Positions 1 through 64,000 of a DNA stretch of 64,000 nt are shown piece after piece (positions within the stretch are counted from its first letter, which is position 1; every line of letters begins with the position of its first letter). The notes beneath the pieces are model-generated. The model was given only the letters and a program-made list of their open reading frames with translations, was not told where the DNA came from and did no database searches. Origin of the DNA: Rhodospirillales bacterium (lineage in GTDB: Bacteria > Pseudomonadota > Alphaproteobacteria > ATCC43930 > CGMCC-115725). Made by a program: the position numbers and the translations under genes. The stretch is taken from the NCBI GenBank assembly GCA_028288725.1, contig JAQGIC010000033.1, forward strand, positions 1 through 64,000. The letters are read 5' to 3'.

Positions 1-790
1 GCTGGGCGTTCCACACGATGACCGGCGAGACGATCACCGCGGCGATCAGCGCCGCCACATAGGGCCCGGCGCGCTTCAGATGCTGACGGTCCGCGCGAGA
101 CGCCGCCAGGAAGATCACCAGTCCCGCCGCGTAGAGGATGGCCTGGTATTTGGACAGGCCGGCAAGGCCGATCCAGACCCCCGCGAGAGCCCAGGCGCGC
201 GTGGACCCGCCTGCCCCGAACGCGGAAGGCTCGGGGAAGAGGATCTTCGCAAGGCAGTCAGCCGCGGCCAGCAGGCAGAAGATCAGCGGACCGTCCGGAA
301 GCACCCAGCCCCCGGCGATGACGCTGAAGAAGGCGGAAAGGTTGAGCGCAGCCACCGCCCAGACGCCCGCTCGCGCCCCGAAGAGGTGGCGCGTGACACG
401 GAAGAGCATCCATGACGACCCGGCGAACAGGAGGACGAACGGGACACGCGCCGCGCGTCCATAGCCCAGGAGACCGCCGAACAGATGGACGATCCACTGA
501 TGCAGCGGCGGGTGATCATAATAGGAGAGCGCGAGGCGCCGGCTGATGGCGAGGGTGTAGGCCTCATCGACTCCCAGGCCGACCGAGGCCGCGGCGACAA
601 GCCGCAAGACCGTGAACGCCGAAATCATCGCGACCACGGCCGCGACCTGCGGATCCACGAGCCCCAGCCAGGTCGGGAGGTCGGCGAGACGCGGCCGCGG
701 GAGGCCGACGCCTGGGGCGTAAGGGACCGCCAGGACCGCGCGAGGGGCCTTCTCTCGCCCTGTGCGGGAGGGCGGGGGGATCGCGTTCAT
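1..790 (-). CDS. GT39-family membrane glycosyltransferase, 3' end cut by window edge
   Basis: Reading the minus strand from an ATG at 788-790 gives an uninterrupted frame to the window edge (about 263 residues; the C-terminus lies outside). Early in the protein, after a first hydrophobic segment, is a VDEAYT motif followed by SYYDHPPLHQW. This Asp-Glu plus His-Pro-Pro arrangement is the signature of dolichyl-phosphate-mannose/ArnT-like glycosyltransferases (family 39, PMT_2 domain). Several hydrophobic segments follow (for example FVLLFAGSSWMLF, and LAGLSKYQAILYAAGLVIF with the family-typical SKY). Such enzymes use lipid-linked sugar donors at the periplasmic face of the inner membrane. The acceptor cannot be told from sequence. 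The gene is divergent from the porin gene to its right. Confidence 0.82.
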   Translation of the reverse strand, partial: MNAIPPPSRTGREKAPRAVLAVPYAPGVGLPRPRLADLPTWLGLVDPQVAAVVAMISAFTVLRLVAAASVGLGVDEAYTLAISRRLALSYYDHPPLHQWIVHLFGGLLGYGRAARVPFVLLFAGSSWMLFRVTRHLFGARAGVWAVAALNLSAFFSVIAGGWVLPDGPLIFCLLAAADCLAKILFPEPSAFGAGGSTRAWALAGVWIGLAGLSKYQAILYAAGLVIFLAASRADRQHLKRAGPYVAALIAAVIVSPVIVWNAQ

Positions 791-1172
791 GCCGTGGCTC
801 CGGGTGGGGCTTGAAACACCGCCCGGAGTTCGAGGGCCGAGGTCCAGGGTGCAGCGCATCCCGTACGGTTGCGCTTACCCCGATCCGCTAGATTTCGGTG
901 GCTTTTTCGAGACCCAGTGTCGCGCGAGCGCGCCGGCGCCCGGCATCTGACCTGCGCGTCCTATGCCCCCCTTCAACTGCCCAAAACCTGGGCGCGGCGC
1001 GGCGGCGAGCGGATCGCAGGCGCTCACGGCCATCGTTCGTCGAACGTTGACAAGGGAATTGCCCCCCGGCTCAATGCCGGTCGACGCGGCAACGAGATCC
1101 GATCAGGAACGTGCAGCAGCTGCCCAGTACCGTCGTCTCATCCCCGATCAATCTGATTGTCAGCCTGGCCCC
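791..1172. other. Intergenic region between divergent genes
   Basis: This stretch separates the start of the glycosyltransferase from the porin gene and should hold both promoters. I see no convincing paired -35/-10 boxes, no RNA gene and no repeat. The porin frame stays open upstream to 963, but the residues it would add do not resemble a secreted protein N-terminus, so I leave it non-coding. Confidence 0.45.
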
Positions 1173-2630
1173 GTGACCGACGTGGCGGGGCGGTTCTGGA
1201 GATGGACGCTGGCGGTTCTGGTGGCCGGCTGTGTCGTCCTTCCGGAGCACGCCCTCGCGGCAGACCCGGGCGAGGTCGAAGCCATGCGTGCGGAGTTGGC
1301 GACGCTCAAGGCCCGGATCGGGCAGCTCGAAAGCCGGCTGGGCGCGGCGACCCCGCCCGCCCCTGCCCCGCCGGTGATCACCACGCCGTCCGTCGAGCCC
1401 CTCCAGGCCAGCCCGGAGCAAGGCGAGCTGCCGCTCAATGCGGCGTCGCCGACCTACTGGACCGTGCCCGGCTCGGCGACCCAGGTCCGGTTCTCCGGCT
1501 ACATCCGATTGGGCGCCTACAAGGACCTGGCCGACAACCTGAACAGCTACAAGTTCAGGGCCGGCGACATCCATCCGGCCGGCGATCCCCGCCGTGACCA
1601 GGCCGGCAACATCCAGGCCCAGCTGCGCCTGAGCCGGATCAGCTTCGACAGCCGGACGCCGACACGCCTGGGCGAACTGCGGACGATGCTGGCGATGGAT
1701 TTCGCCGGGGCGGAGCCCAAGACCTACCAGCAGGAGGCCCTGCAGAATAACGGCTTCCATCTGCGGCTGACCCACGCCTACGCCAGTCTCGGCCCCTTTT
1801 CGGTTCTCGGGATCGCGTCCGAGGTCGCGGTCGGCCAGACCTGGTCCAACTTCCTCGACGATCCCGACCGGGCCGAATCCATCGATCCCAGCGGGCCCGC
1901 CGACGTGCCGAGCCAGCGCCAGCCGCAGCTGCGCTACACCGCCCTGTTCGGCGAACACGCCCTGTCGTTCGCCATCGAGAACCCGGTCGGGGAATACCAG
2001 GGGCCAGGGACCAGGGCCGCCTCGGACGTCAACAACACCAGCACCACGAATCGGTGGCCCGACCTCACCGTCAAATACGAGGTCGAGGCCGGCTGGGGCC
2101 GGGCGCAGGTTTCGGGCATCGCGCGGTGGTTCAACGTCTCGGACGGACTTGGTCACGCCGCGTCGGCGACCGGCTATGGCGTGTTGGCGGGCGGCACGCT
2201 CTATCTGGCGCCGACCGATCAGGTGGGCGGACAGGCCTGGTTCGGCGAGGGCATCGGCAAGTATGTGCCGGATGAGTTCGGCACGCCGAACGGGTTCGCG
2301 GTCGCCAACTACGGGTCCGGCCTGATCGAGGCGCGGACCCAGCAGACGGCCGGCGGCTCGCTCTGGCTGCGCCACTTCTGGAGTCCTGTCTGGCGCAGCA
2401 ACCTCGCCATCGGCTATGGCCGGCAAAGCTACGCGGCCTTCGTCCAGCCCGCGCCCGACCAGGCGCCGGTCCTGGAGACCTCGCACCTGAACCTGATCTA
2501 CACGCCGCTACCGATGGTCGATCTCGGCGTCGAGCTGGAATACGGGCGAAAGACCTTTCGGCGCGAACTTGGCCTCGAGGCCGCAGACGCCGTGCGCCTC
2601 GGCTTCAGTTCGAGAGTGAAATTCAACTGA
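1173..2630 (+). CDS. DcaP-like outer-membrane porin
   Basis: Predicted 485-residue outer-membrane channel. The GTG at 1173 was chosen because it places a clean signal peptide at the N-terminus (Arg/Trp, then LAVLVAGCVVL, likely cut after AEHALA-type residues near 29). An in-frame ATG at 1074 is possible but adds non-secretory sequence. After the signal comes a short coiled coil (about residues 34-57, EVEAMRAELATLKARIG), then a Pro-rich linker and a long beta-rich region starting at FSGYIRLGAYKDLAD. This layout (periplasmic coiled coil plus trimeric barrel) is that of the DcaP family, which imports small organic acids and peptides. The C-terminus ends in alternating hydrophobic residues (RLGFSSRVKFN). 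It lies 25 bp before the Ldh2-family dehydrogenase, suggesting uptake coupled to oxidation of a hydroxy-acid. The substrate is inferred only. Confidence 0.78.
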   Translation: MTDVAGRFWRWTLAVLVAGCVVLPEHALAADPGEVEAMRAELATLKARIGQLESRLGAATPPAPAPPVITTPSVEPLQASPEQGELPLNAASPTYWTVPGSATQVRFSGYIRLGAYKDLADNLNSYKFRAGDIHPAGDPRRDQAGNIQAQLRLSRISFDSRTPTRLGELRTMLAMDFAGAEPKTYQQEALQNNGFHLRLTHAYASLGPFSVLGIASEVAVGQTWSNFLDDPDRAESIDPSGPADVPSQRQPQLRYTALFGEHALSFAIENPVGEYQGPGTRAASDVNNTSTTNRWPDLTVKYEVEAGWGRAQVSGIARWFNVSDGLGHAASATGYGVLAGGTLYLAPTDQVGGQAWFGEGIGKYVPDEFGTPNGFAVANYGSGLIEARTQQTAGGSLWLRHFWSPVWRSNLAIGYGRQSYAAFVQPAPDQAPVLETSHLNLIYTPLPMVDLGVELEYGRKTFRRELGLEAADAVRLGFSSRVKFN

Positions 2631-2655
2631 GGCAGGCAGGCCGGGGACGAGACGC

Positions 2656-3714
2656 ATGACCGATGCAGCACCGATTGGCGCCGACGCACTCCTGGACTTT
2701 GCAACCGCCACCCTGGCGGCGGCGGGGCTGACCCCGGAGCATGCCCGGCTGACCGCCGACACCCTGGTCCACGCCGACCTCTGGGGGCACCAGTCCCATG
2801 GGGTCATGCGGCTGCCCTGGTACGTCGCGCGGCTGAAATCCGGCGCCACCCAGCCGCTGGCTGCATCGGACTATGTGGTGGACCTTGGCGCGATCGGGGT
2901 GATCGATGGCCACGACGGCATGGGTCAGGTGGCCGCCGCCCAGGCGGCGCGCGATGCAATCCGGCGCGCGAAGGCCCATGGCGTCGGCGCCGTGGCGGTC
3001 CGGAACTCCGGCCACATCGGCACGGCCATGTACTACACGCTGATGGCGCCGCCCGAGGGCTGCATCATGTTCCTGTCGACCAACGCCAGCCCGGCGATGG
3101 CACCCTGGGGCGGGCGGCAGAAGAGCGTCGGCAACAATCCCTGGTCCTGGGCGGCCCCCGCCGGCCGCCATGCGCCGCTGGTGCTGGATATCGCCAACAC
3201 CGCGGTCGCGCGCGGCAAGATCTATCTGGCTCGCCAGCGCAACACCCGGATCCCGGAAGGCTGGGCCGTCGATGCCTGCGGCGTGCCGACGACCGATCCG
3301 GAAGCGGCGCTCAATGGCATCATCCAGCCGATGGCGGGCCACAAGGGCTATGCGATCTCGGTCGTGATGGACATGCTGTCGGGCATCCTGACCGGCAGCG
3401 GCTGGGGCCCGGCCGTGTTCGGGCCCTATCAGGCCGAACGGCGCAGCGGTGCCGGCCATCTGCTGATCGCGCTCAATGTCGAGGTGTTCCAGCCGCTGGA
3501 CGCGTTCAACGCGCGCATGGAAGCGATGATCGCGGGCCTCAAAGCGGCACCGCTCGCCGACGGCACCGAGGAGATCTTCTATCCGGGCGAGATCGAGGCA
3601 CGAAACGACGCGCGGAACCGGCAGGATGGGCTGTCGCTGCCGGCCGACACGGTCGAGGATCTGGTCCGACTGGCCGACGCACTCGGCATCGGGGATCTGT
3701 GGCCGGGCGTTTGA
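2656..3714 (+). CDS. Malate/L-lactate dehydrogenase family (Ldh2) oxidoreductase
   Basis: A 352-residue protein of the Ldh2/MDG1 family, NAD(P)-dependent dehydrogenases of 2-hydroxyacids such as malate, lactate, ureidoglycolate and sulfolactate. Family features seen are the N-terminal GHQSHGVMRLPWYV segment with the conserved Ser-His-Gly, the RNSGHIGTAMYY segment, GNNPWSWAAP, and a late GHKGYAI motif with a following Asp. The length is normal. The start ATG at 2656 is preceded by a purine-rich GGGGACGAG ribosome site. It follows the porin with 25 bp spacing, so the two are probably co-transcribed. The exact substrate cannot be assigned. Confidence 0.85.
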   Translation: MTDAAPIGADALLDFATATLAAAGLTPEHARLTADTLVHADLWGHQSHGVMRLPWYVARLKSGATQPLAASDYVVDLGAIGVIDGHDGMGQVAAAQAARDAIRRAKAHGVGAVAVRNSGHIGTAMYYTLMAPPEGCIMFLSTNASPAMAPWGGRQKSVGNNPWSWAAPAGRHAPLVLDIANTAVARGKIYLARQRNTRIPEGWAVDACGVPTTDPEAALNGIIQPMAGHKGYAISVVMDMLSGILTGSGWGPAVFGPYQAERRSGAGHLLIALNVEVFQPLDAFNARMEAMIAGLKAAPLADGTEEIFYPGEIEARNDARNRQDGLSLPADTVEDLVRLADALGIGDLWPGV

Positions 3715-3961
3715 CCCGGACGATGCACCGCCACTGGTCCGACGGAGGTTGGTGGGCGGCCGGGCGGTACCTGCGACAGTTGCGCTCGCTGCCGCCCGCC
3801 CTCTTGGGGTGGGCGAGGCGCAGCATCACCTCTGTTGAAGCGCGATCTCGCATCCCCGATGCGTGAAGGACCTGATCTGCTGATCCGTCCGCGCCTCGCC
3901 CCGATCCAGCCCGGCGCGACGCGTCGGCGGCGGTTCGCGGCCTGACTTAGAGGACGGAAGA

Positions 3962-5176
3962 ATGAAGGCAAATCTGGCCCAGACCGTGGCGATCGCCTTG
4001 ATCACCACATTTCTCGAAGCGGGCGCGGCCGGAGCGCAGGTGCCGCCGCCGCCAGCCGACCAAGCTGCGCCGCAATCGACGGCGCAACTGGACCAGTTGC
4101 TGGCGCCGATCGCACTCTATCCCGATCCGCTGCTGGCTCAGATCCTGATGGCGGCCAGCTATCCGCTCGAGGTGGTTCAGGCGGACCGCTGGCTCCAGGA
4201 TCCGAACAACGCGGCGATGAAGGGTGATCAATTGGCGGCTGCGCTCGAGCCGCAACCCTGGGACCCAAGCGTAAAGTCCCTGGCTCCGTTTCCGCAAATT
4301 CTGTTCATGATGGACCGGAATCTCGACTGGACCGAGCGCCTCGGCGATGCGTTCGCCGCCAACCAGTCCGCCGTCATGGATTCGGTGCAGCGCCTGCGCC
4401 AGCGGGCCGAAGCCGCGGGGAAGCTCGGCTCGACGCCCGAGGAGGCGGTAACGACGGCGGACCAGACGATCACGATCGAGCCGTCCGCCCCCGGGATCCT
4501 CTACGTTCCGGTCTACAATCCGACCGTCGCCTACGGCCCGTGGCCCTATCCTGCGTCGCCCCCCTGCTACTTTCCGGGCTACTTCGACGGCGTGAACGCC
4601 GGCGGCTTCGGATGGGTCGGCGTATCGATCGTGGCGCCGCTCTGGGGCTGGCATCATTGGGATTGGCACCACCACAGGATCGATATCGATCGCCAGCGCT
4701 TCGCAGCGCTCGACCGCTCGCGTCCGCCGATCCGCGGCGACGTTTGGGAACATGACGCGTCTCATCGCCATGGCGTCGCCTTGCAGGACCCCGTTGCGCA
4801 CGGACGGCTCGCGGGCTTTTCGGGGGCGCCGGCGCCAGCACCGATCGGGCCTCATGTCTTCCACGGCAATCCGGTCTTCCACGGCAATCCGGGCGGCGCA
4901 CCGGTTGCGCAATTCCATCCGACCCCGGTCCAACCGACCCTGGCCCATCCGCCCCTGGGCGGCGTGCACCCGCAGGTGATCCGGCCCCAGCCCATGCCTC
5001 AGGCACTCAATTTCCCCGGCCGTGGCATCGCTGGCAGCCCCCAATTCCAACACGGGTCCATCAACCAAACGGCGATGCCCGCCTTTCGACCGAGCAACGC
5101 CGGTCCGCATGTCGCACCATCGGGCGGTGCCGGTCCGACTTTCGCACCGTCGGGCGGCGGAATGGCGCACCGATGA
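3962..5176 (+). CDS. DUF3300 domain secreted protein
   Basis: A 404-residue protein with an N-terminal signal peptide (cut near AGA-QV, residue 25). The first half is a clear DUF3300 domain: LLAPIALYPDPLLAQILMA, then YPLEVVQADRWLQDPNN and the YVPVYNPTVAYGPWPYP segment. The second half is low-complexity, rich in His, Pro and Gly (WHHWDWHHHR; repeated FHGNP units), and could bind metal or be extracellular and flexible. The function of DUF3300 proteins is not established. The ATG at 3962 follows a good GAGGAC ribosome site. It stands alone, downstream of the dehydrogenase by about 250 bp and upstream of tRNA-Lys. Confidence 0.85.
   Translation: MKANLAQTVAIALITTFLEAGAAGAQVPPPPADQAAPQSTAQLDQLLAPIALYPDPLLAQILMAASYPLEVVQADRWLQDPNNAAMKGDQLAAALEPQPWDPSVKSLAPFPQILFMMDRNLDWTERLGDAFAANQSAVMDSVQRLRQRAEAAGKLGSTPEEAVTTADQTITIEPSAPGILYVPVYNPTVAYGPWPYPASPPCYFPGYFDGVNAGGFGWVGVSIVAPLWGWHHWDWHHHRIDIDRQRFAALDRSRPPIRGDVWEHDASHRHGVALQDPVAHGRLAGFSGAPAPAPIGPHVFHGNPVFHGNPGGAPVAQFHPTPVQPTLAHPPLGGVHPQVIRPQPMPQALNFPGRGIAGSPQFQHGSINQTAMPAFRPSNAGPHVAPSGGAGPTFAPSGGGMAHR
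4856..4891 (+). repeat. Two perfect 18-bp tandem units inside the DUF3300 gene
   Basis: GTCTTCCACGGCAATCCG occurs twice back to back (4856-4873 and 4874-4891), encoding two copies of Val-Phe-His-Gly-Asn-Pro. The length is a multiple of three, so copy-number change would keep the frame. Confidence 0.9.
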
Positions 5177-5245
5177 ACCGGCATCGACGATCGCCTCCCG
5201 CTCGGGGGCGCACGACGATCGGTTCTGATCTGTTTTCAAGGGGGG

Positions 5246-5274
5246 TTGACCCCCTCCCCTCAAAACCCTAGGAA
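5246..5274 (+). promoter_or_regulatory. Probable promoter of tRNA-Lys
   Basis: A TTGACC hexamer at 5246-5251 (strong -35 by alphaproteobacterial standards) is followed after 17 bp by TAGGAA at 5269-5274 (weak -10). A start would fall just before the tRNA 5' end at 5285. The -35 sits in the loop of a small G-run/C-run hairpin (5239-5255). Confidence 0.5.
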
Positions 5275-5284
5275 CTCAGCCGTC

Positions 5285-5360
5285 GAGCCCGTAGCTCAGC
5301 TGGTAGAGCATTCGACTTTTAATCGAAGTGTCATGGGTTCGAATCCCATCGGGCTCACCA
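5285..5360 (+). tRNA. tRNA-Lys (anticodon TTT)
   Basis: A 76-nt cloverleaf. The acceptor arm GAGCCCG (5285-5291) pairs with CGGGCTC near the 3' end. The D arm carries AGCTCAGCTGGTAGAGC. The anticodon stem TTCGA/TCGAA encloses the loop CTTTTAA, with anticodon TTT at 5318-5320. The T arm has the canonical GGTTCGAATCC. The CCA end (5358-5360) is encoded in the DNA. A terminator follows directly. Confidence 0.97.
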
Positions 5361-5366
5361 AGACAG

Positions 5367-5400
5367 ACGCCGGTCCGCCAAGGGCCGGCGTTTTTGCTTT
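5367..5400 (+). terminator. Rho-independent terminator after tRNA-Lys
   Basis: ACGCCGG (5367-5373) pairs with CCGGCGT (5385-5391), extended inward by additional G-C pairs, and is followed by a T-rich tract TTTTTGCTTT. Confidence 0.85.
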
Positions 5401-5511
5401 CGGTCGTGCTGCGGCGCAATCGCCTAGCGCCCGCGACTGCAACAAAAACTTTATGGAACAAGGTCCGAGGTTCGCCCGTTGTGTTGCTGCAACGCAATAT
5501 CGGAGACCAGA

Positions 5512-5676
5512 ATGACCCAGCAGCCCGCCGTGATCGAACGCGAGAAGCCGCGCGACGCCGACCGCCGTTCCACGTCGCAGCCGCAGACCGATGCGATGCC
5601 CGTCGCGCGCCGCGTGGTCGTCGAGGCCCCCGCCGTCGAGCGCGTCCGGAACGTCGGCGGCCGCCTGATGGCCTGA
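5512..5676 (+). CDS. Small hypothetical protein (54 aa)
   Basis: A short open frame from the ATG at 5512, preceded by GGAG, to TGA at 5674. The product is hydrophilic, with many Arg, Glu and Pro (MTQQPAVIEREKPRDADRR at the start), no membrane segment and no recognised domain. It lies between the tRNA-Lys terminator and a stem-loop, so it could be an independent small gene. Support is only the ribosome site, the framing by terminators and typical codon use. Confidence 0.4.
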   Translation: MTQQPAVIEREKPRDADRRSTSQPQTDAMPVARRVVVEAPAVERVRNVGGRLMA

Positions 5677-5691
5677 TCGGCCGTCCGCTCG

Positions 5692-5720
5692 AAGCCGGCG
5701 CATTTCACCCGCGCCGGCTT
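5692..5720. terminator. Stem-loop, possible terminator after the small ORF
   Basis: AAGCCGGCGC (5692-5701) and GCGCCGGCTT (5711-5720) are perfect 10-bp inverted arms around a 9-nt loop. No T-run follows, so intrinsic termination is uncertain. Confidence 0.5.
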
Positions 5721-5798
5721 CGCTATGAGCGGTGTCACACCTGGGGTCGTCTTCTTCAGGCATGATCCGCCGGTCGAGAAACCGCGGGGATTTCGGAA

Positions 5799-6044
5799 AT
5801 GAGCGACCTGGAAAGCCGGCGTGCCGCCGTCGCGTTCTGGACCTTGCTGGGCGCGGTCGCGGTAACCACGCTCGCGACCGCGACCGGCAATCTGGCGCCG
5901 GGGGTGCTCTCGCCCGATGCGCGCGACGCGCTCGGGTTCATCGCCCTCGGCTTGGCCTTCGCAGCGCACGCGCTGCCGCTGGTCGCCGGTTTGATACGCA
6001 TCTCCCGGCCGGTCCCGCTCCAACTCGCCAGCGGCGGGGCCTGA
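5799..6044 (+). CDS. Small hypothetical membrane protein (81 aa)
   Basis: Frame from the ATG at 5799 to TGA at 6042, ending 3 bp before the convergent coaD stop. Two hydrophobic stretches (about residues 11-33, FWTLLGAVAVTTLATAT, and about 44-68, ALGFIALGLAFAAHALPLVAGL) suggest two transmembrane helices with a short loop. No known family is recognised. The ribosome site is weak (CGGA). Confidence 0.5.
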   Translation: MSDLESRRAAVAFWTLLGAVAVTTLATATGNLAPGVLSPDARDALGFIALGLAFAAHALPLVAGLIRISRPVPLQLASGGA

Positions 6045-6047
6045 CGC

Positions 6048-6566
6048 TCAGGCTTTGATTTGTTCGGCGAAGCGCGCCTTCAACTGCGCCACGACGCGGG
6101 GCGAGACGAAATGGCTGACATCGCCGTCGAGCTTGCCGATTTCCTTGACGAAACGCGACGAAATGAACTGGTGCCGGTCCGACGACATCAGGAACACGGT
6201 CTCGACCGATGGGTTGAGATGCGAGTTCATGCCGGCCATCTGGAATTCATATTCGAAGTCCGAGACGGCGCGCAGGCCGCGGATGATGACCCTGGCCCCG
6301 ACCGCGACCGCGAAATTCATCAGCAGCACGTCGAACGGCCGGACCTCGATCCGTGACGCCAACGTCCGATCGTCCAGATGGGCCAGTTCCGCCTGGACCA
6401 TCGCGACCCGCTCGTCGGTCTTGAACAGCGGGCCTTTGCCGTCGTTGCGGGCGACGCCGACGATCAGGCGATCGACCAGACGGGCCGCCCGGACGATCAC
6501 GTCCAGGTGCCCGTTGGTGATCGGATCGAACGTGCCGGGATAGACGCCGATGCGCGGTTGGCTCAT
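6048..6566 (-). CDS. coaD: Phosphopantetheine adenylyltransferase
   Basis: A 172-residue enzyme transferring AMP from ATP to 4'-phosphopantetheine, the penultimate step of coenzyme A synthesis. It has the nucleotidyltransferase signature PGTFDPITNGHLDVI at the N-terminus (T/HxGH) and the ISSRFVKEI segment that corresponds to the ISSxxR ATP-binding motif. The start at 6566 (MSQPRIGVYPG) has a GGGAG ribosome site; upstream in-frame ATGs would add an unrelated basic tail. It lies 25 bp downstream of gyrA and is probably co-transcribed with it, a common alphaproteobacterial arrangement. Confidence 0.97.
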   Translation of the reverse strand: MSQPRIGVYPGTFDPITNGHLDVIVRAARLVDRLIVGVARNDGKGPLFKTDERVAMVQAELAHLDDRTLASRIEVRPFDVLLMNFAVAVGARVIIRGLRAVSDFEYEFQMAGMNSHLNPSVETVFLMSSDRHQFISSRFVKEIGKLDGDVSHFVSPRVVAQLKARFAEQIKA

Positions 6567-6591
6567 GCGGGGACTCTCCCTTTCCGTCAGA

Positions 6592-9435
6592 TCACGCCGT
6601 CGGCGTTTCGCCCTCGGGCGTCTCGGCCACGGGCGCCTCCCCCGTGACTTCGTCTCCACCCGCGGGCTCATCGCCCTCTTCGGCGCCGGCGGCATCGGCC
6701 GGATCCTTCATGGACGCGATCGATACCACACGCTCGGTCTCGCCGGCGCGGAACACGGTCACGCCCTGGGTCCGGCGCCCGGCGATCCGGATGCCGTCAA
6801 CCGGGCAGCGGATGACCTGGCCCTCGTTCGACACCAGCACGATCTCGTCGTCATTCTCGACCGGGAACACGGCCAGCACTTCATCCTTACGCCGGGCGAC
6901 ATCCATGTTGTCGATGCCCTGGCCGCCGCGCTTGGTGATGCGGAAGTGATAGGCCGAGGTCCGGACGCCGAAGCCCTTGGCGGACACGGTCAGCAGGAAC
7001 TGCTCGTGCGCCTCCAGTTCGGCAAAGCGCGCCTCGTCGATCTCGGCCGGGCCGGCGGCTTCGCCGTCCTCGGTTTCCGTCTCGGCCTCGGTTTCCACGA
7101 TTTCGCCCTCGGCCTCGGCTTCGCCCGCCGCGGCGCGGCGCTTTTTATTGGCGAGGCTGAGATAAGCTTCCCGCTCGCCGGCCGTGGCCTCGACATGATC
7201 GATGATCGACATGGAAATGACCGCGTCGTCGCCATTCTTGTCCAGCAGGCGGATGCCGCGGACGCCGACCGAGTTGCGGCCGGCGAACACGCGCACGTCG
7301 TCGGCGCGGAAGCGGATGCAGCGGCCCCGCCGGGTCGACAGCAGCACGTCGTGCTCGGCGGTGCAGATGCCGACGCCGATCAGGGAATCGTCGGCATCCT
7401 CGCCCTCGAACTTCATGGCGATCTTGCCGTTCGACATGACGTTGGCGAAATCGGCCAGCGAATTGCGCCGGACATTGCCCTTGGCCGTGCCGAACATGAC
7501 CGTGAAGTCGCCCCAGGTCGCCTCGTCCTCGGGCAGCGGCAGGATCGCCGAGATCGATTCGCCCGGCTGGATGTTCGGCAGCAGATTGACGATCGCCCGG
7601 CCCCGCGATTGCGGCGTGCCGACCGGCAGGCGCCAGACCTTGAGCTTGTAGAACTTGCCGCTCGAGGTGAAGAACAGCACCGGCGTATGGGTCGAGGCCA
7701 CGAACAGCTGGCTGACCGAATCCTCGTCGCGGATCGCCATGCCCGAACGGCCGCGGCCGCCGCGGCGCTGGGCGCGGTATGTCGAGGCCGGCACGCGCTT
7801 GATGGCACCGTTCATGCTGACCGTGACGACCATGTCCTCGCGCTCGATCAGATCCTCGATGTCGGTCTCGTGCTCGACATCCTCGATCTGGGTCTTGCGC
7901 GGCGTCGCGAACTGCTCGCGGATCTCCTGCAGCTCGGCGCGCATGATCTCGTACTTGCGCTCCTTGGACCGCAGGATGCCGAGCAGTTCGGAGATCTTCT
8001 CGACGATTTCGCTGAGTTCGGCCGCGATCTTGTCGCGTTCCAGACCGGTCAGGCGCTGCAGGCGCAGTTCCAGGATGGCCTTGGCCTGCGGCTCCGACAG
8101 GTAATAGCTCTGGTCGGCGCCGACGCCGCGGCCGGGTTCGCTGATCAGCTCGATCAGTGGCGCCACGTCGGCGGCGGGCCAGGAGCGCCGGGTCAGCTGC
8201 TGCAAAGCCTCGACCGGATCGCGGGCATAGCGGATGACCCGGATGATCTCGTCGATATTGGCGACGGCGACCGCGAGGCCGGCCAAGACATGAGCGCGCT
8301 CGCGCGCCTTGCCCAGCTCGAAGATCGTCCGGCGGGTGATGACCTCTTCGCGGAATTCGATGAACAGCGCGATAATGTCCTTGAGCGTCATCAGCTCCGG
8401 ACGGCCGCGGTTGAGCGCCAGCGTGTTGACGCCGAAGGTGGTCTGCAGCGGCGTGTGCCGGAACAGCTGGTTCATCACCACTTCGGGCGAGGCGTCGCGC
8501 TTGATCTCGATGACCATGCGCACGCCGTCGCGGTCCGACTCGTCGCGCAGGTCCGAGATGCCTTCGACCAGCTTCTCACGCACGACTTCGCCGATTCGCT
8601 CCATCAGGCGCGACTTGTTCACCTGATAGGGAATCTCGGTGACGATGATCGCTTCGCGGTCCTTGCGGACCTCTTCGACATGATGGCGGCAGCGCATCAC
8701 GACCGAGCCGCGCCCGGTCTGGGCGGCGGCGCGGCTGCCGCTGCGGCCCATGATCAGGCCGCCGGTCGGGAAATCGGGTCCCGGTACGATCTGCAGCAGC
8801 TCGTCGATCGTGACGCCCGGGTTTTCGATATAGGCGAAACAGGCGTCGATCACCTCGCCCAGGTTATGGGGCGGAATGTTCGTCGCCATGCCGACGGCGA
8901 TGCCGCCGGCGCCATTCACCAGGATGTTCGGGAATCGGGCAGGCAGCACCATCGGCTCGACGGTGCGCTCGTCGTAGTTGGGCTGGAAATCGACAGTATT
9001 CTTGTCGATGTCGGCCAGCATGTATTCCGACACCTTGGCGAGGCGCGCCTCGGTGTATCGCATGGCGGCGGCGCGGTCGCCGTCCATCGAGCCGAAATTG
9101 CCCTGGCCTTGAATGAGCGGCAGGCGCATAGAAAAATCCTGCGCCATGCGGACCAAGGCTTCGTAGATCGAACTATCGCCATGGGGATGGTATTTACCCA
9201 TGACGTCGCCGACGGCGCGGGCGGACTTGCGGAAGGCCCGGTTCCACTCGTTGCCGGTCTCCTTCATCGCATAGAGAATGCGACGATGGACCGGTTTCAG
9301 GCCGTCACGGACGTCGGGGAGCGCTCGCGACACGATTACGCTCATGGCGTAATCGAGATACGAGCGCTTCATCTCGTCCTCGATGGTGACGGGGGTAATG
9401 TCGAAGGGCGTCGGGACGGGCGGTGTTGTGACCAA
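6592..9435 (-). CDS. gyrA: DNA gyrase subunit A
   Basis: A 947-residue type II topoisomerase subunit that breaks and rejoins DNA in the A2B2 gyrase. Seen: the N-terminal [20 protein letters not shown]; the quinolone-determining region [18 protein letters not shown], with Ser at the E. coli 83 position and Glu at 87; the catalytic Tyr in AMRYTEARL; and the GyrA box QRRGGRG that starts the DNA-wrapping domain. The C-terminal domain carries an acidic Glu/Ala/Thr-rich insertion (around the segment [19 protein letters not shown]) between blades, and the protein ends in a Glu/Pro tail. An in-frame TAA lies five codons upstream of the expected N-terminus, so translation must start at a non-ATG codon; TTG at 9435 fits best. 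Confidence 0.97.
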
Positions 9436-9652
9436 GGTCGGGGCAATCGTACTTTAGATGGGGGTCGCCGACGACGGGCGACACGGGTTGCGGCCGGACC
9501 CTAGCAAAGTTTCCCGGCCGCAACAATCCAGGGGTATCGAGGTATATCTGTCCTCCGTATGATGCAGGCGCCGACGCACCTTTCGACGCACCTTGCAACG
9601 CTCTCCGGCGGCCATCCATGGGCCGGCCCGCGCTGAAGGAACAATCGACACG

Positions 9653-11995
9653 ATGAGTGCGCTCACGAATTTTTTCGACACGTCCGCCCTGCTGGCGCAC
9701 GGCACGTGTCTCTTCTGGCGTCCCGACCTGTTATGGCTTCATGTGATCTCCGATCTGGCGATCGGACTGGCCTATTACTCGATCCCGATCGCGCTTGTGG
9801 TCTTCCTGGCCCGGCGCCGCAGCGTCGAGTTCACCGGGCTGATTTGCCTGTTCGCCGCCTTCATCATCGCCTGCGGCACCACGCATTTCTTCAGTGTCTG
9901 GACGCTGTGGCATCCGGATTACGCCGCCGAGGGTCTGGCCAAGGCGATCACCGCCGTGATCTCGGTCGTCACCGCCGTGCTGATCTGGCCGATGCTGCCG
10001 CGCGCGCTGTCGATGCCGTCGCCCAAGGTCCTGGGACAGCTCAACGACGACCTCTCCGTCAAGGTCCGCGAACGCACCCAAGCGGTCGAGGCCCTGAGCG
10101 TGTCGGAGGAGCGCTATCGCACGCTCTACAATCGGTCGCCGGCACCGATGCACTCGCTCGACGCCGGCGGCCGGCTGATCGGTGTCAGCGATTATTGGCT
10201 GACCATGCTGGGCTATCGGCGCGAAGACGTGATCGGCCGGCATCTGAGCGAATTCATGGTACCGGAGTCGGCGGTCCGGTTTCGCGAAAGCCATTGGGAC
10301 GAATTCCTGGTCGTCGGCGAAGTCCGCGACGAGCCCTATCAGTTCGTCCGGCACGACGGCGCGATCGTCGATGTGCTGCTGTCTTCGCGCCTGGAGCGCG
10401 ATACGACCGGCGCATTTCGCGAATCCTTCGCGCTGCTGGCAGACGTCACCGCCCGCAATCGGGCCGAGGCCGCGCTGAAGCGCGAGCGCGAATTCTCCGA
10501 ACTGCTGGTCCGCAGTTCGCCGCAGGGCGTGTTCGCGTTCGACCGCAATCGGCTGTTGACCCTATGGAATTCGGCGCTGGAACGCATGACCGGCGTGACC
10601 GCGGCCGAGATCCTGGGCAAGTCGCCCGAGATGTTCGGCGTCGGCTATGGCGGCAGCGGCGTGATCGAGGCCATGGACCGGGCGATCGACGGCGAATCGA
10701 TCACACTGTCGGACGAACCCTTCGTCTTCGCCAAAACCGGTCGGCGCGGCTTCTTCGAGGCGACCATCGCGCCGGTCTATGGCGAGGCCGGCACGATTCT
10801 GGGCGGCGTCGCCTTCCTGCATGACACGACCGAGCAGCGCGGGCTGGAGGAAGCCCTGCGCCAGGCCCAGAAGATGGAGGCGGTCGGTCAGCTCACGGGC
10901 GGAATCGCCCATGATTTCAACAATGTCCTGACCATCGTTGCCGGCAACCTCGAACTGCTGGAAATGCGGCTCAGCGACCGGCCGGACGTGAAGCGCCTGG
11001 CGACGGCGGCATCGATGGCGACCAGCCGGGCGGAACGGCTGACCCAGCAGCTGCTCGCCTTCTCGCGCAAGCAGCAGCTCCAGCCGGAGCCGCTCGATCT
11101 CAGCAGCGTCGTGAGCGGCATCCGCGATTTGCTGCAGAAGACCGTCGGCGAGCGGATCGAGATCGATTTCCGACCGGCCGAAGGGCTTTGGCAATCGCTG
11201 GTCGACCGAAACCAGGTCGAAAGCCTGCTCTTGAACCTGATTCTGAACGCCCGCGATGCGATGCCCGACGGCGGCCGGATCATCATCGAGACCGAGAATG
11301 CCCAACCCAAGCCCAGCCAGGTGCTGGGGCTGCCGGGCGGGCTCGAGAGCTGCGTGCTGCTGACCGTGACCGACACCGGCACCGGCATGCCGCAGGACGT
11401 GCTGGACCGGGTGTTCGAGCCGTTCTTCACCACCAAGCCGCAGGGACGCGGCACGGGGCTGGGCCTCAGCATGATCTACGGCTTCGTGCGCCAGTCCGGC
11501 GGTCATATCGCGATCGAGAGCACGGAGGGCGTCGGCACGTGCGTGAGGATCTATCTGCCGCGCGCGCTGACCAAGATCCTGCCCAACCATGTGGTGCCGC
11601 AACGCGAGTTCAGCCTGGGCCGCGGCGAGACGGTGCTGGTGGTCGAGGATGACGAGGCGGTCCGGCAATATGCCTGCGGCGTGCTCGACGATCTGGGCTA
11701 CCGGGTGATCGAGGCGGAGACCGGCGACGCCGGGCTGCTCGCGACCGAGACCAATCCGGAAATCGACATCGTGCTGACCGACATCGTCATGCCCGGCCTG
11801 CTGGATGGCGTCATGATGGCCCGCGAGATCCAGAAGCGCCGGCCGGAGCTGAAGATCCTGTTCACCTCGGGCTATTCCGATACCCAACCCCAGGAGGGCG
11901 GGCTCGTCAGCTCGGCCAATTTCCTGAAAAAGCCCTATCGGCCGGTGGACCTGGCCGAAAAGCTGCGGTCGCTCCTGCCGCTGGCACCGGTCTGA
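9653..11995 (+). CDS. Hybrid histidine kinase with ethylene-receptor-like sensor domain
   Basis: A 780-residue membrane sensor. Residues 1-125 form three hydrophobic helices closely like the plant ethylene receptor: ISDLAIGLAYYSIP in helix 1 and FIIACGTTHFFSVWT in helix 2. Asp34, Tyr41, Pro45, Cys74 and His78 match ETR1 Asp25, Tyr32, Pro36, Cys65 and His69 with identical spacing; Cys and His are the Cu(I) ligands. Then come two PAS domains (about 150-270 and 285-395), a HisKA domain with GGIAHDFNN (phospho-acceptor His420), an HATPase with DTGTGMP and GRGTGLGLSM, and a C-terminal receiver (EDDEAV; phospho-acceptor Asp710 in LTDIVMPG). The ATG at 9653 follows GAAGGA. The gene is divergent from gyrA. 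A small gene follows 9 bp downstream. No DNA-binding response regulator is adjacent, so the output path is unknown. Confidence 0.9.
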   Translation: MSALTNFFDTSALLAHGTCLFWRPDLLWLHVISDLAIGLAYYSIPIALVVFLARRRSVEFTGLICLFAAFIIACGTTHFFSVWTLWHPDYAAEGLAKAITAVISVVTAVLIWPMLPRALSMPSPKVLGQLNDDLSVKVRERTQAVEALSVSEERYRTLYNRSPAPMHSLDAGGRLIGVSDYWLTMLGYRREDVIGRHLSEFMVPESAVRFRESHWDEFLVVGEVRDEPYQFVRHDGAIVDVLLSSRLERDTTGAFRESFALLADVTARNRAEAALKREREFSELLVRSSPQGVFAFDRNRLLTLWNSALERMTGVTAAEILGKSPEMFGVGYGGSGVIEAMDRAIDGESITLSDEPFVFAKTGRRGFFEATIAPVYGEAGTILGGVAFLHDTTEQRGLEEALRQAQKMEAVGQLTGGIAHDFNNVLTIVAGNLELLEMRLSDRPDVKRLATAASMATSRAERLTQQLLAFSRKQQLQPEPLDLSSVVSGIRDLLQKTVGERIEIDFRPAEGLWQSLVDRNQVESLLLNLILNARDAMPDGGRIIIETENAQPKPSQVLGLPGGLESCVLLTVTDTGTGMPQDVLDRVFEPFFTTKPQGRGTGLGLSMIYGFVRQSGGHIAIESTEGVGTCVRIYLPRALTKILPNHVVPQREFSLGRGETVLVVEDDEAVRQYACGVLDDLGYRVIEAETGDAGLLATETNPEIDIVLTDIVMPGLLDGVMMAREIQKRRPELKILFTSGYSDTQPQEGGLVSSANFLKKPYRPVDLAEKLRSLLPLAPV

Positions 11996-12004
11996 TCGGC
12001 CGAA

Positions 12005-12370
12005 ATGGCGGAGAAATTCGATCGCGAGCGGCTAATCAAGCTGCTGGGCATGCTGGGCTCCGTCCATGATGGCGAGGTGTTGAATGCGGCCCGCCATATC
12101 GAGGCCATGGTGCGCGCCAGCGGCGGCGATTGGGACAAGCTGCTGAGCCCCGCCCCCGCCGCGGCTGTTCCGAAGCGCTCGCCCGACCGGGCCGACCTGC
12201 GCAAACTGGACGAACTGTTGGCCGCGACCCAGGTTTCCGACATTCTGAAGCTGCGGCTCGCCGCCATGCGCGAGGCGGTCAAAACCGGCCGCCTCGCCGA
12301 TCAGGACCGCCACCTGCTGCGCATGCTCCATCGCAAGGCGGTGATCGAGGGGGCGCTCGTCACGGTGTGA
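12005..12370 (+). CDS. Hypothetical protein, possibly co-transcribed with the ethylene-receptor-like kinase
   Basis: A 121-residue soluble, mostly helical protein. Its N-terminal part ([20 protein letters not shown]) carries a GSxHDGE-type motif that I associate with short uncharacterised alphaproteobacterial proteins. The remainder is a charged helical region ([19 protein letters not shown]). It starts 9 bp after the hybrid kinase stop, so both probably share a transcript, which makes a role as accessory or output partner of the kinase conceivable but unproven. Confidence 0.7.
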
Positions 12371-12394
12371 CTGGACGCGGACGCCGGAAACCTC

Positions 12395-12416
12395 TATATT
12401 TAGTTTCAAATGAAAC
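12395..12416 (+). promoter_or_regulatory. Promoter -10 and palindromic operator of hmgA-fahA
   Basis: TATATT (12395-12400) looks like a -10 box. It is followed immediately by GTTTCAAATGAAAC (12403-12416), a perfect palindrome with 6-bp arms around AA. This is 23 bp before the hmgA start, at the expected transcription start, so a dimeric repressor bound here would block initiation. MarR- or IclR-type regulators of homogentisate genes are known in other proteobacteria; none is encoded nearby. Confidence 0.6.
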
Positions 12417-12438
12417 AATAAATCGAGGGCGGATCGCG

Positions 12439-13746
12439 ATGACCCAATCTGGTGATGCCGAGAGGACAGGCACCTATCTCTCCGGCCTCGGCAACAGCTT
12501 CGCGACCGAGGCGGTCGAGGGCGCCCTGCCCCAGGGCCAGAATTCGCCGCAGCGCGTGCCGCTCGGTCTCTATGCCGAGCAATTGAGCGGCACCGCCTTC
12601 ACCGCGCCGCGCAGCGAGAGCAGGCGCTCCTGGCTCTATCGCACCCGCCCGACCGCCTGCCACCGGCCATACGCCCGCATCGACAATGGCCCGATCGGCG
12701 GCCAATTCTCCTCCCCGGCCTCGCCCAACCGGCTGCGCTGGGATCCGCTGGCGATCCCGCCGGCGCCGACCGATTTCATCGACGGCCTGGCGACGGTCGC
12801 CGGCAATGGCGATGCCGGGACCGGCACCGGCGTGTCGATCCATGTCTACCGGGCGAACCGGTCGATGGTCGACCGGGTGTTCTACGACGCCGACGGCGAG
12901 TTGCTGCTGGTGCCGCAGCAAGGCCGGATCCGGCTCTTCACCGAGTTGGGCCGACTGGACGCAGCGCCGGGCGAGATCGCGGTCGTGCCGCGCGGCGTGC
13001 GCTTCCGGGTCGAGCTGCCCGACGGGGCCGCGCGCGGCTATGTCTGCGAGAATCACGGGAGCCTGTTCCGCCTGCCCGACCTGGGGCCGATCGGCGCTAA
13101 CGGGTTGGCCAACGCGCGGGACTTTCTGACGCCCACCGCCTGGTTCGAACAGGTCGACCGGCCGGTCCAGGTCGTGCAGAAGTTCCTGGGCAATCTCTGG
13201 GCGACGGACCTCGCGCATTCGCCGCTCGATGTGGTCGCCTGGCACGGCAACTACGCGCCCTATAAATACGACCTCGCCAAGTTCAACACGATCGGCACGG
13301 TCAGCTTCGACCACCCCGACCCGTCGATCTTCACGGTCCTGACCGCGCCCAGCGAGCAGCCGGGCACGGCGAACGCGGATTTCGTCATTTTCCCGCCGCG
13401 CTGGATGGTGGCCGAGCACACGTTCCGGCCGCCGTGGTTCCATCGCAACGTCATGAACGAGTTCATGGGCCTGATCCATGGCACCTACGACGCGAAGGCC
13501 GGCGGCTTCGCGCCGGGCGGCATGAGCCTGCACAATTGCATGTCGGGCCACGGTCCCGACCTCGCCAGCTATACCAAGGCGGTCGAGGCGTCCTTGCAGC
13601 CGCACAAGATCGACAATACGCTGGCCTTCATGTTCGAGACCCGCTGGGTCATCCGCCCGACCGACTGGGCCCTGGCCGCCCCCGAACTGCAGCAGGATTA
13701 CGATGCCTGCTGGGACGGCCTCGGCAGCCATTTCCGGAAAGCATGA
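12439..13746 (+). CDS. hmgA: Homogentisate 1,2-dioxygenase
   Basis: A 435-residue iron enzyme opening the aromatic ring of homogentisate to maleylacetoacetate, in tyrosine/phenylalanine breakdown. Seen: the N-terminal [19 protein letters not shown]; the ligand region [11 protein letters not shown] (His and Glu of the Fe(II) site); and [12 protein letters not shown] with the third His. The length matches the family. The ATG at 12439 follows GAGGGCGGA; the frame stays open upstream to 12130 but that part is out of context. The stop overlaps the fahA start as ATGA, so the two genes are translationally coupled. A GTTTCA/TGAAAC palindrome lies just upstream. Confidence 0.97.
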
Positions 13747-15065
13747 TGACCTCACTGGACGAGACCCACGACCAGAACCGCCGCAGCTGGGTTGCCAGCG
13801 CCAACGGTCACCCGGATTTCCCGATCCAGAACCTGCCGTTCGGCATCTTCCAGCCCCATGGCGGTGCCCCCCGCAGCGGCGTCGCGATCGGCGACGAGAT
13901 CCTGGATCTGAAGGAGGCGTTCAGCCTCGGCCTGTTTTCCGGCCTTGCCCGGGAGGCGGCCGAAGCCGCGTCCGGCGCCACGCTCAACCCGCTGATGGCG
14001 CTGGGATCCGCCGCGCGCGTGGCATTGCGTGCCCGGCTGTCGGCGCTGCTGGACGAGGCCGGCGCGGAGCGGACCAAGGTCGAGGGCTATGGCACCGTGC
14101 TGCTGCACAAGGCGGTCGATTGCATTCTGCATCTGCCGGCGCGGATCGGCGACTACACGGATTTCTATGCCGGCATCAATCACGCGACCAATGTCGGCCG
14201 GCTGTTCCGGCCCGACAATCCGCTGCTGCCCAACTATAAATACGTGCCGATCGGCTATCACGGCCGTGCCTCGTCGGTGCGCGCGTCGGGTGGTGCGGTC
14301 GTGCGGCCGAACGGCCAGCGCAAGCCCGCGACCGAGGAATTCCCGAGCTACGGTCCCTCGCGCAATTTCGACTATGAGCTGGAGCTGGGCATCTGGATCG
14401 GGCCGGGCAACGCTCTCGGCACCACCGTGCCGATCGCGGCGGCGGATCAGCACATCGTCGGCTATTGCCTGCTGAACGACTGGTCGGCGCGCGACATCCA
14501 GGGCTGGGAATATCAGCCGCTGGGTCCCTTCCTCGCCAAGAATTTCCACACGACCGTCTCGCCCTGGCTGGTGACGCCGGAAGCGCTGGCGCCGTTTCGC
14601 GCGGCCCAGGCGCCGCGCCCGGACGGCGATCCGCGCCCGCTGGACTATCTGTGGGACGATGGGGATCAGGCGACCGGCGCGCTCGACATCGCGCTCGAGG
14701 TGCTGCTGCTGACCGCCGGCCGACGCATGGCGGGCGAGGAGCCGATCCGCATCGGCGGCAGCAACACGCGCGAACTCTATTGGACGCCGGCACAGATGGT
14801 CGCCCATCACGCGTCCGGCGGCTGCAACCTCGGCCCCGGCGACCTGTTCGGCTCCGGCACCATCTCCGGCACCACGACAGACAGTTTCGGCAGCCTGCTC
14901 GAGATCACCGAGGGCGGCCGCAAGCCGTTGGCCCTGCCGTCGGGCGAGACCCGCCGGTTCCTGGAGGACGGCGACGAGGTCGTCTTCCGCGCCCAGTGCC
15001 GGCGCGAGGGCTTCGCCACCATCGGCTTTGGCGAATGTCGCGGGCGGGTCGTGCCGGCGGTGTGA
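13743..15065 (+). CDS. fahA: Fumarylacetoacetase
   Basis: A 440-residue hydrolase splitting fumarylacetoacetate into fumarate and acetoacetate, the last step of tyrosine catabolism. Metal and catalytic residues known from the mammalian enzyme can be seen: [13 protein letters not shown] (Asp and catalytic His at the same spacing), GYHGRASSV, the [10 protein letters not shown] pair of Glu residues, and [19 protein letters not shown]. It starts at 13743 inside the hmgA stop (ATGATG gives two adjacent possible starts). The maleylacetoacetate isomerase that should act between HmgA and FahA is not in this window. Confidence 0.97.
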
Positions 15066-15122
15066 TTTCCGGAATGGCTCGACGTCACCCTTGGTGGCTC
15101 TCAGGGAGGGGGCCTCGACGTC

Positions 15123-15716
15123 TCAGTCGATGCGCGTGTCCGTCGCGATCCAGTTCACTTCCCAGGTCTTGCCGTCATCCGCCGAGAACGCCTGTTCGAA
15201 GTGACAGGTGTTCGAGGTGATGTCCGAAATGACAAATCGGACCAGGATGGGCCGACCGTTCAGCGTTTCCTGATCGTAAAACTCCCCACGGCCGTTCTCG
15301 AACGCGCCGATCGAGGGCGGCCCCAGGCTGCCGCCGCTGCTGTTGGCGAAACTGAGACTCCATTGGTGGGAGTCTGGATCGTAGAGCCGAAGAGACAGCG
15401 CCTCGATGTGGCCCATCGCGCCGTCGACTTCGAGCTCCACCAGGTTTGCGCGACCGCCCCAAACCTTTCGGACGGTCGTCGTCCCCTCATAGCCGACCCA
15501 GGTCGTCGACCCCGTCAGGGGGTGCTGCAGACGCGACAGGCTGGTTTTCCACCTGCCGATCTCGAAATCGAAATCCTTTTGCCCGTCGCGTGTCACGCCG
15601 GTCTGCCGCCCGCTTGACGGCGACGCGGCGGGGGTCTGCTGCGCCAAACCCGATACCGGGTGGGAGGCGGCGATCAGACCGCTCAGTAAAAGGCCGATCC
15701 GAGAAAGCTTTCCCAT
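15123..15716 (-). CDS. Secreted DUF1579-like hypothetical protein
   Basis: A 197-residue protein starting at MGKLSRIGLLLSGLIAASHP, with a signal peptide likely cut after GLA. The mature part contains the DFDFEIGRWKTSLSRL segment and later a Trp/Gly-rich lipocalin-like pattern (WVGYEGTTTVRKVWGGRANLVELEV, read here as two pieces), as in proteins of unknown function annotated DUF1579-like. Longer starts at 15737 or beyond are possible but would bury the signal peptide. It is convergent with fahA, and no partner gene is adjacent. Confidence 0.65.
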   Translation of the reverse strand: MGKLSRIGLLLSGLIAASHPVSGLAQQTPAASPSSGRQTGVTRDGQKDFDFEIGRWKTSLSRLQHPLTGSTTWVGYEGTTTVRKVWGGRANLVELEVDGAMGHIEALSLRLYDPDSHQWSLSFANSSGGSLGPPSIGAFENGRGEFYDQETLNGRPILVRFVISDITSNTCHFEQAFSADDGKTWEVNWIATDTRID

Positions 15717-16188
15717 GCCGAAGGGCTCGCAATTCATTGAAAGGAAAGCGGCGAGGATCAGCCTATGCCGGGCGACCCTCGACCGTAGGAGCCACTTGGC
15801 GGGAAACCGCCGGGCCACTCTCAAAGACGCCACGACGCCGCCGCAGGCGGGACAGGCACCAGGAGAGCAGGCAGGTTACCGGCTCCCCTGTCATTTCTGA
15901 CATACCCCTACGCAATATTCGGGCAGACTTGAGCTGTCCGCGCCCACATGCCAATATGTATGAGTTGTTTTTTATTCTGTTCATTTACAATGTTTTACAC
16001 GAAGATAGCGGCGAAACTTTCAGTTTCCGCCCATAAGATGTCCGACCACAAGCACCTCCCCGTTCCGAGCCCTGCCGACCGAAGCGGCTGACGGAGAACG
16101 GAAATCCGCCGATTTATGACGCGGTGCTGATCATAAATAGCCAAGCCAGCCGGACCAACCCGGCGGCGGCAATGACGGGAGGAACGCG
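15717..16188. other. Intergenic region upstream of chvE with an AT-rich patch
   Basis: About 470 bp without a convincing gene. Positions 15945-16010 are clearly AT-rich against the surrounding G+C, with two TTTACA hexamers (15984 and 15994), probably promoter or UP-like DNA for chvE. A perfect palindrome follows at 16013-16027. No RNA gene or repeat family is recognised here. Confidence 0.5.
16013..16027. promoter_or_regulatory. Palindromic operator candidate upstream of chvE
   Basis: GAAACT TTC AGTTTC is a perfect 6-bp-arm inverted repeat directly after the AT-rich patch and about 160 bp before the chvE start. Position and symmetry suit a dimeric repressor site (LacI or GntR type). The cognate regulator is not in the window. 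Confidence 0.45.
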
Positions 16189-17250
16189 ATGACGGCGAAA
16201 TTTATGCTGACCGCCATGATGCTGGGCTCCGTGGCGCTCGCCAGCGCGGCCCCGGCGCAGGCCCAGGACACGATCGGCATCGCCATGCCGACGAAATCGT
16301 CGGCGCGCTGGATCGACGACGGCAACAACATGGTCAAGCAGTTCGAGGCCAAGGGCTACAAGACCGACCTGCAATATGCCGAAGACGACATTCCCAACCA
16401 GCTGTCCCAGATCGAGAACATGATCACCAAGGGCGACAAGATCCTGGTGATCGCGGCGATCGACGGCACCACGCTGTCGGACGTGCTGCAGCAGGCGGCG
16501 GACAAGAAGATCAAGGTGATCGCCTATGATCGGCTGATCCGCAAATCGCCCAACGTCGATTATTACGCCACCTTCGACAATTTCCAGGTCGGCGTGCTGC
16601 AGGCGGGATCGATCGAGGCGGCGCTGGGCCTGAAGCAGGGCAAGGGCCCGTTCAATATCGAGCTGTTCGGCGGCTCGCCCGACGACAACAACGCCTATTT
16701 CTTCTACGACGGCGCCATGTCGGTGCTGGAGCCCTACATCAAGAGCGGCAAGCTGGTCGTCGGCAGCGGGCAGATGGGCATGGACAAGGTCTCGACCCTG
16801 CGCTGGGACGGGGCCGTCGCCCAGGCGCGCATGGACAATCTGTTGAGCGCCTACTATGGCAACAAGCGGCTCGATGCGGTGCTGTCGCCCTATGACGGTC
16901 TCAGTATCGGCATCCTGTCGTCGCTGAAGGGCGTCGGCTACGGCAGCGGCAATCAGCCGATGCCGGTCGTGACCGGCCAGGACGCCGAGGTCCCCTCGGT
17001 CAAATCGATCCTGGCCAAGGAACAGCACTCGACGATCTACAAGGACACGCGCCAACTGGCCAAGGTCACGGTCGACATGGTCGAGGCGATGGAGAAGCAC
17101 ACGGAAGTGCCGGTCAACGACACCAAGACCTACGACAACGGCATCAAGGTCGTGCCGGCCTATCTCTTGAAGCCGGTCGTGGTCGATGCCAGCAACTGGA
17201 AACAGGTTCTGATCGACGGCGGCTATTACAAGGAAAGCCAGATCCACTAG
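16189..17250 (+). CDS. chvE: ChvE-type periplasmic sugar-binding protein
   Basis: A 353-residue periplasmic-binding protein with a signal peptide (cut at AQA, near residue 25, before [10 protein letters not shown]). The mature start [17 protein letters not shown] and the [17 protein letters not shown] and YDRLI segments match ChvE/MmsB-type (GxySBA) sugar-binding proteins that feed monosaccharides such as galactose, glucose, arabinose or xylose to the GguAB transporter. In Agrobacterium ChvE also signals to VirA; no vir genes are seen here. A strong GGGAGGA ribosome site precedes the ATG. gguA and gguB follow directly, forming one operon. Confidence 0.93.
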
Positions 17251-17304
17251 CCGTCACGAAACCTGGAGACCGCCGGCAGCGTTGGCGGTCTCGAAGGGGA
17301 AGCC

Positions 17305-18840
17305 ATGGACGCGATCCTGGAGATGCGCGGCATCACCAAGACGTTCCCGGGGGTGAACGCCCTCGACAACGTCAATCTCGCGGTGCGCCGCGGCGAGATC
17401 CACGCCATCGTCGGCGAGAACGGTGCCGGAAAATCGACCTTGATGAAGGTGCTGAGCGGGGTCTATCCGCACGGTTCCTACGACGGCCAGATCGTCTATC
17501 AGGGCGAAGAACGACACTTCCGCACCATCGCCGACAGCGAGAAGCTCGGCATCATCATCATCCACCAGGAGCTGGCGCTGGTGCCGCAGCTGTCGATCGC
17601 CGAGAACGTATTCCTCGGCAACGAGCAGGCGCGCTACGGCGTGATCGACTGGCTGGCCCAGATGGGCAAGACCAAGGCCCTGCTGGCGACGGTCGGCCTG
17701 GACGAGCCGCCGGAGACGCTGGTCACCCACCTGGGCGTCGGCAAGCAGCAGCTGGTCGAGATCGCGAAGGCGCTGTCGAAGGAGGTCAAGCTGCTGATCC
17801 TCGACGAACCGACCGCCAGCCTGAACGAAAGCGACAGCGACGTGCTGCTGGACCTGCTGCTGGCGTTCAAGGCCCAGGGCATCACCTCGATCCTGATCTC
17901 GCACAAGCTGAACGAAATCTCGAAGGTCGCCGACAGCATCACGGTGCTGCGCGACGGCGCCACGGTCGAAAGCTTCGATTGCCGGGCAGAGCCGATCAGC
18001 GAGGACCGCATCATCCGCAACATGGTCGGCCGCGCGCTCGACGACCGTTACCCAAAGCGCACGCCGGCAATCGGCGAGATGCTGTTCGAAGTCAGGAACT
18101 GGAGCGTCTATCACCATCGCCATGCCGAACGGCAGGTGGTGAAGAACATCGACCTGCATGTTCGGCGCGGCGAGGTCGTGGGCCTGGCCGGCCTGATGGG
18201 CGCGGGGCGGACCGAGTTCGCCATGAGCGTGTTCGGCCGCGCCTATGGGCGCCAAATCACCGGCACGGCCTATCTGGATGGCGAACCGGTCGATCTCGGC
18301 ACAATCCCCAAGGCGATCGCGCGCGGCATCGCGTACGCGACCGAGGACCGCAAGCATCTCGGCCTCGTGCTGGACAGCAGCATCATGCACAACATCTCGC
18401 TGGCCAACCTCGACGGCGTGGCCCGCCGCCTGGTGATCGACGACGGCCGCGAGGCCACGGTCGCCACCGACTACCGGCGCCAGCTCAAGATCCGCAGCGC
18501 CGACATCCTGCAGATTACCGGTAACCTGTCGGGCGGCAATCAGCAGAAGGTCGTCTTGAGCAAATGGCTCTACGCCGACCCGCGATTGCTGATCCTGGAC
18601 GAACCGACCCGCGGCATCGATATCGGCGCCAAATACGAGATCTACACCATCATCAACCGCCTGGCCGACGAGGGCAAAGGCGTGCTGATGATCTCGTCCG
18701 AAATGCCGGAGCTGCTGGGCGTGTGCGACCGGATCTACGTCATGAATGAAGGCCGGCTGGTGGCCGAGATGGATGCCGCCGACGCCTCGCAGGAAAAGAT
18801 CATGAGATCGATCGTGAAGGCCGGAGAGATGGCATCATGA
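17305..18840 (+). CDS. gguA: Sugar ABC transporter ATP-binding protein GguA
   Basis: A 511-residue tandem ATPase (about residues 1-245 and 260-500), typical of the monosaccharide CUT2 family. The first domain has Walker A GENGAGKST and Walker B LLILDEPTASL. The second has GLMGAGRTEF in place of Walker A, the LSGGNQQKVVLSKWL signature and LLILDEPTRGID. The degenerate second Walker A is normal for the family. It lies 54 bp after chvE and overlaps gguB by 4 bp (ATGA). Confidence 0.95.
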   Translation: MDAILEMRGITKTFPGVNALDNVNLAVRRGEIHAIVGENGAGKSTLMKVLSGVYPHGSYDGQIVYQGEERHFRTIADSEKLGIIIIHQELALVPQLSIAENVFLGNEQARYGVIDWLAQMGKTKALLATVGLDEPPETLVTHLGVGKQQLVEIAKALSKEVKLLILDEPTASLNESDSDVLLDLLLAFKAQGITSILISHKLNEISKVADSITVLRDGATVESFDCRAEPISEDRIIRNMVGRALDDRYPKRTPAIGEMLFEVRNWSVYHHRHAERQVVKNIDLHVRRGEVVGLAGLMGAGRTEFAMSVFGRAYGRQITGTAYLDGEPVDLGTIPKAIARGIAYATEDRKHLGLVLDSSIMHNISLANLDGVARRLVIDDGREATVATDYRRQLKIRSADILQITGNLSGGNQQKVVLSKWLYADPRLLILDEPTRGIDIGAKYEIYTIINRLADEGKGVLMISSEMPELLGVCDRIYVMNEGRLVAEMDAADASQEKIMRSIVKAGEMAS

Positions 18841-20045
18841 GTCTGAAATTCACCGCTCCCGCCGCCAAGGAAGCCCGACCGCCGCAACCGCCGGCCAGGA
18901 CCTCGATGCGCGGGCACCTGCGCGAATACGGCATGATCCTGTCGCTCGCCCTGATCGTGATCTTCTTCGAGAAGATGACGAACGGCGCCTTGCTGCTGCC
19001 GCTCAACCTGACCAATCTTGTGTTGCAGAACAGCTACATCGTCATCATGGCGCTGGGCATGCTGCTGGTCATCGTCGCCGGCCATATCGACCTGTCGGTC
19101 GGCTCGGTCGCGGGCTTCATCGGAGCGATCGCCGCCGTGCTGATGGTGCAGTTTCATCTGAATATGGTGCTGACGTCGGTGCTGTGCCTGGGCATCGGTG
19201 CCGCGATCGGGGCGGCGCAGGGCTATTGGATCGCGTTCTTCAAGATCCCGTCCTTCATCGTGACCCTGGCCGGCATGCTGGTGTTTCGGGGGCTGTGTCT
19301 CGTGGTCCTGGCCGGCCAGTCGGTCGGCCCCTTCCCCGTCATCTTCCAGAAGCTGAGTTCCGGCTTCCTGCCGGATCTGGTCACGGGCGCCAAGCTCAAC
19401 GTCACCTCGCTCGTCCTCACCATCCTCTTGACCGTCGCGATGATCGGCATGGGCGTGCGCAACCGCATCAAGCGGCAGCGGAACGGCATCTCGCAGGATT
19501 CGGCCCTGTTCTTCGGCCTGAAGAACGCCGTCATGGCGATCATCGTCCTGGGGCTGGGGTATCTGCTGTCGTCCTATCGCGGCCTGCCCAATGTGCTGAT
19601 GATCATGATCGTGCTGATCGCGCTCTACACCTTCGTCACGCTGCGCACGACGATCGGCCGGCGCATCTATGCGCTGGGCGGCAACGAAAAGGCGGCGAAG
19701 CTGTCGGGCATCAGGACCGAGCGGCTGACGTTCCTCACCTTCGTCAACATGGGCGTGCTGTCGGCGCTGGCCGGGCTGATCTTCGCGGCGCGCCTCAATA
19801 CGGCCACGCCCAAGGCCGGCACCTCGTTCGAGCTCGACGTGATCGCCGCCTGCTTCATCGGCGGCGCCTCGGCCTCGGGTGGCGTCGGCAAGGTGACGGG
19901 TGCGGTGATCGGCGCCTTCGTCATGGGCATCATGAACAACGGCATGTCGATCGTCGGCGTCGGCATCGATTGGCAGCAGGTGATCAAGGGCCTGGTGCTG
20001 CTCGCCGCGGTCTGTTTCGACGTCTATAACCGCAACCGGTCATAG
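18837..20045 (+). CDS. gguB: Sugar ABC transporter permease GguB
   Basis: A 402-residue inner-membrane permease with about ten hydrophobic segments and the CUT2 permease motif GHIDLSVGSVAGF (LSVGS). Later segments include YALGGNEKAAKLSGI and the final GMSIVGVGIDWQQVIKGLVLLAAV. It completes the ChvE-GguA-GguB importer. The third gene of the Agrobacterium operon, gguC, is absent. Its stop overlaps the convergent solute-binding gene by 6 bp. Confidence 0.95.
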   Translation: MSLKFTAPAAKEARPPQPPARTSMRGHLREYGMILSLALIVIFFEKMTNGALLLPLNLTNLVLQNSYIVIMALGMLLVIVAGHIDLSVGSVAGFIGAIAAVLMVQFHLNMVLTSVLCLGIGAAIGAAQGYWIAFFKIPSFIVTLAGMLVFRGLCLVVLAGQSVGPFPVIFQKLSSGFLPDLVTGAKLNVTSLVLTILLTVAMIGMGVRNRIKRQRNGISQDSALFFGLKNAVMAIIVLGLGYLLSSYRGLPNVLMIMIVLIALYTFVTLRTTIGRRIYALGGNEKAAKLSGIRTERLTFLTFVNMGVLSALAGLIFAARLNTATPKAGTSFELDVIAACFIGGASASGGVGKVTGAVIGAFVMGIMNNGMSIVGVGIDWQQVIKGLVLLAAVCFDVYNRNRS

Positions 20046-20813
20046 GCCGGCATCGACCTCGAACGCGGCGATGATGCGCGCGGTCGTGCCGTCGCGCGCC
20101 ATAGCGGCCAGGGCCCGATTGATCCGCCCCAGGATCTCGCCCGCGTCGGGCCGGTTTTTGGCGATGGCGATATAATTCGGATCGATCGCGACCGGAACCC
20201 GGTGGATCACCAGATCGTGCGGGTCGACCCCCGCCGCCGCGGCATTGAACCTGACTGCGGCATCCCCGCCGGACAGGATCGCGCCATCGATCCGGCCGGC
20301 GCTCAGCATCTTGATGCGTTCGCAATGGCCATTGTCGCGGACGACGTGAAACTGGCCGAGCGCCGCCTCCAGCACCTGGCCATAGCTGCTGCCGCGCTGG
20401 AGGCCGATCGAGCGGCCGTTGAGGTCGGACAGCTTCTCGAACGGGAAATCGGCGACGCGCCGGGTAACCAGGACGACCCGGTCATCGTAGACGACGTCGG
20501 AATAGGCGAACAGCTGGGCGCGCTCGGCCGTCCAGGAAAAGCCGGTGAGCAACCCCTCGCCCGTCTCGGCCGTGGCGATGGCGCGCGCCCAGGGCAGCGC
20601 CTCGATGTTGGCCACATAACCGGCGCGGTGCAGCGCTTCGGCCGTGATCTCGACCAGGTATCCGGCCAGCTTGTCGTGATCGAGATAGGTCTTGGGCGCC
20701 GTATGGGCGCTGGTGAATACCCGCAGCGGCGTCTGGGCTCGCGCGGCGGCGCCGGCGAGGCACAGGACCAGCGCGCCGAGGGCGACCATCCCGAAACGGC
20801 GAAAATTCTTCAT
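20040..20813 (-). CDS. Orphan periplasmic solute-binding protein (family 3 type)
   Basis: A 257-residue secreted protein (start MKNFRRFGMVALGAL; signal cut likely after ARA). The mature sequence (TPLRVFTSAHTAPKTYLD, GYLVEITAEALHRAGY, then LNGRSIGLQRGSSYGQVLE) has the two-lobe pattern of family 3 extracellular solute-binding proteins for amino acids and related small molecules. No permease or ATPase genes accompany it, so it may serve a transporter encoded elsewhere or be a free-standing binding protein. It is convergent with gguB, with a 6-bp overlap of stops. Confidence 0.8.
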   Translation of the reverse strand: MKNFRRFGMVALGALVLCLAGAAARAQTPLRVFTSAHTAPKTYLDHDKLAGYLVEITAEALHRAGYVANIEALPWARAIATAETGEGLLTGFSWTAERAQLFAYSDVVYDDRVVLVTRRVADFPFEKLSDLNGRSIGLQRGSSYGQVLEAALGQFHVVRDNGHCERIKMLSAGRIDGAILSGGDAAVRFNAAAAGVDPHDLVIHRVPVAIDPNYIAIAKNRPDAGEILGRINRALAAMARDGTTARIIAAFEVDAGL

Positions 20814-20975
20814 AACGCGGCACCCACGCAATAACCCGACGCCGGGAAATCTGCGCCCAAGGGATTTACGAGAGCTGACCAAACGATCGGCGATTGCCGG
20901 CGACGGATCTGCGCAAATGAAAACGGCGGAATGCCGAAGCATCCCGCCGTCCCATTTGTCCGTACCGTTCAGCCC

Positions 20976-21088
20976 TAGAGCCTGATCCGATCAAACCGGC
21001 TCGGCCTGATCGGATCAGGCTCTAAATATTTGGTTTGGAGGCCGATTCAGATATGAGGCCAAGCAGGCCTCATATCATCGCGCTCTAG
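20976..21088 (-). repeat. Dispersed two-hairpin element, copy 1 (full length)
   Basis: A 113-bp element built from an imperfect long hairpin (20977 to about 21024, arms with GAGCCTGATCCGATCA and its complement), a spacer like TAAATATTTGGTTT, and a second hairpin GATATGAGGCC/GGCCTCATATC (21052-21076). Its right edge CGCTCTAG contains the TAG stop of ssb (21085-21087, minus strand). Related copies lie at 37350, 39991 and 59934. Confidence 0.9.
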
Positions 21089-21621
21089 AACGGAATCTCG
21101 TCGTCCAGATCCGTCGCCGGGGCCGGGCCGCCGCCCCCGCTGCGGCCGCCACCGCCACCGGAGCCGCCGCGCGAGCCGCCGCCGTAGCCGCCCCCACCAC
21201 CACCACCGCCGCTATAGCCGCCGCCTTCGTCGTCGCCGAACTCGGCGCCACCGCCACCGCCGCCGCCCTGGCGGCTATCGAGCATGGTCAGCTCGCCGCG
21301 GAACTTCTGCAGCACGACCTCGGTCGTATAGCGTTCCTGGCCGGAGTTATCGGTCCATTTGCGCGTCTGCAGCGCGCCTTCGAGATAGACCTTGGCGCCC
21401 TTCTTCAGGTAGCGCTCGGCGACCTCGACCAGGCGGTCGTTGAAGATCACCACGCGATGCCATTCGGTCCGCTCGCGCTTCTCGCCGGTGCTGCGATCTT
21501 TCCAGTTTTCCGAGGTCGCGACCGTCAGACTGGCCACCTTGGTGCCGTCGTTGGTCGAGCGGATCTCGGGATCCTTGCCGAGATTGCCGACCAGGATGAC
21601 CTTGTTCACCGAACCGGCCAT
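21085..21621 (-). CDS. ssb: Single-stranded DNA-binding protein
   Basis: A 178-residue SSB. The OB-fold occupies residues 1-115 ([54 protein letters not shown]). A linker of about 50 residues made almost entirely of Gly with Ser, Tyr and Arg follows, then the acidic tip DLDDEIPF, which docks repair and replication partners. The length is typical. It lies downstream of ppc and uvrA on the map, the region where many alphaproteobacteria keep uvrA-ssb-gyrA together. The stop codon TAG is supplied by the edge of a dispersed repeat element. Confidence 0.97.
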
Positions 21622-21695
21622 GAAACACCCCTATGAGCCATTGAAATCGATGCTCAGAGGTAGGACGGAAGCGCGGCCGGGCGCAAGCCCCGCGT

Positions 21696-24686
21696 TTACC
21701 CGACCGCACCGATTTGGTAGGCGATCGCGTTCGACAGGCGCAGGACCTGGCCATAGAGCGCCAGCAGCGGATCGAACAGGGTTTCATGCTCGCGCGCATA
21801 GCCCTGCGAGGCCTCGCCCTCGTAGGTCGACGGTTCGTCCTCGCCGGCCGATTCGAGCAGCGCGTCCTGGTCGACCTTGGGGAAGATCTCCTTCAGCAGC
21901 TGCACCGCGCCGGGCACGTCGAGCCGGATCAGCCGGGTCACGATATCGATCTTCATCAGGCCATGATGGGGCGAGAAATCCGGCACGTGCATGGCCAGCA
22001 GATAGATCCGATGGATCAGCGCCAGGCGTACGACATGCAGCAGCACCAGCGTGTTGTGGCGGTCGGGCTCCAGCTTGCCCTCCAGCCCGCCGCCATAGGC
22101 GCCGGCGCGGTCGGTCAGATCCAGGAAATCGGCCTGAAGGCGACGATAGAGCTTGATCAACGCCGGATGGATATCGAGCTGCTCCAAGGCGCTCGAAACG
22201 CCGCGCAGCTCCATCGCCCGGGCGGGCCGGCGCGTGCTCGCCGAGCGCGACAGCCACATGCCGGGATTGAGCGTGTCGATATGGGCGCGCAGCACATCCG
22301 GATCGCTGAAGCCCAGCGCGGTTTCGACCATGACCATGGCGCGGCGGAAGCGCGGTGAGCGCTGGCATAGGCTGTCGAAGAATTCCGGGTCCTTGGCCCG
22401 GGCCCGGCCGACGCCGAACAGCGTGTTCGCCAGCAGGCCCAGCTGCTGCAGGATGGCATTGTTCGGGATCGCGCGGATCTGCGAGACGTGGGTCACCTCC
22501 ATCGCGCGCGCCGAACCGTCATGCTGGCGCTTGGTCGGGCGCGAGCCGGTACGCGGCACCAGATTGGCACCATAGGCGCTGAGCAGCACGGCATAGTTCG
22601 GGTCGGCGACCAGGCTCTGGAACTGCTGCTGGATGGTCGCGAAGAATTCGACCGCGTAGTCGTTCTCCCGATAGATCGGATCGTCGATCGCCTCCGGATC
22701 GGGCAGCAGCATGGTTTCCAGCACGCCGCGCATTACGGCGAGCGCGGAAGCGAAGCCCATGAACGGCAGGAAGCCGTCGCCGCCCTGGAAGCTCACCTCC
22801 TCCTTCACCGCGATGCCGAGGCCGGCGAAATTGGCGCGGGTCACCGGCGGGCTGACATAGCGTAGCCGGTCGGCCAGGCTCGACGGATGGCCGCCGCGGC
22901 CGATCGATTCGCCATGGGTGTTGAACAGCACGATCTGCACGTCGGTCAGCTCGTGGCGCGCCAGCAGGGCCGCCAGCCTGAGCCGCAGCCGCTCGATCAT
23001 GAAGGTGGCCGCCATCTGGCCCAGATAGCGCCCGGAATCGGAAAAGCCGAACTGCACGGTCAGCCGGCCGGTGCGCTTCAGATACGCCTTGTAATGCGGG
23101 CTCCGGAGCGCTTCCTCGATGATGCCGTCGCCGCGCGCCAGCGCTTCGGCGGTCTCATACAGCGGCGAGATCTCGACCTGATCCTCGACGCCGAACAGCC
23201 GGGCGTAATAGAGCGCGGTCAGCAAGGTGAAGCCGGCCTCGGTCTCGGCGATCAGAAATCGGACCGGCGTGTCGCCGTCGACGTATTTCACCATCTGCTG
23301 GACGATCATGAACAGCCGCTTGGCCGTCGCCCGCTCCACCATCAGGTCGGCGAAATTGACCGACACCGGCCGGACCGATCCCAGCAGGTCGTTGATGGCG
23401 TTGTGATAGCTGCGCCGGTGGCTCGGATCGTTCGGCGCCGTCTCCATATCGACCTGGCTGCGGATCGCGTTGTGCAGCTGGGTCGCGTTGAGCCGGACAT
23501 GGGTATGGGCCAGCCCCAGCCCGTGGGCCGCCAGGCTGGCATCGAACAGGGCGAGATCGCGCCGGACCACCCGGTCCGTCGCCTTCGCCAAGGCCGCGGC
23601 GATCGTCTGGCGCAGCGGTGCGGCACTGACCAGCCCCGCCTCGCGCCCGGTCACGAACAGATGGGAGAGGGCCGCGACCTGTTCCGGATGGCCCGCGACC
23701 TCGGCCAAGAGCCCCTGCTCGCGCTCGACCATGTCGACGGCATCGCCGAGCCGCCGGGCCAGCGGTGCCAGGTCGGCGGCCAGGCTCTTGTCGGCGGCGA
23801 CGAGGCGCGCGACGGTCGCCTGATGGCGCCTCAACTGCAGCAGCTTGACGATCAGGCGCTTGGCGAACGTGTCGCTCCAGGCGATGTCGGTTCGGCCGTC
23901 GAGATCATAGCCGACCCACGATGCCGCCGTGATCAGGTTGGGCCTGAGTTCGGTCCAGCGCTCCGGATAGAGCTCGGCCGCGACATCGAGCACGATCGCA
24001 TTGGTCCGGTCGAGCGCGTCCTGGATATGGCCCAGCGCCTCGACCGAGAAATCATGCTCGATGCCCAGCGTCAGATCCGTCGGCGGCAGATGCCCGGCAT
24101 TCATCACCTCGCGCAGCGTGTCGGCGCCGCCGGCGGCGCCCAGCGGTCCGCCCGCCTCCCCCCGCCCCGTCGCCATGCGCATCAGCGCCCGCGACAGCTC
24201 GATCGTCATGCCGAAGGTCGGGTGCGCCGTCAGCACGATGCCGAGCACCGCGCGCTCGATGCGCGTGCGAAACGCGTCGAACGAGACCCGCGGCGTGCCC
24301 GCCACCGCGCGCACGACCGCGGCGATGGCGAGCGCGTTCGCCTGCGGGTCCGTATCGCCCAGATAGCGCACCTGGCGATCGACCCGGTCGGCGAAGGACT
24401 TGACCGACAGGCGCTGTACCAGCTGATCCATCGCCCCGGCCGAGGCCTGGCCGCCATCCATCATGCGCGAGATCTCGAGCGCCATCAGCAGAATGGGATT
24501 GCCGAACGGATCGACCTCGGCCTGCTCCGCCAAGACGAAGAGTCGCTCGCGCAACAGCCGTTCGAGCGTCGCGCCATCGGCGGTGGACGCGGTCGATCCC
24601 GCCAACAGCGCCCGAAGCCGCGAGGCGAGCATGCTGCGTTGCACGCGATCGAATTCAGCTCTTTCAGCCCCAGAATCCGCAAGCAT
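21696..24686 (-). CDS. Divergent phosphoenolpyruvate carboxylase-like protein
   Basis: A 996-residue member of the PEP carboxylase family, slightly longer than usual. Family landmarks are present but altered. VLTAHPTFG keeps the catalytic His (E. coli His138) but has Phe where Glu is usual. GFSDSGRYLGQM has Arg where the active-site Lys (E. coli 546) is expected in GYSDSAKDAG. FNTHGESIGRGGHP replaces FHGRGGSIGRGG, so His579 and Arg581 are changed while Arg587 is kept. GSRPTKR and QIRAIPNNAILQQLG are recognisable. It may therefore be inactive or have another activity rather than making oxaloacetate. The start at 24686 (MLADSGAERAEF) follows GAGAAG; an earlier in-frame ATG at 24752 is less likely. 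It is divergent from uvrA. Confidence 0.85.
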   Translation of the reverse strand: MLADSGAERAEFDRVQRSMLASRLRALLAGSTASTADGATLERLLRERLFVLAEQAEVDPFGNPILLMALEISRMMDGGQASAGAMDQLVQRLSVKSFADRVDRQVRYLGDTDPQANALAIAAVVRAVAGTPRVSFDAFRTRIERAVLGIVLTAHPTFGMTIELSRALMRMATGRGEAGGPLGAAGGADTLREVMNAGHLPPTDLTLGIEHDFSVEALGHIQDALDRTNAIVLDVAAELYPERWTELRPNLITAASWVGYDLDGRTDIAWSDTFAKRLIVKLLQLRRHQATVARLVAADKSLAADLAPLARRLGDAVDMVEREQGLLAEVAGHPEQVAALSHLFVTGREAGLVSAAPLRQTIAAALAKATDRVVRRDLALFDASLAAHGLGLAHTHVRLNATQLHNAIRSQVDMETAPNDPSHRRSYHNAINDLLGSVRPVSVNFADLMVERATAKRLFMIVQQMVKYVDGDTPVRFLIAETEAGFTLLTALYYARLFGVEDQVEISPLYETAEALARGDGIIEEALRSPHYKAYLKRTGRLTVQFGFSDSGRYLGQMAATFMIERLRLRLAALLARHELTDVQIVLFNTHGESIGRGGHPSSLADRLRYVSPPVTRANFAGLGIAVKEEVSFQGGDGFLPFMGFASALAVMRGVLETMLLPDPEAIDDPIYRENDYAVEFFATIQQQFQSLVADPNYAVLLSAYGANLVPRTGSRPTKRQHDGSARAMEVTHVSQIRAIPNNAILQQLGLLANTLFGVGRARAKDPEFFDSLCQRSPRFRRAMVMVETALGFSDPDVLRAHIDTLNPGMWLSRSASTRRPARAMELRGVSSALEQLDIHPALIKLYRRLQADFLDLTDRAGAYGGGLEGKLEPDRHNTLVLLHVVRLALIHRIYLLAMHVPDFSPHHGLMKIDIVTRLIRLDVPGAVQLLKEIFPKVDQDALLESAGEDEPSTYEGEASQGYAREHETLFDPLLALYGQVLRLSNAIAYQIGAVG

Positions 24687-24913
24687 CTGCTTCTCTCGAC
24701 AGGTAAATTTGTAACTTTCGATCTTATGGCATTGTGCAGCGCACTTCAGCAAGTCTCTGGCGAAACCGCAGGCCTAAGATTGTTTTTCGCGTCGACGACC
24801 CAATGCGCTACCATGATCACGTTTTGTTCTTTCTGGGGGCGAAAGGGATTGAGTCGATTTTCCGGCCCGCCGCCCCATATAGTCGTGCGACCCCCAAACG
24901 GAAGAATTTCCTG

Positions 24914-27766
<2,853 letters not shown>

Positions 27767-27935
27767 TGCTCAACTTGTGGTCGTTTTCGGGAACGATGTG
27801 GCGATCTTTTGATCACACGGCAATACCGCGTAACGAGGTTTACATTGGGTTAATACAAATCGTATCAAATGCGGTGAGCGGGGCCTGCCGTGGGAATCCT
27901 ATTTCACGATCAAGGCAGTCGCGACGTGAGGAGCT

Positions 27936-29168
27936 ATGTCTAGGCCGGCCCAAGCGGACATTTCGACGAATCAGGAGTACCGCCTCCTCGAGCATATCGA
28001 TCGCCTGTCGCGGCATAAGGAAGGCCGTCGGGCCGTCCATATCCATCTGTCCAAGCTGAAGTCGGAGAACCGGCGCGATCACCATTTGCGGATCGCGGCC
28101 AGCACCTTCGAGAATCAGGTCAAGTCATTCGAAGGCCAGCTGTTCCGCCTGGCCAATCAGGATCTGTTCTTCGTCTATCGCGACGTGGATCCGGTCGAGA
28201 TGGACGAGGCGGTGATGCGCCTGCGCTATCTCTTCACCGACGATCCGTTGGTGCAGGACGCGGACGACGACGACCAGTTCAGCACCTGGTACGATCTGGA
28301 GCGGCAGTACCAGGACCTGCATAGCGTCGTTCAGGCGCTCTATGACGAGGTCCAGAAGCGCCAGAAGCGCCTGGCCCAGATCGCCGGCACCGGCGGTCCC
28401 GCCGGCGGCAAGCCGCCGATCAATCCGCATCGCCTGGGCGAACTGATCGACATCATCGCCAAGGCCGATCTGTCGAACCTGCTGCGCCGTCAGGCGGTTT
28501 TCGCCATTCTGACGACCCAGGCGCCGCAGCCCCTGTTCCGCGAGCTGTTCATCTCGATCGGCGACCTGCAGAAGCTGGTGCTGCCGAACTATGACATTCT
28601 GGCCAATCGCTGGCTGTTCCAGTACCTGACCGAAACGCTCGACAAGCGCATGCTGGCGATGCTGACGCGCAACGACGATCCGGCGATCTCGAATTCCTTC
28701 AGCCTGAACCTGAACGTCTCGACCATCCTGTCCAAGGAGTTCATGACGTTCGACGCCTCGCTGAAGGCCGGCGCACGCGGCACGATCGTGATCGAGCTGC
28801 AGATGCTGGACGTCTATGCCGACATCGCCGCCTTCACCTTCGCCCGCGACTTCGCCAAGGAGCGCGGCTATCGGCTGTGCCTTGACGGCTTGAACGAATT
28901 GACCCTGCCGATCATCGATCGCGAAAAGCTGGGAATCGATTTGGTCAAGCTGCAGTGGAAGTCCAACATGGGCGACGAGCGAATCCCCGAAAAAAAGAAC
29001 AAGATCAAGGAAATGGTCGAGCGCACGGGCAAGGCCAAGGTCATCATGTGCCATGTCGACAACGAGGACGCGCTGCGCTTCGGTCACAGCATCGGGATCG
29101 CCATGTACCAGGGCCGCTTCATCGACCAGCTCGTCGCACCCCGCAACGCTGCCAACCGATTGCGCTGA
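27936..29168 (+). CDS. Protein with degenerate EAL-like C-terminal domain
   Basis: A 410-residue cytosolic protein with an excellent GAGGAG ribosome site. The C-terminal third (about residues 280-400) follows the EAL-domain pattern: RGTIVIELQMLD (LEITE-like), YRLCLDGLNEL (where DDFGTG is expected), DLVKLQWKS (DYIKID-like), and VIMCHVDNEDALRFGHSIGI then MYQGRFID (where AEGVET and VQGYLF are expected). The key acidic residues for c-di-GMP hydrolysis are mostly replaced, so it should not be an active phosphodiesterase but might bind c-di-GMP or a protein partner. The N-terminal 270 residues are helical, with a DADDDD acidic patch and no recognised domain. It stands alone. Confidence 0.7.
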   Translation: MSRPAQADISTNQEYRLLEHIDRLSRHKEGRRAVHIHLSKLKSENRRDHHLRIAASTFENQVKSFEGQLFRLANQDLFFVYRDVDPVEMDEAVMRLRYLFTDDPLVQDADDDDQFSTWYDLERQYQDLHSVVQALYDEVQKRQKRLAQIAGTGGPAGGKPPINPHRLGELIDIIAKADLSNLLRRQAVFAILTTQAPQPLFRELFISIGDLQKLVLPNYDILANRWLFQYLTETLDKRMLAMLTRNDDPAISNSFSLNLNVSTILSKEFMTFDASLKAGARGTIVIELQMLDVYADIAAFTFARDFAKERGYRLCLDGLNELTLPIIDREKLGIDLVKLQWKSNMGDERIPEKKNKIKEMVERTGKAKVIMCHVDNEDALRFGHSIGIAMYQGRFIDQLVAPRNAANRLR

Positions 29169-29224
29169 CGCTTTTGTGCCGCCGATGCTTGTGAGGCCGC
29201 TCCCGATCCCTTAGCTTCATAAGC

Positions 29225-30280
29225 ATGAGCAGTTCGTCCCAAGCGGCCGCGGCGGCCGGCCTCACCTTCCCGCATGCGACACCGCCGGAACCCGGCGGTC
29301 TGGTGGAAATCGCGCCCGGCGTGCTCTGGCTGCGCCTCGCGCTGCCGTTCCAGCTGAACCACGTGAATGTCTATCTGATCGAGGATGGCGACGGCTGGGC
29401 CGTGCTCGACACCGGCCTGGGCGACGACGCAACCCGGGCCGCCTGGGAGGCGGCCTTGGCCGGCCCGCTCGCCGGCAGCCGCCTGACCCGCCTGATCGTG
29501 ACCCATTTCCATCCCGACCATGTCGGTTTGGCCGGGTGGCTGTGCAAACGCTTCAATCTGCCGCTCCACATGAGCCAGACCGAATATCTGTTCAGCCTCT
29601 CGATCCTGCTCGACCAGGCCGGTACGGGCGAGGAGCAGCTGCGCGCGTTCCATCAATCGACCGGCCTCAACGACGACCAGATCGAGCAGGTCGTCGGGCG
29701 CGGCCATAGCTATCTGAAGCGCACGACCGGGCTGCCGCCGAGCTTCCTGCGCCTGACCGCCGGTGACCGGATCACGCTCGGCGGCCGCGGCTTCGACGTC
29801 TCGACCGGCGCCGGCCATGCGCCCGAACAGGTCATGCTGTTCCAGCCGGAAGCCAAGCTGTTCTTTTCCGCCGATCAGGTCCTGGCCAAGATCTCGCCGA
29901 ACGTCAGCGTCTGGTCGATGGAACCGGAGGCCGACCCGCTGGGCCTGTATCTCGCGTCCCTCGCACAGATCCGGGCGAGCCTGCCCGAAGACGTCTTCGT
30001 GCTGGCCTGCCACAATCTGCCGTTCTACGGGCTGCACCGTCGGATCGACGAATTGGCGCTGCACCACAAGCAGCGCTGTGGCGAGATCCTGGATGCCTGC
30101 CGCGCCGAACCCAGGAGCGCGGCCGACATCATCCCCATCCTGTTCCACCGGCCGCTCGACGCCCATCAAACCGGCTTCGCCGTCGGCGAGGTCGTGGCCC
30201 ATCTGAACTATATGATGCGCCGCGGCGAACTCGACCGGGAGACCGGGGCCGACGGCATCCATCTCTATCGCACCCGCTAA
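29225..30280 (+). CDS. Metallo-beta-lactamase fold hydrolase
   Basis: A 351-residue protein with the MBL metal motif THFHPDHVGLAGWL (HxHxDH) near residue 95, a second ligand region AGHAPEQVMLF and Asp in SADQVLAKI. The C-terminal 90 residues are helical and winged-helix-like, as in the LACTB2/glyoxalase II-like group acting on thioesters or phosphodiesters. It is the first gene of a run of five same-strand genes; the CoA-transferase-like gene begins 12 bp after its stop. A thioester hydrolase role in this acyl-CoA operon is plausible but inferred. The ribosome site is weak. Confidence 0.82.
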   Translation: MSSSSQAAAAAGLTFPHATPPEPGGLVEIAPGVLWLRLALPFQLNHVNVYLIEDGDGWAVLDTGLGDDATRAAWEAALAGPLAGSRLTRLIVTHFHPDHVGLAGWLCKRFNLPLHMSQTEYLFSLSILLDQAGTGEEQLRAFHQSTGLNDDQIEQVVGRGHSYLKRTTGLPPSFLRLTAGDRITLGGRGFDVSTGAGHAPEQVMLFQPEAKLFFSADQVLAKISPNVSVWSMEPEADPLGLYLASLAQIRASLPEDVFVLACHNLPFYGLHRRIDELALHHKQRCGEILDACRAEPRSAADIIPILFHRPLDAHQTGFAVGEVVAHLNYMMRRGELDRETGADGIHLYRTR

Positions 30281-30292
30281 AAGGACCGCGCC

Positions 30293-31102
30293 ATGGCGTT
30301 CCCGGGGCCGACCGAACTCGACAGCGCGCTGCGGCTGATAGAGGACGGCGCGCTGGTCGCCATTCCGCCCGACTACGCCGGCGTCGCCATGGCGGCGACC
30401 CGTGCGCTGATCCGGCGCGGCGTCCGGGGCCTGCGGCTGGTCTGCGTCCCCCAGAGCGGGCTGCAGGCCGACATGCTGATCGGTGCCGGCACCGTGGCCG
30501 AGATCGAGACCGCCGCCGTTACCTTGGGCGAATATGGCCTGGCACCGCGCTTCACGGCGGCGATCCGCGCCGGCACGGTCCGGATCAGGGACGCGACCTG
30601 TCCCGCCATCCATGCCGGGCTGCAGGCCAGCGAAAAGGGCGCACCGTTCAGCGCCATGCGCGGGTTGATCGGGAGCGACCTGCTCAAGGTCCGCCCCGAC
30701 TGGCGGGTGATCGACAATCCGTTCGGCCCCGGCGACGATCCGGTGGCGCTGATCCCTGCCATCAGGCCCGATGTGGCGCTGTTCCACGCGCCGATGGCCG
30801 ACGCGCACGGCAATGTCTGGGTCGGCAAGCGGCGCGAGCTGGTGACGATGGCCCATGCCGCGGCCGACACGCTGGTCACGGTGGAACGGCTCTATGACGG
30901 CGACCTGCTGGCCGACGAGACCTTGGCCGCCGGCACCCTGCCCGCCCTCTATGTCGGCCACATCGCCGTCGTGCCCGAAGGCACCTGGCCGATCCGGTTC
31001 GGCACGCGCACGACCGACGCGACGCATATGGCCGAATATGCCGAGATGGCCGCGACGGAGGCCGGCTTCCAACGCTATCTGGCGCGGGAGCTGGCCCGAT
31101 GA
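30293..31102 (+). CDS. Class I CoA-transferase-like subunit A
   Basis: A 269-residue alpha subunit of the glutaconate CoA-transferase/IpdA type. Seen: the N-terminal ALVAIPPDYAGVAMAATRALI (a divergent GGF-type region), LRLVCVPQSGLQADMLIGAG, the AFSAMRGLIGSDLLKV-like segment (here PFSAMRGLIGSDLLKV), ALIPAIRPDVALFHAPMADAHGN, and VTVERLYD. It overlaps subunit B by 4 bp (ATGA). Partner subunits form an (alpha-beta)2 enzyme that moves CoA between acids or, in IpdAB, opens a ring thioester. The substrate is unknown. Confidence 0.85.
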   Translation: MAFPGPTELDSALRLIEDGALVAIPPDYAGVAMAATRALIRRGVRGLRLVCVPQSGLQADMLIGAGTVAEIETAAVTLGEYGLAPRFTAAIRAGTVRIRDATCPAIHAGLQASEKGAPFSAMRGLIGSDLLKVRPDWRVIDNPFGPGDDPVALIPAIRPDVALFHAPMADAHGNVWVGKRRELVTMAHAAADTLVTVERLYDGDLLADETLAAGTLPALYVGHIAVVPEGTWPIRFGTRTTDATHMAEYAEMAATEAGFQRYLARELAR

Positions 31103-31842
31103 GCGTCCGTCCCGAGGAATTGCTGATCGGCACCGTGGCCGAATTGATCGGCCGGGTGCGCCATGTCGCGGTCGGCGCGCTGTCGCCGATCCCGGCCGCC
31201 GCAGCCTTGCTGGGTGCCCGGCGCCATGACGGCATGCGCGTCTCGATCCTGAACAGCCGCCGCCACAGCTTCTTCACCGATGGCGGGCGCGAATTGTTCG
31301 ATTGCGCGGGCCAGGGCCGGATCGACGCGTTCTTTCTGTCCGGCGGCCAGATCGACGGCGCCGGCAACGTCAATCTCGTGGCGATCGGCGACTATGACAG
31401 ACCGAAGGCGCGCTTCTCCGGCTCGTTCGGCTCGGCCTATCTCTATTACGTCGTGCCGAAAGTCATCCTGTTCCGCCTGGAGCACACCAGGCGCACCCTG
31501 GTCGATCGGGTCGATTTCATCTCGGCGCCGGGCACCAGCCCGCCCGGGACCTATCGACCGGGCGGCCCGCATGCGCTGGTGACGGAGCTGTGCGTCTTCC
31601 AGTTCGACAAGCCGTCCGGCCGCTTTGCGTTGGCGAGCCTGCATCCGGGCGTGAGTTTGGACGAGGTGCGCGATCGCACCGGCTTTGCCTTCGCGACGCC
31701 GGACGTCGTTCCGACCACGGCACTGCCGACCGACGCCGACCTCGCTCTGATGCGGGGTCCCGTCGCCCGGGATCTGGCCGAAACCTATCCCGCCTTTGCC
31801 GCCGAAGTGCTCGGCTGGCGTGCAGAAGAGACCGTCCGATGA
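31099..31842 (+). CDS. Class I CoA-transferase-like subunit B, catalytic Glu apparently missing
   Basis: A 247-residue beta subunit with the family core FLSGGQIDGAGNVNLVAIGD and a following RPKARFSGSFGS. In true glutaconate-type transferases a Glu in a Y-E-S-G segment (near residue 54) forms the glutamyl-CoA intermediate. The corresponding segment here reads SILNSRRHS, with Asn52 at that place. This resembles IpdB-type proteins that act as hydrolases rather than transferases. It overlaps its neighbours on both sides (ATGA at 31099 and 31839), so stoichiometric co-expression is likely. Confidence 0.82.
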   Translation: MSVRPEELLIGTVAELIGRVRHVAVGALSPIPAAAALLGARRHDGMRVSILNSRRHSFFTDGGRELFDCAGQGRIDAFFLSGGQIDGAGNVNLVAIGDYDRPKARFSGSFGSAYLYYVVPKVILFRLEHTRRTLVDRVDFISAPGTSPPGTYRPGGPHALVTELCVFQFDKPSGRFALASLHPGVSLDEVRDRTGFAFATPDVVPTTALPTDADLALMRGPVARDLAETYPAFAAEVLGWRAEETVR

Positions 31843-33056
31843 GCGTATCTCCCGAAGCCCACCCCGGCGCGCTCGCCGGCATCCGCATCATCGATCTGAC
31901 GCGGGTACTGGGCGGCCCCTATTGCACGCAGATCCTGGGCGATCATGGCGCCGACGTGATCAAGATCGAGCCGCCGACCGGCGACGAGACGCGCACCTGG
32001 GGGCCGCCGTTCCGCGACGGCGATGCGTCCTATTTCATCGGCGTCAACCGCAACAAGCAGGCCATGGCGCTCGACTTCACCAAGCCCGAGGCGCGCGAGC
32101 TCTTGTTCCGCCTGCTCGATGATGCCGACGTGCTGGTTGAGAATTTCAAGGCCGGCACGCTCGAGCGCTGGGGCATCGGGTATGAGCAGACGCTGCGCGC
32201 CAGGTTCCCGAAGCTGATCCACGCCCGCGTCTCCGGCTTCGGCAGCGACGGTCCCTTGGGCGGCCGGGTCGGCTATGACGCGGTGATCCAGGGCATGGCC
32301 GGCCTGATGAGCGTCAACGGCGAGCGCGGCGGCCCGCCGCTGCGCTTGGGCATTCCGATCGTCGATCTCGCGACCGGCCTCAACACCGCGCTCGGCATCA
32401 TGATGGCGCTGATCGAGCGCGGCAAATCGGGCCAGGGCCAGTTCGTCGAAGCCTCGCTGTTCGACAGCGGCGTGGCGCTGCTGCATCCGCACCTGGCCAA
32501 CTACCTCCTGAACCACAAGACGCCCGGACGCACCGGCAGCGCGCATCCGAACATCGCGCCCTACGATTGCTTTCCGACCAAGACGGTGCCGATCTTCCTG
32601 GCGGTCGGCAACGACCGGCAATATGCCATCTTCTGCAAGCGCCTGGGGGTCGAGCCGCTGATCGCCGATCCGCGCTTCGCGACCAATCGCGACCGGGTCG
32701 CCAACCGCGACGCGCTGGCGGCCTTGCTGCAGCCGGTGCTGGATACGCTCGACGGCCATGCCATCGCCGAGCGGCTGCTGGCCGAAGGCGTGCCCTGCGG
32801 CCCGGTGCTCGATCTGCCCGACGTCATCGCGCACCCGCAGACGATCCATCGCGAGATGATCGTCAGCGAGGGCGAGTACAGCGGCTTCGGCACGCCGATC
32901 AAGCTGTCGCGCACGCCCGGCGGATTGCGCAGCGTGCCGCAGAAATTCGGCCAGGCGACCCGGGCCGTGCTGGCCAAGGCCGGCTATTCCGAGGCGGAGA
33001 TCGATGGGCTGATCGCCGACGGCATCGCCTTCGGTCCGCGCGACGAGGCCCCGTGA
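31839..33056 (+). CDS. Class III CoA-transferase (CaiB/BaiF family)
   Basis: A 405-residue family III CoA-transferase. Typical segments are GIRIIDLTRVLGGPYCTQILGD, GADVIKIEPPTGDETRTWGPPF, NRNKQAMALDFTKPEAR, the FGSDGPLGGRVGYDAVIQGM region, and ASLFDSGVALL with the catalytic Asp. Such enzymes transfer CoA from succinyl-CoA or another donor to an organic acid through aspartyl-CoA. The start ATG at 31839 overlaps the preceding stop by 4 bp; longer frames upstream are out of context. Together with the hydrolase and CoA-transferase-like subunits it suggests activation and processing of an organic acid. Confidence 0.9.
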   Translation: MSVSPEAHPGALAGIRIIDLTRVLGGPYCTQILGDHGADVIKIEPPTGDETRTWGPPFRDGDASYFIGVNRNKQAMALDFTKPEARELLFRLLDDADVLVENFKAGTLERWGIGYEQTLRARFPKLIHARVSGFGSDGPLGGRVGYDAVIQGMAGLMSVNGERGGPPLRLGIPIVDLATGLNTALGIMMALIERGKSGQGQFVEASLFDSGVALLHPHLANYLLNHKTPGRTGSAHPNIAPYDCFPTKTVPIFLAVGNDRQYAIFCKRLGVEPLIADPRFATNRDRVANRDALAALLQPVLDTLDGHAIAERLLAEGVPCGPVLDLPDVIAHPQTIHREMIVSEGEYSGFGTPIKLSRTPGGLRSVPQKFGQATRAVLAKAGYSEAEIDGLIADGIAFGPRDEAP

Positions 33057-33067
33057 GCGAGACCCGG

Positions 33068-33514
33068 ATGAGCGAGATCCATCCGGACGTCGTTCTGACC
33101 GACCGCTCCGGCTTCACCTTCTGGCACGAGGACGTGCTGCGCTTTGCCGATCTCGACCGGCAAAATCACGTGAACAACGTCACCTTCGCTACCTTCTGCG
33201 AGGGCGGCCGCGTCCGCTTCATCGACACGGTCGCACGCCCGCTGCTGGGTCCCGGCGATCTGTTCGCCCTGGTCAAGATCACCATCGAATACCGGCACGA
33301 GATGCATTTCCCGGGCGTGGTCGAGGTCGGCACGCGGCTGACCAGGCTCGGCCGCAGCTCCGTCGGCTTCGGTCAGGGCCTGTTCAACGATGGGCGCTGC
33401 GTCGCGACGGCCCAGGCGGTGGTCGTGCTGATGGATGCCACCACGCGGAAATCGAAGCCCTTCCCCGAGGATGTCGCGATCGAGCTGCGCCAGCTGGTTG
33501 CTGTCAGGGGCTGA
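33068..33514 (+). CDS. Hotdog-fold acyl-CoA thioesterase (4HBT family)
   Basis: A 148-residue thioesterase with the 4-hydroxybenzoyl-CoA thioesterase pattern: FADLDRQNHVNNVTFATFCE (Asp and the HVNN segment) and EYRHEMHFPGVVEVGTRLTRLG. It is the last gene of the acyl-CoA operon. Two starts are possible: ATG at 33068, used here, or GTG at 33053 overlapping the preceding stop as GTGA, which would add five residues and fit the coupled style of this operon. A strong hairpin terminator follows. Confidence 0.85.
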   Translation: MSEIHPDVVLTDRSGFTFWHEDVLRFADLDRQNHVNNVTFATFCEGGRVRFIDTVARPLLGPGDLFALVKITIEYRHEMHFPGVVEVGTRLTRLGRSSVGFGQGLFNDGRCVATAQAVVVLMDATTRKSKPFPEDVAIELRQLVAVRG

Positions 33515-33515
33515 G

Positions 33516-33583
33516 CGGCGGCGCGACCCTCACTCTCCCGCCCTCTCCCCCTTGTGGGAGATGGGATGAGGGTCGCGCCGCCG
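33516..33583. terminator. Strong bidirectional hairpin between convergent genes
   Basis: Perfect 17-bp inverted arms, CGGCGGCGCGACCCTCA (33516-33532) and its complement (33567-33583), enclose a region that itself contains CTCTCCC/GGGAGAT pairing. It starts 1 bp after the thioesterase stop and ends 6 bp before the sensor-kinase stop, so it probably terminates both. Confidence 0.8.
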
Positions 33584-33589
33584 ACACCG

Positions 33590-36484
33590 TCAGCCGACCA
33601 ACTCCGCTTCGACTTTCAAAAACCGCGCGGTCACCGTCGTTCCCACGCCGAGCCCCGAGGCGATCTCCAGCGCGCCGCCCTGCATTTCCATCAAGCGGCG
33701 CGACAGCGGCAATCCCAGACCGGTGCCATCGCCCTCGCGATTGCGGGCATTGTCGACCTGGCCGAACGGCTCGACCACCTTGATCAGGTCCTCCGCGGCG
33801 ATGCCGATGCCGGTGTCGGCAACCGAGATGGCAGGCGAGCCGTCGGCGGCCGAACCGGCCGCCACCCGGATCTTGCCGCCGGCCGGCGTAAACTTGATGG
33901 CGTTCGACAGCAGATTGAGCAGCACCTGCTTGGTCCGGACCGGATCGCCAAGCGCCTGGGGCATTTCGTCCGCCACGGAGAAGGTGAGATCGATGCCCTT
34001 CTGCTCCGCCTTGCCCGCCATCAGCCGGCAGCTGGTCGCGACCAGCGCACCCAGCACGACCGGCTCCTGATGCAGCACCAGCGCGCCCGCCTCCAGCTTG
34101 GCGAAGTCGAGAATGTCGTTGATGATGCCCAGCAGGTGTTCGCCGCTCGTATGGATATCCTCGGCATATTCCCGATATTTCGGCAGGCCGAGCGGTCCTA
34201 GCGTTTCCTGGCGCATCAGGTCGGCGAAACCGATCACGGCGTTGAGCGGCGTCCGCAACTCGTGGCTCATGTTGGAAAAGAACGCGCTGCGCATGCGGTT
34301 CGAACGCTCGGCCTCCGCATGGGCGGCGCGCAGCTTTTCCTCATTCGCCTTCTGCCTGCTGTTGTCGCGCACCACGCCGACGACCTCGACCGGCGCGCCG
34401 GTCTTGGCATCGCGCACCAGCTTGAGCCTGGTCTCGACCCAGACCAGATGGCCGTCGCGGTGACGGACCCGGTATTCGACGGCGACCGCGTCGCGTCGTC
34501 CAGCCGCAAGCTCGGAGAACACTTCTGTGAAGGCGGGGCGATCCTCCGGGCAGATGATATCGCCCGCCTCGCCGATCCGCAGCTCCTCCGGGCTATAGCC
34601 CAGGATGTCGCGATAGGCCGGCGAGGTATAGAGGCGCCGCCCGTCGAGGCTCGTGCGGATGATCATATCGGTCGCGTTCTCGGCCAGCAGCCGGTATCGG
34701 CCCTCGCTCTCGCGCAGCTCGTCCTCGCTGTGCACGCGCTCGGTCATGTCGCGCAGCATGCTGATCAGCTCGATCGGCCGGCCGGTGATTTCATCCCTCA
34801 AGACGCGGTCGCGCGCTTCGAGCCAGATGGTCCGCCCGTCGCTATGCAGGGCACGGAAGCTGTAGGTACCGATTTCCGGCCCTTCGCCCTCGATCATTCT
34901 GCGGAACCGATCGGCGACCAGAGCCCGATCGTCCGGATGGACCCGGCGCAGCTCGTTGCCGCCGACCATGTCCGCCGGAGCGATACCCAGAATTTCACGC
35001 GCGGCCGGCGACACATAGCGCCGCATGCCGTCGGGGCCGATTCTGAGGATAATATCCGTCGCATTCTCCGCAATCGCGCGGAACCGCAACTCGCTCTCGC
35101 GCATTGCGCGCTCGGCCGCGATGCGGGCGCTGACATCGCGCACGACGCTGACCACCTCGCCGGTCGGGCGCCCCGTCGCGTCCTGCACGACCTGGGATTT
35201 GACCTCGACCCAGGCCCATTGGCCGTCGGGACGCAGGCTCCGATGACAGCTCATGGCCTGCTTGTCGCCGCTTCGCAACCCGTTCCAGATGGCCTCGACC
35301 GCCGGCCAATCGTCCGGATGGACGAACTCCCGGGGATTGGTCCCGATCAGCTCCGCCGGCGATCGGCCGTATATCGCCAATGATGCCGGCGATATGTAGC
35401 GCCGATCCAGCGTCGCCAGATCGTTCACCACGATCATGTCGCCGGCATTGTCGGCCAGCAGGCGATAGTCGGCCACCGCCTTCGCCGTCTCCCTTTCGGC
35501 CTCGCGCTGGCGCGCCCACAGCACGGCGATGCGCCAGGCCAGCAGGGCCACCACGATGGTGAGCAGGCCGATCCCGCCAAGATGCGCCGTCGTTTCCCGG
35601 CGCCAGCCGGCCAATGCCCCGTCCTCGGCAACGGCGATCAGGACCACCAGCGGCAACTCGCTCAGGCGTCGATAGGTCTGGATGCGGCGGACGCCATCGA
35701 TCATCGAGTCTGCCGTGAACGAACCCCATGGCGCCTTCGCCACATGATCGCGGAACAGCGGCCCGTCCGCCACATTGCGTCCCAGGGCCAAAGCGACGAC
35801 GGGCTTGCGGGCCAGCACGAGACCGTCGTCGCGAAACAGGACGATGGTGTCCCGTTTCCCCAGCGAGAGGCCGTTGTAAAGCGACTCGAAATAGCTGACA
35901 TCCACCCCGGCGAGGACAACCCCGAGGAATCGCCCCTGGGCATCCTCGAGCCGGCGGCTGATCGCAATGCTGAACCGTTCGGAAATCCGGCTCAGGTAGG
36001 GCGCCGAAATCGCGATACCCCGGCCGGTCTGGTCCCGATGATCGAGAAAAAAGTCTCGTTCGCGGGCAATGATGTTGGAGGGGCGGGGGATCGAACCCGC
36101 CAACCATTCCCCGGTCTGGTCCAGCACGACCAGATCGCGCAATTGCGGAGTAATCCGTGCGAGCGCGCCGAGAAAATCATTGAGGGCTGGAACCTGCGCC
36201 GGCTCCAACCCATCGATCGCCACCCGGTCCTGCACCTCGCGCAGCGAGACGTCGATCAGATCGATCGAGCGGGAAACCTGCTGAGCCAGCGAGTCCGCAA
36301 GGTTCTGCGCCTGAACCCGAGAGACTTCGAGGCGAAGCGCCCGCGCGGTCCAGGTGTTCCAGAGATCGAGCCCGACCAGCAGCAGAACGACGGCGGCGAC
36401 GAGCACGCCGGCAGTTGCCTGAACCGTCAGGTTGGGGCAGTGGCGGCGGATTCTGTCGAAAGCGGGTCCGAGCGCAAGGTTCAT
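33590..36484 (-). CDS. Membrane sensor histidine kinase with three PAS domains
   Basis: A 964-residue sensor starting at MNLALGPAFDRIRRH (36484). It has a first transmembrane helix (about residues 23-45), a periplasmic PDC/dCACHE-like sensor region (about 46-285; DLVVLDQTGEWLAGS, SAPYLSRISERFSIAISRR, FLGVVLAGVDVSYFESLY) and a second helix (LGGIGLLTIVVALLAWRI). Three PAS-PAC units follow, each ending in a V/DVSAR-like or RDMTER-like segment, then HisKA with FFSNMSHELRTPLNAVIGF (phospho-acceptor His741) and an HATPase with VADTGIGI and GDGTGLGLPLSRRLM. There is no receiver domain. It is divergent from an XRE-cupin regulator. No response regulator is adjacent, so it is an orphan kinase here. Confidence 0.92.
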   Translation of the reverse strand: MNLALGPAFDRIRRHCPNLTVQATAGVLVAAVVLLLVGLDLWNTWTARALRLEVSRVQAQNLADSLAQQVSRSIDLIDVSLREVQDRVAIDGLEPAQVPALNDFLGALARITPQLRDLVVLDQTGEWLAGSIPRPSNIIARERDFFLDHRDQTGRGIAISAPYLSRISERFSIAISRRLEDAQGRFLGVVLAGVDVSYFESLYNGLSLGKRDTIVLFRDDGLVLARKPVVALALGRNVADGPLFRDHVAKAPWGSFTADSMIDGVRRIQTYRRLSELPLVVLIAVAEDGALAGWRRETTAHLGGIGLLTIVVALLAWRIAVLWARQREAERETAKAVADYRLLADNAGDMIVVNDLATLDRRYISPASLAIYGRSPAELIGTNPREFVHPDDWPAVEAIWNGLRSGDKQAMSCHRSLRPDGQWAWVEVKSQVVQDATGRPTGEVVSVVRDVSARIAAERAMRESELRFRAIAENATDIILRIGPDGMRRYVSPAAREILGIAPADMVGGNELRRVHPDDRALVADRFRRMIEGEGPEIGTYSFRALHSDGRTIWLEARDRVLRDEITGRPIELISMLRDMTERVHSEDELRESEGRYRLLAENATDMIIRTSLDGRRLYTSPAYRDILGYSPEELRIGEAGDIICPEDRPAFTEVFSELAAGRRDAVAVEYRVRHRDGHLVWVETRLKLVRDAKTGAPVEVVGVVRDNSRQKANEEKLRAAHAEAERSNRMRSAFFSNMSHELRTPLNAVIGFADLMRQETLGPLGLPKYREYAEDIHTSGEHLLGIINDILDFAKLEAGALVLHQEPVVLGALVATSCRLMAGKAEQKGIDLTFSVADEMPQALGDPVRTKQVLLNLLSNAIKFTPAGGKIRVAAGSAADGSPAISVADTGIGIAAEDLIKVVEPFGQVDNARNREGDGTGLGLPLSRRLMEMQGGALEIASGLGVGTTVTARFLKVEAELVG

Positions 36485-36635
36485 CAGCGGATCCAGTCCT
36501 CGTCGCGCGGGCACGATCTTACGCTTCAATCTCGGCCGAGCGCCATCGGCGCGGAGTCTTGCCGGGCCCTCGGCTTGACAGCCCATCCGCCATAACGGAC
36601 ATATCGCCCAACATATTTGCTTGGACGAGTGCCTT

Positions 36636-37265
36636 ATGTGCCCTGAAACTGCCGAACCGACCGTCGTCGAGGCTAGGCCGGAAGCGCCGGGAGATCCCGT
36701 CATCGAGCTGGCCGTGATCGTCGGCCGGAACCTGCGCCGGCTGCGGACGCGGCAGGGACACTCGCTGGAGCGGCTCGCCAAGCTGTCGGGCGTCAGCCGG
36801 GGCATGCTGGGGCAGATCGAACTGGGCCGCAGCGCGCCCACCATCGGTCTGCTGTGGAAGATCGCGACCGCGCTCGATGTCACTTTCGCCACGCTGACCG
36901 CATCGGATGCCGGCGGCGGCACCGCCGTGCTGCGCCGGGACAAGGCCAAGATCCTGGCGTCGAGCGGCGGGCAGTTCACCTCGCGCGCGCTGTTTCCGTT
37001 CGACGGCGAACGGCGCGTCGAATTCTACGAACTGCGCATCGCGCCCGGCTACGAAGAGGCCGCCGATGCCCACGCGCCGGGCACGATCGAAAACCTGGCA
37101 GTGAGCGCCGGGCGGCTCGAACTCTACGACGGGGAAGAGACCCATTTGCTGGAAGCCGGCGACTCGATCCTGTTCGAGGCGGGTCGGCCGCACCGCTATC
37201 GCAATCCCGGCACCCAGGAAACCGTCGCCTACTTGGTTATGACCTATGACGAGGCGATCGGCTGA
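36636..37265 (+). CDS. XRE-family regulator with C-terminal cupin domain
   Basis: A 209-residue transcriptional regulator. The N-terminal helix-turn-helix spans about residues 25-85 (NLRRLRTRQGHSLERLAKLS, then SRGMLGQIELGRSAPTIGLLWKIATAL). The C-terminal cupin_2 barrel spans about residues 120-200 (YEEAADAHAPGTIENLAVSAG, LEAGDSILFEAGRPHRYRN). Such proteins bind a small metabolite in the cupin and control amino-acid or organic-acid genes. The ATG at 36636 follows GGACGAG; a TTG at 36621 is possible. The last codons run into a 22-bp tandem repeat that also contains the stop. Confidence 0.88.
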   Translation: MCPETAEPTVVEARPEAPGDPVIELAVIVGRNLRRLRTRQGHSLERLAKLSGVSRGMLGQIELGRSAPTIGLLWKIATALDVTFATLTASDAGGGTAVLRRDKAKILASSGGQFTSRALFPFDGERRVEFYELRIAPGYEEAADAHAPGTIENLAVSAGRLELYDGEETHLLEAGDSILFEAGRPHRYRNPGTQETVAYLVMTYDEAIG

Positions 37266-37309
37266 ACACAGCCGATTGATCGGCTGAACACAGCCGATTG
37301 ATCGGCTGA
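37256..37309 (+). repeat. 22-bp tandem repeat at the end of the XRE-cupin gene
   Basis: Two complete identical units of 22 bp (37256-37277 and 37278-37299) plus 10 bp of a third. The unit reads GATCGGCTGAACACAGCCGA followed by TT, and holds its own inverted pair (ATCGGCTG and CAGCCGAT). The first unit contains the stop codon of the regulator. Confidence 0.92.
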
Positions 37310-37315
37310 TACGAA

Positions 37316-37345
37316 AAGGGCCGGCCTCCTTCGGGGCCGACCCTT
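37316..37345. terminator. Hairpin terminator candidate after the XRE-cupin gene
   Basis: AAGGGCCGGCC (37316-37326) pairs with GGCCGACCCTT (37335-37345) with one mismatch. There is no clear T-run, so it may act as a rho-assisted or bidirectional stop between the regulator and phaZ. Confidence 0.55.
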
Positions 37346-37349
37346 CGGT

Positions 37350-37417
37350 TCTAAACCAAACATTTAGAGGCTGATTCACCGATTAAACCGAGCCGGTTTG
37401 ATCGGATCAGACTCTAG
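37350..37417 (+). repeat. Dispersed element, copy 2 (short form)
   Basis: The short form consists of TCTAAACCAAACATTTAGAG followed by a diverged hairpin with CCGGTTTGATCGGATCAG. The terminal ACTCTAG holds the TAG stop of phaZ (37414-37416 on the minus strand). The GATATGAGGCC hairpin of the full-length copies is missing. Confidence 0.88.
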
Positions 37418-38631
37418 CCGTGGGCGCGGATGAAGTCGCGCACGACCGGATAGATCTCCGTCGCCCAGCGCCGGCCGTTGAACACGCCGTAGTGGCCGAC
37501 CTTGGGCTGCAGATGCTGCGCCTTTTTGCTGTTCGGCAGGCCGGTACACAGGTCGTGGGCCGCCGACGTCTGGCCGACGGCGCAGATATCGTCGTTCTCG
37601 CCCTCGACGGTCAGCAACGCCGTCTTCTTGATCGCCTTGGGCTCGACCTTGCGGCCGCGCGAGGTGTAGGTGCCGAGCGGCAGCGAATGCAGCTGGAACA
37701 CCTCGCGGATGGTCTGCAGGTAGAACTCGGCCGGCAGGTCCATCACCGCGGTATATTCGTCGTAAAAAGTCTGCGTCGCCTCGGCGCTCTCGCCGTCGCC
37801 CTTCACCAGATGGTGGAACAGATCGACATGGGCGTTCACGTGGCGATCCAGATTCATCTGCATGAAGCCGGCCAGTTGCAGGAAGCCCGGATAAACGCGG
37901 CGGAAAGCGCCGGGGTAGCGGATCGGCACCGCGGTGATCACGTTGTGCTCGAACCATGTGAAGTCGCGCGTAGTCGCCAGAAGATTGACCTGGGTCGGAT
38001 TGATGCGCGTGTCGATCGGGCCGCCCATCAGCGTCATGGTAGCCGGCTGGTTCGGCGCGCCGTCTGCGGCCATCAGCGCGACGGCGGCAAACACCGGCAC
38101 CGCCGGCTGACAGACGGCGATGACGTGATGCTTGGGACCGAGGAAATTCATGAAGCCCACGAGCGTGTCGATGAAATCATCGAGATCGAACCGCCCATGG
38201 CGCAGCGAGACCGACCGCGCGTTCTTCCAGTCCGTGATGTAGACGTCATTGTCGGGCAGCAATGTCTTGACCGTGCCGCGCAGCAGCGTGGCGAAATGGC
38301 CAGACATCGGCGCGACCAGCAGGACGCGAGGCTGACTGGCGCCGCCCGGCTTAGCGAAATGCAGCAGATTACCGAATGGCGTCTCGACCACGTCCTCTTC
38401 GGTCACCGGCACTTCTCGGCCGCCGACCATGGTGGTGGGGATGCCGAACGGCGGGCGGGTATGGGACATGCCGGAACGCACGACCAGTTCGCAAGCGGCC
38501 ACCACGGTCCGGGCCAACACATTGTCGCTCAAGCCCGGCCAAGGCTGCTTCAGCAGGGCGCCGGTCGACTGGGCCATGAGACGAAACGGCCCCATGAAAT
38601 CGGCTTGCGCTTGATAAGCCTGGTACAGCAT
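37414..38631 (-). CDS. phaZ: Intracellular polyhydroxybutyrate depolymerase
   Basis: A 405-residue PhaZ1-type enzyme that mobilises stored PHB. The nucleophile box is VCQPAVPVFAAVALM, with Cys instead of Ser, as in the Ralstonia-type intracellular depolymerases. Other landmarks are DVYITDWKNARSVSLRHGRF (here DNDVYITDWKNARS), LMGGPIDTRINPTQVN, an Asp in VEGENDDICAVGQ and His in VGHYGVFNGRRW. The start is ATG at 38631, or GTG at 38643 four codons earlier. Its ribosome site lies inside a 7-bp-arm inverted repeat (38641-38655). The stop is contributed by a dispersed repeat. Confidence 0.93.
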   Translation of the reverse strand: MLYQAYQAQADFMGPFRLMAQSTGALLKQPWPGLSDNVLARTVVAACELVVRSGMSHTRPPFGIPTTMVGGREVPVTEEDVVETPFGNLLHFAKPGGASQPRVLLVAPMSGHFATLLRGTVKTLLPDNDVYITDWKNARSVSLRHGRFDLDDFIDTLVGFMNFLGPKHHVIAVCQPAVPVFAAVALMAADGAPNQPATMTLMGGPIDTRINPTQVNLLATTRDFTWFEHNVITAVPIRYPGAFRRVYPGFLQLAGFMQMNLDRHVNAHVDLFHHLVKGDGESAEATQTFYDEYTAVMDLPAEFYLQTIREVFQLHSLPLGTYTSRGRKVEPKAIKKTALLTVEGENDDICAVGQTSAAHDLCTGLPNSKKAQHLQPKVGHYGVFNGRRWATEIYPVVRDFIRAHG

Positions 38632-39124
38632 TTGCCGACACACCTTTCAAAGGTGACCTCGAAGCTCGGTTGCGGGACAAGCATTTGCCCCGCGCCGTCC
38701 CCCGCCGCCCAAGTCGTGAGCGGAACCGCGCGGTCTGGACACTCCAGAACAACCCGCCTCGGTCGGTCTTCGTTCCAAGACAACGCGCGAACATCGTCTT
38801 GAATTTCATCACACCGCAAAATGTGCGGACGCATTAATCTACGCGGCCGACCAGATCGGTCAAGCAATCATGTCCGCTACTTCCATAGACTTTGAGCCGG
38901 ATTTTCGTTTGGCGGAAAGGACTGAGCCATCGCCAAACGGCTCGGCGCAAATACTGTGCATTTCGCAGCTGCGCATCTTTTTTTAGCGGTGCAAAATTTG
39001 ACACAGCAGGAGTCGCGAGCGAATCGCCGCGGCGTGGCGCCTGGGCGCGAAGTGCGACTCGGCATCTCCCACGCGGCCGAGCATAGAGCCCGGCCGCTGA
39101 AAGCCAGATTAACGGCGGGTCGGC
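38632..39124. other. Intergenic region between two minus-strand genes
   Basis: About 490 bp without a supportable gene. It should hold the phaZ promoter. Besides the palindrome at 38641-38655 I see an AT-rich stretch with eight T residues near 38980-38995 and a TTGACA at 38998-39003 on the plus strand with no clear -10 or downstream gene. A small RNA cannot be excluded. Confidence 0.4.
38641..38655 (-). promoter_or_regulatory. Inverted repeat over the phaZ ribosome-binding site
   Basis: CACCTTTCAAAGGTG is a perfect inverted repeat (7-bp arms, 1-nt centre). On the mRNA its second arm GAAAGGTG is the purine-rich ribosome site of phaZ, so it is either an operator next to the start or a small hairpin limiting translation. 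Confidence 0.45.
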
Positions 39125-39364
39125 CTATTCGCCCGGATTGTCCTTGATGTCCTGCTCGATCTGTACGGCCAGATCCTTCAGCAGACGGACGATATCCTCG
39201 CGGCTGGTCGCCTCGGCGGCGGCGTTGACGGCCGCTTCGACCATCATCACGCCGACGAGATAGCCCAGCGCGCCGCCTTCTTCGAGCGCCGCCACCAGAT
39301 GCTTGTCGGCGATGTCGGCTGCCTGGTCGTAAAGCGCTTCCATCTGGGTGTTTTCGTCGCTCAT
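39125..39364 (-). CDS. Conserved-looking small helical protein (79 aa)
   Basis: A 79-residue acidic, fully helical protein (start MSDENTQMEALYDQAADIAD). The centre is hydrophobic (GYLVGVMMVEAAVNAAAE) but interrupted by charges, so an amphipathic bundle rather than a membrane helix is likely. No family is recognised. It stands alone, divergent from sixA. Confidence 0.65.
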   Translation of the reverse strand: MSDENTQMEALYDQAADIADKHLVAALEEGGALGYLVGVMMVEAAVNAAAEATSREDIVRLLKDLAVQIEQDIKDNPGE

Positions 39365-39510
39365 GTCGTCCTCGATTTAGTACGATCGATAATGCGGCGG
39401 GACCCTATCAGGATTCGGCGATACGCCCACCAGATTTCATCGGACGGCGCTTGCGCGTCAGAGGTATCTTCGACCAAAAGCATCCTATCCTCAGGGAGTC
39501 CCCGGCGGCG

Positions 39511-39993
39511 ATGTCGATCAAGAAACTGACCCTGCTCCGCCACGCCAAGGCGGTGACGGCCCTGCCTGGCATGGATGATCACGCCCGCATGCTGAATAGC
39601 CGCGGCCGCGCCGCCGCCGCCCAGGTCGGGATCGAAACCGCCGGTGCGCGGCCGGACCTGGTGCTGTGCTCGGACGCGGCACGCACCCGCGAGACCTGGG
39701 AAATCCTCAGCCACACTTGGGAAATACTGCCGCCGGTCCTGTTCGAAAGCGGACTCTACCTGGCCTCGCCCGGCGCACTGTTGGGTCGCCTGCGCGGGCT
39801 CGCGCCCGAGATCGGCCATGCCTGGCTCATCGGCCATAATCCGGGCCTGGAGCAGTTGGCCAGCGAATTGTCCGGCCAGTTCACCGGCCTCACGACCGCC
39901 GCGCGAGCCCGGATCGAGTTCGACGGCGCTTGGCGCGCGCTGGGTGCCCCGACCGTGCGCCGGGCCGACTACTTCATCCCGGCGCGGGACTAG
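39511..39993 (+). CDS. sixA: SixA-type phosphohistidine phosphatase
   Basis: A 160-residue histidine phosphatase superfamily member. It has the catalytic RH motif LTLLRHAKA at the N-terminus, SDAARTRETWEIL in the middle and IGHNPGLEQLASEL with the second His. SixA removes phosphate from phosphohistidine in phosphorelay or PTS proteins. The ATG at 39511 follows CAGGGAG; longer frames upstream lack support. Its TAG stop forms the left edge of the full-length dispersed element that separates it from hdaA. Confidence 0.88.
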   Translation: MSIKKLTLLRHAKAVTALPGMDDHARMLNSRGRAAAAQVGIETAGARPDLVLCSDAARTRETWEILSHTWEILPPVLFESGLYLASPGALLGRLRGLAPEIGHAWLIGHNPGLEQLASELSGQFTGLTTAARARIEFDGAWRALGAPTVRRADYFIPARD

Positions 39994-40105
39994 AGCGCGA
40001 TGATATGAGGCCTGCTCGGCCTCATATCTGAATCGCTCTCTAAATCAAATATTTAGAGACTGATTCACCGATCAAACCGAGCCGGCTCGATCGGATCAGG
40101 TTCTA
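39991..40105 (+). repeat. Dispersed two-hairpin element, copy 3 (full length)
   Basis: A 115-bp copy, inverted relative to copy 1: TAGAGCGCGATGATATGAGG, then GGCCTCATATC closing the first hairpin, the CTCTAAATCAAATATTTAGAG module, and the GATCAAACCG/CGATCGGATCAGG hairpin. Its left edge gives the TAG stop of sixA (39991-39993) and its right edge the TAG stop of hdaA on the other strand (40103-40105). Confidence 0.92.
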
Positions 40106-40786
40106 ATCCACTTCCGGATAGAGCGTCCGCAGCACGTCGCGGGCGAGCGGGACGCTGACCCGGCGACGGGCGGCGAGCGAGGCCGTATCAATCGCCGACA
40201 CCAGCCGGTTGGCCGCCTCGAACGAGCGCTCCATCCGCGCCGTCAGAAAATCGACCACATCGTCGGCGACGATCAACTGCCGGTCGGCGAACAGCTTGAT
40301 CAGGACGGCGTGGATCGTTCGATCGTCCGGCGCGCCGATGGTCGCCACCGGCAGCGCCTTCAGCCGGGAACTGAGATCCGGCAGGCTGGTTCCCCAGCGC
40401 GCCGGTGCCCGATCGGCGGTCAATAACAGGCTGAGCCGGCGTTCCGCGGTGCCATTGTAGAGATGCAGCAGCGGCTGTTCGGCAGCGCGATCGGCCGCCT
40501 CGACGACGAGTGGACGGCCTGCCTCCAGCAATTCCGGCACGCTCGCGGCGTCGAGGGCGGCTCCGTCGATCAGACCGGCATCGGCGCGCGCGCGCCAGAC
40601 GCTGGCCAGATGGGTCTTGCCGGCACCGGACGGACCTTCCAGCACCAGCGCCGGCATCGGCCAGGCCGGCCAACGGTCGATCCAACCGACCGCATCCGCG
40701 TTGCTGTCGGTCACCAGAAACGCATCGCGACCGAGCGCCGGACGATGGGCCAGGTCGAGCGGCAGCTGTTTCGTCGGCGATATCAC
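40103..40786 (-). CDS. hdaA: HdaA, DnaA-related regulator of replication initiation
   Basis: A 227-residue protein related to the DnaA AAA+ region. The N-terminal QLPLDL is a beta-clamp-binding motif, as expected for Hda-type proteins that stimulate ATP hydrolysis by DnaA on the loaded clamp. ALVLEGPSGAGKTHLASVW is the Walker A region; PLVVEAADRAAEQPLLHLYN stands at Walker B; LPDLSSRLKALPV carries the sensor/arginine-finger box. It starts with GTG at 40786, overlapping the perM stop (GTGA), so the two are coupled. The order with perM and DUF2066 is common in alphaproteobacteria. Confidence 0.92.
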   Translation of the reverse strand: MISPTKQLPLDLAHRPALGRDAFLVTDSNADAVGWIDRWPAWPMPALVLEGPSGAGKTHLASVWRARADAGLIDGAALDAASVPELLEAGRPLVVEAADRAAEQPLLHLYNGTAERRLSLLLTADRAPARWGTSLPDLSSRLKALPVATIGAPDDRTIHAVLIKLFADRQLIVADDVVDFLTARMERSFEAANRLVSAIDTASLAARRRVSVPLARDVLRTLYPEVD

Positions 40787-41898
40787 GGCGCGCCGCCGAC
40801 CGGCGGCTCGCCGCCGCAGGGGTTATGGACCGGCGTCGCGTTGGCCGGATCGTAGAGCGAGCTCAGCAGATAGCGCTTCAGCGCGAAGCGGACCAGCACG
40901 CCGATGACGGCAGCCATCGGCACCGCGATCAGCACGCCGACGAAGCCGAACAGCGCGCCGAACGCGAGCAGCGAAAAGATCAGCCAGACCGGATGCAGAT
41001 TGACCCGGTCGCCGACCAGCTTCGGCGTGATGATATTGCCTTCGAGCGCCTGGCCGACGACGAAAAGCACCAGGATCGCGAGCGGCTTGTGCCAGGCGCC
41101 GAACTGGGCAAAGCCGAGCGCCACCGAGATCAGCCCGCCGGTGATGCCGCCCAGGAACGGAATGAAGATCAGCGCACCGCAGACCAGACCCAGCACCAGA
41201 CCGAAATCCAATCCGACGATGGTCAGCCCCAGCCCGTAGAACAGGCCCATCAGCAGACAGACCGACGCCTGGCCGCGCAGGAAGCCGCTCAGGGTCTGGT
41301 TGATCAGGTGCGCCTGGTCGCGAATCGTGGCGGCATGCTCGCGCGGCAGCCAGGAATCGATCGTCGCCAGCAGCACTTCCCAATCGCGTAGCAGAAAGAA
41401 CGCGACGATCGGCGTGATGAAGATGAGCGACAGCACGTTGGCGACCGCGACTCCGCCGGTCAGCAGCGAGGTAATCACCCGGCCCGCGCCGGCGAGGATA
41501 TCGCCGATCTTGGCGCTCGCCGCATCGCGCAGCTTGACGACCTGGTCGGGATCGAGCCGATCCTGCAGCAGCGCCAGGAACTGGTCCAATTCGTCGCGCG
41601 CCAGCTTCAGATAGGCGGGGAAACGACCGACCAGCGTGACGATCTGCGTTTCCAGCAGCGGCACCAGCAGCAGAATGAAGGCGACGATCAGGGCCAGGAA
41701 CGCGAACAGCACGAGCACCGAGCCGACCGAGCGCGGCACCCGCAGCCGATCCAGCCGATTGACGAACGGGTCGAGCAGAAAGGCGATGGCCGAGCCCATG
41801 ACGAACGGCAGGAGGATGCTGCTCAAACGGTTGAGCGCGTAGGCGAAAATCGCCACGGCCACGATCCAGAACAGCGTACGGCCCCAAGCCTGGTTCAT
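40783..41898 (-). CDS. PerM/AI-2E exporter family membrane protein
   Basis: A 371-residue inner-membrane protein with about eight hydrophobic helices. Family features are RLSSILLPFVMGSAIAFLLDP near the N-terminus, a charged cytoplasmic stretch (LDQFLALLQDRLDPDQVVKL), and the C-terminal FIPFLGGITGGLISV and VVGQALEGNIITPKLVGD segments. Members are variously linked to AI-2 export, sodium/proton exchange and permease functions; the substrate is unassigned here. The ATG at 41898 follows GGAAGAGG; a GTG two codons earlier is an alternative. Confidence 0.9.
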   Translation of the reverse strand: MNQAWGRTLFWIVAVAIFAYALNRLSSILLPFVMGSAIAFLLDPFVNRLDRLRVPRSVGSVLVLFAFLALIVAFILLLVPLLETQIVTLVGRFPAYLKLARDELDQFLALLQDRLDPDQVVKLRDAASAKIGDILAGAGRVITSLLTGGVAVANVLSLIFITPIVAFFLLRDWEVLLATIDSWLPREHAATIRDQAHLINQTLSGFLRGQASVCLLMGLFYGLGLTIVGLDFGLVLGLVCGALIFIPFLGGITGGLISVALGFAQFGAWHKPLAILVLFVVGQALEGNIITPKLVGDRVNLHPVWLIFSLLAFGALFGFVGVLIAVPMAAVIGVLVRFALKRYLLSSLYDPANATPVHNPCGGEPPVGGAP

Positions 41899-41999
41899 CG
41901 GCACCTCTTCCTTCGACCGCCGGACCCTTCCGGCGGTCGTCCCCTATTCGAGTATCGCAGATAGGGTATCCAGGTCGACTCGATCGTCTCCGTTCGCGT

Positions 42000-43178
42000 T
42001 TAGTCGTCGCTGGATCCGCTTTCCGTCGGCACGGGTGCCACCGTCTTCGCCGCGCCGATCGGCGTCCGCAGGGCGAGCGTCGCAAGCGGATCGCCCGGCT
42101 GGAACACCAGATCCTGCTGGGCAAAGCCGATTTTCAGCAGGTTCGCATCGCCGCGCACCCGCAGCCTGAGATGAACCTCGTTCCGCGCAAACAGATCGAC
42201 CTGCTGGCCGCGCACGAACGGAATCCGGGTCAGGCGATCGCGCACGGCGCCCCAATCGGCGGCACTGGTGATCGGCACGTTGACCGACAGGATGGTTTCC
42301 TGATCGCCGCCGCCGAGCGTCAGGCTCTTCCATTTATCCTCGAGCGCCTTTTCGGTGGCGGCGACCGCGGCGGCATAGAGCGCCGCATCCGGCTTGCCGC
42401 CGGAGACCTGGCCGGAAACCTGGATGGTGACAGGATCGGCCATCCCGTCCGGGCTGTAGCGCGAGACCGTCACGTCGATCCCATCGGTACCCGGCACCGC
42501 GAGCGCCACGACCACGTCACCGCCGTCGTAATTCTTCGATAGTGCCTGCAGGTGTTCCGGCGTCGGTTTGGCGACGTCGGGGATGTCGAACGCCTGGACG
42601 TCGGCCAGATCGCCGGACGGAAGGATCCAGGGCACCAGTCCGGCTTTGCCGTCGGCGGCGGACCAGGCGGCAAGCCACGGATTGGGATCGTCCCACAACC
42701 GGGTCGTACCGCCGGCCTGAAGCGCCGGCACGATCACCACCGGCTTGCTGGCCAATTCCGTCACGTTCAGATGCGCGTCGCGCAGCAGTTTGCGCACGCC
42801 GTTCGGGCTGAAGCGGTAGGTGTAGCTGGCCAGATAGCGGACCGACGAGCTGTGCTCGTCCTTGACCTCGAAATCCTGCATCAGCTTGTTGATGGTGTCG
42901 TCGGGCGGCTGCGGTAGGCGCGCCCAGTCGGTCTTGGCGGTCAGCCGCTCGAGCAATTGGCGGAACGCCTTGTGCACGCCCTGGGCCCTGGCCGCCTCGC
43001 GTGCCTGGACCGAGCTTTGCGCGGTGGCGTCGACCGGCACGTCGGCGACGACATAGGCCGGAGGAAAGCCGGCAGCGGCCGACGGCTCTGCCCGCAGGAG
43101 AACGGCCAGCGCCAAAATGGCGGCGCTCAAAGCACCGAACCGTGTCATGCGCAAGCCAGGGAAGCGTCGCTCGATCAT
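42000..43178 (-). CDS. DUF2066 family secreted protein
   Basis: A 392-residue protein with a signal peptide after MTRFGALSAAILALAVLL (a start at that internal ATG, near 43148, is equally plausible). The mature part begins YVVADVPVDATAQSSVQARE and continues AFRQLLERLTAKTDWARL, which are the hallmarks of DUF2066. Later segments RLWDDPNPWLAAW and SADWGAVRDRLTRIPFV also fit. Its function is unknown. It sits between purM (divergent) and perM-hdaA, a conserved alphaproteobacterial neighbourhood. Confidence 0.88.
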   Translation of the reverse strand: MIERRFPGLRMTRFGALSAAILALAVLLRAEPSAAAGFPPAYVVADVPVDATAQSSVQAREAARAQGVHKAFRQLLERLTAKTDWARLPQPPDDTINKLMQDFEVKDEHSSSVRYLASYTYRFSPNGVRKLLRDAHLNVTELASKPVVIVPALQAGGTTRLWDDPNPWLAAWSAADGKAGLVPWILPSGDLADVQAFDIPDVAKPTPEHLQALSKNYDGGDVVVALAVPGTDGIDVTVSRYSPDGMADPVTIQVSGQVSGGKPDAALYAAAVAATEKALEDKWKSLTLGGGDQETILSVNVPITSAADWGAVRDRLTRIPFVRGQQVDLFARNEVHLRLRVRGDANLLKIGFAQQDLVFQPGDPLATLALRTPIGAAKTVAPVPTESGSSDD

Positions 43179-43301
43179 TGAAGTCCGTCCCGTTTCAAGT
43201 ATGGTCGCGCCATCATGTTGCCCTATGGGTCAGGTCGCGCCCGATCCGATTTAACTGGCCGCTAAACTGGCCGCGCCGCCCGTATAACGCGCAAGGAAGC
43301 C

Positions 43302-44356
<1,055 letters not shown>

Positions 44357-44369
<13 letters not shown>

Positions 44370-45010
44370 AGGTCGGCGTTCTCGTTTCGGGCAACGGCTC
44401 GAATCTCCAGACACTGATCGATCTATGCGCGACGCCGGGTTTCCCGGCCGAGATCGCGCTGGTCATCTCGAACAAGCCCGGCGTCATGGCGCTCGAGCGG
44501 GCGGCCCGCGCCGGGATTGCGACGCAGGTCATCCCGCATCGGGATTTTCCGGACCGGCTGGCGTTCGACCAGGCGATCGATGCGGTCTTCCGGGCGAACG
44601 GTATCGAGTTCATCTGCCTCGCAGGCTTTCTTCGGGTGCTGAGCGAGATGTTTGTCGAGCTGTGGCACAACAAGATCATCAACATCCACCCGTCGCTGCT
44701 GCCCAGCTTCAAGGGCCTGCATACCCATGCCCAGGCGCTTGCCGCCGGCGTGCGTTTCCATGGCTGCACCGTCCATATCGTGCGCCCGGTGCTGGACGAT
44801 GGTCCGATCCTGGTGCAAGCCGCCGTACCGGTGCTCGCCGGGGACGACGAGCAATCGCTCGCCGCGCGCGTGCTGAAGGCCGAGCATCAGGCCTATCCGC
44901 TGGCGCTCAAGCTGATCGCCCAGGGGCGTGTCCAAATCGACGGCACCCGCGCCCTGATCGACGGCAAGGCACCCGGGCCGGCGGCGTTGCTGATGAATCC
45001 GCAGGAATAG
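44357..45010 (+). CDS. purN: Phosphoribosylglycinamide formyltransferase
   Basis: A 217-residue GAR transformylase using 10-formyl-tetrahydrofolate. Seen: [13 protein letters not shown] at the N-terminus, the catalytic [20 protein letters not shown] (Asn and His), the Asp-containing [18 protein letters not shown], and [15 protein letters not shown]. It begins within the purM 3' end, so translation is coupled. The frame stays open upstream but the ATG at 44357 gives the standard N-terminus. Confidence 0.96.
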
Positions 45011-45097
45011 TGCCGGCCCCTCTTGCCAAGCCCGCCCGGTCGAGGGTAACACCCGATATCGGTTTTTCCCTTTATGGCTTCACTCGAGGATTTTGCG

Positions 45098-45220
45098 ATG
45101 GCTGATACCGAACTCATGCGGCACCAGCAGATCTGGCACAGCTTCACCAACTTCGTGAAGTTCGGCACCGGCGCCGTGCTGCTTCTCGTCGTCTTCCTCT
45201 GGTTCGTCCTGGTCGTCTGA
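45098..45220 (+). CDS. aa3-type cytochrome c oxidase subunit IV (40 aa)
   Basis: A 40-residue protein with the soluble start MADTELMRHQQIWHSFTNFV and one C-terminal membrane helix (GTGAVLLLVVFLWFVLVV). This matches the tiny bacterial aa3 oxidase subunit IV (COX4_pro_2) of alphaproteobacteria, which packs on the oxidase membrane face and is often encoded away from the main oxidase genes, as here. A good GAGGA ribosome site lies 7 bp before the ATG, and a hairpin terminator follows. Confidence 0.85.
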   Translation: MADTELMRHQQIWHSFTNFVKFGTGAVLLLVVFLWFVLVV

Positions 45221-45235
45221 CCCGGATCGTGCCGG

Positions 45236-45275
45236 AACCGCCGCCGGGCTCGCGCCCGCGCGGCGGTTTTCGTTT
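45236..45275 (+). terminator. Rho-independent terminator after cox subunit IV
   Basis: AACCGCCGC (45236-45244) pairs with GCGGCGGTT (45260-45268), with a T-rich TTCGTTT run after it. Confidence 0.75.
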
Positions 45276-45283
45276 GAAGGCCG

Positions 45284-46099
45284 TTATTTTTGGCCGAAGC
45301 CCTCGGAGAGCGCAGCCTTAAGAACCCTCGAGAAAACCTCGTTTTCATCGTTCTGAAATTCCGCATCGAGCCGACGGGAGTCCTCGAGCATCGCCGCCAT
45401 GTCCCGGCCTTGCCACACCAGCCGCCTGAACGAATTCCAGACGAATTCGGTCGCAGCCACGCTATCGGCTTGAATTTGAGAACTGTCGCCAAGCTTTGAC
45501 AGCGATGTTGCGAACGGCACGATCACGTAGGCCTTCAATTTTCCCATCGCGATCAAATCTCTCAGCGCCAGATCATACGGGCGGTCGATCCTTTCCCGCT
45601 CCATCAGGTCCAGTATTTTTCGCTTCGCGTTCCTATGTACGATGTAGGATGTCGCTCCCGCAAATTGAAAATCGCCTTTTATTTCCATATAATAATGTTC
45701 GCTATTCTTTCTAGCCTTTCTTGCCAAAAAGAAAAAATTCAACATCGCCATTATTCCGGGAATGCATAAGTCTGAAAAAATTATATCCCAACCACTCTCT
45801 TCAAGATTCGCCCTCGTATTGTCGATTATGCCGATCGAATACTTCGAAAACAGCACATCGTCCTCCGCGATCAGAACATCTTCCTCGTGCGCGAGGGATG
45901 TTCTCAACGCCTTGAGATGACTGAGATAACAAGCTTTTTCGCCGGCACGAACATCGCCTTCGATGCCACGGGCCTCGACCGAGGCGATATCGACGGCCGG
46001 CACGCAATAGATAGAGCGATCGCTGCATTCGCCAAAATTACGCTCGACGAAAGCGCGACGGTCCGTGGCGTTTTCCAGATTTATGAAAAGATACTTCAT
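45284..46099 (-). CDS. Family 25 glycosyltransferase (LPS-type)
   Basis: A 271-residue cytosolic GT25 enzyme. The start MKYLFINLENATDRRAFVE gives the family N-terminus. GEKACYLSHLKALRTSLAH is the conserved Cys/Ser/His region and VLIAEDDVLFSKY contains the acidic EDD motif for metal and sugar nucleotide. GT25 proteins add galactose or related sugars to lipooligosaccharide cores. The coding region, especially 45600-45800, is distinctly richer in A/T than its neighbours and uses codons rare in the window, suggesting acquisition from elsewhere. It interrupts purN and ndk. Confidence 0.85.
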   Translation of the reverse strand: MKYLFINLENATDRRAFVERNFGECSDRSIYCVPAVDIASVEARGIEGDVRAGEKACYLSHLKALRTSLAHEEDVLIAEDDVLFSKYSIGIIDNTRANLEESGWDIIFSDLCIPGIMAMLNFFFLARKARKNSEHYYMEIKGDFQFAGATSYIVHRNAKRKILDLMERERIDRPYDLALRDLIAMGKLKAYVIVPFATSLSKLGDSSQIQADSVAATEFVWNSFRRLVWQGRDMAAMLEDSRRLDAEFQNDENEVFSRVLKAALSEGFGQK

Positions 46100-46340
46100 G
46101 CGTTCGGGCGCCCGGCAAGCTGGTTCGATCGCGGCCCCTTGGCGCAACCGACCGCGATGCTAGTTCACGGCCTCGGCAAGCGCCATCCTCGCCAGCTTGC
46201 CGCCGCCTGATCCGGGGGGAGTTCGATCAAAGGTGCGGACAATCTGCCCCTTCGGGCGTGCTGAAATACCAGCGCAAGAAGCGGAACGCCGCCCGGGACG
46301 ACAGATCCCAGGGTTTGCTCTCCCACACAGGAGCAGCCCC

Positions 46341-46808
46341 ATGAATTTCCGCATCATCGGCCTTTCGCCCGAGCCCTTCCGCCATCTGTTCGGTCTGTCC
46401 GACGCGGACCTGGTCCGCCACAACGCCCGGCGCTACGTCGCCGACAACGCTACGGGCTATCCGGACCGGGTCGAAGTCCGCGACGCCGAACCGGGCGAAA
46501 GCGTTCTGCTGGTCAATTACGAGCATCAGCCGGCCCTGACGCCCTATCGCGCCAGCCATGCCGTGTTCATCCGCGAGGGTGCGGAGCAGACCTATGACCG
46601 GATCGGCGAGATCCCGCCGGCGCTGAGCGCTCGGCTGATCGGTCTGCGGGCGTTCGACGCGGACCATATGATCGTCGATGCCGATATCGCCGACGGCTCG
46701 GCGCTGGAGCCGCTGATCCGTCGGCTGCTGGCCAAGCCGGAAGTGGCCTATCTCCATGCCCATTTCGCCAAGCGCGGCTGCTACGCCGCCCGGATCGAGC
46801 GGGCCTGA
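46341..46808 (+). CDS. DUF1203 family protein
   Basis: A 155-residue protein starting MNFRIIGLSPEPFRHLFGLS after a CAGGAG ribosome site. Segments RRYVADNATGYPDRVEVRDA, GESVLLVNYEHQPALTPYRASHAVFIRE (read as adjoining pieces) and the Cys-containing HAHFAKRGCYAARIERA end are typical of DUF1203. The function is unknown. It is convergent with ndk and shares a terminator with it. Confidence 0.85.
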   Translation: MNFRIIGLSPEPFRHLFGLSDADLVRHNARRYVADNATGYPDRVEVRDAEPGESVLLVNYEHQPALTPYRASHAVFIREGAEQTYDRIGEIPPALSARLIGLRAFDADHMIVDADIADGSALEPLIRRLLAKPEVAYLHAHFAKRGCYAARIERA

Positions 46809-46815
46809 AATAAGA

Positions 46816-46847
46816 AAACCGCCGCCGGAGCGATCCGGCGGCGGTTT
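46816..46847. terminator. Bidirectional hairpin terminator
   Basis: AAACCGCCGCCGGA (46816-46829) and TCCGGCGGCGGTTT (46834-46847) are perfect 14-bp arms with a 4-nt loop GCGA, lying between the convergent DUF1203 and ndk stops, with A and T tracts on the flanks. Confidence 0.88.
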
Positions 46848-46874
46848 CCCTGTCTTCAGATGATCGCCCGGGAC

Positions 46875-47297
46875 TTAGGCGACGATCTCCAAACCGGCGA
46901 AGAAGAACGCGATCTCGTTCGCGGCATTCTCCAGGCTGTCCGAACCATGAACCGAATTCGCCTCGATCGACTCGGCGAAATCCTTGCGGATCGTGCCGGC
47001 GGCGGCGTTCGTCGGGTTGGTGGCGCCCATGATCTCACGATTCTTGGCGACGGCGTTCTCGCCCTCGAGCACCTGAACCACGACCGGACCGGAGGTCATG
47101 AACGAGACCAGGTCCTTGAAGAACGGCCGCTCGCGATGCACGCCGTAGAACTCGCCGGCGACGGCATCGCTCATCAGGATGCGCTTCTGGGCGACGATCT
47201 TCAGGCCGGCGTCTTCGAAGCGGGCGTTGATCTTGCCGGTCAGGTTCCGGCGCGTCGCGTCGGGCTTGAGAATCGAAAGGGTACGTTCGATGGCCAT
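46875..47297 (-). CDS. ndk: Nucleoside diphosphate kinase
   Basis: A 140-residue NDK balancing nucleoside triphosphate pools. Landmarks are [36 protein letters not shown] (here [15 protein letters not shown]), [20 protein letters not shown] and [15 protein letters not shown] with the phospho-acceptor His. The start at 47297 with a GGAG ribosome site gives the standard length; the longer frame upstream is not needed. Confidence 0.97.
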
Positions 47298-47443
47298 GGC
47301 CGGGTCTCCAGAGCATGGGGAAAGGGATCCGACGGCAGCACCGTCGTGAAAAGGTGGCGCCTTATAGCCGCAAGCACGGAGCGGGGCAACGGCTTCACCA
47401 GCAGGCAAGCCTTGCGTTCAAACCGTGCGTCCGGACCGGGCGT

Positions 47444-47893
47444 TCAGGCTTTCCGTTCCCAGGCGCCGTTCGGCTTCTGCTGCCAATAGGCCAGCTGATG
47501 GCCGGCGGCCTGATAGCGCTTCCAGCGCGCCCGGGCCGCGGTCAACTGGGCGTCGTCGCCCCCGTCGAACAGGTCGAGGCAGCGCTTGAACCCGGCGATC
47601 TCCGCCATCTCGGCGCCGCCGACCTGGGCCAGCAGGTCGGCGCCGTTGGGATTTTCGTCCATTGCGGTCAGGTAGATCGGCTGATCCGCCGCATGGCCGT
47701 CCTTGGCGCTGCCGTGCGGCAAAAACGCGCCGGCATCATAAAGCCAGAGCTGCTGCACCAGCCGTTCGACCTGGGCTTCGTCCGGCGCGCGGACGAGCGC
47801 CCGCATACCGGCGCCCAGCGCCTTTTCGAGGAGGCGCGGCAGCGCCTCCTCGAGCGGGCTTCGTTGCAGATGGTAAAAGCCGATCTCGGTCAT
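47444..47893 (-). CDS. holC: DNA polymerase III chi subunit
   Basis: A 149-residue HolC protein: EIGFYHLQRSPLEEALPRLL at the N-terminus, then GMRALVRAPDEAQVERLVQQLW and FLPHGSAKDGHAADQPIYLT, the typical FLPHG segment. Chi links the clamp-loader complex to SSB. It starts 24 bp after pepA and is probably co-transcribed with it, as in many proteobacteria. Confidence 0.93.
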   Translation of the reverse strand: MTEIGFYHLQRSPLEEALPRLLEKALGAGMRALVRAPDEAQVERLVQQLWLYDAGAFLPHGSAKDGHAADQPIYLTAMDENPNGADLLAQVGGAEMAEIAGFKRCLDLFDGGDDAQLTAARARWKRYQAAGHQLAYWQQKPNGAWERKA

Positions 47894-47917
47894 GAGCCGG
47901 GCTTCCGGTCCTTAAGC

Positions 47918-49411
47918 TCAGTCTTCGTAATGGTCGGCGACGAAGCGCTCCAGCAGGCGCACGCCGTAGCCGGTCGCCCCCTTCGGCACGGTCGGCGCGT
48001 CTTTCTTCGACCAGGCCATGCCGGCGATGTCGAGATGGGCCCAGGGCACGCCGTTGACGAAGCGCTGCAGGAAGACGCCGCCGATCGAGCTGCCGGCGTT
48101 GCGGTCGCCGGAGATGTTCTTCATGTCGGCGACGTCGCTGTCGATCGCCCGATCGAACGCGTCGTTGAGCGGCATGCGCCACAGGTGCTCGCCGACGGCC
48201 CTGCCGGCCGCGGTCAGACGTTCGGCCAACTCGTCATTGTTCGAGAACAGGCCGGCATATTCACTGCCGAGCGCCACCAGGATGGCACCGGTCAGGGTCG
48301 CGAGGTTGACCATGAGCCGCGGCTTGAAGCGGTCCTGGGTGTACCAAAGCGCGTCGGCCAGCACGAGGCGGCCCTCGGCGTCGGTATTGTTGACCTCGAT
48401 CGTCTGCCCGGACATCGACGTCAGGATGTCGCCCGGACGGATCGCGTTGCCATCGGGCATGTTTTCGGCAAGCGCCACGACGCCGATGACATTGACCTTG
48501 GCCTTGCGGCCGGCCAGCGCCTTCATCAGGCCGATGACGGTGCCCGAACCGCCCATATCCCACTTCATCTCTTCCATGCCGGCACCCGGCTTCAGCGAGA
48601 TGCCGCCGGTGTCGAAGGTGATGCCCTTACCGACGAAGGCGATCGGCGCCGCCTTCTTGTCGTCGGCGCCGAGCCAGGCCATCACCACCAGGCGAGGCGG
48701 ACGGACGGAGCCCTGGCCGACGCCCAGCAAGGCGCCCATGCCCAGCTTCTTCATCTTCTTTTCGTCGAGCGCCTCGACCTCGACACCCAGCTCGGCGAGC
48801 GTCATCGCCTGATCGGCCAGGCTTTCCGGATAGAGGATGTTGCCCGGCTCGGACACCAGATCGCGCGTGAAGAAGATGCCGTCGGCCAGCCTGTCCAGGT
48901 CGGCGAAGACCTTTTTGGCGGCCGTCGCGGCATCGCTCTGCACGGCCAGCTTCTTCAAGGTCGGCTTCTGCTCGGCCTTCATGCGGGTGCGGTACTTGTC
49001 GAAGCGATAGGTGCGGAGCCGGGCGCCGAACGCCAGGTTCGCGGCCGCCTCGGCCGGCGACAGCTTGCCCTCGAGCGCGCCCAACCGGACCGTCGCCTCG
49101 CTTTCGCCGGCGCCGTTCAGATGGGCGACCAGCGAGCCGCCCAGAGCCTGCAGCGTCAGCGCATCGACGTCGGCCAGCTTGCCCAGGCCCGCCAGCACGA
49201 TGCCGCCGACCGTCAGGTTCGCCGGCGCCAGCACGGCCAGGAGCTGGCCCTTCTTGCCGGCGAAGCGGCTGGATGCCATGGCGCGGACGAGCGCGCCGCC
49301 GGCCTCTTTATCGAGGGCCGCGGCGATCGGGGTCAGCGCGCGGTCTTCGCCGACGCCCACCACGATCGTGCCGGCCTTCGGCGCGCTCAATTCGGCGAAA
49401 CTGATCTTCAT
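47918..49411 (-). CDS. pepA: Leucyl aminopeptidase (M17 family)
   Basis: A 497-residue cytosolic aminopeptidase with two metal ions. The catalytic C-terminal domain shows FVGKGITFDTGGISLKPG (metal-binding Lys and Asp), MKWDMGGSGTVIGLM and the family signature NNTDAEGRLVLADAL. The N-terminal domain (about residues 1-160) is the usual variable part. It starts at ATG 49411 and is divergent from lptF. Confidence 0.97.
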   Translation of the reverse strand: MKISFAELSAPKAGTIVVGVGEDRALTPIAAALDKEAGGALVRAMASSRFAGKKGQLLAVLAPANLTVGGIVLAGLGKLADVDALTLQALGGSLVAHLNGAGESEATVRLGALEGKLSPAEAAANLAFGARLRTYRFDKYRTRMKAEQKPTLKKLAVQSDAATAAKKVFADLDRLADGIFFTRDLVSEPGNILYPESLADQAMTLAELGVEVEALDEKKMKKLGMGALLGVGQGSVRPPRLVVMAWLGADDKKAAPIAFVGKGITFDTGGISLKPGAGMEEMKWDMGGSGTVIGLMKALAGRKAKVNVIGVVALAENMPDGNAIRPGDILTSMSGQTIEVNNTDAEGRLVLADALWYTQDRFKPRLMVNLATLTGAILVALGSEYAGLFSNNDELAERLTAAGRAVGEHLWRMPLNDAFDRAIDSDVADMKNISGDRNAGSSIGGVFLQRFVNGVPWAHLDIAGMAWSKKDAPTVPKGATGYGVRLLERFVADHYED

Positions 49412-49667
49412 GATGTTCCTTCTCGATTCTCGAAGGGGATCTTCGGGAGATCCCGTGAGCCTAGCGGTCCCGTTGCGGGCCTCGTTATTTTTTCCGGTCT
49501 CGGCGACCGTGGCGTTTTGTCTATCACCCCGCTACGGCGACCGCTACCGGAGCGTGATCAGGCGCTTGGGCGCATCGAGAAATTGCCGATCAGCGGCCCA
49601 GGTGATCGGGTCAGACGGAAAACCGTCCAATCCGATCCACAAATCATTGATCGGGCCGGCCGATTCG

Positions 49668-49694
49668 CCTGACGCTTGGAAGCCAAGCGTCAGG
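49668..49694. repeat. Perfect 12-bp hairpin upstream of lptF
   Basis: CCTGACGCTTGG (49668-49679) and CCAAGCGTCAGG (49683-49694) are perfect arms with a 3-nt loop AAG. No T-run follows on either strand, so it is a structural or regulatory hairpin rather than a typical terminator. Confidence 0.75.
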
Positions 49695-49744
49695 ATCGGA
49701 CCGCTAGACGCAATTCGGTCTAGGTTTTGCCCGAATCGCCTTTG

Positions 49745-49750
49745 TATACT
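49745..49750 (+). promoter_or_regulatory. -10 box of lptF, suggesting a leaderless mRNA
   Basis: TATACT ends only 9 bp before the lptF ATG at 49760. With normal spacing the transcript would start 3 bp before the ATG, leaving no ribosome site. TAGGTT at 49721 is a poor -35 at 18 bp. No Shine-Dalgarno-like sequence precedes the ATG. Confidence 0.5.
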
Positions 49751-49759
49751 CCCGCCGCC

Positions 49760-50890
49760 ATGAACCGCCTGACCCGCTACATCTTTCGCCAATGCCTGGG
49801 CGCGACCCTGTTCGTGACGCTCGGCCTGACCGCGGCCTCGTGGCTCATCCAGTCGCTGAAGCTGGTCGACCTGGTCGTCAATCGCGGCGTCGGCATCGGG
49901 CTGTTCGTCGAACTGGCCATCCTCAGCCTGCCGCAGATGCTGGCGCTGACCTTGCCGATCGGCTGTTTCGTCGGCGTGCTGTTCTCGTACAACAAGATGG
50001 TCAGCGACAGCGAACTGGTGGTGATGCGCGCCTGTGGCCTCAGCCAGGACCGGCTGGCGAAGCCGGCGCTGATCCTGGGCGGCGTCGGCGTGGCGGCGAT
50101 GTTGGCGATGTCGGCCTATTTCCTGCCCGCGTCGAAGAATGCGTTCAAGGATCTGGAATTCCAGATCCATAACCAGATCGCGTCGGTGCTGCTGCAGGAA
50201 GGCACGTTCAACGTGGTCTCCGACACGCTCACCATCTATGTTCGCGCCCGCGACACTGCCGGCCGGCTCGAGGGCCTGCTGATCCAGGACAGCCGCGACA
50301 AGGCCAAGCCGATCACGCTCACGGCCGAACAGGGCCTGATCGTTCAGGTCGACAACACGCCGCGCGTTCTGATGATCAACGGGACCCGGCAGGTCTGGGA
50401 TCCGGTCAAGCAGACCCAGGATGTCTTGACCTTCGATCGCTACAGCCTGGATCTGAACCAGTTCCGCGATGCGCCCGGCGCCCGCATGCTGCAGGCGGAA
50501 GAGCGCTATATCCCCGACCTGTTCTTTCCGACCGATGCGGATAATGACCCGGTGCTGCGCGCCCATCTGCTGGTCGAGGGCAACAATCGCCTGATCGGCC
50601 CGCTCTATTGCATGACCTATGTCCTGGTGGCGCTCGCCGCCCTGCTGACCGGCGAGCTCAACCGGCGCGGCCAGACCAAGCGCGTGCTGGTCGCCTTCGC
50701 CATCGTCGCCGGCCTGGAAGCGGCCTCGATCAGCTTCTCCAACCTCGCCAACCGCAATCCGGCCGTGATTCCCCTGATGTATCTGAACGCGCTGCTGCCG
50801 GCCCTGGTCGGGTTGGTGCTGGTGCTCTACGGTCATCGCTTCGCGCGGCGCCGCGCGCCCGCAGTCCCGGCCGGCGGAGCCGCCGCATGA
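49760..50890 (+). CDS. lptF: LPS export permease LptF
   Basis: A 376-residue inner-membrane subunit of the LptB2FG exporter that extracts lipopolysaccharide. It has three N-terminal helices (the first after MNRLTRYIFRQCLG), a periplasmic beta-jellyroll (about residues 120-270), then three C-terminal helices (PLYCMTYVLVALAALLTGEL and the final LPALVGLVLVLYGHRF). The motif MVSDSELVVMRACGLS in the cytoplasmic coupling loop is typical. The start follows a -10 box by 9 bp (possible leaderless mRNA). lptG overlaps the stop as ATGA. Confidence 0.95.
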   Translation: MNRLTRYIFRQCLGATLFVTLGLTAASWLIQSLKLVDLVVNRGVGIGLFVELAILSLPQMLALTLPIGCFVGVLFSYNKMVSDSELVVMRACGLSQDRLAKPALILGGVGVAAMLAMSAYFLPASKNAFKDLEFQIHNQIASVLLQEGTFNVVSDTLTIYVRARDTAGRLEGLLIQDSRDKAKPITLTAEQGLIVQVDNTPRVLMINGTRQVWDPVKQTQDVLTFDRYSLDLNQFRDAPGARMLQAEERYIPDLFFPTDADNDPVLRAHLLVEGNNRLIGPLYCMTYVLVALAALLTGELNRRGQTKRVLVAFAIVAGLEAASISFSNLANRNPAVIPLMYLNALLPALVGLVLVLYGHRFARRRAPAVPAGGAAA

Positions 50891-51990
50891 GCTTTCCCAC
50901 CACGCTCTACGGCTATATTTCCCGCCAGTTCCTGGTCTGGTTCACCGGCACCTTCGTCATGATCGTATTGTTGATCTTCGTCGGCAATCTGATCGAACTG
51001 CTGCGCCGCGGCTCCTCGCACCCCGAGATCGGGATGGGCCTGCTGATCAAGATGGCGGCGCTGCAATTGCCCTACACGGCCCAGCAGGTGACGCCCTTCG
51101 CGGTGCTGTTCGGCAGCATCTTCGCGCTCTCGCGCATGACCCGCAGCCAGGAGCTGATCGTCGCCCGCGCCGCCGGCGTCTCGGTCTGGCAGTTCCTGAC
51201 GCCGTCGATCACCATCGCGTTCCTGATCGGCGCGGTCGGCGTCATGCTGTTCAACCCGCTCGCGTCGTCCATGCAGGCGACCTTCAAGCAGATGGAGGCG
51301 CGGCTCTTGAAGGGCCAGGCGGACTCGCTGCTGCTGTCGCCCTCGGGTCTGTGGCTGCGCCAGAGCGATTCGACCGGCACGCAGGCGGTCATCCATGCCC
51401 AGCACCTCAACCCGAACGACATGACCGCCGACGGCGTGACGCTCTATTTCTTCCGTGACGGCGACCGGATGCTGCGCCGAATCGACGGCAAGTCGGCCGT
51501 GCTGGACGACGGCCATTGGCAGGTGACCGACGCCTGGGAATGGCGTCCGGAGCGCAAACCCGAGTCGCAGCATCTGGCTCAGGTCACCGTCGCGACCAAC
51601 CTGACGCCGCGCAAGATCGAGGATAGTTTCGCGACCCCCGACACCATGTCGTTCTGGGCCCTGCCCGGTTTCATCGATCTCTTGGAAAAATCCGGCTTTT
51701 CCGCGCAACGCCACAAGCTCTACCTCTATTCTCTGCTGGCGCGTCCGTTCCTGCTATGCGCTATGGTGCTGATCGCCGCGATCTTCTCTCTCCGCATGCA
51801 GCGGCGCGGCGGAACCACCACCATGGTCGTCGGCGGTGTCGCCGCCGGCTTCTTGCTGTATTTCCTGACGGATGTGGTATTCGCCCTCGGGCTTTCGTCG
51901 ACGATCCCGGTAGCACTCGCCGCCTGGACCCCGTTCGGGATCAGCACGTTGCTGGGTGTCACCCTTCTGCTCCATCTCGAGGACGGCTGA
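50887..51990 (+). CDS. lptG: LPS export permease LptG
   Basis: A 367-residue partner of LptF with the same plan: LYGYISRQFLVWFTGTF at the N-terminus, the coupling loop ALSRMTRSQELIVARAAGVS, a periplasmic domain from about 130 to 270, and C-terminal helices (LYSLLARPFLLCAMVLIAAIFSLRMQRRGG read in two pieces). It overlaps lptF by 4 bp, and lptD follows 7 bp after its stop, so lptF-lptG-lptD form one transport operon spanning inner to outer membrane. Confidence 0.96.
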   Translation: MSFPTTLYGYISRQFLVWFTGTFVMIVLLIFVGNLIELLRRGSSHPEIGMGLLIKMAALQLPYTAQQVTPFAVLFGSIFALSRMTRSQELIVARAAGVSVWQFLTPSITIAFLIGAVGVMLFNPLASSMQATFKQMEARLLKGQADSLLLSPSGLWLRQSDSTGTQAVIHAQHLNPNDMTADGVTLYFFRDGDRMLRRIDGKSAVLDDGHWQVTDAWEWRPERKPESQHLAQVTVATNLTPRKIEDSFATPDTMSFWALPGFIDLLEKSGFSAQRHKLYLYSLLARPFLLCAMVLIAAIFSLRMQRRGGTTTMVVGGVAAGFLLYFLTDVVFALGLSSTIPVALAAWTPFGISTLLGVTLLLHLEDG

Positions 51991-51997
51991 GTTCTTC

Positions 51998-54325
51998 ATG
52001 CGCCATCGGGTTCAGACGTTCGTTAGAGGTGGCCTGCGCACGCGCCGACGGGCCGCGCGCGCGGCATTGCTCGGGGTCGGCCTGTCGGCTTTCGGCCTGG
52101 CGCTCGATAGCCCGGTCTTCGCCCGTGAAAGCGCCAAGCCGTCGACGGGCAATGGTCAGCCGGTGGTGTTCAGCGCCGACGAGGTCAATTACGACGACCA
52201 ATACGGGCTGGTCATCGCGCGCGGCAATGTCGAGCTGTCGCAGGGCAATCGCACGCTGCTGGCAGACACCGTCAGCTATAACGAACGCACCGACACGGTG
52301 ACCGCGTCCGGCCATGTCAGCATGCTGCAGGACACCGGCGACGTGGTGTTCGGCAATTTCGTCGAACTGACCGACTCCATGCGCGACGGCTTCATCCAGG
52401 ATATTCGCATCCTGTTGGCCGATCGGTCGCGCCTGGCCGGCAATGCCGGGCGACGGACCGACGGCAACCGCACGGAAATCCGGCGCGGCGTCTATAGTCC
52501 CTGCGACCTGTGCAAGGACGACCCGACCCAGGCGCCGATCTGGCAGTTGAAGGCGGACCGGATCATCCATGACAAGGAACAGTTGAAGGTCGAGTACGAG
52601 AACGTGGCGCTCGAACTGGGCGGCACGCCGGTGCTCTGGTCGCCCTATTTCTCGCACCCCGACCCGTCGGTGAAGCGAGCGAGCGGCTTCCTGCCGCCGA
52701 CGCTCGGCTCCTCCAACACGCTCGGCTTCAATTTCGACGTGCCCTACTACTGGGTTCTGGCGCCGGACAAGGACCTGACGCTGTCGCCCCTGATCACGAC
52801 GAACCAGGGCATCGACCTGTCGGGCGAATATCGCCAGCGCTTCAGCAACGGCTACATCGATACGCGAGCCAGCATCACCAGCGCGGATACGATCAGCGGC
52901 ACGACCACCGATCCGACCACCGCCCATAATCAGACCCGCGGCCATATCGCCTCGTTCGGGCAGTTCGATCTGGACGAAAACTGGCGCGCCGGCTGGGCCG
53001 TGCGCCGGACGACCGACCAGACCTACGAGCGCCTGTATCATTTCGGCGGCTCCGAGAACTTCCTGACCTCGGACGCCTATGTCGAAAATTTCGACGGCCG
53101 CAACTACGGTTCGGTCTATACCTACAGCTTCCAGTCGTTGCGCCTGGGCGTCAGCGACCGCAGCCAGGCCTATGTCCTGCCGCTGGGCGACTACAACTGG
53201 GATTGGAAGCCGACCCTGTGGGGCGGCCATTTCACCGCCAGTCTCGATGCGGCCAACATCGTCCGGGAAACCGGCCCCAACAGCCGCCGCATCTCGGCTG
53301 GCGGCGAGTTCAACTTGCCCTGGCTCACGCGAGACGGCAGCTCGTGGAATTTCGTCGCCGGCCTGCGCACCGACGCCTATTCGGTCAGCAACCAGCCAAT
53401 CCTCGGCACCAGCAGCACAAGCAACGGCTCCGTCGCCCGCGTGTTTCCGCAGATCGGCCTGGAATGGAAAGACCCCTGGGTCCGCACCGCCGACCATTCG
53501 ACCTTGGTGATCACGCCACGCGCCGCGTTCTATGCGGCACCGGTCGGCGGCAATCCGCCCCAGATCCCGAACGACGACAGCGTCTCGTTCGACTTCAACG
53601 AAAACGACCTGTTCGTGCGCAACCGGATGGTCGGCTACGATCAGGTCGACGGCGGCCAGCGTGTCGATTACGGCGTGCAGGTCGATTGGAACAGCGACGA
53701 CGGACAAAAGGCACGCGCCCTGGTCGGCGCCAGCTATCGCTTCCAGCGCCAGACGCCGTTCAACTATGGGCTCGGCCTCAATCCGGCGATCAACGGGGCC
53801 TATCAGCAGACGGTCGCCATCACGTCCGGCACGGGCGTCAATCGGCAGAATTCCGACTATGTCGGGCGGCTGAGCTACAGCCCGTCGGACTATCTGGAGG
53901 CGAGCTATCGCTTCCGCTTCGACCGCGTGGATCTGCGGCCGCAGCATCAGGAGCTGGGCGTCGCGGTCGGGCCGCCGGATCTGCGCATCGGCGCCAATTA
54001 CCTGCAGCTGGGCGACAATCCGCGCGACGGCGAAACCCACCGACAGGAGCTTTCGCTCAGCCTCGCCTGGGTCTACAACCAATATTGGACATTTTCGACC
54101 CGGGCCACCCGCGAACTGTCGGGCGATAACGTGAACCAGGTCTCGTCCGGCTTCGCGGTGCAATATCAGGACGAATGCATGACCGTCGTGACGTCGCTGA
54201 CCCAGAGCGGCATTCGCGACCGCGACATCAAGCCGGGGACCACCCTCCTGTTCCAGTTCGTGTTCAAGAACCTGGGCGAAATCGCGTTGCCGACACTTCA
54301 GGCGGGCAGCGCATCATTGCCGTGA
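51998..54325 (+). CDS. lptD: LPS-assembly protein LptD
   Basis: A 775-residue outer-membrane translocon. After a basic N-terminus and signal sequence (RAALLGVGLSAFGLALDSPVFA) comes an OstA/LptA-like jellyroll (VVFSADEVNYDDQYGLVIARGN, VSYNERTDTVTASGHV), then the large LptD barrel from about residue 200 (LGGTPVLWSPYFSHPDPSVK). Cysteines at about 169, 172 (PCDLCKD) and 727 (DECMTV) could form the inter-domain disulfide needed for assembly, though with one Cys fewer than E. coli. The C-terminus is beta-rich. It is followed by surA, the chaperone for such barrels. Confidence 0.96.
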   Translation: MRHRVQTFVRGGLRTRRRAARAALLGVGLSAFGLALDSPVFARESAKPSTGNGQPVVFSADEVNYDDQYGLVIARGNVELSQGNRTLLADTVSYNERTDTVTASGHVSMLQDTGDVVFGNFVELTDSMRDGFIQDIRILLADRSRLAGNAGRRTDGNRTEIRRGVYSPCDLCKDDPTQAPIWQLKADRIIHDKEQLKVEYENVALELGGTPVLWSPYFSHPDPSVKRASGFLPPTLGSSNTLGFNFDVPYYWVLAPDKDLTLSPLITTNQGIDLSGEYRQRFSNGYIDTRASITSADTISGTTTDPTTAHNQTRGHIASFGQFDLDENWRAGWAVRRTTDQTYERLYHFGGSENFLTSDAYVENFDGRNYGSVYTYSFQSLRLGVSDRSQAYVLPLGDYNWDWKPTLWGGHFTASLDAANIVRETGPNSRRISAGGEFNLPWLTRDGSSWNFVAGLRTDAYSVSNQPILGTSSTSNGSVARVFPQIGLEWKDPWVRTADHSTLVITPRAAFYAAPVGGNPPQIPNDDSVSFDFNENDLFVRNRMVGYDQVDGGQRVDYGVQVDWNSDDGQKARALVGASYRFQRQTPFNYGLGLNPAINGAYQQTVAITSGTGVNRQNSDYVGRLSYSPSDYLEASYRFRFDRVDLRPQHQELGVAVGPPDLRIGANYLQLGDNPRDGETHRQELSLSLAWVYNQYWTFSTRATRELSGDNVNQVSSGFAVQYQDECMTVVTSLTQSGIRDRDIKPGTTLLFQFVFKNLGEIALPTLQAGSASLP

Positions 54326-54398
54326 CGCGGGGCCGCGTCCGCGTTACAACTCCGCCCGGTCGTCTGATCGTGGCCGACTGATCATTCGGGACTTGACC

Positions 54399-55664
54399 TT
54401 GCAGCTTCTCCGCAGTGCTCGCAGCCGCTTCGCCGCTCTTCTGGCTTTCACGCTTCTGACCGCCGGCTGGCTCCAGCCCGGCCATGCCCAGGAGTTCCGA
54501 ATCGCCGCCGTCGTCAATGACGACGTGATTTCGATGTCCGACGTCGACGACCGCATGAAGCTGGTCCTGGCCTCGACCAACCTGCAGAACGATCCGCGCG
54601 CCGTGCAGCAGGTCCGCGCCCAGGTGCTGCGGACGCTGATCGACGAAAAGCTCGAGCTGCAGGAAGCGAAGAAGGAGACCGTTTCGATCGGCCTCGCCGA
54701 AGTCTCCGACGCGATGAGCAACATCGAGGCGCAGAACAAGATGCCCAAGGGCGGCATCGACGCGTTCCTGAAGCAGCGCAACATCAATCGCCAGACCATG
54801 GTCGATCAGATCACCGCGCAGATCGCCTGGGCCAAGACGGTCCGGCGCCGCTTCTCGCATTCGGTCATCGTCAGCGACGAAGAGATCAGCGAAGAGCTGA
54901 AGGAAGAACAGGCGAATTCCGGCAAGCCGCGAAGCCGGGTCGCCGAAATCTACCTGTCGGTCGACAATCCGAGCCAGGACACCGAGATCCGAGAAACCGC
55001 GCAGCATCTGGTCGACCAGATTCGCAAGGGCGCGCCCTTCCCGGCAGTCGCCCGCCAGTTCTCGCAATCCTCGACCGCCAATCTCGGCGGCGACATCGGC
55101 TATGTCCAGCCGGGCCAGCTCGACCCCGAGGCCGATCGCCTGATCGACAAGCTGCAGCCGGGCCAGATGATCGGCCCGGTTCGCCTGACCGGCGGCTACT
55201 ATATTTATCTGCTGATCGACCGGCGGCAGCCGACCGATCCGAGTTCGGCAATCCAGGTCAATCTCACCCAGGTGGTTTTCCCGATTCCCGAAGGCAGCGA
55301 TCGCGCCGCCGTCATCGCCAAGGCCAAGGCCGCGACGGAAGATGCCAAGAGCTGCGGCGAGCTGTCCAAGATCGGCCGCGATGCTTCACCGGAACTGTCC
55401 GGCCCGATCGGCGACGTCAAGGCGAGCGATCTGCCGATCGAGATCCGGGCGACCATCCTCGGCGCCAAGGTCGCGACGCCGACCGAGCCGATTCCGGTGC
55501 GCAACGGCATCGGCGTGTTCATGGTCTGCTCGCGTCAGGGCGGCGATGTCGAAGAGGAACGCGACCGGGTCGCCGACAACATCACGCGGGGCCGTTTGGA
55601 AAACCTGGCCCGCGGCTATCTGCGCGATCTGCGGCAGGTCGCCTTCATCGACCTGCGCGTCTGA
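54399..55664 (+). CDS. surA: SurA-type periplasmic chaperone / peptidyl-prolyl isomerase
   Basis: A 421-residue secreted chaperone for outer-membrane proteins. It has a signal peptide with LLAFTLLTAGWLQPGHAQ, a SurA N-terminal domain (FRIAAVVNDDVISMSDVDDR to about 160) and one parvulin domain (about 165-265; RVAEIYLSVDNP, GAPFPAVARQFSQS, NLGGDIGYVQPGQLDPE), then a C-terminal tail returning to the SurA fold. No ATG or GTG stands in place. TTG at 54399 lies 7 bp after GGGA, while TTG at 54393 is too close to it, so I use 54399. Context between lptD and pdxA-rsmA agrees with SurA. Confidence 0.93.
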   Translation: MQLLRSARSRFAALLAFTLLTAGWLQPGHAQEFRIAAVVNDDVISMSDVDDRMKLVLASTNLQNDPRAVQQVRAQVLRTLIDEKLELQEAKKETVSIGLAEVSDAMSNIEAQNKMPKGGIDAFLKQRNINRQTMVDQITAQIAWAKTVRRRFSHSVIVSDEEISEELKEEQANSGKPRSRVAEIYLSVDNPSQDTEIRETAQHLVDQIRKGAPFPAVARQFSQSSTANLGGDIGYVQPGQLDPEADRLIDKLQPGQMIGPVRLTGGYYIYLLIDRRQPTDPSSAIQVNLTQVVFPIPEGSDRAAVIAKAKAATEDAKSCGELSKIGRDASPELSGPIGDVKASDLPIEIRATILGAKVATPTEPIPVRNGIGVFMVCSRQGGDVEEERDRVADNITRGRLENLARGYLRDLRQVAFIDLRV

Positions 55665-55675
55665 GGACCCAGGAC

Positions 55676-56677
55676 ATGCCGCCTCTCGTCCTGACGATGG
55701 GCGAGCCGGCGGGGATCGGCGGCGAACTCGCGTTCGCCGCCTGGTCCCGACGTGCCGCCGGCGTCCCCTGCTTCGCTTTGCTCGACGATCCGGCCCGGCT
55801 GGAGGCGCTTGCGCGCCATCTGGGCCAGAACATGCAGATCAAGCCGATCGCCAGCCTGGCCGACGCGCCGGCGGTTTGGAACAAGGCCCTGCCGGTCTTG
55901 GCCGTTCCGCTCGCCGGTCCGGTCGTGCCGGGAATTCCCGCTGCGGTCAACGCCGGCGCCGTCATCCGGTCGATCGAGCGCGCGGTCGAACTGGTCTCGT
56001 CGGGTGCGGCCTCCGCGGTCGTGACCAACCCGATCCAGAAGCAGGTGCTGATCGAGGCCGGTTTCCGTCACCCCGGCCATACCGAATTCCTGGCCGAACT
56101 GGCCGGCCCCGGCACGGTGCCGGTCATGATGCTGACCTGTCCGGGCCTGCGTGTCGTGCCGATCACCATCCATCAGTCGCTGAAGTCGGCGATCGCCGAA
56201 CTCAGCATCGATAAGATCGTGACCGCGGCCCGGATCACGGCGGCGGCGCTCATCCGCGACTTCGGCATCAAGCGGCCGATCCTCGCTATCTCCGGCCTCA
56301 ACCCCCATGCCGGCGAAGGCGGGGCGTTCGGACGGGAAGAGATCGATATCATCGCACCGGCGATCGAACAGCTGCGCCGCGAGGGCCTCGCGATCGAGGG
56401 TCCGCTGCCGGCGGACACGATGTTCCATGTCCGCGCGCGTCAGCGGTACGATGCGGCGCTGTGCATGTATCACGATCAGGCGCTGATCCCGATCAAGACG
56501 ATCGATTTCGAGCGCGGCGTGAACGTGACCCTGGGCCTGCCCTTCGTCCGCTCGTCGCCCGACCATGGTACGGCGCTCAACATCGCCGGGACCGGCAAGG
56601 CCAGCCCGGAAAGCCTGATCGCGGCGCTGATGATCGCGGATCAGATGGCCCGCACACGCGCCGCGGCGCCCCGGTGA
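55676..56677 (+). CDS. pdxA: 4-hydroxythreonine-4-phosphate dehydrogenase
   Basis: A 333-residue metal- and NAD-dependent enzyme of pyridoxal-phosphate synthesis. Seen: PLVLTMGEPAGIGGELAF (a TMGDPAGIG variant with Glu for Asp), GHTEFLAEL with the first metal His, ITIHQSLKSAI with the second, and MYHDQALIPIKTIDFERGVN with the third, then GLPFVRSSPDHGTA. The GAGGACC ribosome site is good. It overlaps rsmA by 4 bp (GTGA). Confidence 0.97.
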   Translation: MPPLVLTMGEPAGIGGELAFAAWSRRAAGVPCFALLDDPARLEALARHLGQNMQIKPIASLADAPAVWNKALPVLAVPLAGPVVPGIPAAVNAGAVIRSIERAVELVSSGAASAVVTNPIQKQVLIEAGFRHPGHTEFLAELAGPGTVPVMMLTCPGLRVVPITIHQSLKSAIAELSIDKIVTAARITAAALIRDFGIKRPILAISGLNPHAGEGGAFGREEIDIIAPAIEQLRREGLAIEGPLPADTMFHVRARQRYDAALCMYHDQALIPIKTIDFERGVNVTLGLPFVRSSPDHGTALNIAGTGKASPESLIAALMIADQMARTRAAAPR

Positions 56678-57528
56678 GCGACACGCCCACGCTGCCGTCG
56701 CTGATGGATGTCATCCGCAAGCACGGGCTCGATCCCAAGAAGAATCTGGGTCAGAATTTCCTGCTCGATCCGCGCCTGATCGACAAGATCGCACGCGCGA
56801 CCGGGCCGCTCGGCGGCATCCATGTGGTCGAGGTCGGTCCGGGGCCCGGCGGCTTGACCCGCGCGCTGCTGGACGCCGGCGCCGCGCAGGTCGTCGCGAT
56901 CGAGCGCGACCCACGCTGCGTCGCAGCCCTGCAGGACCTGGCCGCCGTCTATCCGGATCGCCTGACGATCCGGGCCGACGACGCGCTGGAGGTCGATCCG
57001 GCGATCCTGGTGCCCGCCCCGCGCCGTATCATCGCCAATCTGCCCTATAACATCGCGACGCCGCTGCTGATCGGCTGGCTGCGCAACATCACGGCCTATG
57101 ACGCGCTGGGCCTGATGTTCCAGAAGGAAGTGGCGCAGCGCCTGACCGCCGAGCCCCGGACCAAGGCTTATGGCCGCCTATCGGTGCTGACCCAATGGCT
57201 GGCCGTCCCGGACATGGCGTTCGATATTCCGCCCGGCGCCTTCTACCCGCCGCCCAAGATCACCTCGACCGTCGTCCATCTGGCCCCGCGCCCGAAGCCC
57301 TTGGCCGAGGCCCGGATCGAGGATCTGGAGCGGATCACCGCCGCGGCCTTCGGTCAGCGCCGCAAGATGCTGCGCGTCAGCCTGAAGACGCTGGGCGTCG
57401 ACACCGACCGGCTGATCCAACTGGCAGGCGTGACGCCGACGGCCCGGGCGGAAGAGCTGGCAATCGAGGAATTCTGCGCGCTCGCCCGCGCGCTTGCGAC
57501 CTTCAGCGAACGCGGGGCCGTGCTTTAG
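56674..57528 (+). CDS. rsmA: 16S rRNA dimethyladenosine transferase
   Basis: A 284-residue KsgA-type methyltransferase that dimethylates two adjacent adenosines at the 16S rRNA 3' end. Motifs are KKNLGQNFLLDPRLIDKI, VVEVGPGPGGLTRALL (SAM site), IIANLPYNIATPLL (catalytic NLPY) and FYPPPKITSTVVHL. It starts with GTG at 56674, coupled to pdxA. Its stop overlaps the convergent gmk stop by 4 bp. Confidence 0.97.
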   Translation: MSDTPTLPSLMDVIRKHGLDPKKNLGQNFLLDPRLIDKIARATGPLGGIHVVEVGPGPGGLTRALLDAGAAQVVAIERDPRCVAALQDLAAVYPDRLTIRADDALEVDPAILVPAPRRIIANLPYNIATPLLIGWLRNITAYDALGLMFQKEVAQRLTAEPRTKAYGRLSVLTQWLAVPDMAFDIPPGAFYPPPKITSTVVHLAPRPKPLAEARIEDLERITAAAFGQRRKMLRVSLKTLGVDTDRLIQLAGVTPTARAEELAIEEFCALARALATFSERGAVL

Positions 57529-58157
57529 GCCCGGCTGATCTCGCGGACGAATTCGCTGAGCCCGATCTGGCGGGTGCGCCGGGCCCGTTCCGCCGTTACG
57601 ATGCCCTTCAGGATCTCCATGCTCTTAGCGAGATCGTGGTTGACCAGCACGTAGTCGTATTCCGGATAGTGATGGATCTCGTCCATCGCCTTCGCCATGC
57701 GCTGGCGTACCACGTCCGGATGATCCTGATTGCGCTCGGTCAGGCGCCGCTCCAGTTCGCCGATCGACGGCGGCAGCACGAAGATGCTGATGACCTGGTC
57801 GCGCGTCATCGATTCCGTCAGCTGCCGGGTCCCCTGCCAATCGAGATCGCTGACCACATCGCGTCCGCTGGCCAGGACCTTTTCGACGGGTCCGCGCGGC
57901 GTGCCGTAGGAATTGCCGAACACGGTGGCGTGCTCGAGCAGGTCGCCGGCGGCGACCATGGCGTCGAATTTGGCCTGATCGATAAAGTAGTAGTGCGTTC
58001 CCTCGATCTCGTTCGACCGCTTCGGACGCGTCGTCACCGAAATCGAGACCGCCAGACTGGGGTCCGATTCGAGGAGTTTGCGGGTGAGCGTGGTCTTGCC
58101 CGCGCCGGACGGCGAGGACAGCACGATGATGAAGCCGCGGCGGCTGATCTCGACCAT
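57525..58157 (-). CDS. gmk: Guanylate kinase
   Basis: A 210-residue GMP kinase. It has the P-loop FIIVLSSPSGAGKTTL, SVTTRPKRSNEIEGTHYYFI (GMP site), LLEHATVFGNSYGTPRGPVE and DLDWQGTRQL. It starts 7 bp after yicC, so the two are one transcript. The convergent overlap with rsmA is 4 bp. Confidence 0.97.
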   Translation of the reverse strand: MVEISRRGFIIVLSSPSGAGKTTLTRKLLESDPSLAVSISVTTRPKRSNEIEGTHYYFIDQAKFDAMVAAGDLLEHATVFGNSYGTPRGPVEKVLASGRDVVSDLDWQGTRQLTESMTRDQVISIFVLPPSIGELERRLTERNQDHPDVVRQRMAKAMDEIHHYPEYDYVLVNHDLAKSMEILKGIVTAERARRTRQIGLSEFVREISRA

Positions 58158-58164
58158 ATCGTCT

Positions 58165-59052
58165 CTACTCGATGTTCTGAACTTGCTCGCGCAACTGCTC
58201 GATCGCGGCCTTGAGATCGAGGCCGGTCCGGGTCAACCCCAGATCGGCCGATTTGGAGCAGACCGTGTTGGCTTCGCGATTGAATTCCTGGCACAGGAAG
58301 TCGAACCGCCGGCCGACGCCCGAGCCTTCCGACAGCAATTCTCGGGCGCCCTGGATATGGGCGGTCAGCCGATCCAATTCCTCGCGCACATCGGCCCGGG
58401 CCAGGATCAAAGCCAGCTCCTGCGCCAGCCGATCTTCGCTCACCGGCGAGGCACCCTCCAGCAGATCGGCGATCTGCTGCTTGAACCGTACGCGAATCGC
58501 GTCGGGCAGGGCCGCGGCCGATCGCTCCGCTTCCGAAACGAAGCCCGAAATCTCGTCGAGCCGGGTGCTCAACACCCGCCCGATCCGCTCGCCTTCCCCG
58601 TCGCGGGCCGCGAGCAGCGCGTCGGCGGCCTGGGCGAAACTGGCGATGAGGGCCGCCAGGCGGGCCTCGCGCGCCGCGGGGTCCGGCTGGTCGTCGACCA
58701 GTTCCATCACGCCCCGCATGCCGAGCAGCCCGTCGAGCCGCGGCGGGGCCGCATCGATGGCGCCTTCGAGCGACTTCAGGAGCGCGATCACCTGGCCCAA
58801 CACGGTCTCGTTGATCTTGAGCTGGGCGGCGCGAGCGGCTTCGGTGATGTTGAGCGAGATATTGATCGAGCCCCGCTTGATGCGATCGCCCAGCAAGGCC
58901 TTGCACGGCGCTTCGAGCGCGTCATAGCCGGCCGGAAAGCGGAAGCGCAGATCGAGCGCCTTGCCGTTGACGCTTTTCAATTCCCAAACCCAGGCGAAAC
59001 CGTCGATCTGGCTCTCGACCCGCGCGAAGCCGGTCATGCTCGATACTGCCAC
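58165..59052 (-). CDS. YicC/YloC family endoribonuclease
   Basis: A 295-residue YicC family protein. The N-terminus SSMTGFARVESQIDGFAWVWE, the WELKSVNGKALDLRFRFP segment and the C-terminal DUF1732 part (DVREELDRLTAHIQGARELL, GRRFDFLCQEFNREANT) are diagnostic. YicC proteins have been described as endoribonucleases acting on small RNAs. The start is GTG at 59052, or ATG five codons in. It is followed by gmk at 7 bp. Confidence 0.94.
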   Translation of the reverse strand: MAVSSMTGFARVESQIDGFAWVWELKSVNGKALDLRFRFPAGYDALEAPCKALLGDRIKRGSINISLNITEAARAAQLKINETVLGQVIALLKSLEGAIDAAPPRLDGLLGMRGVMELVDDQPDPAAREARLAALIASFAQAADALLAARDGEGERIGRVLSTRLDEISGFVSEAERSAAALPDAIRVRFKQQIADLLEGASPVSEDRLAQELALILARADVREELDRLTAHIQGARELLSEGSGVGRRFDFLCQEFNREANTVCSKSADLGLTRTGLDLKAAIEQLREQVQNIE

Positions 59053-59147
59053 GCCTCAGTCCCTTCGATCGGAATTCCATCCTGGTATCGGCTTATAGCG
59101 CCGACGCGCCGCCCGCAACAATCGCCGCACGGGGGGACGCCATGCGA

Positions 59148-59153
59148 TATAAT
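59148..59153 (+). promoter_or_regulatory. TATAAT box before the SDR gene
   Basis: A perfect TATAAT lies 6 bp before the ATG at 59160. A start 7 bp downstream would coincide with the A of that ATG, giving a leaderless mRNA. No good -35 is visible at 17-18 bp. Confidence 0.45.
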
Positions 59154-59159
59154 GGGTCC

Positions 59160-59939
59160 ATGGTTGAAAATTTCCGAAACATCCTCATCACCGGCGCAGG
59201 CAGCGGGCTTGGCGCCGCCCTTGCCCGACGCTACGCGGCGCCGGGCGTGCGCCTGGCCCTGATCGGCCGCAACGCGGTCCGGCTGGCCGAGGTCGAGGCC
59301 GATTGCGTCGCGCGCGGCGCCACGGTCGCGCGCGCCTCGATCGACGTGACCGAGCGCGCGGCGCTGGCCGCCTGGATCCTGGCATCCGACGAGGCGATGC
59401 CGTTCGATCTGGTCATCGCCAATGCCGGCATCTCCGGCGGCACATCGGGCCTGGGCGAGAGCAACGACCAGTCGCGTCTGATCTTCGCGATCAATCTGGA
59501 CGGCGTGCTGAACACGATCGATCCGATCCTGCCGCGCATGCGCCGGCGCGGTACGGGCGCCGTGGCGCTGATGAGCTCGCTGGCGAGTTTCCGGGGCCTG
59601 CCGGGAGCACCGGCCTACGGCGCCAGCAAGGCGGCCGTCCGGGTGCTGGGCGAGGCCCTGCGGGGCGACTATCTGCCGAGCGGCGTCGTCGTCAGCGTCA
59701 TCTGCCCCGGTTTCGTCACCACGCCGATGACGGCGCGCAACCGGTTCCACATGCCGTTCCTGATGGATGCGGAACGCGCGGCCGACATCATGGTGCGCGG
59801 CCTGGCGCGCGGCAAAGGCCGCATCGCCTTTCCAGGGCCGATGTATGCGCTGATCCGCCTGATCGCGGCCCTGCCCGGCCCGCTGCTCGATCGCTTCGTC
59901 GCGCGCCTGCCGCGCAAGGCGCCGCCGACCGCCCTCTAA
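59160..59939 (+). CDS. Short-chain dehydrogenase/reductase
   Basis: A 259-residue classical SDR oxidoreductase. It has the cofactor motif ILITGAGSGLGAALAR, IANAGIS, and the active site from Ser in LMSSLASFRG to the Tyr-Lys pair in YGASKAAVRVLGEALR. Unusually for this cluster it is on the plus strand, between yicC and an orphan gene, splitting the acpP-fabF-mltG and yicC-gmk blocks. The substrate is unknown. An alternative start at 59142 follows a G-run; I prefer 59160 because it gives the normal SDR N-terminus and fits the TATAAT box. The stop TAA lies in a dispersed repeat. Confidence 0.88.
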   Translation: MVENFRNILITGAGSGLGAALARRYAAPGVRLALIGRNAVRLAEVEADCVARGATVARASIDVTERAALAAWILASDEAMPFDLVIANAGISGGTSGLGESNDQSRLIFAINLDGVLNTIDPILPRMRRRGTGAVALMSSLASFRGLPGAPAYGASKAAVRVLGEALRGDYLPSGVVVSVICPGFVTTPMTARNRFHMPFLMDAERAADIMVRGLARGKGRIAFPGPMYALIRLIAALPGPLLDRFVARLPRKAPPTAL

Positions 59940-59999
59940 GCCGAACATTTAGAGCCTGATCCGATCAAACCGAGCCGGTTTGATCGGATCAGGCTCTAG
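59934..59999 (+). repeat. Dispersed element, copy 4 (short form, perfect hairpin)
   Basis: CTCTAAGCCGAACATTTAGA leads into perfect 22-bp arms (59951-59972 and 59976-59997) around a 3-nt loop AGC. The left module holds the SDR stop TAA (59937-59939) and the right edge CTCTAG holds the TAG stop of the 380-residue gene on the minus strand (59996-59998). Confidence 0.93.
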
Positions 60000-61138
60000 A
60001 CCGGCGGCAGCCCGGTCTGGGCCTTGAACCCGTCGAACAGGGTGGCATAAGCCTCCAGCCGCGCCGATGGTCCGCGCTGGGACAGCAATCGATCCATCTC
60101 CTGCGCCATGGCCTCGATCGCCTCGACGATTTCCCGCGGACGCAGCAATTGTTCGGCCCGTTCCACGGCGCGGGCCGCGCCCTCGGCGACCGACCGAACC
60201 GCGCAGCCATCCTGGATCGCCCGGCCCAACCCATGCATCTGCACCAGCATCCGGAGCCGGGCGCCGAATTCCTCCGTCGCCATCGCCGGCCGTTCGACCG
60301 CGGCCAGGCAGTCGCCCAGCGTCTTGTGTTCGATCGCCAGCATGGCGGCGGCGAAGCGGCGCAGCGCGTCCATGCCCAGATCTTCGGCATAATGCTCGGC
60401 GGCCGGGTCGTATTCCTCGCCGACCCCCTCGATCACCCGGCGCGTCATCACCAGGAAATCATCGGCCGTCGCCAGCAGATCGAACCGCGCGCGCAACGCC
60501 GCATCGACGAGGCAGCTCTCCATCGTCGCCGTCACCCGGCGCAGGGCCGCGCGCGCCAGAATCCGCGAATGCTGACGGACCTGTTTGTCGCCGATCTCGT
60601 CGCCGAGCAGCTCCAATACGTCCAACATCGCGCCGATCTGGCGTTGATTGGCGGCCAGCAATGGCAGATCGACCAGCTCTGTGGCGTCGAGACGGTCGCG
60701 GATCCGGCGGCTATGGGCTTCGACACGCCGCACCAGTTCGAGCCCGACGCGGGCACTGCCGCGCGGCTGCTCGATCAGCCGGCCCAGCGCCATCAGGCAG
60801 CGGGCCAGATCGTTCGGCGTCGCCAGGCCGGGCGCCGAGGTCTCGTCGATGCTGTCCCGAAGGGACAAGGCCGCCAGCAGTTCGTCCTCCAGGCACGGCA
60901 GCAGCTGGGCGATCGCATGCCGGCGGAATTCGCGATAGGCGGCACGGCGGTGCAGGTCGTTGTCGTTGTCGTTGGACGAGGCCGGATCGCGCTGGAGATC
61001 GGTCGCCACCAGGGCGGCGGCGAACAGGGTGCCGACCGCCATCGGCGTCGGGCCGCTCGCGCGCATCGATTCGCCGGCATCGCGAATCGTCGCGAAATGC
61101 TCGGCCAGTTCCCGGGTCTCGGGCGATGACCGGGTCAT
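59996..61138 (-). CDS. Hypothetical helical protein (380 aa)
   Basis: A soluble 380-residue protein, predicted almost wholly alpha-helical, with many Leu, Ala, Arg and Glu. Residues 50-62 hold an unusual SSNDNDNDLH stretch. Parts such as AHSRRIRDRLDATELVDLPL and QRQIGAMLDVLELLGDEIGD suggest long helices. No signal peptide, membrane helix or known domain is visible, and I do not recognise a family. It lies between the SDR gene and mltG, on the strand of the acpP cluster, but its stop falls in a repeat element, so it may be a late arrival in this cluster. Confidence 0.75.
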   Translation of the reverse strand: MTRSSPETRELAEHFATIRDAGESMRASGPTPMAVGTLFAAALVATDLQRDPASSNDNDNDLHRRAAYREFRRHAIAQLLPCLEDELLAALSLRDSIDETSAPGLATPNDLARCLMALGRLIEQPRGSARVGLELVRRVEAHSRRIRDRLDATELVDLPLLAANQRQIGAMLDVLELLGDEIGDKQVRQHSRILARAALRRVTATMESCLVDAALRARFDLLATADDFLVMTRRVIEGVGEEYDPAAEHYAEDLGMDALRRFAAAMLAIEHKTLGDCLAAVERPAMATEEFGARLRMLVQMHGLGRAIQDGCAVRSVAEGAARAVERAEQLLRPREIVEAIEAMAQEMDRLLSQRGPSARLEAYATLFDGFKAQTGLPPV

Positions 61139-61306
61139 GTCCCGGCTTCAGCGATGCGGTCGTTTGCCATGAAAGGTCCACCTCGTGCCGCAAACGAGGC
61201 GCCGGACAATCCGTTCCTGGTTCTACGCGCTCCCGCAGTGGGCCCCGGCGTCCGGGCCGGCGGCTGTGACCAGCCCGTGTCATCGAAAAGCGACGAACGG
61301 CGGCGC

Positions 61307-62299
61307 CTAGTCGGCGGCCGGCTTGGGCGCCGCCTGCAACTGGCGCCAATGCTGCACCGCCTTGTTATGGGCATCGAGCGTCGCCGAAAAGGCATGGCCG
61401 CCCGACCCGTCTGCGACGAAATAGAGCGCGTCGGTCGCGGCCGGGTCCAGCACGGCCTTCAGGGCCGCTCGGCCGGGATTGGCGATCGGCCCCGGCGGCA
61501 GACCCTTGGCGAAATAGGTGTTGTAGGGCGACGCCAGGTCGAGATCGGCCCTGCTCAAGCTGCGGCCGAGCGGATGGTCGCCCTGGGTGATCGCGTAGCT
61601 GACCGTCGGGTCTGACTGAAGTTTCATGCCGAGCTTCAGGCGGTTGTAGAACACGCCCGCGATCATCGGCCGTTCGGCCTCGATCCCGGTTTCCTTCTCG
61701 ACGATCGAGGCCAGGATCACCGCCTCGGCCGGCGTATCGAGCGCCAGGCCCGGCTTGCGGGCCGCCCACAGCTCGGCCACCAGCTTGGTCATGCCGCGGT
61801 GCATCCGGTCGATCAGCGCCTGACGCTTGTCGCCCCAGGAATAGAAATAGGTTTCGGGTAGCAGCGTGCCCTCGTCCGGCCTCGCCGTCACGTCACCGCT
61901 CATCGCCTCGGCCTGGGTCACCAGGGCCACGATCTCGGCGCCGGTCAGGCCCTCCGGCACGACCAGGCGATGGACCACCGTCTTGCCGGAGCGCAGCAGA
62001 TCCAATATTCCCGCCGGCGAGATCGCGGCAGGGAACAGATATTCGCCGGCCTTCAATTCGCCGCCGGTCAGCCGGGCCGCGAGCATGAACAGGCGGACAT
62101 GGGTCAGGATACCGGCGCCCTCGAGCGTGCCGCCGATCGCCTCGCTCGTCCCGTGCCGCTCCAGGACGATGGTCTTGGCCTCGCTCGAAGGGCCCGGCGC
62201 CTCGTACCATTGAAGCGCCCAGCGGGCGCCCAAAATGCCGATCGCCGCCGCCAGGCAGAGCCCGACGGCGGCGATCAGAGGGCTGCGGCGCCTGGCCAA
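61307..62299 (-). CDS. mltG: Endolytic murein transglycosylase MltG
   Basis: A 330-residue membrane-anchored YceG/MltG enzyme that cuts nascent glycan strands. It has one N-terminal helix (LIAAVGLCLAAAIGILGARW), a LysM-like part, and the catalytic region AVILASIVEKETGIEAERPM with the active-site Glu. FYNRLKLGMKLQSDPTVSYAI (as two pieces) and PYNTYFAKGLPPGPIANPG are diagnostic. The most upstream start in frame is TTG at 62299, 14 bp after the fabF stop. Confidence 0.95.
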   Translation of the reverse strand: MARRRSPLIAAVGLCLAAAIGILGARWALQWYEAPGPSSEAKTIVLERHGTSEAIGGTLEGAGILTHVRLFMLAARLTGGELKAGEYLFPAAISPAGILDLLRSGKTVVHRLVVPEGLTGAEIVALVTQAEAMSGDVTARPDEGTLLPETYFYSWGDKRQALIDRMHRGMTKLVAELWAARKPGLALDTPAEAVILASIVEKETGIEAERPMIAGVFYNRLKLGMKLQSDPTVSYAITQGDHPLGRSLSRADLDLASPYNTYFAKGLPPGPIANPGRAALKAVLDPAATDALYFVADGSGGHAFSATLDAHNKAVQHWRQLQAAPKPAAD

Positions 62300-62313
62300 C
62301 CGCTGTGCCGGGC

Positions 62314-63576
<1,263 letters not shown>

Positions 63577-63639
63577 CTCAATCCACGCGTTGTTTCATAA
63601 CATTCTAGCGGCCCGGGGGCCGAGCGTGGTCGAAACCAC

Positions 63640-63672
63640 GATCGGGATCGCCCGCCACGGACGATCCCGATC
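63640..63672 (-). terminator. Stem-loop between acpP and fabF
   Basis: GATCGGGATCG (63640-63650) and CGATCCCGATC (63662-63672) are perfect 11-bp arms with an 11-nt loop, 8 bp after the acpP stop on the minus strand. It probably ends part of the transcripts, giving acpP higher mRNA levels than fabF. Confidence 0.6.
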
Positions 63673-63679
63673 CCGAGTC

Positions 63680-63913
63680 TCAGCTGTGCGCGGTAATGAA
63701 AGTCACCGCGTCCTTGACGGTGACGATCTTCTCGGCCGCCTCGTCGGGGATCTCGCAACCGAATTCTTCTTCGAACGCCATGACCAGCTCGACCGTGTCG
63801 AGGCTGTCGGCACCGAGATCGTCGATGAAGCTCGCGTTCTCGGTCACCTTGGCCTCGTCGACGCCCAGATGCTCGACCACAATCTTCTTAACCCGATCGG
63901 CGATGTCACTCAT
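63680..63913 (-). CDS. acpP: Acyl carrier protein
   Basis: A 77-residue ACP, highly acidic. It has the phosphopantetheine site [20 protein letters not shown] with the modified Ser, and the N-terminus [20 protein letters not shown]. The start at 63913 has an AAGGA ribosome site; the nine extra residues upstream are not needed. The gene upstream (expected fabG) lies beyond the window edge. Confidence 0.98.
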
Positions 63914-64000
63914 GTCTCTGTTCCTTAGATGTAATGGCAATGATCTTACGCGGAAGGACCGCTCGGTGCATGTCTCGGCCTGAGTAGGCCACTGTCGGCA

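Follow-up and report, generated by a model that had tools for sequence, protein, structure and literature searches.

A candidate ethylene receptor of the hybrid histidine kinase type in a Rhodospirillales bacterium, and a natural Cys/Gly difference at its predicted copper ligand

Introduction

Does a bacterial hybrid kinase that resembles the plant ethylene receptor ETR1 at its copper site sense ethylene? The question is raised by a gene in a 64,000-nucleotide stretch of a Rhodospirillales genome (contig JAQGIC010000033.1, positions 1 to 64,000; hereafter the window), in which an earlier note had recognized five copper-site residues ahead of a kinase and receiver output. ETR1 requires seven residues for ethylene binding (PMC11819568), and the documented residue numbers are D25, I35, P36, I62, C65 and H69 (sources including PMC11819568 and PMC6586836); its K91 is predicted to pair with D25 (PMC11819568), and ETR1 is reported to hold about one Cu per monomer (PMC6586836). 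Direct evidence that a given microbial receptor binds ethylene is confined to a few organisms (PMC11819568). Among them, the first 130 residues of AzoEtr1 from Azospirillum brasilense bind 14C-ethylene in yeast, while its D35A and C75A variants failed to restore biofilm formation, with the authors' caveat of a two-plasmid set-up (PMC11819568). Comparable SynEtr1 mutants are non-functional, and the plant equivalents still signal without binding (PMC11819568). Further background came from PMC12643061 and PMC10452086.

Results

Domain order and kinase output of the window protein

The gene occupies 9653..11995 on the forward strand and encodes a hybrid histidine kinase of 780 amino acids with the order ETR1_N-PAS-PAS-HisKA-HATPase-REC. 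Its start is the ATG at 9653, and the protein of the sister genome likewise opens with MSAL. The ethylene-binding domain comprises residues 1-121 (9653..10015, from Pfam PF25487 and AlphaFold2); the PF25487 (ETR1_N) match itself covers residues 26-121 with 129.4 bits against a cut-off of 27 (E 6.1e-38), which excludes a chance match and places the domain in the ethylene-binding family. Pfam places the two PAS domains at residues 153-266 (10109..10450) and 287-396 (10511..10840), all features lying on the forward strand. They are followed by HisKA at 412-475, with the phospho-acceptor H420 (10910-10912), and HATPase_c at 518-637 (together 10886..11563), and then by a receiver domain at 661-771 (11633..11965) with D710 (11780-11782) as predicted phospho-acceptor. 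The extent of the reading frame, the numbering of D34, Y41, P45, C74 and H78, and the PAS-HisKA-REC output of a hybrid kinase were therefore all as the earlier note had described.

HisKA scored 32.5 bits (cut-off 26.9) and HATPase_c 78.9 bits (cut-off 26.4). The catalytic landmarks are H420, the N-box asparagine N532 and the motif GRGTGLGLS at 598, and the H420 and N532 columns are nearly invariant in a 77-member alignment, so that the histidine kinase output is predicted to be intact. The 25 NCBIfam matches listed, out of 126, are kinase or PAS models, led by PRK13557 (432 bits, cut-off 631). The HK-REC module is of a type similar to that of CckA-type hybrid kinases, but identity with CckA was rejected, as the scores for NF046020 and NF046026 (365.4 and 297.1 bits) are far under the cut-off of 1000 each; no named equivalog fits among these 25 matches.

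Copper-site residues and predicted fold

Identical counterparts exist in the window protein for all seven ETR1 ethylene-binding residues. Four lie in the first helix (9752..9787), namely D34 (9752-9754), Y41 (9773-9775), I44 (9782-9784) and P45 (9785-9787), and three in the second (9863..9886), namely I71 (9863-9865), C74 (9872-9874, codon TGC) and H78 (9884-9886). The signalling lysine is also present as K97 (9941..9943), the counterpart of ETR1 K91 and AzoEtr1 K98, an equivalence drawn from the AzoEtr1 spacing. The five residues that the earlier note had called a complete site are thus all there, but I44 and I71 (ETR1 I35 and I62) and K97 were missing from its list. Its claim of ETR1-identical spacing stands for the Asp-Cys and Cys-His pairs, and for the tyrosine it depends on ETR1 Y32, which we take to be the counterpart of Y41 and the seventh binding residue. 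The Asp-Cys distance of 40 and the Cys-His distance of 4 equal those of D25, C65 and H69 in ETR1 (PMC11819568, PMC6586836).

An AlphaFold2 monomer model built with 83 family sequences predicts three helices (24-54, 61-86 and 90-119) with a mean pLDDT of 95.5. Helix 24-54 holds D34, Y41, I44 and P45, helix 61-86 holds I71, C74 and H78, and K97 lies in helix 90-119; the three transmembrane helices expected to carry the site are accordingly present as predicted helices. On ideal-helix geometry, the four site residues of helix 1 span 100 degrees (D34, Y41 and P45 alone, 40) and the three of helix 2 span 60 degrees (C74 and H78 alone, 40), rather than falling on the non-equivalent helix faces that the earlier note had named as contrary evidence. 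Searching the PDB with residues 1-133 (phmmer, E up to 1) gave no matching chain, and Foldseek gave no match at E ≤ 0.001. The VIA-align matches, which reach a Z of 9.4 and comprise BAR domains, complex I subunits and GPCRs, are typical of helical bundles, and nothing was drawn from them. At the 32 conserved columns of the family the window domain deviates twice, and both deviations are common to the sister orthologue.

Comparison with characterized receptors

By comparing the window protein with AzoEtr1, we found that D35, C75, H79 and K98 of AzoEtr1 have the D/C/H/K spacing of the window protein with a shift of one (PMC11819568), and in both proteins the ethylene-binding domain is followed by PAS and histidine kinase domains. 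A protein of A. canadense also has D35 and C75, counted from its Met. However, AzoEtr1 has 525 residues and one PAS domain; it lacks a fused receiver, and the gene immediately downstream encodes a response regulator (PMC11819568). The window protein has 780 residues, two PAS domains and a receiver of its own, and neither of the next two genes encodes a regulator. GeiEtr2 of Geitlerinema shares all seven residues, the PAS/PAC domains and a C-terminal receiver, and SynEtr1 of Synechocystis shares the bacterial ethylene-binding domain (PMC6682694); both differ in being cyanobacterial and in having GAF-type domains (PMC6682694), for which Pfam gives no match in the window protein. Plant ETR1 has the same copper-site residues, the same D-C-H spacing and a kinase with a receiver. 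It differs in carrying GAF where the window protein has PAS, in its ER location, in a His-Lys distance of 22 (69 to 91) against 19 here (78 to 97), and in that plant receptors signal mostly without their kinase.

Distribution of the family

Genomes with a PF25487 match at E ≤ 0.001 numbered 10 of 61 among near relatives, 8 of 39 in the family, 27 of 385 in the class and 29 of 398 in the phylum, where 28 exceeded the cut-off; these genome sets overlap. None of 14 control genomes had a match. The ETR1_N domain is therefore patchy in the bacterium's own family (8/39). Named genomes gave at least 529 encoded relatives among at least 584 pattern matches. The best 80 of these at least 529 relatives by similarity to the window protein come mostly from cyanobacteria and alphaproteobacteria; after three duplicate sequences and one contig-truncated protein were dropped, 76 remained, and 77 proteins including the window protein were scanned. 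HATPase_c was present in 70/77, HisKA in 63/77, PAS_4 in 38/77 and the receiver in 23/77, while C74 and H78 are invariant in 77/77. The hybrid architecture is a minority form, yet not rare. The window protein adds to a recognized receptor family with experimentally proven members; the earlier framing of a few bacterial homologues does not suit a widespread family with its own Pfam entry, although the binding it ascribed to Azospirillum is experimentally shown (PMC11819568).

A tree of 132 domains was built on 122 columns, with the Cys column omitted; the columns are few for this number of rows, and the bootstrap did not settle. The window protein and its sister orthologue form one clade (100/99), the other three proteins of the genus (L002, L003 and L008) form another (100/99), and the Cys state requires two changes. 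By path length the nearest rows outside the genus are two Azospirillum proteins, which do not make a supported clade with it. The end branches measure 0.0049 for the window domain and 0.23 for the sister orthologue.

Cys-less relatives within the genus

Three ETR1_N kinases are carried by the window genome (G000). Besides the window protein, L002 (contig C87) is a short EBD-HisKA-HATPase kinase with all seven residues, and L003 (G000:C39:39774-40058), 63% identical to L002, has Gly (GGT) at the copper Cys and Val at the I71 position. The one other genome of the genus examined (G001) has two, L013 and L008. L008 is syntenic and orthologous to L002 and retains the Cys. L013 (G001:C17; L037:9297-11636) corresponds to the window protein as its orthologue, with 84% identity over 770 residues and the same adjoining gyrA and 121-aa genes, but its copper Cys74 is replaced by Gly (codon GGC versus TGC), so that a single base separates the two states at this locus. 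The copper-site trait is therefore not fixed even within the genus.

In total, 138 distinct domains were read, leaving out three identical duplicates, stretches fetched twice, and L035 and L145, two weak Pfam matches below the reach of the analysis profile. All seven residues occur in 116/138 domains and the Cys in 132/138. The Cys is lacking in six domains: the two Gly domains of this genus, with scores of 195.6 and 187.5 bits, and four others that are weak and eroded, at 22 to 95 bits (L032, L033, L034 and L144). At 130 bits or more, 125 of 127 domains have the Cys, and both exceptions are L013 and L003 from this genus. Of five further matches read later, two strong ones, at 141 and 132 bits, retain the Cys and a weak one of 68 bits carries Ala; the remaining two are fragments that leave the copper site uncovered. 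The Cys position is occupied by Val in L145 (16 bits) and by Gly in L035 (15 bits). Eroded domains have thus often lost the Cys, and well-kept ones rarely have. Among the 127 strong domains, Cys-less proteins make up 2/5 in the genus against 0/122 elsewhere (Fisher p 0.001, in a post hoc test on related rows). No paper on Cys-less bacterial ethylene receptors stood among those listed by a literature search that covered mainly papers available without subscription, and so is weak evidence of novelty.

Altered sites of other kinds were also seen in the same class. L141 and L142 (G612 and G596) represent a second kind, in which the copper His is replaced by Arg, Tyr by Phe, Ile by Thr and Pro by Ala, with the Cys kept. 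In L033 (G253), a long protein whose ETR1_N domain is eroded, Tyr replaces the copper Cys, the same substitution as in plant etr1-1.

Constraint on the Gly domains

Between the window protein and its sister orthologue, dN/dS is 0.136 for the ethylene-binding domain, 0.136 for the kinase core and 0.41 for the linker; for the paralogue domains it is 0.32 (L003/L002), 0.20 (L003/L008) and 0.26 (the Cys pair L002/L008). All these ratios are rough, given the high synonymous divergence, with dS reaching 1.5. HisKA and HATPase_c are above cut-off in both Gly kinases, and both Gly domains look constrained to some degree across their entire divergence. At the conserved columns, the sister domain has changed in 8/32, the most among the 127 strong domains, and L003 in 6/32. 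The Gly74 of the sister together with these eight changed columns indicates that the site can be lost at this locus.

In relative-rate counts, changes on the sister side exceeded those on the window side with 113 of 115 outgroups (medians 12 versus 4), the outgroups being mutually related domains of 150 bits or more. Among the 12 printed outgroups, seven gave p values of 0.003-0.035 and five gave 0.14-0.36. As controls, gyrA (450 residues) leans to the sister as well (12 versus 7), as does the kinase core with three of four outgroups (5 versus 1 or 2; the fourth 3 versus 3), and the PAS region has no sister lean (9 versus 10, one outgroup). Since only seven of the 12 printed outgroups are significant and gyrA and the kinase core lean likewise, we do not claim lineage-specific decay. 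The Gly of the sister could be a recent, still undecayed loss, a base error in one assembly, or a feature of a working Cys-less sensor. As the C75A variant of AzoEtr1 fails to restore function (PMC11819568), the natural Gly variants would be either decaying or sensing without a copper thiolate.

Gene neighborhood and ACC deaminase

The kinase gene sits between gyrA on the reverse strand and a 121-aa open reading frame (12005..12370, forward strand), with homogentisate dioxygenase (hmgA) beyond; neither of these next two genes is a response regulator. The 121-aa frame begins 9 bases past the kinase stop, has no Pfam or NCBIfam match, and comes next after the kinase gene in the sister genome as well. 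However, a 51-52% identical frame lies directly beside gyrA, with no kinase between them, in two genomes of the same family (G003 and G012). We therefore rejected an operon partnership and did not count this frame with the receptor; it seems to belong to the gyrA locus, with no evident partnership with the kinase. About 4.2 kb past the kinase, the window also encodes a ChvE-type multiple monosaccharide binding protein (16189-17250; 560 bits, cut-off 460).

ACC deaminase acts on the plant ethylene precursor. The window genome encodes one (TIGR01274; L168, G000:C9:61757-62758) with 563 bits against a cut-off of 392, and the sister genome has one of 562 bits. The enzyme of the window genome has E293 and L320, 27 residues apart, which we take to resemble the diagnostic pair E295/L322 of the Pseudomonas enzyme. 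In the family, ACC deaminase above cut-off occurs in 3/8 ETR1_N genomes versus 1/31 others (Fisher p 0.02), a weak association that is only suggestive because two of the three genomes belong to one genus. As candidate relay partners, the window genome contains one clear ChpT-like match (92 bits; G000:C8:38057-38386) and nine Hpt matches.

Discussion

According to the above analysis, the window protein is quite probably a membrane ethylene receptor of the bacterial ETR1-like family. The site residues, the AzoEtr1 spacing, the helix model, the low dN/dS of the domain, the ACC deaminase and the relay candidates count for this reading; the Gly74 of the sister, the patchy domain and the lack of a response regulator in the next two genes count against it. 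The ethylene sensing proposed in the earlier note thus gains support at the level of sequence, but has to accommodate an orthologue in a sister species that lacks the copper Cys.

Four elements of the proposed mechanism are inferred: that copper is loaded, that ethylene binds, the direction in which the kinase responds, and the partner to which the phosphate goes. The receptor would presumably be a dimer in the membrane, where three N-terminal helices would hold Cu(I) through C74 and H78, and D34 would position H78 and pair with K97, as modeled for ETR1. Ethylene dissolved in the membrane would bind the copper, and the linker and both PAS domains would relay the signal to the HisKA dimer. Ethylene would probably lower H420 autophosphorylation, by analogy with the inverse agonism described for SynEtr1 and AzoEtr1 (PMC11819568). 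D710 of the fused receiver would take the phosphate from H420 and hand it to a histidine phosphotransfer protein.

The same domain could bind Cu(I) while its real input is copper, redox state, or another pi-acceptor gas or alkene, with the PAS domains perhaps carrying the main signal. The site does predict Cu(I) binding more directly than ethylene specificity, and two PAS domains stand between it and the kinase. Nevertheless, none of the ethylene-pocket residues Y41, I44, P45 and I71 has been lost, and characterized relatives with the seven residues bind ethylene (PMC11819568), so we regard another input as rather unlikely. The Gly domains raise a separate concern, that ethylene perception is disappearing from the genus and that, of the copies at this locus, the window protein is the one in which the site survives. 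Two separate Cys-to-Gly changes in the genus (L013 and L003), the high count of changed conserved columns in the sister, its excess of changes with nearly all outgroups, significant in most of the printed ones, and a PAS region without such a lean all fit a sensor on its way out. It is difficult to reconcile with a window copy that retains all seven residues, with a domain as constrained as the kinase core, and with a second Cys-bearing receptor (L002/L008) at the same place in both genomes; moreover, five printed outgroups give no significant excess, and the leans of gyrA and the kinase core point to the sister too. We consider such a loss improbable.

The Gly domains also admit a reading that sits beside ethylene reception by the window protein. 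Tentatively, the genus may keep matched sets of Cys and Gly receptors, in which D34, H78, K97, the remaining domain and the kinase are constrained, and the Gly receptors are working but ethylene-blind or differently tuned beside ethylene-sensing ones. If this were true, the Gly receptors would be a bacterial counterpart of plant etr1-1-type receptors.

With the window protein as a probable receptor, a hybrid-kinase candidate is added to the few microbial ethylene receptors with direct evidence, and, with an ACC deaminase encoded in the same genome, the bacterium may be able to sense plant ethylene as well as to lower it. The main interest lies in the natural Cys/Gly pair, two orthologues that share a locus and 84% identity but not the copper ligand. 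This pair bears on whether a bacterial ethylene receptor signals without its copper thiolate, to which the C75A variant of AzoEtr1 suggests a negative answer.
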